Assembly (NCBI RefSeq): GCF_003086295.3
Contig: NC_092051.1
Span: 18,285,940 to 18,349,939 of the forward strand
Length of the DNA stretch: 64,000 bases
DNA from: Arachis hypogaea
Lineage: Eukaryota; Streptophyta; Magnoliopsida; Fabales; Fabaceae
Reading direction: 5' to 3'
Shown here piece by piece: positions 1 to 64,000 of the stretch. Below the pieces are notes generated by a model. The model saw only the letters and a program-made list of their open reading frames with translations, ran no database searches and was not told where the DNA came from. Numbering within the stretch: position 1 is the first letter of the stretch; each line of letters begins with the position of its first letter. The position numbers were made by a program, and so were the translations under genes.

Positions 1-109
1 CACTAAAAAAGGTTGTATAGTTTTCCTGAACAAAACAAGTTGTATAATTTTTCTCTGTTATTATCAGAGTAAGTTTAATTTGAATTTGACCGAGTATATA
101 TGTTGAATA

Positions 110-305
110 TAAATAAAATCTCTTTATATATAAAAGTTAACTAGTAGTAGTCTCGATGCTTGACAAGTGGATGCTGTCTATGATCGACACTTGGCATCAC
201 AAAGTTATACTTTTTTTAGTATATATAAAATCCCTTTATATATAAAAGTCTAATATGGTTATATATAAATCTCTTTATATATAAAAATCTGTATATATAA
301 AAGCT
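110..305. repeat. AT-rich short direct repeats
   Basis: A unit of about 25 bases, rich in TATATA and containing a CTCTTTATATATAAAA-like core, recurs three to four times in this stretch with slight variation. It looks like a small decayed tandem array. No gene is visible here. Confidence 0.45.
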
Positions 306-448
306 ATCCCTATCAGAACAATATGTTTTAAAAAGTAGAGCTACATGCCAAAAAGATACACAGACTTCACATCCAGTCATATTCTTTTCTCACTAAAAGT
401 TTTCATGTGCTTCCTTTTCAAAGTTTCTCCAGCAAAACCTTGGACCCA

Positions 449-3400
449 ATGGGAGAAATATATGATTTCTTTGCTGATGTGAATGCGAAGAAGTAAGCAT
501 GGAACTTTAAGGCATATGTCGATAGAAAATGGGAAGTCCTTAGCAAGTTTGGCCAGAAAGAGATTTTCTCGATCGAAATGGTACTTCAAGATAGCAAGGT
601 ATGCTAACTAACTAAAATGGGTTTTCTTTTATTAGTTATTCTTTATCACTACATCTGGAACATTGACAACAAATACTGTATTTAACATGTTACTTGAAAA
701 AATCGCAGGGAACAAGGATGCACGCCTCAATCCCTACGCCCATTTTTTAAGAAATGGAGTCGTGTTATAACTGAGTTTTAGATGTACACCATGAGCAACT
801 TTGTTGTTCGACATGGAAAGAACAAGAAGACAAGTCACTTTTAAGTGGATCTTGGTTTTTACCCATAGGACCATTGTGAATCATGTCCAAAACCCAAGTT
901 TCCCTCTGGTCGCATGGCACCTTAAGTCCATTGTAGAGCTCTTGACAGTTGAGAAAGTCGACGACTTTGAACTATTTGGTGAGAAGTTTCTTTTCTTTCA
1001 AAGCAAATTTATACTTGCTCATTCATTGTAAAAGTACTAACAAGTGGTATGTCCATGTTGAAATGTTACGTAGATTTAATAGCCGAAGTTGTTGAGAAGA
1101 AAGATCCAAGGGATTTGATTACTAGCAAAAGGATGAAGACCAAGGGTTTGGTGATAATCCTGCAAGACTTAGAGTATGCTGTGAAATAAATTTACTTTAT
1201 TTTTACATTTTGACTATTTAGATTTTATGGAGAGTAGTATACTATGTGTTGGTGTTCAACAAAATGTCAGAAACAACCGTATCAACTGTATTTTGTTCGG
1301 TGATATAGTAGATCTCATTCTCTCTCATGTTGAAGATGGGAGAGTAGAGCCATTGATTGTGGTGTTTCAATATTTTAAAGCACATAGGTGAAATGGTAAG
1401 GGTTAATAAAATTGAAAAGCTAACAATTTATCTTAACATAATATGTACTTTACAAGTTATAATATGCAAATTATAACTAACATTGATGTTGTGAAATAGG
1501 TACTACGTTGATGCAGAGTCATTTTTATGTATCAAAGCTGCATTTTGACCCTGAAATTAAAGAAGTTGCTGGGTTTAGAAGCAGGTACCCTTATACATAA
1601 CATGTGTTTTTTTATTATCTGCATTCATACGTATTAAAGTTACGCGACATGGTTTAATAATTTTGCTTAAATTGATATCTTGGATTTTTGTAGGATGTTA
1701 TGTGGTACATCATCTAGTTTTTCCAGGATAAGTCAAGTATTTTTGCAGGACCGGTGGTTAGGTGTTGAGGATTTGAACCAGGGATCTGTAGTTGCAAAGA
1801 CCATCATAGAAGTTTTGAATTCTTTTGAGATGACCCTCTCCATGTCTCATTAAACCTAGTTGTTCATTAACATGGAGTGTTAATTTGTTGATATAGACAA
1901 ATAGTCGTGTTAATTATTTGCTATAGTATGAAAAGCTGATATAGTTAAAGAAACAATATATATACAATGTACTATAAACTATAAAATGCATAGACACAAT
2001 GTGTTGATATAAACATATAATATATATACACTTGTTTTAGCAAGTGGAAGAAACTATTTTAATGTGACGTTCTTCATGTCCCATTAAAATTAATTGTTTA
2101 TAACATGGTGTGTTATCTATTCATATAGATAAATAGTGATGTTAATGAATTGCTCATGGTATGATAAGATGTGTTAGTTAAGGGAACAAAATATATACAG
2201 TGTACTATAGCTTTTAAAGTGCATAGACAAAATGTGTTGATAAAAAAATGCACACGTAGTCAATTGTTTAATTAAATGGTGAGAAACTATAAAGGCAACC
2301 ATTCAGAAGGAACCATTACAAGGAATAAGTTCAAATACTACTGTAATATCGCTAGGTATAGTTTTTAGTAGAACTAATTTCTACTTTACTTAAGTGCTGC
2401 TCATGTTATTATTAGCCATGATTATCGTTGTCAGAATATGTATAAGTTTATTGTAAATAGTTTTACTAAGTAAAGTTTAAAAACATTAGCTACAATTGAC
2501 TCAGTAAAAGGAAAGACCTTATATTTAGTTTTCTGCATAATCTAAAATAGTAATTCTTAGAAAATATTTTCATTCGTAAATAAAAATGACCGAGCAAGTA
2601 GATTTTTTGTTAGTAAATATTACAGTTATGTAAATGGATTGTATCTAGATTCATTTTTCTAATGGGTGCCAATTTTCAGGAAGGTCTCGTATGGATTGCT
2701 GCAACTATAGTATCCATAAATGCAAGCAAGAGCAATTGGTATTACAAGCCATATAGGAGGTGCCCAAAAAAAGTTGACACTCCTATCGGGAAAAGATATG
2801 AATGCACCAAGTATGGACACACATGGATGTGCCGTCATTAGGTACGTGAAATAAAAACCTATGAACTTTGATAAATGCCAACAAATTTTTCATTTCATTT
2901 TTTTTCAATGCTTCATGTTATCACTAATGCAACCAATTTCTTTTTCACGCAATAATAAGTACAAACTTGAGGTGATGATATATGATGGAATAGGGAGCAT
3001 GACTTTGTTATTGTGGGACAGGAAAACAACACAATTGGCTAGAAAGATTGCTAAAAAAGTTATGGATGAGGAGGTAACTTCACAAATTATTAAATTATGT
3101 ATAATCACCTTTAATTTCTCATGTTTGTGAGATAAAACTTATCATAAATTGTACTTTATGTAAAGGTTGTTGATAAAGAATACTCCCACCCTCGATAATA
3201 TCATGGATAAAATGGCGCTATTCAAGATAAATGATAGAGCGGCAAACATCAAGCAATACGATCAAAATTACATGGTTAGTTAGGTATGTAATGATGAGAA
3301 GCTTGTGGAGAAGAACATGCCCAAGAAAATGCAGACCAATTCATCTACAAACATCACAGTATGGTCTCTTTTTCTACATTAAATATTGTATTAGAATTTT

Positions 3401-3830
3401 ACATGTACGTTATGAGTTATCAAGTATAGTATGTAAACAGAGATATGTTACTTGGGTAGAAAAATGGCTGTAGAAACTCGGTGGATATGTCAGGCCATGT
3501 TGTCAACCTTAAAACTGATATTGATCCTCATTTTAGCATGGTAAGAAACTAAGAATATATATTAAACTTTAATTTTTCATTTCATTAGTCGTCCATAAAT
3601 CAATGTTGTATTGTGAATAGTTGACTAATGAGGGTCACTTATTGTAGGATGACCTTAAAGATAACGTGTCAAGTGGCAAGTTTAAAATCTCGGCTAAAAG
3701 TGCTTTCAGTGGGATAAACGATGCTGCGAAAAGCTTGTCCCAGAATGAAGAAGAAGGTCAATTTTCTACTAATCGTTTCAGTAGGAAAGCTAGGAAAAAA
3801 TAGAAGATTCAGTTAATTGATGAGAAAAAT
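449..3830 (+). pseudogene. RPA1-like ssDNA-binding protein pseudogene (Helitron-associated type)
   Basis: This is the remnant of an intron-containing replication protein A large-subunit-like gene. Such proteins bind single-stranded DNA through OB folds, and plant Helitrons often carry a copy. The reading begins at ATG 449 (MGEIYDFFADVNAKK). A stop then precedes AWNFKAYVDRKW...IFSIEMVLQDSK, which ends at a GT donor after 598. The next exon starts at 709 (GTRMHASIPTPIF...MYTMSNFVV), a DBD-A pattern. DBD-B-like pieces follow at about 1072-1172 and 1262-1385 (NNRINCILFGDIVDLIL). The zinc-binding C-terminal OB fold is at about 2682-2841 (YYKPYRRCPKK...YECTKYGHTW) and 2960-3073 (YKLEVMIYDGIGSMTLLLWD). 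Decay is clear: a stop at codon 16, a one-base insertion in the T run near 746 and an in-frame TAG near 778. Exon edges beyond the first two are approximate. Confidence 0.8.
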
Positions 3831-5207
3831 TAACTGGCGAGTATAATGGTGTGCAAGATTTATCCAGTACTATGTTGGTAACTACTCTAACGATAATTAC
3901 TTGAATTATGTAGTAGTAGTATGTGGGTTATTTTGTGAAAATTTACTTGAACTATGTCGTAGTACTATGTGGCATATGCTAACCATTTTTTTTTTTGAAG
4001 CTATCAACATTAAGTTATCTCCCTATCTATAATCTAAAGATTTATTTAACTTTCTGGGTTAATATGTGAGAATAAAGATAACAACGAAAAAAGAAGGTAT
4101 ATTTTATAAGGAAGTCATTTTCTTTTGTTACCAAATAAAGGGAAAAATCACAATAAATGATAATCTCTATTAGATCAATCATGCTAAAAATGCCTGCTAA
4201 ATAATACATATTTCTTTACAAAAGCTAAAAACGTGAGAAAAGTGAAAAGGAAATATACGTTGCAAACAATGTATGGCGCAATTATATTTTCTTACCATTT
4301 GTAAGTAAATAATTTTATTACACCAGATAGTAAGAAAATAGGTATTTACAATTAGGTGAGCATCAATAACTAGAAAAATCCCATGGTAAATCTTCCAGTT
4401 GTATATGACTAAATCGAAGTTAAAAAAATAAAAAGTATTGACAAGACCAATTATAGTAATAGTAAGACAAAACATGACTTAGGTTTTTGAGTGTTAAAAG
4501 CAAATGTGAAGGAAAAAAATTTTACAAAATCTTGATAAAAGTAGGGTCTTCTTCTTAGATGGACAGATGTCAGTATAATAAGTTTTACTATGTGTGACAG
4601 ATCTATATGGATGATATCCAAAAAAATCTTGAAGAAAAACTCACGAATCATTGCGTGAAAGATGAAGAAAAAATCAAATTAAAGAAACAACTATTTTGGA
4701 AAGTAGATTTTATTAGGACAAAAAAAAAAGACTCATAATATCATGGATAAATAGTGACATTATTAATATTCAAGCATATCTATGATCAATTAGTACATTA
4801 CAATGTCAAAGCAATAATATAAGTGTAGTAAAAAATAGTATACATGACCAGTATCCGTGAATAGTGTGTATTAAATTACAGGACGCATGAATGCCTTTTT
4901 TGCTTTTCTAAATATTGACAAATGCATGGTCTTGGAATGATATTTATTAATATAGATTGGTAAAAAGAATACATGGACATATCAAGTTGCAATGAGAAAT
5001 TAAGAAGTTTACAATGCAGTCAGCGTGTTTTATTATGCAAAGGTCCGAGAGTAGCATGTTTTAAGCCCACATATAAATAACTTATGGCAATGAAAATATT
5101 TTTTTAAAGAATAAATAAATAATATAATCCTTATTGAGAATCGCAATCTTGATAGCTATGAGGTTGATATACATATGATGAAATTCTTATGAATCTAATA
5201 AATCTAA
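3831..5207. other. AT-rich non-coding stretch
   Basis: I see no recognisable gene or element boundary here. The short open frames have no family-like sequence. The stretch separates the RPA-like pseudogene from the truncated LTR. Confidence 0.5.
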
Positions 5208-6478
5208 TGCACCACCTAACTCCACTTCTTTTTCTTCCACCTAATGAATCTATGCTCCTCATTCTCTTCAAATCAAAGTCATGCACAAACAAAGGAAAAG
5301 AACAGAGAAAAGAATAAAACGAAGCTAAAGAGGAAGGAAGGAGCTATCCGCGTCAAGAAGATAGGCGCACCACCTCTCATCACTCTGAATCTTCGAAGCA
5401 CCCTTGTTGGGTGAGAACCGGCAACTTTTCTTTTTCCTCTTCTTCAAATTTAAAGAAAGAAATCTTGTTATTCCCCTTATTCCACCTCTGCCATTCTAAT
5501 TTCAATTCTTGCTAGAACAGTGGTAACCATAAGCAAGAACTCTTCTTTTGATCAAGCTGAGGTCGGCCGTTTGTCCTTGGAGGAGAGGCTAAAGCTTCAA
5601 TTCCATGTGGCTAGGGTTTTGATTCAGGGAAGAAGCATAAATATAATTTTTAACTTCAAAAGAGGTAAGGGTTAGGATTGTAGATTAGCTATGGGTGAGT
5701 TAGATGTAATCTTGATTGATGATGATAAGCTAACATGATTGATATTGTTGAAAATTATGTTAATTGGTTGAATTATTATTGTTGGATGTAATGCAGATTT
5801 TTAATGTTGTGAAAGTGTGATCGTGTTATATTTATTGTGTAAATTCTTGATGTATATGGAACTGAGGCTCTTGGGTGGAGTTATGGCATAATTCATATAG
5901 ATATGGTAATGAGTAATGAGGATTATTGATTGGTATGAGTTAGAAACTTAGAGGATCAAATTTGGTTATGGAAAAATTACAGAGTCTTGTTGCAGAAATT
6001 CTGAAACAGATTGGACAGCAACTTAAAATAAATTTTGGGAGCAATCTGGTAGTTTTTACAAGAAAAATTAATTTTTTAATAAACTTCAAGAGGTCAAAAT
6101 TTCTCCGTAAAAATTTCAAGAAATTTGGCCAAGTGGTTTGGAAGATGTGAATTTTTGAACTTTAGTGGTTGTTGTAGAATTTCCTGGTTTTCTGGTTTTG
6201 TAGTATCAACTTCCAGCCATTATAACTTTTGACGTATTTGGCATTTTGAGTTGCTTCCAAAGGAATTTTAAAGATCTATGAGTATACTTTAATTGGGTAC
6301 AATTTCATCCCCATAGCTATTTTGTAGAGTTAATTATGTCTCTTGGAAGTTGGGCTGTTCGCAGGAAATTCAGAACCAATTATTTGAAACAGGACAGTAC
6401 TTCCAATTGACATTTAATTAACCAAACGAACTGCTATGAACTTGAAACTTGTTCATCCTAAAACTTAGGGGTGTTACA
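5208..6478 (+). repeat. 5' LTR, truncated at its 5' side
   Basis: This copy aligns from TGCACCACCT at 5208 with the right LTR from 8339 onward, with many small differences. It ends in GGGTGTTACA at 6478, immediately upstream of the primer site. The sequence before 5208 does not match the first part of the right LTR, so the 5' portion was lost. Confidence 0.85.
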
Positions 6479-6481
6479 AAT

Positions 6482-6495
6482 TGGTATCAAAGCAG
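6482..6495 (+). other. Primer-binding site, initiator-tRNA-Met type
   Basis: TGGTATCAAAGCAG starts three bases after the left LTR end. It matches the usual plant TGGTATCAGAGC primer site apart from one base. Confidence 0.8.
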
Positions 6496-6695
6496 TTCCT
6501 CCTTTGAGCCTTGAGATGGACTGACTATGCTTTCTCGCATACTCTAAATCTTTTTATGCCATACAGTTAGGATATTTTTGTAATATATTCTGCATGAAAG
6601 TATGTAAACATCCATTGTAGTAATATTAATACTTGATTTTGATATATTAAGACTGATCACCTTAATATTGATTATTGGCTGTTGATAGGACTCAA

Positions 6696-7790
6696 ATGGC
6701 TGTGAATAGGCGAGGACGCCCTTGACTGGAGGGAATAAGTGAGGGAACTATCCTCGATGCAACGGCTATTCTCGAATATGTAAATCTTATGGCTGCTGCT
6801 GTACGTGACTCGATAGCTGCTACCAACCGAGTAGCTGAACATCTTGATTGCCACAATGGAGCTGGAAGTAACCATGAGACTAGACATGAAAATTGAAATG
6901 GCGACGAAGCTAAAGATGGATTACACAATGATAACCAGCCAATGACTTTAGCCTCTTTCTTGAAAATCAATCCGCCGCAGTTCAATGGAAACACTAGTGC
7001 TACGCGAGCTGATGACTGGTTTAAGGAAATAGAACGATCACTGCGAGCATAACAAGTCCCCAAAGCACAGCATATAGAGTTTGCTGCCTATATGCTGAGG
7101 AACGATGCGCAATATTGGTGGCAGGGGGTGCTTCAACTACTGGGAAGAGAAGCTGTTGGCATCACTTGGGAGGAATTTTCAACTAAATTCTATAAAAAAT
7201 ATTTTCCTCAGTAGAGTTGCTTCAGTTGAGACAGGAAAACATGACAGTCACTGAGATACTCACAAGTTTGAAGAGTTATGCCGATTCTCAAATGTTTGTC
7301 AAGGAGCACAAGCTACATTCGAGAAATGAAAGTGCATCAAGTTCGAAGGAGGACTTAGGGAAGAACTGTTAGCTCATGTGGGCCAAATGGAAATTCAGAA
7401 TTTTGTGGAATTAGTTAATAAGAGGCAATTGACAGAGTAATGTGTAAAGAAGTTGGTGGTAGCACAAACTAACCAAAAGAATCTTCCAACAAGGAATTTC
7501 AATTGTAACCTCGCTCCTCAAGGAAGAAGCTTCAAAGTAACTCGGCAGCCAGACCTAGGCAAACAACCGCAACTGACCCAACCAAAACTGACATGCACTG
7601 TGTGTGGAAGGAATCATGGAGGCAGGCCCTGTCTGCCAAAATTTGGGGTTTGCTATAATTGCGGGAAGCCGAGACACGTAGCCAAAGAATGCACATGACG
7701 AAGGGCTGAATTTGTTTCCCCTGGGCAGCAACAGCCAGGAAGGGTATTTGTTATGGATGCGAAAAATACTACCGAAACCGATCCCCTCAC
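6696..7790 (+). pseudogene. Gypsy gag pseudogene with zinc knuckle
   Basis: Capsid-type gag sequence is recognisable after ATG 6696 despite stops and frameshifts. An early stop follows MAVNRRGRP. Conserved pieces include ASFLKINPPQFNG, ADDWFKEIERSL and YMLRNDAQYWWQGV (about 6950-7130). A CCHC-type zinc knuckle reads VCYNCGKPRHVAKEC at about 7650-7695. The region binds RNA in intact relatives. This copy cannot encode a full protein, and the downstream pol genes are missing. Confidence 0.8.
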
Positions 7791-7838
7791 TCGAGGTAAT
7801 GAAATTTTGAGGACAAAATTTTTTTTAGGGAGGTAGAA

Positions 7839-9614
7839 TATAAGAACCCTACCTTTCTACCCTGAAAATTTCATTCCTTTCAAAAAAAAATTATGATTTT
7901 TCACGACTTTATATCTGTGTGTGATTGATAGATATTAAGGTAGAGGAATAAAATTTAACTTATATCACCAAATTCAATATTATTTTACTCTGTTTTAATT
8001 AACGGCGAGATTCGGTAATTTAAAAATAAATAAAATAATAATAATAAAATTACCCTTCCGATTCAATTATTCTGTGGAATAATTACTTCTATAAAACTTA
8101 ATCATTTCTTTAGTTGTTCTTGAAAAGAGTTGATAAATGAATCATTGAACCACACTATCTTAATGAACCAAATCCTGAACCGGGGTGGTTTCTTTTCTTT
8201 TGGCCCAACCAAACCACCTCCCACCCAATTAAACCCAACTCTGATTACCTTCTCTCTCAGCATCGTTTGGAACTCTGGTTACACCTCCTCAGACATGCGT
8301 TGATGCTGTGTTAGAAGGAGGAGAAGACACGAAGCCTCTGCACCACCTCACTACACTTCCTTTTCTTCCACCTAATGAATCTAATGCTCCTCATTCTCTT
8401 CAAATCAAAGACATGCACAAACAAAAGAAAAGAACAGAGAAAAGAACAAAACGAAGTTGAAGAGGAAGGAAGGAGCTATCCATATAGCAAGAAGATAGGC
8501 GTACCACCTCTCATCGCTCTGAATCTTCGAAGCATCCTTGTTGGGCGTGAGACCCAGTAACTTTCCTTTTTCTTCTTCTTCAAATTCAAAGAAAGAAATC
8601 CTATTCTTCCCCTTATTCTACCTCTACCATTCTAATTTTAATTCTTGCTAGAACAGTGGTAACCATAAGCAAGAACTCTTCTCTTGCTCAAGCTGAGGTC
8701 GACCGTTTGTCCTTAGAGGAGAGGCTGAAGCTTCAATTCTGTGTGACTAGGATTTTATTTCAAGGAAGAAGCAGAAATAGAATTTTTACTTCAAAAAGAA
8801 GTAAGGGTTAGGATTGTAGATTAGCTATGGGTGATTGTTAGATGTAATCTTGATTGATGATGATGAGCTAACATGATTGATGTCATTGAAAATTCTATTA
8901 ATTGGTTGAATTATTGTTGTTAGATGTAGTGCAAATTTTTAATGTTGTGAAAGTGTGATCATGTTATGTTTATTGTGTAAATTCTTGATGTATATGGAAC
9001 TGAGGCTCTTGGGTGGAGTTATGACATAATTCATATAGATATAGTAATGAGTAATGAGGATTATTGATTGGTATAAGTTAGAAACTTAGAGGATCAAATT
9101 TGGTTATGGAAAAATTAGGGAGCCTTGCTGCAGAAATTTTGAAACAGATTGGACAGCAACTTAAAATAAATTCTGGGAGTAATCTGGCTAGTTTTTACGA
9201 GAGAAATTATTTTTTTAATAAACTTCAAGAGGTCAAGATTTCTCCATAAAAATTTTAATGAATTTGGCCAAGTGATTTGGAAGATGTGAATTTTTGAAGT
9301 TTAGTGGTTGCTGCAGAATTTTCTAATTTTCTGGTTCACAGTATCAACTTCCAGCCACTATAACTTTTGACATATTTGGCATTTTGAGTTGCTTCCAAAG
9401 GGATTTTAAATATTTGTAAGTCTAATTTAATTGGGTACAATCATGCTCATAGATATTTTGTAGAGTTAATTATGTCTCTTGGAAGTTGGGCTATTCGTAG
9501 AAAATTCAGAACCAATTACTTGAAACAGGGCAGCACTTCCAATTGACATTTAATTAACCAAACGAAGTGCTATGAACCTGAAACTTATTCGTCCTAAAAC
9601 TTCGGGGTGTTACA
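7839..9614 (+). repeat. 3' LTR, full length (1,776 bp)
   Basis: It begins TATAAGAACCC just after the purine tract, probably a mutated TGTAAGAACCC, and ends GGGTGTTACA at 9614. It matches the left LTR over the last roughly 1.27 kb. Confidence 0.85.
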
Positions 9615-10655
9615 AAGATGATATCCCGTATTGTTCACATAAACGATATATAGTCTGGATGGTCAAACATTTTGACTTAGGGAATAATAAATCCAAATGA
9701 TAACACCATTGATCTACTAGGTAAAAAAGGTCTATTCATAATGAACAAGAAAAGAGCCGTGTATGGAAAAGGTCAGTTTATTTATAAGTCCCAATGTGTT
9801 ACAAATATAACGGGTAAAGCAGTTGTGTGTGATGTTTAGAATACAGTTACTAATATAATGGAAAAGAAAAAGTTAAAAAGAAAACAAGATATATCAGACG
9901 ATATGAATCTAAAGTTTTTTAACAAAAGAGAGCAAATCATGATGTAAATATATCATACAACGGAAATAGTATTTCATGAATAAATAAATAATCTAAGCCA
10001 CATTGAGAATAAAAATGAGAGGTAATGCAGATATGTGTGAAGTTTAAAATAGGGTTACTTATATTATGTAAAAGCTAGATCTGAAAAGAAAAAAAAGATA
10101 CATCAGACGATTTTTTTTAGTATATTAACAAAAGAGAGAAAATAACAAGTGAATAAAAATGGAATATGAAAAAAAAGCTTCGATTACCAGATCATGTTCA
10201 TGGCTTATTAGGATCCGTTCAGGTGACAACTATCATTGAGAAGAGCTTAACATTTTCAAGCCAGTGCTTGGCCAAATCTACTAGAAAGTTTATCAGTAAA
10301 TATATAACAATTACACATGGAAAAAAATAGAAGATAATAAAAAATATATTTCATACTTTCTCAATTAGCTAGACATGTTTACTGTAAGATATCGAAAGAT
10401 ATGTATACGTTTGTAGAAGCATAAATGACAAATCTTTTAAGTCTAAAATAATGATCATGAGATAATAAGACACTTAAATATCCATATTGCCATTTAAACT
10501 AAACATAAAATGAAACTGTAGTCTACATTAGTAAAGAGACACACATAGCCAGCTTTATAAATACATATTGATAGAAAATGGGCAAATGCGTGGACAAACA
10601 CATCATTTGTTCACCAAACACCATATCCCAAACACATCTCCATTTAGTTTCAAAG
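9615..10655. other. AT-rich non-coding stretch
   Basis: Nothing recognisable is seen here beyond short AT-rich runs. It precedes the F-box pseudogene. Confidence 0.45.
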
Positions 10656-11619
10656 ATGAGTGATATCATGCCTAGAAGGGTAGAGTTACCACACATTGTG
10701 GATGATCTTCTATGGAAGATCTTTGTCAAAGCTGACCCAAAGACTGTTGGTAGATGCAAGACACTGAGTAAGGTGTGGAACTTTTACTTATCAACCCCAA
10801 TGTTTATTAACCAGAATTGGAAGGAGAACAAGGCTAGGAAACGAGATCTAATAGTTGGGATTGGATACCCACTTTCCGACCAAAACTCTCAATATTTGTT
10901 AGAGCACATGACGAATCTGGAGCAGAGCATCAACTTCCGATACGGTTAGCCATTAACAACTTTGGCTTCTACTCAATGATTGGGTTCAACCATGGAGTTA
11001 TTTGTCTGAGGTTCTCTTAGGGTAGACTTGATTGCTGCTTTCTAATATGGAACCCGCTCACCCGAAAGATGAAGTTCGTTCTTAATGAGGCAAGGAAATA
11101 TCAGTCCCATGCTATGTCACTCTACGCTTTTGGTTATACGTACAATAGCATGGAGTATTGTATATTGCATGTAAACAAAAAGTAGTTGCAAGGGTAGAGT
11201 ATGTCATGGACGCTATATAACTCATGGGATGCTGACTGGAAAGATTCAGGTAGCTTTGAGCGTAATGTGAGAAAGATGGGTCCTAAGTCTGTTGTGAATA
11301 ACGATGTCATTTTTTGGATTGGATGGGATGGACTTAGCCTAACAGATCCATCATCAATCATAACATTTGATCTGCGATAGAAGTTGGTTTACGAGGCTAA
11401 AGTTTCGAATGGTGCAAAGTCAACTTACCACTCACTAACAAACTTCAAGAACAGCGTTACTTTCATTTCCTACAAGAATCTGGGTTACACAAGAACTGTT
11501 GTTGTTTGGATGATCCTTCTAATGAAATATAGCCTGGAATGGTCAGACGTGATTGCATCAATGAAGAGCCTTGCACAACTATTCCCATTATTGATACAAT
11601 ATTCCGGCTTTACCTAAAT
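10656..11619 (+). pseudogene. F-box protein pseudogene
   Basis: ATG 10656 opens a frame with an F-box-like start (VELPHIVDDLLWKIFVK followed by TVGRCKTLSKVWNFYLSTPMF). F-box proteins recruit substrates to SCF ubiquitin ligases. The first frame stops at 10949. Clear continuation lies in another frame from about 10905 (LPIRLAINNFGFYSMIGFNHGVICLRFS, then a stop, then WNPLTRKMKF), and further pieces with F-box-associated character run to 11619 (FKNSVTFISYKNLGY). At least one frameshift and several stops make it a pseudogene. It lies between two Helitron-type genes, so it may be a captured host fragment; that is inference. Confidence 0.75.
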
Positions 11620-12120
11620 CTATTCCATTAGATGTACCTGTCAACAACACGTGCAAAGAATTGGATATTTCGCACAGAGTCCAATAGTATGCACAATAAC
11701 AGTAGTGAGAATTAGTTACAAGAAAAATACATTAGAGCACATGCATGCATAGTATAGATAGGAGCTTGAAGAAATACATCATGTTATAAAAATTACATTA
11801 TTTACTCCATTTTTAGTAGTTATGGAAAGACTAACTAACCAAAACAAATAAAAAAAATTGTACATACAAAATAACTTGCTGGATACCTTCATGAAAAACC
11901 TTATGTTGAAATAAATATCTTAATTGATTTGTACAAGCATGATATGATTCAAGTATATTTATTGTAAATGAATAACTAATCCTCATACATAATAACAATT
12001 TATTACTATTAAGGATATTGTTCAACCCCATAGTCATGACGTTAGCCTAACTAAAATACAAAACTTTTAAAATGAATTAACATGTGTTTTGAAGAACAAA
12101 GACTATTAGTTCTTTTTCAA
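11500..12120 (+). repeat. Duplicated segment, copy A (F-box 3' end plus flank)
   Basis: This stretch aligns with 17136-17765 at clear but diverged identity. Shared runs include GTCAACAACACGTG, GCATAGTATAGATAGGA and TAACAATTTATTACT. It covers the end of the F-box pseudogene and about 500 bases downstream. Confidence 0.8.
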
Positions 12121-12344
12121 GGAATGCTATTAGGAAAATCATATCAATGAGTTCAAACAGTTATATATACTTGCTATAATCTCACAATAGGACACACATT
12201 TGATGTATAAATAGTCATTTGAAGTATATGGGAAATTCAATATAGTAATAGATATCCTTGTTGTTTCAGAAATAATGGCATGCACGTAACTTGATAGTGT
12301 TATTATGGTTTCATCTGACCATAGCCTTTTAATTCCAATGTAGG

Positions 12345-13857
12345 TTTACATATAATAGATGAAGAGCTGAAGGACTTGATTCTAATTGAAATTGAAGATT
12401 TATTGAAGGCTTACAATAAGAGCTTAAAAGACTACCATTCTATGCCATACCCAAACATGGAGGCATGTTATATACTTTTGATGCACATTGGGATTAATAG
12501 ACTGATTCACGATGAACTTCGATATGATAGACGTAATCTAATATTGGAACACACAACATATCTGCAACGACTAACAGAAAAACAAAGATCAGTACATGAA
12601 CAAACTATAGAAACTGTGAATAATGGGAAAGAGAGGGTCTTCTTCCTATATGGATACGGTGGGACTGAAAAGACATTTGTTTAGAAGACACTAGTTGCTG
12701 TAGTTAGATCAAAAGGGAAGATTGTTATCACAGTTGCGTCAAGCGGGATAGCATCCTTATTGTTACCAGGTGGTAGGATGGCACACTCATGTTTCGCAAT
12801 CCCACTCAACCTTGACAAATTTTCAACATGCAACATAAAGCAAGGCGGTGCATTGGCTGAGTTGATAATAAAGACTCGGTTAATAATATGGGATGAAGTT
12901 CCTATGGTTAATAAACATTGCATTGAAGCGCTTGATAGGACAATGAGGGATATCTTGAGGTTTGGTAATCCGAATAGTCAAAATCAGCCATTCAGAGGAA
13001 AGATAGTTGTATTCAGTGGGGATTTTCGACAGATACTTCCTGTTATTCCCAAAGGTAGTAGGTAAGATATTGTACATGCAATAATGATAAATTCATCTTA
13101 CAACTGAGAGAGTTGCAAGTTACTTTATCAAATAACATGTGGCTGAAAAGCTACACATGATGATGAAAAAATAAAAGACTTAAAGGAATTTGAAGAATGG
13201 ATTCTTAAGATCAGTGATGGAAACCATGACACTCATAAGGATGGTGTTGATAAAGTCAAAATCTCGGATGATATCATGATAAAGGATTGGGATGACCCCA
13301 TCGTAGCTATTTGCAAAGCAATATATCCGGATTTGTTTGATGGGACAAACTATGTATCCATTATTCAATATTCAGAATCGGTCCATACTTGCACTCACAC
13401 TGCATATTGTTGATGAAATCAATAATTACATGATGAGTTTGAACCAAACTGAGGTGCAAACCTTTTATAGCTCAGACAAAGCATGTGAAACAGAACCTGC
13501 TAATGACATCACCGCATCAATTCACACACCTGAGTTCCTAAACACGATTAAATGCTTTGGGGTGCCAAACCATGAATTGACACTCAAGGTTGGGACACCT
13601 ATAATGTTATTCTGTAATATTGACCACTCATCTGGGTTATGCAATGACACTCGCTTAGTCATAACCAAAATTGGTAAACACATAATAGAAGCAAGGAGCC
13701 TAACAGGATCAAATAGTTGCCAAAAGGTTTTCATCCCAAGAATGACTTTAACTCCATCTGATCATAGGATACCTTTCAACTTTCAACGTAGACAATTTCC
13801 GATAATGGTATCATATATGATGGCCATTAATAAGTCAAGGCCAATCGTTGTCTAAAG
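12345..13857 (+). pseudogene. PIF1/Helitron-type helicase pseudogene (C-terminal half)
   Basis: PIF1-family helicases are 5'-3' DNA helicases and form the C-terminal part of the Helitron RepHel transposase. Visible pieces in order are a pre-helicase region (YHSMPYPNMEACYILLM), a degenerate Walker A (YGYGGTEKTF, with E for the usual G, followed by a stop), TVASSGIASLLLPGGRMAHS, Walker B (LIIWDEVPMVNKHCIEALD), FRGKIVVFSGDFRQILPVIPKGSR and, in shifted frames, the C-terminal domain (GVPNHELTLKVGTPIMLFCNID). Stops occur after the Walker A, after KGSR and elsewhere. No Rep (HUH) nuclease domain is visible upstream, so this is a partial, dead copy. Confidence 0.88.
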
Positions 13858-15825
13858 TTGGGTTGATCCTAAAAAAAAAATTAGTCTTTACACATGGTTA
13901 GTTATATGTTACAGTATTCAGAGTTATAAATAGAGCAGGGTTAAAAATATTGATATGCCACGATGAGGATAACAACATAGAAATCGACAACGTGGTATAT
14001 AAAAAAGTGTTTAGGAATGTTGGTTAGAAAACTAAACAGACACTAGGCCAAAAAATGTTGTATGACAACTTATTCAAGCATGGATGATTATACGGACTAC
14101 AAGTGTTTTTAATTACCCAAGCATATCATCAAATATCGCGAAAAATTACATTTCTCTCACGTATGAATAATGTACGCAATAGTCTCGCTTGACAACACAT
14201 GGGAAAAGAAAATGAAAAATAGACTTTTTGCCACTGCTAAAAACCTAAATATTGCAAAAGTATATAAAAGTTCAAAAAAAAAAAATACCAGATGATAATT
14301 TAGGGGATGCATTCTTTCAATTTTCTCATTAACACTAACGGCAAAATATATGTTGATAACAGAGTTATCACTCGAACTAATAGCATAATTAGTTTATACT
14401 TTAAAAAATATACTTTGTTGAAAGAGACAAAATATTATAGTAGTAGTTAACATATCGATTTTTTTTGTTGGATGCAAACCATGCTTTGGTAGAATATCAA
14501 AGTATTTGAAATTTTTTCCTGCCACTTCTCCCCTCAATAATGCTAATGAATTATATCATTATATGTCTTCATTGAATCAATTCCTCATGTCAATAACACA
14601 TGTAGTTTCGGAATTATTTTCACCGAAGAAAATATGCAACATTACTAGCCAGAACTAATCACAACAAAAAATAAAGATTGACATATAAAATGTATATGTT
14701 CCTTATAGAGATAATATATTAGTCCAAATTATCAGTTATAAAATAATTTCACACCATGTATACAGTGTTTGCTACTAATCTTTTATTTTCATATTTAAAA
14801 TATCGAAGTAGATCCTATATCAGAGAATTTTAAATCTTTTATTTATAGACAAAGGTTTCAGTGGGTACAAGAGAAACAAAATAGCAAAACATTCCGTCTT
14901 GACAACGAAAAAAATGGAAGGGAAGTTATTTTCTACAAAATAGCATTTTTATGTAGACTTAGTGTATTTCTATACATATTATTATTATTATCATAATCCA
15001 CTAAGGATAGAGCATGCGTATTATTAACATAAACAGGTAAGCTAGCAGTTAAATAATTAGAAAAAGTATATTCTTTTATGATAAAAAAAGGAAGACGACA
15101 CAACTTTATTGCACAACATTATTATCTTTTTCTATCAAAAACTCTCAAATAGATTAAAAAAGCGCGGATAAAAAATTTACTGCTGATCCCTATCTCTGTA
15201 TATTTTATTTGAAATAAGAAACTATGTAAGAAAAATAATACCTACAGTCATGTAAGAAATTATGACTTTAGTAGCAACTATATTCCAGAGCAAAAATGTT
15301 AACTTCATGATGCAAAAGTTTCTTATATATTGAAGGGAATTGTTAGCTTATGTAGTAGTACTATACCGCGTGATGTTTAGAACAGAAAATAGGAGTTAAA
15401 TCATGTATTATATTTACGTGAGTTTTCAGCAAACACATCTCAGCCCTGATCTGAAGGGAATCAAATGAATAAAGAAACCTGAACATAGCCAACCAATGTA
15501 TCATAAGTACTATAGCATAGCTTAATTATTCACTTACACTGCCCATTGAATCCTATGGTCTGCAAATGCAGACAATATAGGGGTGTCAGGATCAATTGCA
15601 GAATAAAGTACTAAACCAACAATAACAATAGAGACCAGAACCACCAATACCCAATGGCAAATCGCAATGAGGATTTTTTAACCTGTTGATCAAACTAACA
15701 CAATAGTAAGTAGCTAGAAGAAGCTCCTCAATTATGTATGTATACAGCACATAAATGACATTTTGAAACCTGAATAGACAATCTGCATTGCATCATCATT
15801 TACACTACCTTTTAGGTAGTGCTGG
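13858..15825. other. AT-rich non-coding stretch
   Basis: I see no coding or transposon-end signal that I can support. Its AT-rich composition matches the surrounding Helitron-like debris. Confidence 0.4.
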
Positions 15826-16122
15826 CTACTGCATCAAAACCTTTATAAGAAAAAAAATTGTTACAGAACCAGCAAGCATCCCAACTACCCCGAACAAAAA
15901 GTACCTATTACAGAAAGAGCAATGGAAAAGTAATCGGTAACTATAAGATACCAAAATGCAAGTCGAAGATTGAAATAACGATTTAAAGTACCTTGTAGGA
16001 AGTTCATATCCAGTCCATCTAGATTTGAATCTAAGGTAACCACTAGCTAAATTACAAACATCAAAGGACATATATCCACTGATGTGACTATATTTCATAC
16101 CATTGCACTCTGCATATATCAT
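15826..16122 (-). other. Possible gene fragment with a C-terminal membrane segment
   Basis: On the minus strand, SFDVCNLASGYLRFKSRWTG and YELPTR end near a possible donor (about 15992), followed after an acceptor-like site by YFLFGVVGMLAGSVTIFF and LIKVLMQ with a stop at 15826. Removing the gap as an intron gives a smooth soluble stretch followed by one hydrophobic helix. The family is not recognised. It could be a captured exon pair or chance. Confidence 0.25.
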
Positions 16123-17135
16123 GAATTTATGTTGTTCAACCCATTTAATTTTTTATTAAAAATAATAACTTAGTTGAATCTATATATTTTCTTAGCATAT
16201 CCTAACTGGCTAACTCATCATTATCATTATTTAATGATTTGTCACTTATTTTCTTATATTCTCAACTGTTTAGGAGAAAAAAACGGATTAACCAAGTCAT
16301 CACGGTACAAATTATTTGTTTTTCCTTTGTATAATTTATAAACTTATATATGCATGTTAGTACTACATATTAGGTTTCTAATTTAATGGCAATTAATCAT
16401 ATATATATATATTGGGATTCCATCATAAGAGTAGTCTTATGGGTACTGGAGATAGAAATATATATAATCTTATCCAACATCCAATGCTTCAAGGGTATAA
16501 CCCAAGCACAATTTTATCCGATAGGTACACATGTATAATCTAGACTGTAATTATATATATAGCTTGGTTAATTGACTTAGTACCTTTATCTCTCTTTTAC
16601 TTATGTTAAGTACTTATGTTAAAGCTATATTTATTAGTACGTATTTGAAGTAAAAATAGAAAGACAATGCGCTTGGTTTGTGTTTTTATTTTTTATTTTT
16701 TGCTTTTTTTCAATGTTCTCAAGAAAAAAAGATAACAATAACATTTTATTTTTTGTTTTCATCTATTTTTTTCCATTTTTCTTTATAAATATCTAAAAAA
16801 ATCCAAAAAATAAAAACAAAAAATAAATATGTAAACCAAATACACTCATATCATTAATTTTTTTCTTTCACAAAATTCTAAAAACTGAAAATATGAAAAT
16901 AAAATTAAAAACACAAACTAAATGCACATATTTCTATTTATAGAAAAAAATTCTAATAGAAATATACCTCTTTAACACCAAAGCAAAGGAGTGCAGTGAT
17001 AATACAATGTTGATGTTAGCAAAACCACACAAAAATATTTTTCTTCTAGATTAGCTTGATCTAAATGAAAATATAATAAAATGTTTAGTAGTTACATTAA
17101 TAGAAGGATGTATTACCTCTGAAATTCTTCGTTTT
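16123..17135. other. AT-rich non-coding stretch
   Basis: No gene or element end is recognised here. Confidence 0.4.
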
Positions 17136-17765
17136 TTGGATTTTTGATGATCTTTCTCATGAAGTATACTGTGGAATGGTCAAATGTGATTAGAATAATG
17201 AATAGCATTGCACAGTCATACCCATCATTGATATAATTTTCAGCCTTTATACAAATTCATCCCATTAAATGAAGCTGTCAACAACACGTGTAGAGAATTA
17301 GGTATTTTACACAGGGTGCAATAGCATGCACAATATTAATAGTGAGATTTACCTAGAAGTAAAACACATTGGGAGCACTGAGCACATTCATGCATAGTAT
17401 AGATAGGATTTGAAGAAACATATCGCGTTATAAAAATTACAACATTCACTCCATGTTATAAGTATTGTTATGAAAAGACTAACTAGGTAAAATATACAGA
17501 TAAAAATGTACAAATAAAATAACTTACCGAACAATTTCATGATAAATTCTTATGTTGAAACAAATTTGTTAATTGATTGGTATGATGATGATATGATTCA
17601 AATATATTTATTTTTAATAAACAAAATTTTCAAACCTAATAACAATTTATTACTGTTAAGGATGTTGTACAACTATAGTCATTATATCAGGCCAACTAAA
17701 ATAAAAAAAAATTTAGAATACAATAACATGTATTTAGAAGAACAAAGGCTATTGGTTTTTTTTTC
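17136..17765 (+). repeat. Duplicated segment, copy B (F-box 3' end plus flank)
   Basis: This is the second copy of the segment at 11500-12120. It starts with F-box 3' sequence (GTGGAATGGTCAAATGTGAT, against CTGGAATGGTCAGACGTGAT in copy A) and runs through the same downstream flank. No upstream F-box portion is present here. Confidence 0.8.
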
Positions 17766-19110
17766 TTGAAATGGCAAACCCTGGCATCAAATATTCAAGA
17801 CATATATCCAACAAAAACAAATTTCACAGGTTCATGCATGCCTATTATCCATAAAGAATACACATACAAGTATGCAACACGCTGAAGTGGAACAATTAAG
17901 TTATCAATGGCAAAGAAAGAAATTACAATTATACTCCTACAAAGACTTCATGAATAGTAAATAAAATGACAGCATACACCTGTTAATAAATAGACACGAA
18001 AAAATAGCGTCAAAGGAAATGAACTATCTACACTTTCTCAAATAGCAGATTCTGTTGTAGCATTTCTAATGGTAACCATGATCAACGACTGTCAACACAA
18101 TCGCACAATCTAAGCCAGCAATCAACCCCAACCAGAATTAAGTAAGATGATCCACACCTAACATCATTGTAAATTATAGAAAAATTTCTTATTGTATTAA
18201 TAACTATGAAATCTAAAATGATACCACTACAGGTACACAAGATTACTCTGTAAGAACCATAGAATTGCATGTTTCTCACCTAAAACAATACAGATCCAGA
18301 TACACAAATGTTTTCAGTCCACAAGATCACTGTCGACGGACAAATTATGACTGACATGTCCGACAAATGGTCATTCTTCCTTTGGCGAAGCTTCTTTGCC
18401 AACAAATGAGAACGACCTTCATGTTCGGTAGCCAAACCCAAAATTCAGCAAACCCTCAACAAAACCAGTTGGATGAATCTTATAATGCGGCGGCTACCAT
18501 CAATAAAGGAAAACATACCAAGGGTGGTCAGGAGAGCAAGAATCATATGGCCGATTTGTGGGGGGATAACTCATGTTTGTGTAGTGCTACGAGTGGATCG
18601 AAGAATTATGGTGTTTTATAGGGGAAGACAATGACCAAGTGGGAAGGTTTTGGGATAACACGGTGGGTGATGACATTTCCCTTAGCTTGCGACATGGGCT
18701 CATATAAATGTTTAGATTTATCTAGACGCTTTATCGGTGGCCGGGGTAGGTGGGAAAGTCACGAGGCATAAATGCGAAGCTCCTCTCCGGTGAATAAAAT
18801 CAACATATTGGTGATTTTTCAAACATTATATTATTGCATGTAGTAATATAATCTTAAAAAAGAATCTTGATAAAGAAAGAACAGTAACAATATTTGATTG
18901 AACTTGATTAAGTATTTTAGTTGACATACAGTAGAATTTTTTTTTCATTATAGATAGATTAGCTTGTGTATATTTACTAATAATGTACGCAAAATCTATC
19001 TATTAATTTGAACAGTAACTACTTTGGGATGATGGAATTCGAATGGTGTATATGCCAAAGCTAACTACGCTATAATTAAAAAAATATTATACGAGGAACT
19101 AACTCCTCCT
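17766..19110. other. Non-coding stretch
   Basis: A short open frame at 18367-18621 has no family-like features. Nothing else is recognised. Confidence 0.4.
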
Positions 19111-19114
19111 CAAT

Positions 19115-19790
19115 TTACAAGGGAACCGGTCAGACGATTGGGTCATTGGTTCATTGGTTCAATCGGTGGATCACTGGTTGAATTGGTTGACCGGTCTTAT
19201 GTAAATAAAAAATAAAAAATAATAAAAAAATTTAAAATTAAAATTTAATATACATCCTTTCACCAATATTTTAAGAATATTTAGCTATTCTAAAATAATA
19301 TGGAACATGAACAATATGTATTTTGTTAATTTTATTCTATCATAAATATTTTTATTTTGTTTTTATATTAAAATAACTATTATTTTCAAATTTTAATAAT
19401 TTATTAATTAGTTTATACTATTATATTATTATATACCACAAGTATTTATTAAAAAATAAGTGAATTTATAATTCTTGTTAAATAAAATATAATTAATTTA
19501 AGAATGAGTGATTTTATAACTATAATTAAAATCTATTAAATAGAAGTAAACTATTTGATAGAAGATATCTATATGTATTATAATTTGCATATATATTAAT
19601 AAGAAACATGACAACCTGGTGGCTGTGAAGGACATCTCTTATTAAGGACGGGGTTCAACCGATTGGATCGATCTTCATCAAATTTGATCCATTTTTATTG
19701 GTTCATTTTAAATTTGACCGATTTATTCCAATTCTTCACTTTATACAGTTCAAACATTGAACTGAACCGGTATAGGATCTAATTCACCGG
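19115..19790. mobile_element. Non-autonomous TIR element (GGTTC-rich ends), copy 1
   Basis: The two ends are imperfect inverted copies rich in ACCGGT and GGTTC motifs: the left end is near TTTACAAGGGAACCGGTC and the right end near ACCGGTTTTACACAAC. The interior is AT-rich with no coding. A second member of the family lies at about 42225-42915. The exact ends and target duplication could not be fixed. Confidence 0.6.
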
Positions 19791-19799
19791 TTTTACACA

Positions 19800-21826
19800 A
19801 CTATGCAAGGAAATAAAAAAAATTCTACATTCATTAATTCACAATGCCAAAAAAGACTTTTGTACATGACACGTTTCTTTCGGACCTACTTCATATATTC
19901 AAATACAACAACTAATTTTAGTTTATTATTATTATCATTACAATCAAATATCCAAATAACCAAATCTATTAATATATAGTGGTTAACTAGTCAAACAGTA
20001 AATTCACACACTATTTAGCACTGTTAAATGATTTCTTAGAGAGTGACAACTGTCCTATGTAGTTTTGTTTTTTTTCTCTTCATAATAGGATGTTGAAACT
20101 AGCGTGACTGGACAATGGAGCCTAAAAAGACGGATGAAGCGTTGTTTTGCACAGAAGACTTTTAGGTAATTCAAACTTTGTGTATCCCTAATTCCGAAAT
20201 TGCAATTTTCCAAATACAGTGGATAATCGTAGCATTTGATTGGCTGATAATACCATCACACGGATTGCCTTTCGTTGATCAGCCAAATGTTTTTATTTCA
20301 AATTCTAAACAAAACTCATTAGGGGAAATTTTTTCGCAAAAATTTTCGAATGAGTTTTAAACTTTTAATCTTCTTTAAAAAAATTTCGAATTTATCATTT
20401 TTCTTTCTCTCCCTCTCTCTCTTTCCTCAATTTGTTTCTCTCTCAATTCAATCTCACAACCATTCACGATTAGAAAAAATACAGAAGCAAAAAGGAAGAC
20501 TGGAAAATGCGTGAATTGAATAAGAGGGCAAAGGGAAAGGTCTGCGAGTTTGATGGTGTTGTAGTTGGTTGGTATGCATGTTGAGGTTGGTAAACGAATC
20601 CTTCTATGGGAGAGGAGGCTGAGACCCTATAGCAGCAGCGACGCGTTTTGCCTTAGGAGTCGTGTTTAGCCGAAGCACGACGCTGTGTTTGCTTTTGATT
20701 TTACTTACTTAGTGTTTCGGTGGAATAGCTGCTGCGGTTTCAAACTTTGGTTCGGGTTGTGGATCTCTTGGTAATGTGAAAGCTGATGAGGTTTTCGAAG
20801 ACACTGTTGTTGTTATTCATTGAGCTTTGAGAAGTTCTTCATCGCTCAAGGTCTCTAAAGATGGTCAGTTTTGGGTAACTTAATCACTTTATAGAGTTTC
20901 AATCTTTCTTTTTTAACACTATTGGGCTTCAGTTTTCAACATTAGAGTTCTTTTCTTTTGCTGATTGCTTCAAGCATGATTTTTTTTGTCGTTTTTGCTT
21001 TGTTGTTTAGGTTTTGCACATATACCAACAAGTTACAGCTTAAAGTGTTGTCGTAAATGATTCTGTAATTCATGGGTAAAAATAGGTAAGCATAGGATTC
21101 TTGCAGGTTCCATCTGATTTTGTATTTATGTTTATTATCATTCTACATTGCTTGAATACCAAAACCGAAGCTGACATCTCTTGGGGCTAATATGGCTGTG
21201 TGCTTAATAAATATGGTTGATGATGGTTGTTAATAACAACAATGATATATATTATAACAAAATTAGTATTTCATTATAATAACATAATAGTGATAGGTGT
21301 TAATAGTATGCACTGAGAGTGATTCCTATTTTCCATAGGCCATAGCAAATTCACTATATATTCCTTTAATATCTTGATTGTAGATATTTTTACATTCAAG
21401 CAGAAGAGCTAACTTCATGCCTATTTCTTGCTTTCTGTGAATAATATAAGTTGGCTTTCTGAAAAACATTATTAGTTTTTGGCTTAGGCAATTTAATGTG
21501 ATATTGGCAAAGGTTTTTAATGACATAGAAAAAAATCCTAGGGATTTTATTGAGTCCTTTCAAATGTGATTTCATTTGGGATAGGAATTTGGATTACCAT
21601 TTCGGCTTCCCTATGATGAAAAGCTCCTGGCTTGCTTAAATGTTTTCTCCTAACTAATGAAAAAGGATAATCTAACATTGGTACATGGCTTATCCCTTTA
21701 GATTTTAATAATATATTTTTGTATTTATATGAGGATGTCTCATCTCTTTTATTTCTATTTCTGATAAAAAAATTTTCTATAAAAGAAAATAATAGTTATT
21801 TACTGTTTTGTATGTGTGCTATGCAG
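19800..21826. other. Non-coding stretch before the LOG-like exon
   Basis: A pyrimidine-rich tract at about 20400-20460 resembles a plant 5' UTR, but no continuous coding sequence follows. No gene model can be supported. Confidence 0.35.
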
Positions 21827-21937
21827 ATTACAAATCTTTTGGATTGCACTTCATGGTCAGGGGCTGGACCAGGGCTAATGGACGATGTTATTCAAGGTGC
21901 TTTTCAAGTAGGACCAGTTGGTGGATTCAAGTTTTAG
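21827..21937 (+). pseudogene. LOG-like (lysine-decarboxylase-fold) gene fragment
   Basis: After an AG acceptor, one exon-like piece reads ITNLLDCTSWSGAGPGLMD then DVIQGAFQVGPVGGFKF and stops. SGAGPGLMD with a following GG-F-K is the nucleotide-binding signature of the LOG/putative lysine decarboxylase family, which releases active cytokinin bases in its best-known members. The PGGxGTxxE catalytic motif and all other exons are not visible nearby. I infer a stray exon or dead copy. Confidence 0.6.
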
Positions 21938-24900
21938 TCATCTGATGTATCTTTGTCATAATAATTTAATTTATGTCCTATTAAAATAGAAATTCTCATT
22001 ATAATGGCTTTTTATGTAAATGAAGCTTATTGAAAGAGGATGTGAAGCTCCAATCTATACGGTAACTCACCTTTCTTTATAATTATTTTAGACTAACTAT
22101 GAATTGTGCATTTGTTCACTCCGTGTTTACATCTTTGATTGATGATGTCTTTTACTACAGATTCTTTTAGTGTTCAGCTACCACAACATGTTAGAGATAG
22201 TAGGTTCTTCTATGGCATCCCCTCATTGAGTTTTCAGAAATATCTCAGGAACTGAAGACAATATACACATATGAGGTTTCATGATTTCTCAACCACTCCT
22301 AATTTGATTTTATTTGATTTGTTGTGCCTCAACTTTGTGGTAAACATATCTATTAAGAGAGTCTCATTGCTATTATCATGATCTCCCCTTTGATAAAGGA
22401 TGATGCGGAGTTGGGGTTGAGGTTCAAACAGCAACTGTGCCATTTGTATCAAGATCATAGCTTACTCTGACCTGCCCACAAAATTTGTTCCTAATATTTT
22501 ATTGTTGGATAGTCTGTATTTGTCTTTTATTAATTATATTGCTGATTTTTTTACCGTTTTCATGTCTTATGTCAGTTCTTAGACATTGAGAATTCGAGGT
22601 TGCAATTGACATGCATTGTAAATGTGTTAAGCAATCCTTTTATGTGTTAGCTATTAGGAATAGTAAATATATGAATAAGGAATTTAAAATGGCTTATAAG
22701 AATTCTTTTATTTGTTGTGTACTTATCTGATTTGTAGAATTATTGTACATAGAAGTAAACCAGTTTTTAATTTTGATTATTTGTGAGCAAAGTTTGTGAA
22801 ATAAAGAGTGAAAAAACTGGAAATATTCCTTCGTTACAATTCCATCCCAACTCCTTCGTTCTACCAAAAGTATCCCTTTTTAATTTTTTTTTTCACTTTC
22901 TTTTCCATAGTTTGCTATATCATACTAATAATATTTGTTAATTTTTCAGAAGAAAGTGTCGGGCTTCATTTCCAAGTGTTTGGTACCCACTAGCATCTTT
23001 AAATATGTAAGTAGTCAGAGGAACTTCCGCAAATCTAATATAGTTATATGAATTTTTTTAGATAATATTTATATTTTATTGGATGATTAGGAGAAAATAT
23101 GTAGGTGTTAGTTACAACTTTTCATGTGATTTAACGATGTTAAAGTTTCTTTTTTCTGCATTTATTTATTTATATTTTGTTTCAACTTGAGTTTTTCTTT
23201 CTTGGAAAAAATAAAAGAATGTGAATGACTTGAGTATGTGATGCAATGGTATGTGTTGTTAACATTCACCGGGTGGTTCATTGCATAAATAAGGAGGATG
23301 ATTCAGAATGAAAAATAGGAGAAGCTAATAACAAGGAGCTTCGAGTGACTGATGGGCTGGAGTAGAGGCAGGTTGTTACTGTTGATTTAAGCGTCGGAAG
23401 AGATCAGAAATAAAAAAATAAGTGGATACATATAATGTGTTGATGAGGTTAAGTCCTTTCCAGACTTTTTTTTAAACCTTAAATTCAAACCTAAAAGTAG
23501 AATAACAATCTTTTGTATTAGGATCTGAAAAAAGCATTCTTTTTTTAAATAAAAAAATTTCTACAACAAAAAAACTATGTTAAATTGAGGAAGATATGGC
23601 ATTTAACAAGATAAAGGTCTCAACTCTCAAGGTGTTGTCCCACATTGCATTTAGTAATAGCAATACTTGCTGGGAGGAGCTGGAGTAGAAGAGAAAGCAT
23701 GGGTAGTTACCAGTCAATCATGGTTGCCATTAAGCCACATTAAATATTGATCTTGAATAGATTTAATCTTTGTTTGAGCAAACAATTCAGGCTATGCTTG
23801 GAAACAAGAATAAATTTTGATGCACATTCAGTAGGATATACACAAAACTGTATCATTGTATTGCTAACTTAAATGTTTCACTAAATTAAATCTAAATCTT
23901 AAATACCATTGTAGTGAGTTTTATATACTTAAAAAAGGTTATGTTGTTATAAATAAGATTATACTTAAATTTTTTACTTTTGTTTGATGGCTTATTTTTA
24001 AAAAATTTATACAGTTTCAAATTTTGTAATTGCCATTTTTTATTTGATTTTTTATTTATTTATTTTAGCTAACATTGGATATAAAAGTTATTATAAAATT
24101 GTGTGTATTGACTTTGTTGTATGTTCAATATGTTACTGTGAAAATTATTGGCTAATTATAAAATAGATGCATGAATTTAAGTTTTTTAAAAGTAAAGAAG
24201 TATATAGTAGATTGAAAGGATAGTTACATATTTGTTCTTATGGAAATATATATTAACAAATACAGAAAAGACAAACATTTTTGAAAAATAGCATTTCTTC
24301 AAAAGTTAAAATTCTAGAGAAAGTCCAAAGAAAAATGCCTTTTTAAAATCAAATTGTTTAGTTGCTGTAGTAGATGATATTAAAGAATAGTATATAAAAA
24401 ATATAGTCAAAAGATGAGTCTTCTATACAGAAAAAATATAAATGGATATATATATCTTTTTTATTAGCAGTTATGATTTCTTTTTATCTTTTTTAATTTG
24501 AATCTTTCTTCTTGATAGTATATTTCTTTTAGGTTATAAAAGTACTTAATCTATTTATGGCCAAAATCTTATTCTAAAAATAATAATAATTGATAATTTG
24601 ATAATAAAGTAACTAAAACTTTTTCTTTTTTTTTTTTTAATTTAATAATGCTATTTTTTGTTTTATATATTTTTTCTATTATATTTCTATTTAATTATTT
24701 TAATTTCATGCAAATTAGCAATTGCTCAAGATTTCCATGATTCAAATATAAAAAAGGTATTTTATGCTTTCTATTTTAGAATAAAAATTTCCAATAACAA
24801 CATCCACTTTTATTATTATTGATATCTTCTCTAAATGTATTACTCTTTCCTTATCCACGGTAGCTAATTATGTAAACTATACTTAAATTATTAATTAGTG

Positions 24901-25204
24901 TAAAAATAAAAGAGCACTATTGGTGTTTGAAAAAATAATATAATATAATTTAATATAGAATAAAGTACTCTTCTAATTTTTAATATTTGGATAAAATAGT
25001 AAAAATTCAAAACATCATTCATATTTTTACATCACTTATGAATGGCAACATAACATAATACTTTGTAACATTTTTTTTTACTACCATCTTTTTCATTTGT
25101 TTAAAAGATTTCATATACTTTTTTAAACCATATCAATGCTCCTTTATTTTCTACAGCAAATAATATCCTAAAATAATTACATTCATGTTATTATTTATGA
25201 TGTA
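21938..25204. other. AT-rich non-coding stretch
   Basis: No further exons of the LOG-like gene and no clear element ends are seen. The DNA is very AT-rich from about 23.9 to 25.2 kb. Confidence 0.4.
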
Positions 25205-25655
25205 CAGACACTGATACGGACACGGACACGCCGACATGCGAATTTTAAAATCTTATAAGATACGGGGACACGCGTACATATAAAATATAAAGTATTTTTT
25301 AGATAAATCGTAATGATATTTTGATATTTTATTGATATTAAAATATATTTTTTAATTTTTTAATTATTTTTAATGTATTATTTTAATTATATCAAGTATG
25401 TAAAATATTTTTTGTTTTAATAAATAATAATATATATTGTATCTAAATTTATTTTAAGAATATATGTTCAAAATAAGACTGAACATGTTGACATGTCATA
25501 ATATTTAGATGTGTCCAAGCATGTTTGGAGAAGAATTTTTTATTTTTTATTAAGACACAGTTGGACACAGCAGATACGCGTGTCAGAGAGTGTCGTGTCT
25601 GAAATGTATCCGACATACAGACATGACAACTCAACAAAGTGTCCGTACTTCTTAG
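25205..25655. repeat. MITE-like repeat with GGACAC-rich inverted ends
   Basis: The left end carries GATACGGACACGGACACG and the right end carries GTGTCAGAGAGTGTCGTGTC and GTGTCCGTAC, which are imperfect inverted copies around an AT-rich core. No target duplication was fixed. It lies directly inside the Helitron 3' end that follows. Confidence 0.45.
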
Positions 25656-25681
25656 GTTATTATAATTTTTATTTGTTTTGC

Positions 25682-25708
25682 CCGCGCATCGCGCGGATTT
25701 CTTGCTAG
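25682..25708 (+). mobile_element. Helitron 3' terminus
   Basis: A perfect 6-bp stem (CCGCGC, loop ATC, GCGCGG) is followed by an 8-base spacer and then CTAG, with T as the next base. Helitron 3' ends have a GC-rich hairpin about 10 bases before CTRR and insert between A and T. The matching 5' TC end was not identified, so the element length and its relation to the RPA and helicase pseudogenes upstream are unknown. Confidence 0.8.
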
Positions 25709-26019
25709 TAACAATAATAAAAAGCAAAAACCCGACGAGTTTAGTTCCCATAGCTATAAATCATATGGATTTTTTTTTTTGGTCAGGAAATCATATGGAT
25801 TAAAGAAGAAGATCCCTTACATGGGCCAGGCCCATGAGTTTTATTATTCAAATGATTTTACTGGACCAAGAATCATGCTTTTTTTTTAAAACGCATCTAA
25901 GATGTTCTCACAGCCATTTCTCACCAACCCGGTTTAGCTAAAGCAAAAGCACTAAAGCAGCTGGAAGACAATAACGTAATAAGTATACTAAAAATTAAAA
26001 GTACCATGGTTCTCATATT

Positions 26020-26578
26020 TAGGGCTGCACGCGGATCGGATCGGATCGGATCGGATATGGCCAAAATTTCGATCCGATCCGCACTAAAATTATCGGATCG
26101 GATTGGATCCAATATTCGCAGTTTTTAAGGTTGGATCCGATCCGATCCGATCCGCACATTTTCGGATCGGATCGAATATCGGATATCGGATATATTCACA
26201 AAACACAAAAATATTTTTAAAAGTTTATTTTTATTAAAAAAATATCAATAAACTTCATTTTTTCTATTCTTTTAAATATGTTTACTCTTAAAATAATATT
26301 AAACATACTTTTCTTAAATAATAAATTAAAATAATACAACATATATGATAATTATTAGTTGAAATAAAATATAAAAATAATATTTATTTATTTATTTCTT
26401 TATTTTTGCGGATACGCGGATACCAACACAAAATCCGCAATCCGATCTGATTAGTGTGCGGATCCGATCCGATCCGATCCGAAAGCCTTGCGAATCGGAT
26501 CCATATCCGTAATTTTCAGATCGAATTCGAATAAATACCGCGGATATACGGATCCGATCCGATCCATGAACACCCCTA
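26020..26578. mobile_element. hAT-type MITE, 559 bp, perfect 8-bp TSD
   Basis: The element begins TAGGGCTGCAC and ends GAACACCCCTA. It is flanked on both sides by CTCATATT (26012-26019 and 26579-26586), an exact 8-bp target duplication as made by hAT transposases. Both ends carry long runs of GGATC/GATCC units that form the inverted repeats around an AT-rich core. It has no coding capacity. A related, older copy lies at 43032-43369. Confidence 0.93.
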
Positions 26579-26768
26579 CTCATATTTATTTCCAACGCGG
26601 GCAACGCACTAGTGCTACTTGAATGTAACAAATAACTGTGGCTACTCTGGTACATAATGAAATTTTGTGGAACATACAGAAGAAGAATAATAATGTATGA
26701 TGAATTGTGTGTAACCCATCACTTTTTTAAATAAAAAATAATTTTACTATCAAATATATTATACGAGA

Positions 26769-27262
26769 TAATATTCAATTTAGTCCTTAAACTTGCATGC
26801 GAATCTCAATTTAATCTCTGAAGTATCAATTTTTTCTATTTAGTCCTCAAACATTGCTAGTGTGACTCATCTTAGTTTCTAAAACAATTTTTAACGTAGA
26901 CGTTAATAGAACACTTGCATAGATAATCGGATGTCAAACCGTATTATGTGAAACGACATTGTTTTTATTTTGGCATTCAAATAGCCCAAAATAAGTGATG
27001 TTTATTGAAACTTTTCCTCCCAAAACAAGTGATACGACATTATTTTTCAACTATTTGAATGTCAAAACCAAAATGACATCGTTTTACAAGTTCTAGTATG
27101 GCATCTGACTATCTATATCAGCGTTTATTAATATTTGTGTGCCGAAAATTGTTTCAAGGACCAATGTGAGTTATGTTTACAAATTTTAAAGATTAAATAA
27201 AGGCAATTGAAACATTAAAGACTAAATTAAGGCTCGTATGTAGATTTAGGGACTAGTATTAA
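26769..27262. mobile_element. TIR MITE, about 0.5 kb
   Basis: The left end (TTTAGTCCTTAAACTTGCAT) and the reverse complement of the right end (CTAGTCCCTAAATCTACATA) are similar, and the similarity continues inward for about 60 bases. There is no coding. The exact ends are approximate. It ends about 260 bases beyond the stop of the neighbouring minus-strand gene. Confidence 0.65.
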
Positions 27263-27523
27263 CTCAGCACTATACTTTATGTATATATTTACTCTATATG
27301 TGAGTATTGCCCACAAAGAATATGTACCAGGCTTTATTTTTTTATTAATAATTTAAAAGCAAGTCTAAGTATTTATGTAGAAATAGTAGAATGAGGAGGA
27401 GATGGTTTTCACTTGTCATATCTTTACAACTAGAACTGAGGAAGTAGCCGTCATTATTTAGAGTGTATAAGGGTAAATTGTGATCTAATTTGATGATGGA
27501 CTTTTAATTTTGTTTGAATTTCT

Positions 27524-30500
27524 TCAAAACTTGGATAGAACAATTTCCCGCATAAATTGATCAGGTGCTGCACAAATAAAACAAAAAGCAGCAATGAGAT
27601 ACACATCATAAACTATATAACATAGAATACTAACCTACCAAACCTAGTTGAATTGTTGCAGGACATGCAGCATAGAATACTAAGAATCACATGTTGCAAT
27701 TGAGAATTGTACCTTGAAGACCCGTGAAGAGATTGAATTGCCCTCTAGCCTGGCGTAGGAACATTTCTACCCCACTCACTGTTATTGCTCCAACTGCTTC
27801 TGCTGCTTTCAATAGTCTTGTTTTTCTTGGTGTATACACAGCATCAAACACCAACTCATAATCTTCCAAAGTTTCCTTTTAAAAACATATCAATTAATAA
27901 ACCAAACTCAGCAAACAACACCACTTACCCTTTGATTTATATACATCAACGGGTGTATGTGTAAGTGTGTAACATCATATAGTTTTAGTTGAGGAGTAAA
28001 TAACCTTTGCCATATCTGACCATTTGTCCAAAGGAGAAAACGACTCTCCACAATTCGAAAATTGTCCTCAACCATTCAAGTAATTTGTCTAAGCGGCCCT
28101 TGTAAAAAGTGACATGCTGATGTGTCGGGAGCCTTTAGACCACCAAGAGAGACCGTTTAGACCAGTTACTTGAATGATTGAGGACCGGTTAGAGATTTAC
28201 AAATGTGGAGGATCGCTTTGTCCTTCGGACAAATATTGAGGGATTGGAGAAGGCATTTAGTTAGTTCAGTGAAATTATATTTTCTAAACTAGACTCCCAT
28301 TAAACATCATTTCATTATCTAAAAGAATTTAAAGTAAGAATGTAGAACCTCTGATACTGAAATTCTGTCTGCAATATTAGGATGCATTCCTATTGGTGTT
28401 GCATTTGCAAGAATTGCTCCTTTCTCTGGCTGAAAAATGGCCAAGTCTTTGTAATGCAGAGCTTCACCAAATACAGCACTTGCAAGAGATTTTGCTCTGT
28501 CTGATTCAACAAAATGAGACTTAGGAAACAATATCCTTAAAGAAGTTCAAATAACAGTTCAATTTGTGAAAGGCATAATAACATGCTTTTAATACCAAAA
28601 TCAATGTCGAAAATGACTATGCGAGCTCCTCTACTCTTAGCACCAAATGCCAGTGCTCTTCCAGCACCACCGGCACCAACTAGCACGAACAATCTTCCAG
28701 CAAGAGGTGAACTTAAGCATGCTCCACCATCATTGCAACCATGCTCTAGAATTGGTTCATAGATATATATATCAATATCATTATATCATCTCAGATAAAA
28801 TTACACCTATTATAATCTGATCAAAGAACAATGACATTGACAACTAAAGCGCAAAATGCGCATACGTTTAATAGATTTCACTTTTAAGGATCATACAAAA
28901 ACATTTGACAAGTTCAAAGCAGTTATAAACATAGCATTTGAGGAGTATAACCTATGAGAGCATCCTCAATAGCAGTGATTGCACCCTCACAATCTGTATT
29001 GTAGCCAACTAGCTTCCCATCAATTGGTCTTCTTACAATAGTATTAACAGCTCCTATAGACTGGTGAAGCACGAACCGAGACGATTTTATCACTTAATAT
29101 TTTCACGAAATCACAAAAATTTAAGCTGATAGGAAGAGGTATATGAATGATTATGTATCTAACAAATACGATCAGATCATTTCATAGAAGATGGACTTCA
29201 TCACAAAAGGACAAGCAAACCTGAGCAAGAGGATGGACTTCATCACAAAAGGTTAGAACTTTTTCCTTGTATGGAAAGCCAACACTGAAGCACAGAAGAA
29301 AGAAGCAGGTCAGAAATCACAAAATAAGAAAAAGGAATACCAAACATATAAAATGGGTGACACAAACATATAAATATGGCATACCTATAACCCGCAAAAT
29401 CGGGGCTTGTGTAAGTGCTAAAGAATTCTTTAAGATCATCAACAAACATGGGGACATACATTCCATTAAATTTTGCATGTCTGAAAGTAGGATTATGCAG
29501 CAAAGGGCCTTTGCTGTGGCCAACTGGTTTTGAAATTAGGCCAAAAACTTTGGTATCCTCATTTACATGTTCCAATTTATATGCTTCCCGGAGAGTTTCC
29601 AAAGAAGGCATACCAGGGATTGGATTTCCATCCAAAGATCCATAGACAAAGAACCCTCCGAATTTCGGACACAGAAGCTGGCTTATTAACCCTCTGTCTC
29701 CAACAGAATAAGCAATTAATGGTACCTACAAAATTGTTACCACAAAGAAGAAACAATTACTATGAAAATTCTTACATCCATGTGAATTAAACCAATGAAT
29801 ATATGAAAATCACATGCCTGAGAATAGGGAAGTATACTAAATATTCTTTCAATTTCTGTAATGTCTTGTGCATTTGTGACAAGCTTGATGATATCTGCTC
29901 CAGTTGCTTTCATAAGTGTAACAAGCTTAAGGAGTTCTGATTTTGGAGGGGTCACTCCATCCACATAGGACGAAACAATTATTTTTCCATGATTACCATG
30001 GTTTTTCTTATATTCCATCATGGTCTTAAGACAAGAAGAAGCTGCCTGAGAAAACATTAAGACATAAATGAAGACAAATTGGACCAACCATACTTATACA
30101 TGGTGGTACTAATATGTTTTTCTCCAAGAAACCAAACACACCTTAAGCTCAATGTCTATGAAATCAGCTCCCAATTCCATAGCAAGTTGTAATGCTTCCA
30201 ACCGAATATTCTCATCTCCTTCGTATAAACCACCCTCCCATTTTGGCCTTCAATAACACATCAAGCACAGTATTAACCATCATGGAGTAACAAATGTATA
30301 GAACAGAAAATTTTGAATTTGTATCTTATCAATGTTTTCAAAAAATAACATATATATTAAATTTTTACGTGATTTAATTTTCATGCACTATGCTATAAAA
30401 TAGTTTTATACAGACAAGTATGGTCACGTTAGTAAAAATAACTAATTTTTAAATTCACTACTTAAAAATTAATATTAACATATAAATCTGATTGAATTAC

Positions 30501-31324
30501 ACCATAAAACCTTTTACAATACATAAAAAATTAAACTCATTTTACTCATTTAAATATTTAAAAAATAATTAAAAAATAAATTAAATCTTCCAATCATTAC
30601 TCTAGAATATAAGGCACAACTATTTCTGTGCATATAGGAGGCACTATTTCATAATTGTGTAAAGACAGAAAATAAAGAGACAATGAGAATTTGTATTTCT
30701 CTACTTTTTTTTAATAGAAAAAGTTATTAAAATCTAACTAGCACTTAACCAGCCAAAGAAAAGTGAGTAATTACACATTATTGGATGAAATCTCACACCA
30801 TTAAAAATATCAATAATAACTAATTGATGGCTACAAATTACAAAATTTGCTGCCCCTAGCACTCCTCTTCTTTTATATATGTCTATATGACTATATTATG
30901 TGAATACTAAGATCCGCTACTAAAGTTAGTCACAAGTATAAAATACATATTGAAATATAAATACATATTGAAAATAAATTAAATTATACATATATTTATA
31001 TACAAATACATTGGTAGCTGACATTGGTAGCTGACTTTAGTATAAGAATAGCATTTTTGATATCCATAATTCTATCTTGATACAATCTATCAAAATGAGA
31101 TGTAATTACCTATAAGAAAAGAGGATAGGGAGAAGCTTATTGGTGAGGATAGTTTGAAGGTCATTGTGGGGGTGGAAGTTGGTGATATGGTCAAGGCTAA
31201 CCTCAACAACATCAGCACCTTGTGCCTTTGCTTCATGCATTTTCTTCACAATTTGCTCAACACATTGGCTTCTGATTGGGGCACAAATCATAAGTGCCTC
31301 TGCTGAAACTTCGTTACTACCCAT
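27524..31324 (-). CDS. DHQ dehydratase/shikimate dehydrogenase-family protein, predicted quinate dehydrogenase
   Basis: Ten exons (complement): 31110-31324, 30142-30247, 29818-30045, 29385-29725, 29221-29284, 28952-29060, 28596-28745, 28349-28500, 27713-27875, 27524-27567. All phases join, giving 523 residues, the usual family length. The N-terminal type I DHQ dehydratase domain keeps its Schiff-base lysine (GADIIK, K161), but the usual catalytic histidine (SSH) is Y134 (IIVSSYVDG). In the C-terminal shikimate dehydrogenase domain, K303 (GFPYK), NTD (GYNTDCEGA) and the nucleotide loop GAGGAGRA (378-385) are kept. Two substrate-site positions are changed: HSKSP is HSKGP (G256), and the threonine before the Pro-x-Lys is G299. 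The NADP-type NRT motif is replaced by FDID. In plants this set marks NAD-preferring quinate dehydrogenases. I start at ATG 31324; the protein enters the DHQ domain at once with no transit peptide, so it is probably cytosolic. The intron after exon 3 uses a GC donor. Confidence 0.92.
28002..28254. mobile_element. Intronic MITE in the quinate dehydrogenase-like gene
   Basis: The intron between exons 8 and 9 contains an inverted-repeat element. The left end has CATTTGTCCAAAGGAGAAAA and the right end, reverse complemented, has ATATTTGTCCGAAGGACAAA, each followed by a CTCCACA block. It has no coding. Ends and target duplication are approximate. Confidence 0.65.
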
Positions 31325-31406
31325 TTTCTGAAGGAACTGCACAGACACCCCTTCAACAAAAAATAAAGAATGAAGAGAACTGAAGTCAAATGTTGCATAA
31401 AAGTGT

Positions 31407-31417
31407 GTATATATATA
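31407..31417 (-). promoter_or_regulatory. TATA box of the quinate dehydrogenase-like gene
   Basis: On the minus strand CTATATATATAC lies about 85 bases before the chosen ATG. This is a reasonable position for a TATA box with a short 5' UTR. A GA-rich run lies just upstream (about 31422-31443). Confidence 0.5.
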
Positions 31418-31443
31418 GAATCAGAGAGAGAGAGAGGGAGGGA

Positions 31444-32942
31444 GGTGAAGTTGTAGTTGGTACAAGTCCTTTTCTACCATCCAATCAAATTGAAATGGAA
31501 AGAGTTATGTTGATCCAATATCATTTTTTTATTATTTATGCCACATTGGACATTTGTTGGTGACTCTAACGATGGCAAGTATGTGTACTAATCATCATAA
31601 AATTCAGTTTTATTAACAAATTTTGTAATTATTTCTTAAAAAATCTGAGGATCAAACTTTTGTTTTTATTCAAATTAAGTTGATGTACTAATAACACACA
31701 GTACACAGTTTTATTTCCGAAAGAATTCTTGTAGTTAAGTTTTTTTTTACACAAATTAAAAGAATTCAACACATTAAGATAGAAAAAAAATAATAAAATA
31801 AAGACAAATCTAAGGTTGTTATTCTAATATTATCATCAACAACAAACGTTATCAATATCATACCACTTTTTATAGTTCATGATCAATTTGTGTATGACAT
31901 CCGCTACATCTGATGTTTTTTGTTAAAAAATTTTCACTTTTTTTTTTCAGTCACATATTTTTAAACTACAGATAAAAAAGTTAATAAGATAAAAACGAAC
32001 TTGACTATTCAAGATTAATTAATTTTTTAAAAATTATTTTTATTTTAAATTCTAAACTTTAAATTTTAAATGTTAAAAAACACTAGTTATTTTATAATGA
32101 CAAATTAATTAATATTAATTAATTAAAAGTTAATTATACAAAATTTAAATAGAAACTAATTGTCACAGTCGTGAAGTTCCATCCAAGAGTTGAAGAGGGT
32201 AAACAACCACAAGCAAAGGATGAGGATGACAAAATGGAATTTGGACATCATTACCTGAGGGAGGTTCAATTCAAACAACTTGGATAAGATGACAAAGAAA
32301 TATTTGCATGATATATAATGCTAAGCATGTTGGAGCACAGAGAATGCAAGAGTAAAGGCATGCAGCCAAAAATGTAAATGTAAATGAAACAGCAAATTGT
32401 TCTTATTATGAATATATTTTTAGTAAGGTGATAACTATAATACTTAAATTTTGATACTTAATTTATTAAAAATAATTAAAAGTCAATATTTAATTTAAAT
32501 AATATAAAAATAAATAATTTTAAAATATTAAAAACTTAGAAAAATAAGACAAATTCGACGTAGGAAATGAAAATATATTGAGAGTTTTACTGTTGAAGTA
32601 GTAGGTCAGCAAAGTGAATAAATAAACATAAGGAGGGGGGTAGGTGAGAGTTACTGACTAGATGATGTAGTCAGCATGAGTTGGATCCTTGTACCCAATC
32701 TCTGTATTGACCAGAAAAGGACAAGTGGTTAAGACTTAAGACACAGATCTCTCTTATCCATTTAGGGTTTTTTCTCTAAAAAAATACATTGCTGAATTTT
32801 AAGATACATTGTTAGCCGCAGCATCTTCTGCTCTATTTAAGGCATATGCTCGCCCCAAACACATTTTTTAAGGCATAATTTCACTATAAAATATTCAAGT
32901 CAAATCGTATTCTGCCATATTCGGCAAAAAATTCTGATATTA

Positions 32943-32983
<41 letters not shown>

Positions 32984-34745
32984 TAAAAGGTAAAATATTC
33001 ACAATTTTTTTTCTATCTTTGTACCTCTTAAACAAGTAATTTTATCATTGAATTAATTTTTTTAAAATAAAAGAATTAATAAAGTGATAAAATAAAAAAT
33101 AATTATTTTTAAATTAAAATAATCAGACTCAGATATGATAAAAATTATTAATTTAATAATAATTAATCATCCACTTTATTATTTCACCAATCTCAGAAAT
33201 TTTAATTTTTTATTGTCAGATTTCTTTACAAGTGTTATTTGGCAAACGAAAATATTTGGTAACCAAAATAAATTAGTCAAAAATAGTTAAAACTTATTTT
33301 ATTTAGTCTTGATTAATTATTGTGACAATTAATAAATACTAAATAAGACAAATTCTAATTTTTTTTTTGTTTTCCTAGTATTATCGGCTATAAATTACGA
33401 CTAATTGAAAATTTTCATCCCTTCAAAAATAAACCACAAAAACTTTTATAACACTTAAAAAGGTGTAACTAAAATTAAAATACATTTTTTAATTATTTTA
33501 CAACACTTTTTAATGTGACCACACTTTTTTTATTTTTTCAAATTAAGGAGTATTATTAAATAATAAAATGTGTAATCTTAATTTTAACTACATTTTTTAA
33601 ATATTGCAAAAAATTCATAACCACATAAAATGCACCATTATTTATCCGGTTGTGAATTGTGATAAATGATAATCTCCGAATCCAAAACATGTGTTCATTT
33701 TAATATCTTAATTTGTTCAAAATAATTATTTATTTAAAAGAATTAGATAACGTTAATTTTTTTACTAATAATCATGTTAAATAAAAGAAAAAGAACTATA
33801 AGATAAAAAGAGTTAATAAAAACAATTTCGTACAATTAGTCTAAACAGAAACTCTTGAGGGCCAATATTTTTTAATATTTTTTTATTAACATTTAATTAG
33901 TACAATTATCAAATTATCTTCAACAAATAAATTTTTTTAATTCGTGTGTACAAATTTTAATAAATATAAATACAAACTATATTAATTTATATGTGTACAA
34001 TAATAAATATAAATACAAATTATATAAATACAAAATATGTACTTCTTGTGTGCAAACTCTTGTAACTATAAATACAAACTATTATTGATCAAGTGCTGTT
34101 TTTAAAATGATAATATTTGTTAATTATATAATATTTTTATAGTGTAAAATTAAACCGACATTTTGGCAGGTAAATAATTCATTTAATAAACTAATCATTC
34201 AGATCATCAAGCTAACTATATGATGCAAAATTTGGGATCTTACATACGCTACATGTATAATTGGACAAACGAATGGTAGGGAGAAAAAAAAAAAGAATAG
34301 ATGACGAGTTAACCCATGCCCAATTCTTAGCGATGGGGGTGGGCATGAGTTGAAGAATGTTTATTGTTTGTTTTTCGTTTCAACCCGACCCGTATTTTAT
34401 GGGTTTTTTGGGTGTAGGGGGCGGAGGAGGGTCAGAACCTCAAAAAAGATTGTATGGAATATTGAAAGTTCCTTATAAGCAATGGATTAGTTTAAGATCG
34501 TCATTAAAGAAATCACCCTCTACCAAATGGTGATCGGTACAATAAAATTATACTATCGTAATCTCCATACAATTTGCGTCCGAACCAACAAGTTCCTCAG
34601 GAGCCCTTTCTATACAACAAGTTCAATAACATTTGATAGTGTAAAGATGGCAAAGTAACAATTCCCAGTCAGCAAATTATGCAAAAGAACTTGCAGACAT
34701 CGTAACATTGTTCTCACTTCCATCATTGACATAACTGTGAACTCA
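31444..34745. other. AT-rich intergenic region
   Basis: It lies between two minus-strand genes. There is no coding sequence that I recognise. It contains a TA/GA microsatellite at 32943-32982 and several AT-rich stretches that may be decayed MITEs. Confidence 0.5.
32943..32982. repeat. (TA)n(GA)n microsatellite
   Basis: About 11 TA units run directly into about 8 GA units. Confidence 0.9.
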
Positions 34746-36592
34746 TCACGCTTTTACACGTACCACAAATGAGCCTGCACGATTATGTACAAAAGGAGAC
34801 TGGTTATAAACAAGGAAAATGTTTCAGACACAAACATTGCATATTACTTTGCCATTTCACATTGTGTACAAAGACAATAGTTTGTCATAACAAAATATAG
34901 CAAACCATTCGTCACTATTAATGAAATTAACAGCATCAAGTATTCCAGATATAAAATTATACACAAATTAAGCCAATGATGTCAATATCTCTATCAAGTT
35001 AAATTAATAATATCTCGAGTCTTGACCCTACAACAGTTATCTCATTCTCAGGGTATAATACTATAATCGATAGTAAGAACAAATAACCAACTCTATTAAC
35101 AGGTATAAACAAAAAGGGAAAATTCAAATTAAACCTCAATTTTGATTTCGGTATTCAATATGTGTGAAAATTTTCTACTAACAAGGGTACAAAATAAAAC
35201 TTCCTAACTTGGAACAATCAATTATTGCAAGGGTTGCTGGATTTATTCCACATGGGAAAGATTTGGAAGTCATGAAATTTGAAAGCTAAGTCATACAATC
35301 ATCATCAAGCAGGACATTAAGAAACTATAACATTTTTGAAAATTCCAGAACTGTTTTTGCCTACAGCTGGATGGTATCCCTTGGTGCAAAGGCAAATACA
35401 GCAGCCTGTCTGTGATGGCATAAGGCTGGTCGCATGGTACACAATCAACATGTAAAAATGATACTTATAGTCTATAGAGTGAAAATACCCTATAAACTTC
35501 TCACCATTAGCCATTAGATATCAAATAGACTGGACCCTTTTCAAACCTTTTTCAAACAGTTCCGATAATTTCACACAATAACTCTTACACCCAAAAAGAG
35601 ATAATCATCACTCAAACTTACATAAGGTTATATTATAATCTGTACTCAGAAGATAACATTCATAGTGAATGCAAACTATTCCTTACAATCTCTTCACTAA
35701 CAAATGCAAACTAAATAGAAGTACTCACATGCTGGAAGATTTGATATATCTGCAGTAACTGCACAAGTAATTCCCAAATTTGAAAGAGCTCCTCTAATGA
35801 TGCCACATGGGTAATAAAGATGCATGCTTATTGTGCTTGCAGCCTTGTTTTCAGCTGTAGTCAAAGAATCGTCCTCGGCTGAATTAACTTTATCAGTTGA
35901 TGGATCAATCGATATCCGCTCAAGCCAGGGGAACTTATTATCTTGCAATACAAAGGTACCCTGCAGCAAGTAGCAAACGAATACCATGACCATCCATTCC
36001 AATCTAAAACCATATAACAAACACCACCAAATGAATACAGCTCTAATCTGAACTCACTCTATGGTTTGTTTTCAAGTTGTCTATTTGCTTCTTAAAGAGC
36101 TCAGTCCAAAAATCCTTGCAGATGAACTTTATGGCTTCCAGATGATCACTGAATCGCGGTCGCTCCATGGTGTACCTGACCAGTCACCAGAGTATGTTTA
36201 AACACACCAACACTTTCCTCCAATTCATTAAAATTTCATGATCAAACCATTATAAATATTCATTAAGTAAAACTATATAGAGAAGCAGAATCATGAATCA
36301 TAGTTAAAAGGCTTAATTTATTGTGGTGCATCTTAATTTGCAAGTTAACTTTCTAGATCGGTCCAACTAGTGTTAATGAATTTGGCAACAGATCTACATC
36401 CAGAAGCTGAAACGACGCAATGGTGGAAATTAGGGTTTACCTTTCGGAGAGTTGATGACCGACCTGGTATCCAATGGCCTCGATTCTGCGGGCGGCGAGC
36501 TCAGGCTTGTTCGCGTAGAATCGGTTGCAATAGCTCGCAACCATCTCCGTCAACAAGCTATCAACGCAACTCTCTGCAACTTCCCTCACCAT
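34746..36592 (-). CDS. TRAPPC6: TRAPP complex subunit 6 (TRAPPC6/Trs33-type)
   Basis: Four exons (complement): 36441-36592, 36058-36175, 35729-35960, 34746-34774. Phases agree and give 176 residues, normal for the family. TRAPPC6 (Trs33) is a small core subunit of the TRAPP tethering complex and nucleotide-exchange factor for Rab/Ypt1-type GTPases in ER-Golgi and later transport. The protein starts [14 protein letters not shown] and carries [50 protein letters not shown] and [15 protein letters not shown], and ends [11 protein letters not shown]. These are the highly conserved plant TRAPPC6 stretches. The last coding exon is only 29 bases long and follows a 954-base intron. It is divergent from the ACP gene, about 0.5 kb away. 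No defects are seen. Confidence 0.95.
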
Positions 36593-36597
36593 TTTCA

Positions 36598-36638
<41 letters not shown>

Positions 36639-37088
36639 GCAGAAGATGGAAGAAGCAGAATCACTGTTCACTGGCTCCGATCCACGACATCACTGGGGCA
36701 GGAATCAACGCTTTCTCTTTTCGGTTTGGTCAGAGAAGAATCAACTCTTCCATAACTTTGAGTTTAAAATGGGCCTAGGCCCATATCAATTGGGCTTGAG
36801 TGTATTGTTGAAGTTATCCCAAATAAAGTTGGTTCTCAAAAAAAGAAAAAAGAAAAAAAAAAGTCATGACCAAAAAAAAAAAAAGAAAAAGAAAAAAGAA
36901 GTTTAGCTCCGAGTCGGACGAGAGGACTCTTTCGTACACTCAGGAATGACGGGTCCAATTTCACGCACCTACTTATTCTCAGCGTTCTTCTCTCGCTCAC
37001 ACTCTTCGCATTCTCCGCCACCTTCTCTCCTCTATATTCATTTTCTTTTTCTTCTGCGCTCTTTCGCTTCAACGCACGCAGTATCGCG
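36593..37088. promoter_or_regulatory. Divergent promoter region between TRAPPC6 and ACP
   Basis: 496 bases separate the two divergent start codons, so the promoters must overlap or abut. The region holds a (CT)n tract next to the TRAPPC6 start, an A-rich tract at about 36838-36902 and a pyrimidine-rich stretch before the ACP start. No clear TATA box was picked out on either side. Confidence 0.6.
36598..36638. repeat. (CT)n microsatellite in the TRAPPC6 5' UTR
   Basis: A CT run of about 41 bases with one interruption, reading as GA on the transcribed strand, ends a few bases before the TRAPPC6 start codon. Confidence 0.9.
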
Positions 37089-38787
37089 ATGGCGGCAAAT
37101 GCACTTACCGGAAACTCCATCTCTATGCGCTCTCTCCGCTCTCAGCTGAATCAAATACCGGTATCGTTTTCATTTTCATTTCCAATCGATCTCTCCTCTT
37201 TAATCAGTCGTAACTACTACTACGAACTTAACTTTATTCCTTGTGTGGTGAGAATCTGTTACTGATTTCGCTGCTGTTTTCTTTCTCTAGTGCTTATTAT
37301 TATGGCTTTGATTCAGTTCTGTGCTGTTTTCCTTTGATTTAGTTTTTTACTAATTGGTTTGTCAAGAATTTATGAGGTTTATAATATCATTTATCTATTA
37401 TCTTTCGGTAGTTCGTAGTTGTGCAATTTAGTAGCATACTTGTAGAACGTGACGTGATTGAGGTTTATACTAGTAGTGTTGCTACATGTGAAACCCTGCG
37501 TTAGCGTCTGCCTCTCTAACGCGGGACCACATAGGCTTTGATTGAACTCCCTGAGTTTCTTAGGATTGAGAAATGGAAATGTACGAAATGAATATAGAGT
37601 TGATGTAAAGCTGAAAATTTTGGCATGCACTAAGATCGCTCAGAAATAGCTTATAATTTCCCCACTAAATTGAACAGAAGCAGTTTTCTTAGGAATGTAT
37701 TTATTTTACTTTATTTTGGTGTCATTTCTTTTAAAATTGACTATCTCAATAAATTTGTTGAACAGGCATGTAGTTTAATTTCCAGCTCAAGTTCGGTTTT
37801 AACTTCCAGCTTTGGGCGGAGGAATGTTTCTTTTAACTTGCGGCCACGCTCAATTCGCCTCACAGTTTCCTGTGCGGTATGTAGCTAGTGAAGTGTTTCA
37901 GCGTTTATTTTTCAGAGATTAACCATCATTTGCATGAACATCAAATCACCATATGTTAGACTGCTTGAAACTTTAAAAAGGACTTTGTCACTGGGTTGCA
38001 CCTTTAACAAGTTATATTATCTGTTTGGAGCTAATTAAATTGATAGAAGTTGTGATTGGAAAAATAAAATGATACACGGTTTATAACCTGTGATCACAAA
38101 TCTCAACTATGCTTTTCTATTAAACTAGGGATTGTTTTTTCATTGAATTAAATACTGAACACATAAGATATGGTTTGGACTGAAGAAACGTGAGTAAACT
38201 AGCCAATAGCCGTAACCGTTTTCTTAGAATATGTGAACTAAATAATATAATGGGTTCTGGGAACATGTTATCTGAAGTCTCTACTTTGTTTATCAGATGA
38301 AGATTTAGTCTGACACTATGTCACTTGCCTATGATAGTTCGTTATCCAAGAATTTTTGTTTTCCTTTTATTTATTTTTTCATTGAGTACACTGCTATTGA
38401 ACGCCATAACCAGGCTAAACAAGAGACAGTAGACAAGGTGTGCACAATAGTAAAGAAGCAGCTTGCTCTACCTGATAGTTCTCCAGTTACTGGGGAGTCA
38501 AAATTTTCAGCCCTAGGAGCTGATTCTCTAGACACGGTAATCAAGTAATTCTTAACATGCTATTGTTTAATGCTCATTTCTTACATTGCATTCACCACTT
38601 TGTTCATAAATTAAGAACCATGGGTCTTGAAACTTGACTTAATTGATGATATCATGCCTTTTAGGTTGAGATTGTGATGGGTCTTGAGGAGGAATTCGGT
38701 ATTAGCGTTGAAGAGGATAGTGCACAGAGCATCACTACTGTTCAGGAAGCTGCAGACCTTATTGAAGAGATCATTCAGAAAAAGTGA
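37089..38787 (+). CDS. ACP: Plastid acyl carrier protein
   Basis: Four exons at 37089-37160, 37766-37876, 38414-38536 and 38665-38787, all joined in phase 0, give 142 residues. The first two exons encode a serine- and arginine-rich chloroplast transit peptide ([20 protein letters not shown]...[12 protein letters not shown]). The mature domain starts near [17 protein letters not shown]. It carries the [12 protein letters not shown] motif, whose serine (about residue 99) receives 4'-phosphopantetheine, then [20 protein letters not shown] and a final helix ([13 protein letters not shown]). ACP carries growing acyl chains in type II plastid fatty acid synthesis. The DSL motif is split by intron 3 just after DT, as is common in plant ACP genes. 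No defects are seen. Confidence 0.96.
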
Positions 38788-39249
38788 TAAACCATGTATA
38801 CCGGAAGATATTGGTACACATGGACTCATTATCAGAATTGTTCAATATCTATGGTGTGGGATAATTTTGTGTGTCGTGTTGTAGCTGTGTGAAGCTGCGA
38901 AAACAAGTTTGTCAACCCTATTGTTTGTCGAAATGATATGGAACCTTTATATTTCATCAAGTGGGTTATAATTAGTGCTATTCCATGTTATCTTCATTGG
39001 AGCAACGGTTGTAATCTCATATATTGATGTGTTATAATAGCAATTTCAATTGGCCGTTGCTGCAATTCATGTTTTTTCCGTCTGCTTCCAAGAATAACAA
39101 TGATGATATGGCCTGGCTTGAGAAAATTAAACATGTTCATTTTCGGTTAGATTTGGCCACCTTATGAAACCATAATTGGAAGGAGATTCAGACTCATTAA
39201 AAGTCGGTTCCGAACTAAAAATGCGCGCTTAAATACCAAATGAATAGAT

Positions 39250-39445
39250 TATATAGTTTAGGAAAGTTATTAGGTGTACCGAAAATACTAATGTTTCAGT
39301 TGTTTTAACTGTTGATCTAAATTATAAAAAATATATAATATATATTAATTATAAAAAATATATAATATATATTAATTAAAATCAACAGTTAAAACAACTG
39401 GAACACCGATATTCTCAGATATACCTGATAACTTTCCTATAGTTT
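39250..39445. mobile_element. Short foldback MITE
   Basis: GTTTCAGTTGTTTTAACTGTTGAT on the left pairs with ATCAACAGTTAAAACAACTGGAAC on the right, and the stem extends outward through GGAAAGTTAT/ATAACTTTCC. The centre is two tandem AATTATAAAAAATATATAAT units. The flanks repeat ACCAAATGAATAGATTATA (39233 and 39485), a local direct duplication. Confidence 0.75.
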
Positions 39446-40479
39446 ATTCAAGTCATTGATTGCTTGTAAGCCGTTTGTATTAAATACCAAATGAATAGAT
39501 TATAGTTTATTCAAGTCATTGAATAGTTTATTCCATGAAGCAAAAGAAGTCATGGTGTGCCAGTAAAAGAAAAAAAGACGCATCAGCTTTCCAGTTCCTC
39601 ATGCATTTCTTAACCAAGGATAATTAACTATCGCGCATTTCCAAAATCACTGAAGCTTGTCATATATCTTGCCTTAAAAGTTAAAACTATTCAATGTCCA
39701 CTGCCTGTTTGACGCAACAATTATATAAACAAAGCTTATGTAGAATAAAAACAGATCATATGTAATAGAAACGCATAAACTAATTTTTAAATTCTCTGCT
39801 CAAAAGTCATCTAAATGTATAATATAAATATGATTGAATGATGGTGTAAAATTTCTTACACTATCAATACACTAAAATTAAAATTTATATAACGGCAAAT
39901 GACATGTATAAAATAACTGAATGAGAAATTTATGCAAATACAACATTCTAAAATACATTATATTTGAGTCCTAACTCTATTCTATATAAGTTGTTATAAG
40001 CTACCATGGTTTTGGTTGTTGAATTTATACGTAAACCGCAAAATCTTGTCGCGAATTATGAGAAGTAATAAAAGCCCGTAAACCGCTTGATTCGGGTGAG
40101 TTTTGTAAAATAGATTAAGTGAAAAAAGGTTAAGATGAGAGATTAAGGATAAATAAACTTGTGAGAAAAATACTTTTATTAATGGCAAATATGCAACACA
40201 AAAACTAAAGATAAGAAATAGAGGTAAAAAACAAGTGTTAAGACCTTCACTAATGTCACAAAAGAATGAATGAGCTCTTTTAGAATTGACAATGGTTAAT
40301 TAATCTTGTTGTTGGAACACCCGAATGCTAATTTTTTGAATTTTTGTTTGAAGTTGATGAACAAAATGAAGAACAATGGAAAAGAATTAGAGAAGAGAAA
40401 TTGATAGGAGCTCTCTGGTTTTTCAAAAAAAAAAAAGTCTTTTTAGAAAAATGAGTTGAACTCTTTTTATAGTGTAAAG
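39446..40479. other. AT-rich intergenic stretch
   Basis: Nothing recognisable lies here apart from the local duplication next to the preceding MITE. Confidence 0.4.
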
Positions 40480-41011
40480 TAGGGCTGTAAGTGAGTCGAG
40501 TTGAGACGAGCTAGACCAAGCTCAAGTTCGGCTCACAAAAATTGAGCTTGGCTCACGGCTCGACTCATTAACAATCAAGCCTATTTCTTAAGCTCAAGTT
40601 CGACTCACCGAAAGCTCACGAGCTGGCTCGAGCTCACGACTTGGCTCAAATAATAGAAACATAAATACATAATTTATAATTCTATATCAATAAATTATAA
40701 ATTTTTTATTTATGTCCTACATCAAAATTATATGTAAAAAATAAATATAAAATTTTAAATAATTAATATCATTAATATATATAATATTAAAAGTATAGAT
40801 TAAATGCATATATGATATGTGTATTAATATATATAGTTAGTTCACGAGCTAATGAACTGAGCTTATCCAAGCTCAAACTCGGCTCATTTAATTTATGAGC
40901 TCAATTCCAAACTCAAGCTTGGCTCACTAGCTCACGAGCTTAGCTTATCGAGCTATTAACGAGTCGAGCTCGAGCTAGCTCATGAGCTGACTTGACTCAC
41001 TTCCAGCCCTA
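40480..41011. mobile_element. hAT-type MITE, 532 bp, perfect 8-bp TSD
   Basis: The element starts TAGGGCTGTAAGTGAGTCGA and ends TGACTCACTTCCAGCCCTA. GTGTAAAG occurs exactly on both sides (40472-40479 and 41012-41019). The ends are long inverted repeats rich in GAGCTCG and TGAGCT units with an AT-rich centre. There is no coding. It is a different family from the GGATC-rich hAT MITEs in this window, although the terminal TAGGGCTG is shared. Confidence 0.93.
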
Positions 41012-41062
41012 GTGTAAAGCCATCTTGAGTGAGGAATACATTGTCCAATAGTTATAATGTAA

Positions 41063-41590
41063 GGAGGCCACTCAGATAAACATGCCTAAAACGTCTTTTT
41101 TTAAAGATTTTTTTATGTTGTGTTTTAATTAGTTTTGGTATAATTTATTCGGTGTTCCTCATCACATATTATTAAATTCCTCAAAAGATTTTCTTTCCAA
41201 AAACAATAAAAAACATTTAATTTGGACTAAAACAAAAAAGGTAATAGATTAACTATTAGATTTTTTTTTAAAAGATTATTTATATAAAAAAATATATCAC
41301 ATTCATAAATATATATTCGTACAAGCTCAAGCGTTTAATAATTTTTATAAATAAAAAAATAATTAATTTATATTCGTACAATATATAAAATAATTACTAT
41401 ATTATTATTATATTATAGATTAAGATTCACTAATTTAATTTTTTTTATTTTTAATATAAGTATTAGAAATAAATAAAATTTTTATAATTAAATGTAGTGT
41501 AACAAAATATATATAATATTAATTAGTTCTTAAAAATTTTAAAAAAATAGTTTTTCATTTTAGTAAAATAACTATTTATTAAAGTAGACA
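41063..41590 (+). repeat. Left TIR of the Mutator-like element
   Basis: It aligns as an inverted copy with about 44850-45375, with scattered substitutions and indels. The right copy has gained a long TA run (45079-45129). The inner limit is approximate. Confidence 0.85.
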
Positions 41591-41825
41591 AATTAATTAT
41601 TTTTTTCTCATATACGATTTTTTTAAGACATAAAAGCAATTAATTAGGACATTGGTTAAGATAATTAAAGTCACTATTTCATTAAATTTTTAATTTAAAG
41701 AAAAATCCTAGTTAATTTTGGTATAGAAATTTCGAATTTAAAAACATTTATAAAAATTATGTTGAATTTTGATTTATTTGATTTTCATTTAAATTAATCA
41801 CTACATAAGTTAAAGTTCTGTTTTG

Positions 41826-42221
41826 AAGTTATATTCGAGCTTTAATCTGATTTTTAAAGTTTTAATTTACTTAGTTTGATTTTTTAACTTAGATATCCGT
41901 GACTCATATTAGGGTTTTAAGTGTTTAGTTGAAAATAAAAAATAAGGTAAAAAAATTTCAATTGTCACATCAAATAGTCACTAGAATGTATAATGTAGCA
42001 TTTGTTAGTCCATTTCAGCATGTCGTTAACGATTTTGTGAGACAGTGACAAAAATAAGATTAGGAACCAATGTGAGTCATAACTATTAAGTTGGGAGACA
42101 TAATTGTTAGAACTGATTAGAACCAATTGGGAGACATAATTTGTTGTTACTTGATTAGGAACCAATTGTGAGTCATAACTATTAAATTGAGTAAATCGAA
42201 ATTTTTGAAATTAGATTGAAA
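41826..42221. mobile_element. Nested TIR MITE inside the Mutator-like element
   Basis: The left end (TTTAATCTGATTTTTAAAGT and GACTCATATTAGGG) and the reverse complement of the right end (TTCAATCTAATTTCAAAAAT and GACTCACAATTGG) are imperfect inverted repeats. The limits are approximate. Confidence 0.45.
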
Positions 42222-42224
42222 TAT

Positions 42225-42915
42225 AATTGTTAGAACTGAACCAGTGATCGAACTGATCAAGCTACTGGTTCACTGGTTTATTGGTTCAACTGATAAATCA
42301 TTGGTTGAACCGATAAAACTGGTCTCACGTAAATATAAAATATAAAATAGTTAAAAACTTAAAATTAAAATTTGAAATGCATATCTTCACTAACATTTTA
42401 TGAAGAATCAAGTCTCAACTTCTAAAAATAACTAATATAAAAAAAACCATAAAATTTTAATACTACAATAGTATCTTATTTTGACACAATAAAAAAATAA
42501 TTAATTCACAAAACCTATCATCTAACTATAATATCAGTAGATTTTAACACTAACATCAAAACAAATAACCTTAATCACAATACTAGCAATAAAATAGATC
42601 AAGTAAATTAATAAATTTTTAGTGAAATTTATATTTATATTAATAATGGTATATAATTAAAATATAATTAATTTTAAAAATAGAAAAAACAAAAATTAAA
42701 TTAAATTAGATATTTATGTATAACATATAATTAGTATTTGTCAAATATAGTACTTAGAAGTGCAATGGCTAAGTGGCAAGTAGAGGTTACTTTTGCTCTA
42801 AGGTTCTTGGTTCAAGACCTTGTGGAGTCAACCGAACTGGACTATAATCCAGTTCTAGTCCGGTTCACTAGTTTTTTGGTCGAACCAACCGATCCAGTTC
42901 GGTTTTTACAACTAT
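42225..42915. mobile_element. Non-autonomous TIR element (GGTTC-rich ends), copy 2
   Basis: The left end (TTGTTAGAACTGAACCAG) and the reverse complement of the right end (TTGTAAAAACCGAACTGG) match as inverted repeats, and the following 80-90 bases are rich in CTGGTTC-like units. It is related to the element at 19115-19790. Near the right end lie two Pol III promoter-like boxes, reported separately. Confidence 0.7.
42766..42819 (+). promoter_or_regulatory. Pol III A-box and B-box-like pair (tRNA-like head)
   Basis: TGGCTAAGTGG (42766-42776) fits the A-box pattern TRGYNNANNGG. GGTTCAAGACC (42809-42819) fits the B-box GGTTCRANNCC. The spacing of 32 bases between boxes is within the tRNA/SINE range. 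No full tRNA cloverleaf is seen. Confidence 0.5.
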
Positions 42916-43031
42916 GGATATAATAATGGTAATTAAGTTGACCATTCAGTTGTTTTAATGGTAATTAAAATCTAATAATAGTTTATAATAAAAGAAACAT
43001 TCTTTTGCAACAATGAACCTATAGTAATAGT

Positions 43032-43369
43032 TAGGGGTGTTCATAGATTAGATCATATCCATATAAATCCACAGTATTTATCCGTATCTGATCTGTAATT
43101 TGAGAATATGATCTGATCTGTAAGATGATCGGATTGGATCGAATCGGATCCACACTCTAATCAGATAGAAGTAAATATGTTTAAAAAAGTAAACAAAAAA
43201 AATTATTGACTTTTTTTTTATAAAAATAAAATTTTTTTATATTTTTTATTTTATGGATATATTTGATATCTGATCCAAACATAAAAAGTGCGAATATCGA
43301 ATTTGATCTAATGAGTTTAGTGCGGATTGGATCGAAATTTCAGCCATATCCCATCTGTAAACACCCCTA
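43032..43369. mobile_element. hAT-type MITE, 338 bp, older copy
   Basis: It begins TAGGGGTGTTCA and ends TGTAAACACCCCTA. Flanking octamers GTAATAGT and GCAATAAT match at 6 of 8 bases, consistent with an aged target duplication. The GATC/GGATC-rich ends relate it to the element at 26020-26578. Confidence 0.85.
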
Positions 43370-43506
43370 GCAATAATAACTAAAAAATTATAATGATTAT
43401 ATTTTTAACTAAGAGGAAGTGCAAAAAAAAAAGTACTAAATACAAAAACATTTAATCAAATATTAAAAAAAATTTTACTTTAAAACATACAGTTGGACTT
43501 TTTTTG

Positions 43507-43616
<110 letters not shown>

Positions 43617-43810
43617 TTATGATAATTGCTTTGTATATCACATAAATATAAACGTTTTTTTTTTCTATGATCTTAAGAAAGATTTTGTAAGTCTCTAACT
43701 TTGTTGTCGATTTTTGTAGTGTTAGCTCTCATATTATCAATTTGATTCATATATAATTCGGATGATAAATTATTTGGTGACGTGCTTTCTTTTTTACTGT
43801 GATATACTTA

Positions 43811-43811
<1 letters not shown>

Positions 43812-43870
<59 letters not shown>
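43812..43870. repeat. (TTA)n microsatellite
   Basis: About 19 uninterrupted TTA units. With the TAA run at 43544-43615 it could form a long snap-back stem. Confidence 0.95.
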
Positions 43871-44849
43871 GTACATTAAAAAATAACAGGCCAAATTATT
43901 GCCATAACATAATAGAAGTATGGAAGTTTATCATTCTTCTCTAATGGAGGAAACAAAATTCTTTTCAATAATTTATTTAACGTTTAGTAGAATAAAAATA
44001 AATTTTATTAGAATAAATTTTAGTATGAGTTTAATATTTTTATTCATCATAAAATATTTATAGAATTACTCGTAGATAAATTTTGGAAAAAAGAAAAAAA
44101 ACCATGATTTTTTATTTTATTTTTAAATAAACTTTATTTTTAATTTTAAAACAAATTTTATTTTTATTTTTTAATAATATTAATTTTTTATCGTATATAA
44201 TTATTCAATTATTTTTTAATCATATATAAATAAATTACTCTTAATAAGACTTTTTTGTGTTATTCAATTATCTTTTTTTAAAAAATAATTAATTATTAAA
44301 ATAATTAAATTTTTCACAACAAAAATAATAAAAAATTATGAATGAAAAAAATTAACCATCCTGATACTTTTTTGTATTTTTATTCATATTTTAATTATAA
44401 ACATAAATATAATTTAATTATATTATTTATGAAATGTGACTATAGATGTAGATAAAATTTAGTTATATTACTTATATATAGTTTCATTGTATTGTATTGC
44501 TTATAAAGTTAGATTATAATTATGACAATAGAATTGTTCTTGTATTTTTATATGTGTGACTAATTGGTGGTGTTAAAACATTACTCTTAATTATAAATAA
44601 GGTTTATAATTTAAAAAATCAAAGACTCAATTAAAAAGATACGAAAAAAATGATGTTAAAATATTCTAACTCTTTAAAATAAAAATATTCGAAATTTAAT
44701 TAAAAATTATTTAAAATTTAAACTCAATAAAAATTTATATTCAATGTATTTTGTATTAAATATATTTAATAACCTATTATATCATATTATATCATATTGG
44801 TTGAAATTAGTTTTTATAATGTTAATTTTTTAATAACACTTTATTAGAA

Positions 44850-45076
44850 AAAACCATCTTTTCAGAATTTTTTAAAAACTAATTAATATTATATATATTT
44901 TATTACAATATATCTTGTTATAAAAAAATTATTTATTTTTAATGCTTATATTAAAAATAAAAACAAAATTTAAATTAGTAAATTTTAATCTATAATATAA
45001 TAATAATATAATAATTATTTTATATATTATACGAATAAAAATTAATTATTTTTTTATTTATAAAATTTTTTAAGAG

Positions 45077-45131
<55 letters not shown>

Positions 45132-45375
45132 ATGAATGTGATATATTTTTTTATGTAAATAATCTTTTAAAAAAAAATCTAATAGTTAATCTATTACCTT
45201 TTTTGTTTTAGTCCAAAATAAATGTTTTTTATTGTTTTTGGAAAGAAAATCTTTTGAGGAATTTAATAATATGTGATGAGGAACACCGAATAAATTATAC
45301 CAAAACCAATTAAAACACAACATAAAGACATCTTTAAAAAAAGACGTTTTAGGCGTGTTTATCTGAGTGGCCTCC
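44850..45375 (-). repeat. Right TIR of the Mutator-like element
   Basis: This is the inverted partner of 41063-41590. It contains a (TA)n run at 45079-45129 not present in the left copy. Confidence 0.85.
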
Positions 45376-45384
45376 ATAATGTAA

Positions 45385-47795
45385 TATTTAGCATATCCTT
45401 TTTATCCCAAAACTTATTACTAAATAGGGTAGTTGGCAGAAAATATTTTGACTTTCCCATCATTTCAAATCTTTTTAACTAAAACAGTGCTCATGACATG
45501 TGACATTAGTGAAAGAATATTTAGTTTGGTTTCTTTTTAACTAGATAACACTCTCTACACTTTAAATCTAACCAATCTACTTCCACCAATTTAGTTTTCA
45601 TTAAAGAAAAATTCAACTTTTTATGCTGTTTTTTTGGGTTTTATCCCAACACCTCTAAGAAAAACTTAGCTCTTTTTGTCATGTTTTCGGATCATTTTAA
45701 AATTATTTTTATACAAAAATTATTCATATTTTTTATGCACAATCATAAATGCCCATTAAGTCTTTGAGAGTACAAAATGTTCCTTCAAACTACATATTTT
45801 GTATCATCATCTTGTTAGGGTATCTTGAGATATCAGATGTTCTTTGTCTTTGTATCTGAATATAATTTTTTTTGTTCTCATGTAACCTATCTCAACCCCT
45901 ATGTATATTGGATTGTTACTTTTGAAATCAACTATAAGAAAAATGTCATATCTTCATTTGTACATGTTTCTAATAATAATACAAATAGACAAAAAATGAA
46001 TTAAAAATTAGGAGTAATATTCATTTGTAACAAGAAAATGAATTTTTAAACATATTAAAAAATATATATTTGTCTAGCATAATCTTGAGAAATTCGAAAT
46101 TTTTTTTTTTTAATTAGAGAAATTTACTAATAGAATGTTCAACATTTGTATTTCCCTAAAACTGTAAAGTGTAAACTTAGAATATCATACAATACATTCA
46201 TATACTTCACCAAATAGAATATGAGATTACAAGAGTACGAGGAGTCAATGATTTTATCACGTAAAGAATATCAAAAATAATTTTCATACCTCTGATTTTT
46301 CTTCATTAGAAAACTTCCTAGTTGCTCCCTTACTTGCAATGTTCTTTGGCTTTTTGAATATTGCTTTCAAAAGATTGAGGTATTCAAATGCTCCAATGTT
46401 GTTTTCTTTTAATTTATTATAGTTGTTGATACATAGTTGAAGACTTTTGAGAATGTACCTTTATGAATTGAGCAAAAATTGACGTTGAGTGTTTTGCATT
46501 TTCTTTTTTTATTTTGAATTGGTGTCCTTTGAGGTGATGTTTTTTATAGAGGTATTTTTCGAACAACATTCTTATAATAGTATAGAATTTTAAAATTGAA
46601 ATTGTTATTTACTTCAAAATAAGTATTAAAATCATCTTGGGGAAAGTAAAGAATGATAACTTTCTTGATTTTTTTCATGAGCGATATCTTCTATTGAGAT
46701 TTTTGGAGTTAATTGAAAACTCTTTCATTAGGAGGCTGCTTGATAATATATTACATCTTTAACTTTTCAAAACCTAGGCATAGTGAAAAAGTAGATGAGT
46801 TTCCTTGCCCAACTTTATTGGTTGATTGTGTATAACATGATTTTGCGCATTAACAAACATATTTAAAAACACTTGAAGGGACAAATGTGATATATAATAT
46901 GCATTCATGTGCAAGTGTTTGTATGATTTATAGGTACCTCGACTTTACTTAATTAGACCATAGCCATGATCAAAAGACTCTACCCATACATGATAATTTT
47001 TTATGGCATCTAACATTATTAATAAAGATGGGTATATGTATTAAAGAGAGATAGTAGAAAAGTTCTAACCCTTCTTTGGATAGAATATTTTTGTTGTAGA
47101 GATCTTCTTCCATGGTAGAGAGAACTTTTGTTGTAAAAAAAATTCTTGTTGTAGAAGAATTGGAGATCATGTTAACTGTAGCTAGTCCCAAGTAGTATTG
47201 ATGACTCATAAGAAGGACTGTTATAAGAACTCCTGGATGCTGGCTCAGAGGGTGTCAAATGTGCGAACTTCGATGCACATGTATACTTTTTTTTCTTTTT
47301 TAAAACTTGCTTTTCTGGTGTGTACTCATAATTTTAAAGAATACCTGACTGATAGAGTTGAGCGGACATCTTTATTCAAATTATTAGTACCTTTTTAAAT
47401 GAACTCCTTTTGAATGAACGTTTTTTAAGTGAATATCTTTAGAGTGACACTTTCTCTGTGTCATCTTATAAATGATAAACACTTCTTTATTTTCTTCTCA
47501 TTGCTTCTTTAACGAAAAAAAGAAAATACTTTAATGTGTGTTGATCATGATTTATATATGTACCCCTCATTCTAGGTGTTTTTTTTTTCTACGAAAACCT
47601 GATGAAGATGGAGAGAACACCTTTAGACACTTTTTCAGGTGTACCACATAAGTTTTGTAATATTTGAATGATCATGTATATATTTATGTTTTTCTCTCCA
47701 AATTGCTATATGAACATTTTTTGCAAGAGATAATCAACTAGAGTCATCATAGTTGTTACTTTCTCTCAAAAAAGTAAGTTGAACACCTCATGAAT
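45385..47795. other. AT-rich intergenic stretch
   Basis: No gene is recognised. The composition is AT-rich up to an abrupt switch to GC-rich sequence at 47796, where the large retrotransposon begins. Confidence 0.5.
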
Positions 47796-48215
47796 TGTTA
47801 CGGCCTGGCCCAAACCCCCTTACAGGCTGGCCTGACCCGAGAACTACTCGACCCGAACGGTCGGGGGTGGGGGGCCCGCAGCCGACCCGGACACGCGTCC
47901 CTGACAGCTCTGATACAGCTGTGAGGAGTACGCCTCGGAGAAAGTGGGCCTGTCCTTGTCGGGCCCACCTCTGACATAGTATATAAAGGGAAGGTCTTAC
48001 CCTTCCCCCGAGGTACGTGACACATCACTCTACCCCCTTTTCGCCTACACATTTACTGACTAGAGCGTCAGAGTGTCTTTGCAGGCGACACCCCCCTTTC
48101 CACACGAAGTGCTCGAGACCCCGCCTACACCCAACCGGCAGCCAACGACCAGACGAGATCCCCATCACCAACCAGGATACCAACCTGAACCGTCCGGTAC
48201 CCGACTTACCGAACA
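47796..48215 (+). repeat. 5' LTR of the outer Tat-type element
   Basis: It starts TGTTACGGCCTGG at the AT/GC switch and ends CCGAACA directly before the primer site. A TATATAAAGG box lies at about 47981-47990. The start is inferred from TG...CA ends, the composition step and the primer-site position, because the second LTR is outside the window. Confidence 0.75.
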
Positions 48216-48216
48216 T

Positions 48217-48234
48217 TGGCGCCGTCTGTGGGGA
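48217..48234 (+). other. Primer-binding site (partial tRNA-Asp type)
   Basis: TGGCGCCGT at 48217-48225 matches the 3' end of plant tRNA-Asp; the match weakens after this. It lies one base beyond the LTR, as expected. Confidence 0.6.
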
Positions 48235-48243
48235 AACTCGTCC

Positions 48244-49682
48244 ATGGACTTCGTACTGGTCCAAGGTGGAACAGGCCACGAGGCCGAGCCCGTAGGGGAC
48301 CCCGCCGCGACTGCTTCCCGGCAGTTCACAAGATCCCCTCTAAGACACACAACACAATCTCACGAGAGACGCCCCATCGGGGGAACTGGCGACAACCACG
48401 CCAGAATAATGCAAGAGATACGCCACAGAATGCAAGACTTGGAACGCCGGCTAGCAGATAGGGAGCACGACCAGCACATCCCGGAACAAAGTCACTCCCG
48501 CTCTCACTCTAGGAGCCACTCCAGACGCACGCCCAGCCCCCAGGCTGAGTCCGAAAGCGCTGGGGAGAGAGGACGCGCGAAAAGACGCCATGACCTCGTC
48601 ATCTATGCCAGACATGAGAGGCGGCATACAACGGATCGCGGACACGAAGACGCTCGTCGGGAAGACGATGAAGGAAGAACTGCGAGAACCCAGGGACCCG
48701 TGATAATGGGAGCGACCCCGTTCCATCGTTTCGTACTCGAGGTCCGGCTGCCAAAACACTTTGACAAGCCAACGGACATGAGGTACGACGGAACGCAAGA
48801 TCCGCTGGAACACCTCACGGCCTTTGAGGCCAGGATGAACCTAGAAGGAGTGGGAGACGAGGTAAGGTGCTGTGCTTTCCCGGTCACTTTGGCGGGACAT
48901 GCGATACGGTGGTTCAATAACCTCCCGCAGGACTCAGTGACCGGTTTCGCAAACATCAGCCATGCCTTCTTAGCCCAATTCACGACCAGGATCGCAAAAG
49001 CAAAGCACCCAATCAACCTGCTTGGGGTGACTCAAAGACCCGGCGAGATGACCAGGAAATACCTGGATCGGTTCAACGATGAATGCTTGGAGATTGACGG
49101 GCTGACGGACTCGGTAGCAAGTTTGTGCTTGACGAACGGACTCCTGAACGAGGACTTCAGAAAGCATCTTACTACGAAACCAGTCTGGACAATGCAGGAG
49201 ATCCAGTGTGTAGCGAGGGAATACATTAATAATGAAGAAGTCAGCCAGGTCGTCGCTGCCAACAAACGGCAGCCCTCTCACAACCAAACCCGGCACCACG
49301 AGAGCGGAGAAAGACCAAGGGAACACGCCAGGGACGGTGGTGCGAACAAGACACCAAAGTCATTCCCCCGAGTCGAGAAGTTCACTAATTACACCCCCTC
49401 ACAGCACCGATCATGGAAGTTTACCAACAAATAGCCGAGAAGGGAATACTGTCGAAACCCCGACCTCTGAAGGATCGCACGGGGGGAAACAAAAGCCTTT
49501 ATTGCGAATATCACAAGGGATACGGGCACAAGGCCCAAGACTGTTTCGACCTGAATGATGCACTAGAGCAAGCAATCAGGGATGAGAAGCTTGCCGAATT
49601 CTCCTACCTCATTAGAGAGCCGAGGAGACAGAATCGCGACCACGAGGGCGAGGACAGGTTCCGGGCGACAAGGCGACGCTAA
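48244..49682 (+). pseudogene. Tat-type gag, frameshifted
   Basis: I start at ATG 48244, the first ATG after the primer site (MDFVLVQGGTGHE). The frame is open to 49434 with a basic, serine/arginine-rich N-terminal part and a retrotransposon gag domain (PKHFDKPTDMRYDGTQDPLE, AGHAIRWFNNLP, RPGEMTRKYLDRFNDECLEI). A one-base shift in a C run near 49400 moves the rest into the frame at 49413-49682, which has a CX2HX4HX4C knuckle (YCEYHKGYGHKAQDCFDLND) and then a stop. The longer upstream open frame reaching back into the LTR is not likely to be coding. Confidence 0.85.
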
Positions 49683-50115
49683 GAACCGGAGGAAGACGAC
49701 CACGGTCTCACGGTGGTAAACATAGTAACGGCGAGGAATTCGGCCCCGAGGTCGATATCGGTGCAGAAGAAAGACGCCAAAGTCCTGGCAGTCTCCTCTT
49801 CATTTGCGAGAAGTTCCCAAAGGCTCCCATCCATCTCCTTTGGTCCAGAAGACCAATGGTTTGACGAGGCCCTGGAAAGCCCCCCATGGTCATCACGGCC
49901 AGAATCAGAACCGGTCTCGTCAAACGGATCCTTGTGGATACAGGGGCAGACTCAAACATCATGTTCCACAACGTATTTGATGCCTTGGGACTGCGCGACG
50001 CCGACCTAGCGACCCACCAGCACGGTGTGGTAGGGTTGGGCGACCACTTCATCAAGCCCGATGGGATTATCTCCCTCCCGACCTCCATGGGACAGGACAG
50101 AGGCGAAGGACAGTA
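49683..50115 (+). pseudogene. Tat-type aspartic protease region
   Basis: A linker in one frame (VNIVTARNSAPRSISVQKKD) is followed from 49886 by the protease core with the active-site triplet in ILVDTGADSNIMFHNVFDAL, aspartate codon at about 49937. The frame stops at 50116. The protease processes the polyprotein in active relatives. Here it is separated from gag and RT by stops or frameshifts. Confidence 0.8.
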
Positions 50116-51437
50116 ATGGCCGATTTCGTAGTTTTGCGGGATTCCACAGCCTACAACATCATCCTGGGGAGGAAAACCATCAACGACCTTGGAGCAGTGA
50201 TCAGCACGAAGCTGCTCGTAATGAAGTTTGTTATCGATGACGGATCCGTAGGATCCATTAGAGGAGACTTAGAAACGGCAGTCGCCTGCGACCACGCCAG
50301 CCTCTCCTTGAGGAAAAAATCCAAAGAAGCATCAGGGTTGTTCCTTGCCGACCTGGATGCCAGAATAGACGACAAGCCCAGGCCCAAGCCAGAGGGGGAC
50401 CTGGAAAAATTCCGAGTGGGGGACGCGGAGGAGAAATTCACATTCATAAACAGAAATCTCCCCCATGAATTGAAAGAACCTTTGATGGAGATGATTAGAG
50501 CTAATGCCGATTTGTTTGCTTGGACGCCATCCGACATGCCGGAGATAGACCCCCAACTCATGTCACACAGCCTGGCCGTCAAGCCGGAAGCCCGACCAGT
50601 GGCCCAAAGGAGAAGGAAGATGTCACAGGAAAGGGCAGAGGAGGTGGCCAGGCAGACGGCCGGCCTCCTCAAAGCAGGGTTCATCTGTGAACTAGACTAC
50701 TCCACTTGGCTATCAAATGTGGTTTTGGTAAAAAAGCACAATGGGAGGTGGAGAATGTGTGTGGATTACTCCGACCTCAACAAAGCGTGCCCCAAAGACT
50801 GCTATCCCCTTCCCAACATTGACGCACTCATCGACGCAGTGGCAGGGTACCGGTATCTGAGCTTCATGGACGCCTACTCCGGGTACAATCAGATACCGAT
50901 GCACCGGCCCGACGAGGATAAAACGGCGTTCATAACGCCAGGGGGATCTATTGTTACAAAGTGATGCCATTTGGCCTGAAAAACGCTAGCGCCACGTACC
51001 AGAGGCTGATGAACAAGATATTCAGTGAGCTCATAGGCAAGACAGTGGAAGTCTACGTGGACGACATCCTCGCGAAAACCGCACAGCCTGACGATCTCCT
51101 AAGTGACCTGGGGGGCGTGTTCGCGTCCCTCCGACAACACGGCATGAGGCTCAACCCGCTCAAATGCGCCTTCGCCATGGAGGCCGGGAAGTTCCTAGGG
51201 TTCATGATAACCCAAAGAGGGGTAGAAGCCAACCCGGAGAAATGCCAAGCGATTCTCCAGATGAAGAGCCCGGGTTGTATCAAAGACGTCCAGCGATTGG
51301 CAGGAAGGCTGACTGCGTTATCCCGTTTCCTCGGCGCATCAGCAGCGAAAGCCCTGCCCTTCTTCAATCTGATGAAAAAGGGGATAGCGTTTGAATGGAC
51401 TCCTGTATGCGAGGAAGCATTCAACCACTTCAAATAA
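50116..51437 (+). pseudogene. Tat-type reverse transcriptase, frameshifted
   Basis: The first part (50116-50964) contains AGFICELDYSTWLSNVVLVK, RMCVDYSDLNKACPKDCYPL and FMDAYSGYNQI. A one-base shift near 50940 breaks the frame after KTAFITPGG. The second part (50961-51437) resumes at MPFGLKNASATYQRLMNKIF and keeps the YVDD catalytic motif (VEVYVDDILAK), then CAFAMEAGKFLGFMI. A stop ends it at 51437. The active-site aspartates are intact; the reading frame is not. Confidence 0.9.
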
Positions 51438-51455
51438 ATCCTAGCAACACCTCCG

Positions 51456-51758
51456 GTGCTTGGGAAGCCTAAGGCCGGAGAACCACTCTACCTCTACCTA
51501 GCCGTAACGGAGGAAGCACTTGCAGCAGTGTTGGTACGAGAAGAAGGGAAGGCTCAGCAACCAATCTACTTTGTAAGTAGGGCGCTACAAGGAGCAGAGC
51601 TGAGGTATAGCAAACTGGAGAAACTGGAGCTGGCACTCCTAACCTCCTCCCGAAGGCTGAGGCAGTACTTCCAGAGCTACCGTGTCGTCGTGAGAACGGA
51701 CCAAGCAATTCGCCAAGTACTCCAAAAGCCTGATTTGGCAGGAAGGATGATGACTTAA
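51456..51758 (+). pseudogene. Gypsy RNase H domain
   Basis: It follows RT after an in-frame stop. It contains LYLYLAVTEEALAAVLVREE, YFVSRALQGAELRYSKLEKL and YRVVVRTDQAIRQVL, typical of the native Ty3/Gypsy RNase H and tether. It ends at a stop at 51758. Confidence 0.8.
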
Positions 51759-51821
51759 GCCATCGAGCTCTCCCAATATGACTTGTAGTACGAGCCCCGA
51801 CATGCAATCAAGGCACAGGCG

Positions 51822-52214
51822 ATGGCTGATTTCCTAGTAGAGGTAACAGGTGATCCCCCCAAGGAAACGGGCACACGGTGGAGGCTCCACGTAGACGGGG
51901 CCTCCAACCAAACGTCCGGGGGTGCCGGGGTGATCTTAGAGAGCCCGGCTGGGGTCATATACGAGCAATCGACCAAGTTTGAATTCCCCGTATCGAACAA
52001 CCAAGCGGACTACGAAGCCCTCTTGGGTGGGCTAATCCTAGCCCGGGAAGTCGGGACGACAAGACTGGAAGTGTGCAGCGACTCACAGGTCGTCACCTCA
52101 CAAGTGAACGGAAGCTATCAAGCCAGAGACCCGCTGTTGCAAAGGTATTTGGAAAAGGTTAGAGAATTGACCAGGTAGTTCCAGGAGGTCACAGTCCAAC
52201 ACGTTCCGAGGGAG
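51822..52214 (+). pseudogene. Second, archaeal-type RNase H domain of the Tat lineage
   Basis: The piece reads WRLHVDGASNQTSGGAGVIL, NNQADYEALLGGLILAREVG and LEVCSDSQVVTSQVNGSY, giving the D-E-D catalytic set. A TAG at 52176 interrupts it. The next residues (VQHVPREKN) run up to the insertion site and continue beyond the insert at 62702 as TRADLLSNLAS. This join identifies the original uninterrupted gene. Confidence 0.88.
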
Positions 52215-52219
52215 AAGAA

Positions 52220-55015
52220 TGTAACACCCTACCACACTAAGCTTTACGCTTAAGCCGTAAAACAAAGGTGGTGTGGTATTACGACCTCTAAAATAAAATG
52301 AGTACATGTAATAGTAGAAGAATTATAATATGCTAGGAGCCTTGAAGAAAAGAGGAAACAAAAAATCGCAAAATAAAAGCGCAACGCTCTAGGAACGGGT
52401 TAACCTGCGTGCTAAGGAAACCATAACTATTAAACATATGATAACAGAAGTAGGAATAGAGTGCCAAAGATACAAAATAACAAGCTCCTAACTCAGCCTG
52501 CGAAGTCAAGACTGGCCAGAGAATATTTACATATATATACATACATATCCAAGACCCAAAAGTACATATACACAATCCTGCCTCTCCATAAACCTCTAGG
52601 AGGATCAAAAGAACAAGATATGCGGAGAGAAAACTAAGTACATATATACACATCATAGCATAACAAAATAACTCTGTAACCACTCCGCTTCAAGGGTCCA
52701 GACGCCTAACGAGATGTCTCTCGGCCTGCATCTGAAAAAACAACAACATAGTATGGAATGAGAACCGGAGGTTCTCAGTATGGTAAAGGTGCCACACACG
52801 TAATATATAAGGTCCTGGGAATGCCAGAGGCAATCCTAGAACGCCGACACTCAGATTATAGAGCTTAAAGTATTAAACAGGAGCCATAAAAGGTGGTTTT
52901 CTAAAAATATTTAAACCCAACTTAACTTAACCTTAAATCTAAGTCCCATACTGCCATTCCTCCATACCTCCAACTTCATCATGTATTTTCACAGACAAAT
53001 AGACAGATAAAGGCAAGCACAAGAAGGTTACAAATACTGCAGGTAACAAATACACATTTAACATGGCAAGTACATATAGGCACACCCAATTAAAGCACAA
53101 GCAAGTAATTCAAGTAATATGCAGATGATGCATGCCTGTCCTATGGCTGATGAGGCTCATCTGTCGGTTATCCAGCCAACCCGACAAGTCTGAATTGTCC
53201 TTAGACTGTCCCCCGACGTGCATCCCCAAGAGTCTATGCATAGATTTTTCTCAAATAATTAATATTGCTCAATGGGGGTAACATTCCCGGGAATTTATAT
53301 AGTGCCCGGTCACACTTACGTCGTAGGGTCAACAGAGTATCGAGTTTTCAACCTGGTACACGTGGTGGCAAGCCACGGCACTTAATCCAGGGAACCTCGT
53401 ATCTCAGATCATTAAATTATTCATGCCATATAAATAATTCAATTATAATTCATCAACATCCACATCATTCTCAATCGCATCTCATTCATGATCATAAATC
53501 AATCATATTCAATCCCTATCTTTCATTATCACACCACCCATTCTGTCCATCAATAGTTTCGATTCAAAACATAATTCATTCTTTTCTAAATGAATCAAAC
53601 TTAAAACATGCTCATTTTCTTAATAACTCAAAATCAAACCATATAACATTTGAATCTAAATCTTTTTAAATAATTATCTAAATAAAATCTCTAATTTTTT
53701 ATAAAATTTCGGCAGCATCTCCTCTAAAACTCGGACTTTGCCACCCTTTTCGGGTCCAAACCTGCATTCTTTTCAATTCAACATACCCTTCCTCATCATC
53801 ATAACAATCACCACAATAAATCTACCTCAGATCAACAATTAAACTCATGCAATATTCGAGTCCAACAACCAAAATCCAACTAAGAATCATAGTTCACAAA
53901 TCCTAGGCTCTTAACACAAAATACCTCATTATCACAACAACCTCCACAATAATTAAACCTCAAATCAATAATTCACCAAATCATTAGTTAATCAACAAGC
54001 ACCAAACTAACCATGTTCATCAACAATAACATTCAACCATAATTCTCTCCAAATTAACATAACAACATTCACCATCCAAAATTAAAAACTAATTATCCAA
54101 TAAACTTCAACCAAATATATTCATCGACAAATTACTAAACATTAAACATACACCTGCATTCCAACTTATCCAATGGTCATCTAGCCTAAGTTTTCACAGA
54201 ACATTATATATTAAATGCAAGAAACCTAAACCATACCTTGGCCGATTTCCACGTAACGACCAAAGCTATTTATTCAAAACCAAGGCAGCCCCTCAAAACT
54301 CAACTAATCCGCTTCCTCCAAGTTCCAGTATTCACAATTCCAAGCTCCAATTATTTATTCACAACCTAATACACATTCATAACACATATATATCCAATTT
54401 AATACTCAAAGCTCAAATTCAATGAAAATAAAATAGAATTATCGTATCCTCACCTTACCCAAACTTCACATAAGCAAGAGTGAACGTTTCTCTCAAGCTA
54501 ATTGGATCCTAAAACATCAAAAATCAAAGAAATTCAACATTCCCACTTAAAATTCGAAAATTGGGGGAAAAGAAGGCTGAGTGCAAAATAATGAGTTACC
54601 TATGAAATTGTTTCGGTAGAAACGTAGAGCTCGACGTGGTGAACGCGTGGCCGCAAACGGTGCGGCGATTGGAGCTCGGACGGAGAAGTTACGAGGATCG
54701 GAAATTAACGTAAGGTTTCGGGAGCTTTTTTCTCATTTCTCCTCTCCCTGGAAGCTGCAAGCTTCGTTTACGCTGAATGAAAGAAAAGAGAAGGCTTCAG
54801 TCTTCTTAAGTGATGGGCTGGTTGGGCCCACGGGCCCGGTTTGGGCCCGGTTCGGCCCGTTCGGTCCAATCTTGGACCGATTTTCTCGAAATTAGTGTCA
54901 AAATTCTCGTTTCGATGAGCTCTACCCTAATTTAATATAATATTCACATTTCTAATCCTCCTTATTAAAAACTAATTTATTGACTAATTATCTACTAATT
55001 TAATCAGGGTTTACA
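52220..55015 (-). repeat. Left LTR of the inner element (2,796 bp, minus orientation)
   Basis: Read on the minus strand it starts TGTAAACCCTG at 55015 and ends GGGTGTTACA at 52220. It has the same length as the right LTR, so no indels separate them. A purine tract (GAGGGCAAAATTC, minus strand) precedes it at about 55040. Confidence 0.93.
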
Positions 55016-55057
55016 TTCTACCCACCTAACAAAGAATTTTGCCCTCAAAATTCAAAT

Positions 55058-56240
55058 CTAGTTACCTGAAAAGAGATGTGGATAGTCCTTCCGCATATCT
55101 GATTCAAGCTCCCAGGTATGTTCCTCGATACCAACTCGACTCCAAGCTACTTTTACCAATGATACTTCTTTTCCGTGTAATCGTTTAATATTAGTATCAT
55201 CAATTCTCACTGGAATTATTGGAAGTGTTAGATCTTCTCTTACTTGGATTGGTTCTGGTTCCAGGACATGACTTGCGTCAGGAGTATACTTCCGAAGCTG
55301 TGACACATGGAACACATCGTGCAAATTCGAAAGATACGGCGGTAAGGCAATTCTATAAGCCACTGGCCCAATTCTCTTCAGGATCTCAAACGGTCCAATA
55401 TAACGGGGATTCAGTTTCTTAGTCTTAATAGCTCTTCCCACTCCAGTGGTTGGTGTAACTTTCAAAAAGACATGTTCTCCTTCTTCGAACTCCAAAGGCT
55501 TTCGCCTCTGGTCAGCATAGCTCTTTTGGCGGCTTTGGGCTATAACCATTCGACTACGAATCTTCTTTATCTGCTCAGTCATTTCGGCTATCATCTCAGG
55601 CCCTAATAAACTCCTTTCTCCAGTTTCATACCAACACAACGGAGATTGACATTTCCTGCCATACAGAGCCACATATGGAGCCATTCCGATGCTCGCATGA
55701 TAGCTATTATTATAAGCAAACTCTACTAATGGCATATACCGGTCCCAGCTCACCGGTTGGTCCAAAACACAAGCTCTTAGCATATCTTCCAAGGTCTGAA
55801 TAGTTCTCTCTGACTGACCAGCTGTCTAAGGGTGATACGCAGTATTCAAACTTAACTGAGTCCCAAATGCACGCTGAAAAGCTCCCCAGAACCTTGATGT
55901 AAAACGAGAATCCCTGTCAGATATAATGGTAGAAGGCACACCATGTAACCTGACAATCTCTTTAATATACATTCAAGCTAATTCTTCCATTGTAAAACTT
56001 ATTCGGATAGGAAGAAAGTGAGCTGATTTTGTCATTCGATCCACAACTACCCAATTAGCGTCACAACCAGATCGGGTTCTAGGCAAACCTATCACAAAAT
56101 CCATTACGATACTCTCCCATTTCCATTATGGAATCTCCAAAGACTGAAGGGACCCTGATGGTCTCTAATGCTCAATCTTAACTTTCTGACACATTAAATA
56201 TTTAGATATGTGTAATGCCACATCATTCTTCATCCCTAGC
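55058..56240 (-). pseudogene. Integrase with C-terminal chromodomain-like tail (left arm)
   Basis: The catalytic core region at about 55793-56240 contains shared stops, for example in what should be the HPQTxGQSERT stretch, where CAG has become TAG. The open C-terminal part (55058-55792) reads MLRACVLDQPVSWDRYMPLV, FAYNNSYHASIGMAPYVALY, YIGPFEILKRIGPVAYRIAL and ends with a chromodomain-like VAWSRVGIEEHTWELESDM. Such chromodomains steer chromovirus integration toward certain chromatin. Confidence 0.85.
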
Positions 56241-57117
56241 TACCAGAATATTGCCTTCAGATCCTGGTACATTTTAGTGCTCCCTGGATGAAGTGAAAAC
56301 CCGCTCTTATGAGCTTCCTTCAAAATACTCTGTCGCATGTCTCCGATATCTGGCACAATAATCCGGTTCTTGAACCTCCATAAACCATCCTGTCCTTCTG
56401 ACACTCTCCATTGTTTCTCCTGTTCGACTGCTGGTAATACCTTACGTAACGCTTCACTATCTCGATGAGCCTTCAGAAGTTCTGATTTAAAATCATTTGA
56501 AATCAGCAACTGACTCAAACACAGGATTCCAGATTCTTTTCTAATCCCCAAATTCAAACCTTGAAATGCCCTTAGTAATTCTTCTTCCCGTAGCATCACC
56601 CAAGCTGCATATAAAGATTTCCGACTCAAAACGTCTGCCACAACGTTCGCTTTTCCTGGATGATAATTCATTTCAAAATCATAATCTTTTAGAAGCTCCA
56701 TCCACCTCCTCTGACGCATATTCAACTCTTTCTGCTAAAAAAAGATACTTCAAACTCTTATGATCTAAGAAAACATGAAACTTAACGCCATAGAGGTACT
56801 GCCTCCAGATCTTTAAAGCAAACACAACAATAGCAAGTTCTAAATCATGTGTCGGGTAGTTCATCTCATGCGGCCTTAACTGCCGTGAGGCGTATGCTAC
56901 AACATTCTGGTGCTGCATCAGAACACACCCCAACCCTTTCAGAGATGCATCAGAATACACTTCAAACAGTTCACTTGGTTCAGGTAATACCAATACAGGT
57001 GTAGTAGTCAACCTGTGCTTCAATGCTTGGAAACTCTCTTCACATTCCGGAGTCCAGATAAAAGGCGTATCCTTCCTAGTCAACTTAGTTAAAGGTAAGG
57101 CGAGCTGTGAAAATCCT
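56241..57117 (-). pseudogene. RNase H and integrase zinc-binding region of the inner element
   Basis: RNase H is seen at 56679-57083 ([60 protein letters not shown]). A frame change near 56700 leads to [20 protein letters not shown] and the integrase N-terminal zone (DMRQSILKEAHKSGFSLHPG). The frame is broken between RT and RNase H and again near 56700. Confidence 0.82.
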
Positions 57118-58145
57118 TTAATGAATCTGATAATACCCCGCCAAACCTAGGAAACTCCTGATCTCTGTCACTGAAGTTGGTCGCTCCCAATTCATCACTG
57201 CTTCTACCTTAGCAGGATCCACAGCTATCCCCTGCTTACTCACCACGTGGCCGAGAAACTTCACTTCACTTTTCCAAAACTCGCATTTAGATAACTTAGC
57301 ATATAACTTTCTGTCTCTCAGAATTTGCAGCACAGTTCGCAAATGATCAGCATGTTCCTCCTCAGACTTAGAATAAACAAGAATATCATTAATGAAGACA
57401 ATAACAAACTTGTCCAGATACGGTCGAAAAATCCTATTCATATAATCCATAAATACTGTCGGGGCATTAGTTAACCCAAAAGACATCACTGTATACTCAT
57501 AATGACCATAACGCGTCCTGAAAGCAGTTTTCGGAATATCCTCGTCTCTAACCCTTATCTGGTGATAACCAGATCGCAGATCAATCTTAGAAAACACGCC
57601 GGCACCTTGTAACTGATCCATTAGATCATCGATTCTAGGCAACGGATATTTATTCTTCACAGTGATCTTATTCAATTGCCGGTAATCGACACACAACCTC
57701 ATACTCCCATCCTTCTTCTTTACCAGTAACACTGGCGCTCCCCACGGAGAAACACTTGGTCTGATAAAATGCTTACCCAACAGATCTTCCAACTGAGCTT
57801 TCAGTTCAGCCATTTCTAAAGGTGACATCCTATAAGGAGTAATTGAAATCGGACCAGCTCCAGGCACTAACTCAATTGCGAATTCAACTTCCCGGTTAGG
57901 TGGAAATTCATTAATATCATCCGGAAACATATCTGGAAATTCACATACAATCATAATCTTCTCTAAACTCTGATCATCACCTAATACTCCCGCAGTTAAT
58001 AACATAATACCCTGACATTCAGTTCCAGAACAGTTTACTATCATAGAGTTCAAATAGTAACTATTCACTACAATCGGTGCTTCTGACCCTTCCGGCATAA
58101 ACTATACTGACTACTCAGAACAATCTAGCAAAATAGGATTCTTAA
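57118..58145 (-). pseudogene. Reverse transcriptase of the inner element, active-site mutant
   Basis: This is a long, almost intact Gypsy RT (57118-58098): [60 protein letters not shown] and [20 protein letters not shown]. The catalytic FIDD box reads FINDILVYS: the first aspartate of the pair is asparagine, so the enzyme should be dead. Upstream, a decayed LLDCSE-x-SV-x-FMPEGS stretch with two stops is the end of the protease region, joined directly to gag by a deletion. Confidence 0.88.
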
Positions 58146-58597
58146 ATAACCAATCTCCCGACTATCACAGCGCCACCTGCCTGCAGGATACATCGTGTCC
58201 CCTGTCACCAATGCTGAGCCTCGCTTTGCAGCTGATAAGTTCCAAACTCAATCCATTGCTCCTTAGGAACCTGCAATGCCATTTCCATAGCCTGGATCCA
58301 ATTATCTGCATCAGTGGGATTTGAGGTTCCCCTAAAAGTCGGAGGGCAAACTTTCAAAAATGTAGTAAGTGTCATAGGATCATCCTCATCATTATTATTC
58401 CCATGATTACCCTGATTTATCTGGTAACTCAGCACCTTAGCTGTTGCCTGCATAGCTGCAGCCATATTTCCCAGGACAGCCATAAAGTCTACTGAATCAG
58501 TCCCTGTTAGGCTAGGAGTAACGGTGTCTATCCTATCTCTACCTCGCCTACGACCGCGTCTGCGAGTCAACATATGGTCCTTATACACACTAAACAA
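58146..58597 (-). pseudogene. Truncated gag of the inner element
   Basis: The N-terminal gag reads MLTRRRGRRRGRDRIDTVTP, LTTFLKVCPPTFRGTSNPTD and ADNWIQAMEMALQVPKEQW up to EAQHW, then a TGA where a second tryptophan is expected, then QGTRCILQAGGAVI. The rest of gag, the zinc knuckle and most of the protease are missing. Confidence 0.8.
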
Positions 58598-58775
58598 GTG
58601 ATATTAAGTTGATCAGTCTTAATATCGCAGGTCTAATGCTTTAACTTCCAAATGCATGCTCACAAACGTTTATGCTATATATATCAATCAGATATCCTAA
58701 TAGCACATAAACACATATACAGAGAATGCACAGAAGCACAATCAGTCCGTCTTTCAGGCTCTATAGGAACGAACT

Positions 58776-58787
58776 GCTCTGATACCA
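58776..58787 (-). other. Primer-binding site of the inner element, initiator-tRNA-Met type
   Basis: On the minus strand TGGTATCAGAGC is a perfect plant initiator-Met primer site. Its outer base (58787) is exactly where the left arm ends. An LTR should follow but does not. Confidence 0.93.
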
Positions 58788-59858
58788 TAATGGAAATGGG
58801 AGAGTATCGTAATGGATTTTGTGATAGGTTTGCCTAGAACCCGACCTGGTTGTGACGCTAATTGGGTAGTTGTGGATCGAATGACAAAATCAGCTCACTT
58901 TCTTCCTATCCGAATAAGTTTTACAATGGAAGAATTAGCTTGAATGTATATTAAAGAGATTGTCAGGTTACATGGTGTGCCTTCTACCATTATATCTGAC
59001 AGGGATTCTCGTTTTACATCAAGGTTCTGGGGAGCTTTTCAGCGTGCATTTGGGACTCAGTTAAGTTTGAATACTGCGTATCACCCTTAGACAGCTGGTC
59101 AGTCAGAGAGAACTATTCAGACCTTGGAAGATATGCTAAGAGCTTGTGTTTTGGACCAACCGGTGAGCTGGGACCGGTATATGCCATTAGTAGAGTTTGC
59201 TTATAATAATAGCTATCATGCGAGCATCGGAATGGCTCCATATGTGGCTCTGTATGGCAGGAAATGTCAATCTCCGTTGTGTTGGTATGAAACTGGAGAA
59301 AGGAGTTTATTAGGGCCTGAGATGATAGCCGAAATGACTGAGCAGATAAAGAAGATTCGTAGTCGAATGGTTATAGCCCAAAGTCGCCAAAAGAGCTATG
59401 CTGACCAGAGGCGAAAGCCTTTGGAGTTCGAAGAAGGAGAACATGTCTTTTTGAAAGTTACACCAACCACTGGAGTGGGAAGAGCTATTAAGACTAAGAA
59501 ACTGAATCCCCGTTATATTGGACTGTTTGAGATCCTGAAGAGAATTGGGCCAGTGGCTTATAGAATTGCCTTACCGCCGTATCTTTCGAATTTGCACGAT
59601 GTGTTCCATGTGTCACAGCTTCGGAAGTATACTCCTGACGCAAGTCATGTCCTGGAACCAGAACCAATCCAAGTAAGAGAAGATCTAACACTTCCAATAA
59701 TTCCAGTGAGAATTGATGATACTAATATTAAACGATTACACGGAAAAGAAGTATCATTGGTAAAAGTAGCTTGGAGTCGAGTTGGTATCGAGGAACATAC
59801 CTGGGAGCTCGAATCAGATATGCGGAAGGACTATCCACATCTCTTTTCAGGTAACTAG
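58785..59858 (+). pseudogene. Integrase fragment of the right arm
   Basis: This is the plus-strand copy of the left-arm integrase, beginning inside the catalytic core (CCATAATGG). The open part, 59124-59858, differs from the left arm by one residue (YIGLFEIL here, YIGPFEIL there). It shares the same internal stops (after EELA near 58940 and before the TAGQSERT stretch near 59089), so both arms derive from one already defective template. Confidence 0.9.
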
Positions 59859-59900
59859 ATTTGAATTTTGAGGGCAAAATTCTTTGTTAGGTGGGTAGAA

Positions 59901-62696
59901 TGTAAACCCCGATTAAATTAGTAGATAATTAGTCAATAAATTAGTTTTTAATAAGGAGGATTAGAAATGTGAATATTATATTAAATTAGGGTAGAGCTCA
60001 TCGAAACGAGAATTTTGACACTAATTTCGAGAAAATCGGTCCAAGATTGGACCGAACGGGCCGAACCGGGCCCAAACCGGGCCCGTGGGCCCAACCAGCC
60101 CATCACTTAAGAAGACTGAAGCCTTCTCTTTTCTTTCATTCAGCGTAAACGAAGCTTGCAGCTTCCAGGGAGAGGAGAAATGAGAAAAAAGCTCCCGAAA
60201 CCTTACGTTAATTTCCGATCCTCGTAACTTCTCCGTCCGAGCTCCAATCGCCGCACCGTTTGCGGCCACGCGTTCACCACGTCGAGCTCTACGTTTCTAC
60301 CGAAACAATTTCATAGGTAACTCATTATTTTGCACTCAGCCTTCTTTTCCCCCAATTTTCAAATTTTAAGTGGGAATGTTGAATTTCTTTGATTTTTGAT
60401 GTTTTAGGATCCAATTAGCTTGAGAGAAACGTTCACTCTTGCTTATGTGAAGTTTGGGTAAGGTGAAGATACGATAATTCTATTTTATTTTCATTGAATT
60501 TGAGCTTTGAGTATTAAATTGGATATATATGTGTTATGAATGTGTATTAGGTTGTGAATAAATAATTGGAGCTTGGAATTGTGAATACTGGAACTTGGAG
60601 GAAGCGGATTAGTTGAGTTTTGAGGGGCTGCCTTGGTTTTGAATAAATAGCTTTGGTCGTTACGTGGAAATCGGCCAAGGTATGGTTTAGGTTTCTTGCA
60701 TTTAATATATAATGTTCTGTGAAAACTTAGGCTAGATGACCATTGGATAAGTTGGAATGCAGGTGTATGTTTAATGTTTAGTAATTTGTCGATGAATATA
60801 TTTGGTTGAAGTTTATTGGATAATTAGTTTTTAATTTTGGATGGTGAATGTTGTTATGTTAATTTGGAGAGAATTATGGTTGAATGTTATTGTTGATGAA
60901 CATGGTTAGTTTGGTGCTTGTTGATTAACTAATGATTTGGTGAATTATTGATTTGAGGTTTAATTATTGTGGAGGTTGTTGTGATAATGAGGTATTTTGT
61001 GTTAAGAGCCTAGGATTTGTGAACTATGATTCTTAGTTGGATTTTGGTTGTTGGACTCGAATATTGCATGAGTTTAATTGTTGATCTGAGGTAGATTTAT
61101 TGTGGTGATTGTTATGATGATGAGGAAGGGTATGTTGAATTGAAAAGAATGCAGGTTTGGACCCGAAAAGGGTGGCAAAGTCCGAGTTTTAGAGGAGATG
61201 CTGCCGAAATTTTATAAAAAATTAGAGATTTTATTTAGATAATTATTTAAAAAGATTTAGATTCAAATGTTATATGGTTTGATTTTGAGTTATTAAGAAA
61301 ATGAGCATGTTTTAAGTTTGATTCATTTAGAAAAGAATGAATTATGTTTTGAATCGAAACTATTGATGGACAGAATGGGTGGTGTGATAATGAAAGATAG
61401 GGATTGAATATGATTGATTTATGATCATGAATGAGATGCGATTGAGAATGATGTGGATGTTGATGAATTATAATTGAATTATTTATATGGCATGAATAAT
61501 TTAATGATCTGAGATACGAGGTTCCCTGGATTAAGTGCCGTGGCTTGCCACCACGTGTACCAGGTTGAAAACTCGATACTCTGTTGACCCTACGACGTAA
61601 GTGTGACCGGGCACTATATAAATTCCCGGGAATGTTACCCCCATTGAGCAATATTAATTATTTGAGAAAAATCTATGCATAGACTCTTGGGGATGCACGT
61701 CGGGGGACAGTCTAAGGACAATTCAGACTTGTCGGGTTGGCTGGATAACCGACAGATGAGCCTCATCAGCCATAGGACAGGCATGCATCATCTGCATATT
61801 ACTTGAATTACTTGCTTGTGCTTTAATTGGGTGTGCCTATATGTACTTGCCATGTTAAATGTGTATTTGTTACCTGCAGTATTTGTAACCTTCTTGTGCT
61901 TGCCTTTATCTGTCTATTTGTCTGTGAAAATACATGATGAAGTTGGAGGTATGGAGGAATGGCAGTATGGGACTTAGATTTAAGGTTAAGTTAAGTTGGG
62001 TTTAAATATTTTTAGAAAACCACCTTTTATGGCTCCTGTTTAATACTTTAAGCTCTATAATCTGAGTGTCGGCGTTCTAGGATTGCCTCTGGCATTCCCA
62101 GGACCTTATATATTACGTGTGTGGCACCTTTACCATACTGAGAACCTCCGGTTCTCATTCCATACTATGTTGTTGTTTTTTCAGATGCAGGCCGAGAGAC
62201 ATCTCGTTAGGCGTCTGGACCCTTGAAGCGGAGTGGTTACAGAGTTATTTTGTTATGCTATGATGTGTATATATGTACTTAGTTTTCTCTCCGCATATCT
62301 TGTTCTTTTGATCCTCCTAGAGGTTTATGGAGAGGCAGGATTGTGTATATGTACTTTTGGGTCTTGGATATGTATGTATATATATGTAAATATTCTCTGG
62401 CCAGTCTTGACTTCGCAGGCTGAGTTAGGAGCTTGTTATTTTGTATCTTTGGCACTCTATTCCTACTTCTGTTATCATATGTTTAATAGTTATGGTTTCC
62501 TTAGCACGCAGGTTAACCCGTTCCTAGAGCGTTGCGCTTTTATTTTGCGATTTTTTGTTTCCTCTTTTCTTCAAGGCTCCTAGCATATTATAATTCTTCT
62601 GCTATTACATGTACTCATTTTATTTTAGAGGTCGTAATACCACACCACCTTTGTTTTACGGCTTAAGCGTAAAGATTAGTGTGGTAGGGTGTTACA
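59901..62696 (+). repeat. Right LTR of the inner element (2,796 bp, plus orientation)
   Basis: It starts TGTAAACCCC at 59901 after the purine tract and ends GGGTGTTACA at 62696. It is the inverted partner of 52220-55015. Confidence 0.93.
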
Positions 62697-62701
62697 AAGA
62701 A

Positions 62702-64000
62702 CACACGGGCAGACCTCCTATCTAACCTAGCAAGCACGAAGCCTGGAGCAGGCAACCGGTCTCTCATCCAGGGCATGGTAAAGGAGCCAACGGTTGCCCT
62801 CCATTTGGCAAAATCAAGCCCCTCCTAGTTGGACCCCATCACAAACTTCCTGGAATATGGCAAACTACCTGACAATGAGAGAGCATCCAAAACGTTGAGG
62901 AGGGAGGCAACCAAATATGCAATCATACAGGGACAACTGTTCAGAAAGGGACTCAGCCAACCCCTATTGAAGTGCTTGCACCCCGATCAGACAGACTACG
63001 TACTTAGAGAAGTCCATGAGGGATGCTGCGGCCACCACATCGGGGGCAAAGCCCTAGCAAGGAAGCTCATCCGAGTTGGGTATTACTGGCCATCAATGAT
63101 GAAAGACTCCAGTGAATTTGTGAGAAAATGTGTCAAGTGTCAAGAGAACGCCAACTTCCACAGAGCATCGGCTTCCGAGCTGAGTCTACTGACGTCCTCC
63201 CGACTTTTCGCACAATGGGGGGTCGACCTACTAAGACCCTTTTCAGTTGGCTCCGGGCAAGTCAAATACCTCATAGTTGCCGTTGACTACTACACAAAAT
63301 GGATAGAGGCTGAACCACTGCTCAGTATATCGTCAGCCAACTGTAGGAAATTCATGTGGAGGCAGGTGATAACACGGTTCGGCATCCCGGAAGTCGTCAT
63401 CTCGGACAACGGAACGCAATTCGCCGACAAGAAATTCACAGAATTCCTCACCGGCGTGGGCATAAAACAGAAGTTCTCCTCGGTAGAGCACCCCCAGACG
63501 AATGGGCAGGTAGAGTCTGCAAACAAAGTCATCTTGCTAGGCCTCAAGAAATGGCTAGACAGCAAAAAGGGGGGATGGGCCGACGAACTTGCCTCCGTCC
63601 TATGGTCCTACCGCACAACCGAGCAAAGCTCCGCAGGCGAAACCCCCTTTCGCCTGACATACGGAGTCGATGCAATGATACCAGTGGAGATTGGCGAACC
63701 GAGCCTGCGGTTACTTCTAAAAGGAGTAGAAGAGGCGGTTGAGAAGGACCTAGTGGATAAGGCTAGGGAAAGTGCTCACTTGTCAGAAGCAGCACTGAAA
63801 CAAAGGATGGCGCTACGCTACAACACCAAAGTGCTCAGAAGGGAGTTTGAAGGGAATGACCTCGTCTTGCGACGCAATGATATTGGGCTACCGACACCAG
63901 GAGAAGGAAAGCTGGCGACAAATTGGGAAGGCCCCTACAGAATCAAAAAAGTGCTTGGCAAGGGCGCCTACAAGCTGGAAAGACTCTACGGCAAAGAAAT
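62702..64000 (+). pseudogene. Integrase of the outer Tat-type element, partial at window end
   Basis: The first residues after the insert (TRADLLSNLASTKPGAG) finish the RNase H region and then meet a TAG near 62827. From about 62880 one frame is open to the window end. It has an HHCC zinc-binding part (VHEGCCGHHIGGKALARKLI ... CVKCQ) and the DDE core: the first aspartate in WGVDLLRPF, the second in VVISDNGTQFADKKF and the glutamate in HPQTNGQVESANK. A C-terminal GEGKLATNWEGPYRIKKVLG follows. The integrase triad is intact, but the element as a whole is defective. Confidence 0.9.

Follow-up and report, generated by a model that had tools for sequence, protein, structure and literature searches.

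A palindromic Ty3/gypsy insertion with U5 at both ends in the peanut genome, most probably formed by aberrant priming of minus-strand cDNA before integration

How can the insertion of an LTR retrotransposon come to possess two inverted long terminal repeats (LTRs) with U5 at both outer ends? This question is raised by a stretch of 64,000 nucleotides of the Arachis hypogaea genome (contig NC_092051.1, positions 18,285,940 to 18,349,939), which was analysed as a whole and is referred to as the window in the following. Direct reading and self-alignment revealed an inverted structure of 10,477 bp (window positions 52220-62696). We consider it very probable that this insertion is an aberrant product of the reverse transcription of a Ty3/gypsy retrotransposon, which was integrated in one step; aberrant priming by the 3' end of the minus strand prior to integration is strongly favoured as its origin.

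Structure of the insertion and its target site

The two arms of the insertion comprise 3,912 bp each (Table 1) and could be aligned without any gap and with nine mismatches; the pair 56132/58784, which follows next on the inner side, is likewise mismatched. Arms of equal length with exactly these borders had been predicted by an earlier sequence-only reading of this DNA, and the alignment, which is free of indels, agrees with this prediction. Read from left to right, the plus strand presents a reversed LTR with U5 outermost, a purine-rich tract, integrase, RNase H, reverse transcriptase (RT), a gag remnant, the leader and the complement of the primer binding site, and the order of a minus-strand cDNA, which had also been proposed before, was found again. 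Behind the primer-site complement the strand changes, and the sense strand of integrase and then of the LTR follows up to a U5 end at 62696. Both termini of the insertion are therefore formed by U5, and the U3 ends are buried inside. As a control, both ends of one ordinary copy (L005/L011) were checked, which showed one U5 end, one U3 end and the duplication GTCAT. The insertion holds two LTRs only, in inverted orientation, with neither a third, internal LTR nor a second set of internal domains. Since both LTRs face outward, a transcript which is able to re-make the insertion would not be expected.

Table 1. Positions of the insertion, its parts and its target site in the 64,000-nucleotide window.
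Feature	Position	Strand	Basis or remark
Host Ty3/gypsy element left of the insertion: RT (RVT_1), RNase H (RVT_3)	50922-52219	+	Pfam
Target-site duplication AAGAA, left copy	52215-52219	.	Joined flanks stay in one host frame via REKNTRADLLSNLAS
Left arm, 5' part of the putative minus-strand cDNA (LTR, polypurine tract and integrase, reversed)	52220-56131	-	Arm alignment
Reversed LTR, U5 outermost, U3 end (TTTACA) at 55010-55015	52220-55015	-	Alignment to the ordinary copy L005 stops at 55015
Purine-rich tract adjoining U3 in the sense strand	55016-55027	-	Sequence; role as polypurine tract suggested by position
Integrase site, putative template at the switch, sense strand CCATAATGG	56123-56131	-	
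Single-copy spacer between the arms: RNase H, RT, gag remnant, leader	56132-58784	-	
Reverse transcriptase, RVT_1, E 1e-39	57118-58101	-	Pfam
Complement of the primer binding site, TGGTATCAGAGC	58776-58787	-	Word search
8-nt word CCATAATG, present both at the normal cDNA end and at the integrase site; contains the strand switch	58785-58792	.	
Right arm: sense integrase, polypurine tract, LTR up to the U5 end	58785-62696	+	Arm alignment
Sense LTR, U5 end (GTGTTACA) outermost	59901-62696	+	
Target-site duplication AAGAA, right copy	62697-62701	.	
Host Ty3/gypsy element right of the insertion: integrase (rve)	62702-63998	+	Pfam

When the flanks were joined without the insertion and with only one AAGAA, a single host frame ran across the joint via VPREKNTRADLLSNLAS; the joined host stretch, as displayed, contains two stops of its own, both of them away from the joint. 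The structure is therefore a single insertion into an older Ty3/gypsy element, and the single duplication of AAGAA together with the one restored host frame speaks for one integrase event.

Identity and relatives of the inserted element

On the minus strand of the insertion, Pfam domains occur in the order RVT_1, RT_RNaseH, Integrase_H2C2 and SH3_Tf2-1, which is the layout of Ty3/gypsy elements. The gag remnant had no Pfam match, and behind integrase no chromodomain was found by Pfam at E 0.01. From the look of the C-terminus, the element may belong to the Tekay/Del chromovirus lineage, and its primer binding site is presumably of the tRNA-iMet type. The RT of the insertion showed 94% identity over 99% of its length to an annotated protein of A. 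hypogaea. Furthermore, the primer site was present in all 30 copies fetched, a set selected with a query that itself contained this word, and LTRs of the type TG...CA together with a 5-bp duplication were checked in L005/L011.

In comparison to ordinary copies, approximately 970 nt of gag and protease are missing at 58155/58164. The same deletion was detected in six of the 30 fetched copies; one of the 30 (L019), whose pol region was not alignable, could not be judged. In addition, the nearest relative (97% identity, the closest among 40 scored of 1,618 candidates), located on C14, possesses a spacing from integrase to primer site which equals that of the insertion within 1 nt. Given the shared deletion and the matching spacing of the relative on C14, the insertion stems from a deleted, non-autonomous subfamily. 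The integrase frames are interrupted in both arms, which, in combination with an origin from a non-autonomous subfamily, makes it likely that the enzymes were supplied from elsewhere. The subfamily with the gag/protease deletion has been mobilised.

Substitutions that are private to the insertion with regard to its relatives were counted in the left LTR (19 of 2,659 columns), integrase (11 of 1,118), the RT spacer (37 of 2,015) and gag (15 of 624). C-to-T or G-to-A changes accounted for 22 of the 37 private substitutions in the RT spacer and for 5 of the 11 in integrase. Viral contigs were also searched: the LTR/primer-site pattern had no match in them, and six stretches matched the integrase patterns, none of which encoded a relative.

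Position of the strand switch

The primer-site complement GCTCTGATACCA at 58776-58787 is the sole exact match in the 64-kb window. If one mismatch was allowed, two matches occurred (the second at 6482), in comparison to a mean of 0.14 in shuffled sequences. A small LTR-like element with direct repeats at 5208-6480 and 8339-9616 (91% identical) occupies positions 5208-9616 of the window and carries the primer-site-like sequence TGGTATCAAAGC at 6482-6493.

In all 30 fetched copies, a set selected with a query containing the primer-site/TAATG word, the primer-site complement is followed by TAATG and then by the U5 end, so that the order in the relatives is primer-site complement, TAA and TG. TAATG also follows in the nearest relative, which was reached via the integrase region; another large group of copies has CCAA instead. 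Because the word CCATAATG is common to the normal cDNA end and to the integrase site, the switch can be assigned to these 8 nt as a whole but to no single position within them. Judged from the sequence, the range would narrow to 58787-58792 if the cDNA had reached the end of the primer site. The sequence-only reading had placed the switch exactly at the 3' end of the minus-strand cDNA, at 58787. The proximity to the end of the primer site still applies, but only in the form "at or within a few nucleotides". The pairing of three bases (CCA) which had been assumed at the junction has to be replaced by the shared word of 8 nt that became apparent from the TAATG of the relatives. A match of six of seven bases (GATACCA to GATTCCA) does exist, but by itself it is unremarkable, as four sites of the strand reach this value and the site used has the shortest exact terminal run among them.

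At window positions 56121-56133, the integrase switch site forms a quasi-palindrome (TTCC-ATAAT-GGAA, sense strand), which could fold into a small hairpin in single-stranded cDNA.

Homology at the annealing site

The quality of the integrase site as an annealing site depends on the assumed end of the cDNA. If the cDNA is assumed to stop right at the primer site, the site used is surpassed by 21 others in the strand that have three or more terminal matches, and ten sites rank above it with regard to the estimated duplex energy. With a cDNA that extends beyond the primer site by 3-5 nt, the site used ranks first in the 6,568-nt strand. With the 5-nt-longer end (GATACCATAATG), it offers a terminal run of 8 nt and 11 of 12 matches, and no better site with at least three terminal matches exists. 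Three of 500 first-order Markov sequences contained a site as good as this for the 5-nt-longer end, a value to be read in the knowledge that this end was picked after the data had been seen and that the homology is short. If the end position was left free, a shared word of at least 8 nt covering the last base of the primer site occurred in 261 of 500 Markov sequences. As far as the sequence goes, the homology supports annealing, short of proof.

Within the 8-nt word, the base at 56128/58788 is private to the insertion: all 31 readable relatives (28 fetched and 3 further copies, the closest one scored among them) have a different one. With the base of the relatives, the 5-nt-longer end would have a terminal run of 4 nt and 10 of 12 matches, still without any better site with at least three terminal matches; for the 3-nt-longer end, seven sites would be better. 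The 8-nt match therefore presupposes either that the parent had acquired this mutation beforehand or that one of the arms changed afterwards. None of the 40 candidates scored (out of 1,618) proved to be a parent copy with the private base. We lean to the view that the parent already carried it, because the neighbouring mismatch 56132/58784 was left alone, and this would also fit the many other private changes of the parent. Conversion of one arm by mismatch repair is disfavoured, since this mismatch, only 4 nt away, remained unconverted.

Differences between the arms and age of the insertion

At each of the nine arm mismatches, one of the arms retains the base that is commonest in the relatives; the change is located in the right arm in six cases and in the left arm in three (binomial p 0.51), and eight of the nine mismatches are transitions. 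According to the sequence, this fits arms that looked identical at birth and have decayed since then. An age of about 0.09-0.16 million years would follow for the insertion from substitution rates between 7e-9 and 1.3e-8. At six of the nine mismatches the rarer base is also present among the relatives (one to seven rows each), so that two slightly different templates are possible as well.

Proposed mechanism

A single insertion, U5 at both ends, a switch within 58785-58792 and the homology at this position are read directly from the sequence. Most likely, they go back to a virus-like particle in which a minus-strand cDNA had been completed up to the primer site, most probably 3-5 nt beyond it. 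The source of the additional 3-5 nt might have been U5 RNA that was left over, or a second strand transfer in its first steps. With its 3' end, this cDNA would have paired over 8 nt (11 of 12 bases if one mismatch is included) with the integrase region of minus-strand cDNA, and extension of this 3' end would have run to the 5' end of the template, i.e. to the U5 end that is fixed by the tRNA primer. In this way, the second LTR would have been replaced by an inverted copy of integrase, LTR and U5. The product would then have become a linear duplex with two U5 ends, which integrase may have inserted with a 5-bp duplication. The single duplication, the exact U5 termini and the switch at the end of the primer site would all be accounted for by a minus-strand cDNA, whose 5' end is fixed by the tRNA and whose 3' end is located at the primer site or slightly beyond it. 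From these features we infer the particle stage, the exact end of the cDNA and the nature of the template, which was either the same cDNA or a second one. An antisense RNA as template of the switch was rejected, since it would probably not end exactly at U5, a terminus set by the tRNA primer.

The sequence-only reading had explained the locus by fold-back priming of the unfinished cDNA in place of plus-strand transfer. The involvement of minus-strand cDNA prior to integration, the switch at the end of the primer site and the short homology can be retained from this explanation; the restriction to a single folded molecule and the phrase "in place of" transfer go too far.

One molecule or two

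Two co-packaged minus-strand cDNAs may have been involved, a complete one priming on a second, which was incomplete or trimmed and ended at the integrase site, so that both were extended on each other. We give this route about an even chance. Retroviral particles contain two RNAs (PMC3187697), and the RNA of Ty3 is called diploid (PMC5371799). At the integrase site, an overlap of 8 to 12 nt is possible between the 3' ends of two such cDNAs, and a linear duplex with two U5 ends would arise directly, which matches an integration at two ends. On the other hand, the partner must end or be trimmed just at the integrase site, and none of the differences between the arms clearly requires two templates.

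Alternatively, the unfinished cDNA may have folded back and copied its own 5' part, resulting in a hairpin with a loop of 2.65 kb which was later converted into a linear duplex. We rate the chance of this intramolecular route as somewhat below even. The best annealing site is found on the same strand, the arms look identical at birth, and HIV-1 provides a documented case of self-priming by strong-stop cDNA, which is lowered by nucleocapsid protein (PMC4668388). In a hairpin, however, a single double-stranded end is accompanied by a free U5 3' end, while two U5 ends are joined in the insertion. A further priming step would thus be required for an insert with two ends; a tRNA on the newly copied primer site at the 3' end could, for instance, have served as primer. 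Moreover, at six of nine mismatches the rarer base is shared with relatives, which would allow two templates. Both arms were also examined for an origin from one molecule, and their near identity, with six changes on the right and three on the left, would look alike if two identical RNAs had been used. Equal arm lengths fit both routes alike and do not discriminate between them. We slightly prefer two cDNAs to one molecule, because mutual priming of the 3' ends yields the two-ended duplex directly.

Compared with priming on minus-strand cDNA, all other explanations are far less probable. A rearrangement after insertion, in which break repair or foldback replication replaced one LTR, is very improbable. 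Template switching in chromosomes is known to produce inverted duplications, but in this case the LTR would have to be removed at the primer site, copying would have to proceed exactly to the U5 terminus, and the end would have to be rejoined exactly at an intact AAGAA, so that several independent exact breakpoints are required. In addition, the shared 8-nt word leaves about nine possible switch positions in a strand of 6,568 nt. An artefact of assembly or sequencing has to be considered, as the locus was read in assembled sequence, and appears still less probable: the ends join different halves of one host frame with one duplication, the arms differ at nine positions, and a fold-back read would show the same flank twice. 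Autointegration of a finished cDNA into itself, which is known to yield inversions, has a negligible probability, since the inner junction consists of the primer-site complement joined to integrase and lacks an LTR terminus (CA).

Comparison with known systems and significance

Palindromic unintegrated DNA of an avian retrovirus was reportedly described by Olsen and Swanstrom in 1985 and is said to contain an inverted duplication caused by aberrant reverse transcription. The peanut insertion resembles these palindromes in its inverted duplication and in its probable origin; the avian DNA was reportedly unintegrated, whereas the peanut palindrome is integrated.

In cereals (Triticeae, rice and maize), LTR-retrotransposon complexes with a single duplication and three LTRs occur, for which template switching at reverse transcription was proposed (Sabot and Schulman 2007, PMC1950507). 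Like the peanut insertion, these complexes show a single integration, a 5-bp duplication and outer LTRs that are alike, and the rearrangement is ascribed to reverse transcription. They differ in possessing three LTRs and two internal domains, and in a switch between two co-packaged RNAs at R, whereas in the peanut insertion the two LTRs are inverted, both ends are formed by U5 and the switch led, in all probability, from DNA to DNA.

TAR-dependent self-priming of the minus-strand strong-stop DNA of HIV-1 (Guo et al. 1997, cited in PMC4668388) is similar in that the 3' end of the minus strand primes on minus-strand DNA. In HIV-1, short strong-stop DNA primes on itself, while in peanut a nearly complete cDNA would have primed with its end at the primer site, and its product was integrated. 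In Ty3, which belongs to the same superfamily, plus-strand strong-stop DNA pairs with R and U5 sequences at the 3' terminus of the minus strand (PMC5371799). Since this review places the complement of U5 and R at the 3' terminus of the Ty3 minus strand, elements of this superfamily need not halt at the primer site, and a minus strand that extends beyond it is to be expected. In the second strand transfer of Ty3, the minus-strand 3' terminus passes the primer site and is extended again, pairing via R/U5 with transferred plus-strand strong-stop DNA; in peanut it appears to have been extended on a template from the integrase region.

In the open-licence literature, searched by titles and the beginnings of abstracts, a palindromic insertion with U5 at both ends was not described; older subscription papers lie outside this scope, so this is weak evidence of novelty.

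The insertion can be regarded as a chromosomal fossil which probably records, with a resolution of 8 nt, how second strand transfer failed in a plant retrotransposon. It shows that a chromosome has taken up DNA with two U5 ends, with a 5-bp duplication of the ordinary kind, and it provides an estimate of the position of the minus-strand end. The LTRs of such insertions face outward, and the arms of 3.9 kb would fold if they were transcribed through; by analogy to inverted-repeat silencers, such insertions could seed silencing of the whole family by small RNAs. Additionally, the rule for the junction (primer-site complement followed by the element on the opposite strand) enables a genome-wide census.

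Search for further cases

The genome searched comprises 2.56 Gb. The exact junction pattern GCTCTGATACCATAATGG was detected at four places, which are the present junction, two U5 starts that are ordinary apart from a substitution (L043 and L045) and a locus on C13 (L044/L046). The versions of the pattern with A or C occurred at 38 places, at each of which 120 bases were read: an alignment to the element on the ordinary strand was obtained for 16, a further 20 were classed by eye as ordinary starts of the U5 type, two are unclassified, and none of the 38 aligned on the opposite strand. This survey covers only switches that retain TAATG and do not continue with T. These counts refer to junctions other than the commonest one (GCTCTGATACCATAATGT). 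The pattern GGAACGAACTGCTCTGATACCAV (...CCAV) had 346 forward and 346 reverse matches; among the matches listed, six read C or G and the others A (CCAA). The CCAA copies probably represent a second large subfamily with a different spacer between LTR and primer site.

The scan of the genome for the junction pattern yielded no verified second palindrome. The locus on C13 (L046, C13:92789300-92795300; junction at C13:92792331-92792348) is degraded. A sense LTR reaching its U5 end becomes alignable at a distance of 14-20 nt behind the primer-site complement, and only about 220 bp of leader are recognisable on the other side. An inverted partner arm was found neither in the 6 kb around the junction nor in a further 7 kb upstream. 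Among 40 scored of 7,522 candidates, none was nearby, and the nearest on C13 is 0.54 Mb away (91%). It is possible that this locus is an older, degraded relative of the palindrome event; we treat it as a lead and did not count it.

A generalisation, which we put forward tentatively and consider rather doubtful, is that priming on minus-strand DNA is a recurrent event in Ty3/gypsy minus-strand cDNAs stalled shortly beyond the primer site, and that the resulting palindromes with two U5 ends are competent for integration. If this were true, such dead-end insertions could be recognised as a class of their own, with outward-facing LTRs and the potential to form long hairpins, and the C13 locus would be an older member of this class.

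At the two unclassified places of the survey (L074, C15:138622705, and L079, C17:126230080), the primer-site complement and TAATG are followed by sequence which does not resemble an ordinary LTR end and does not align to the element.
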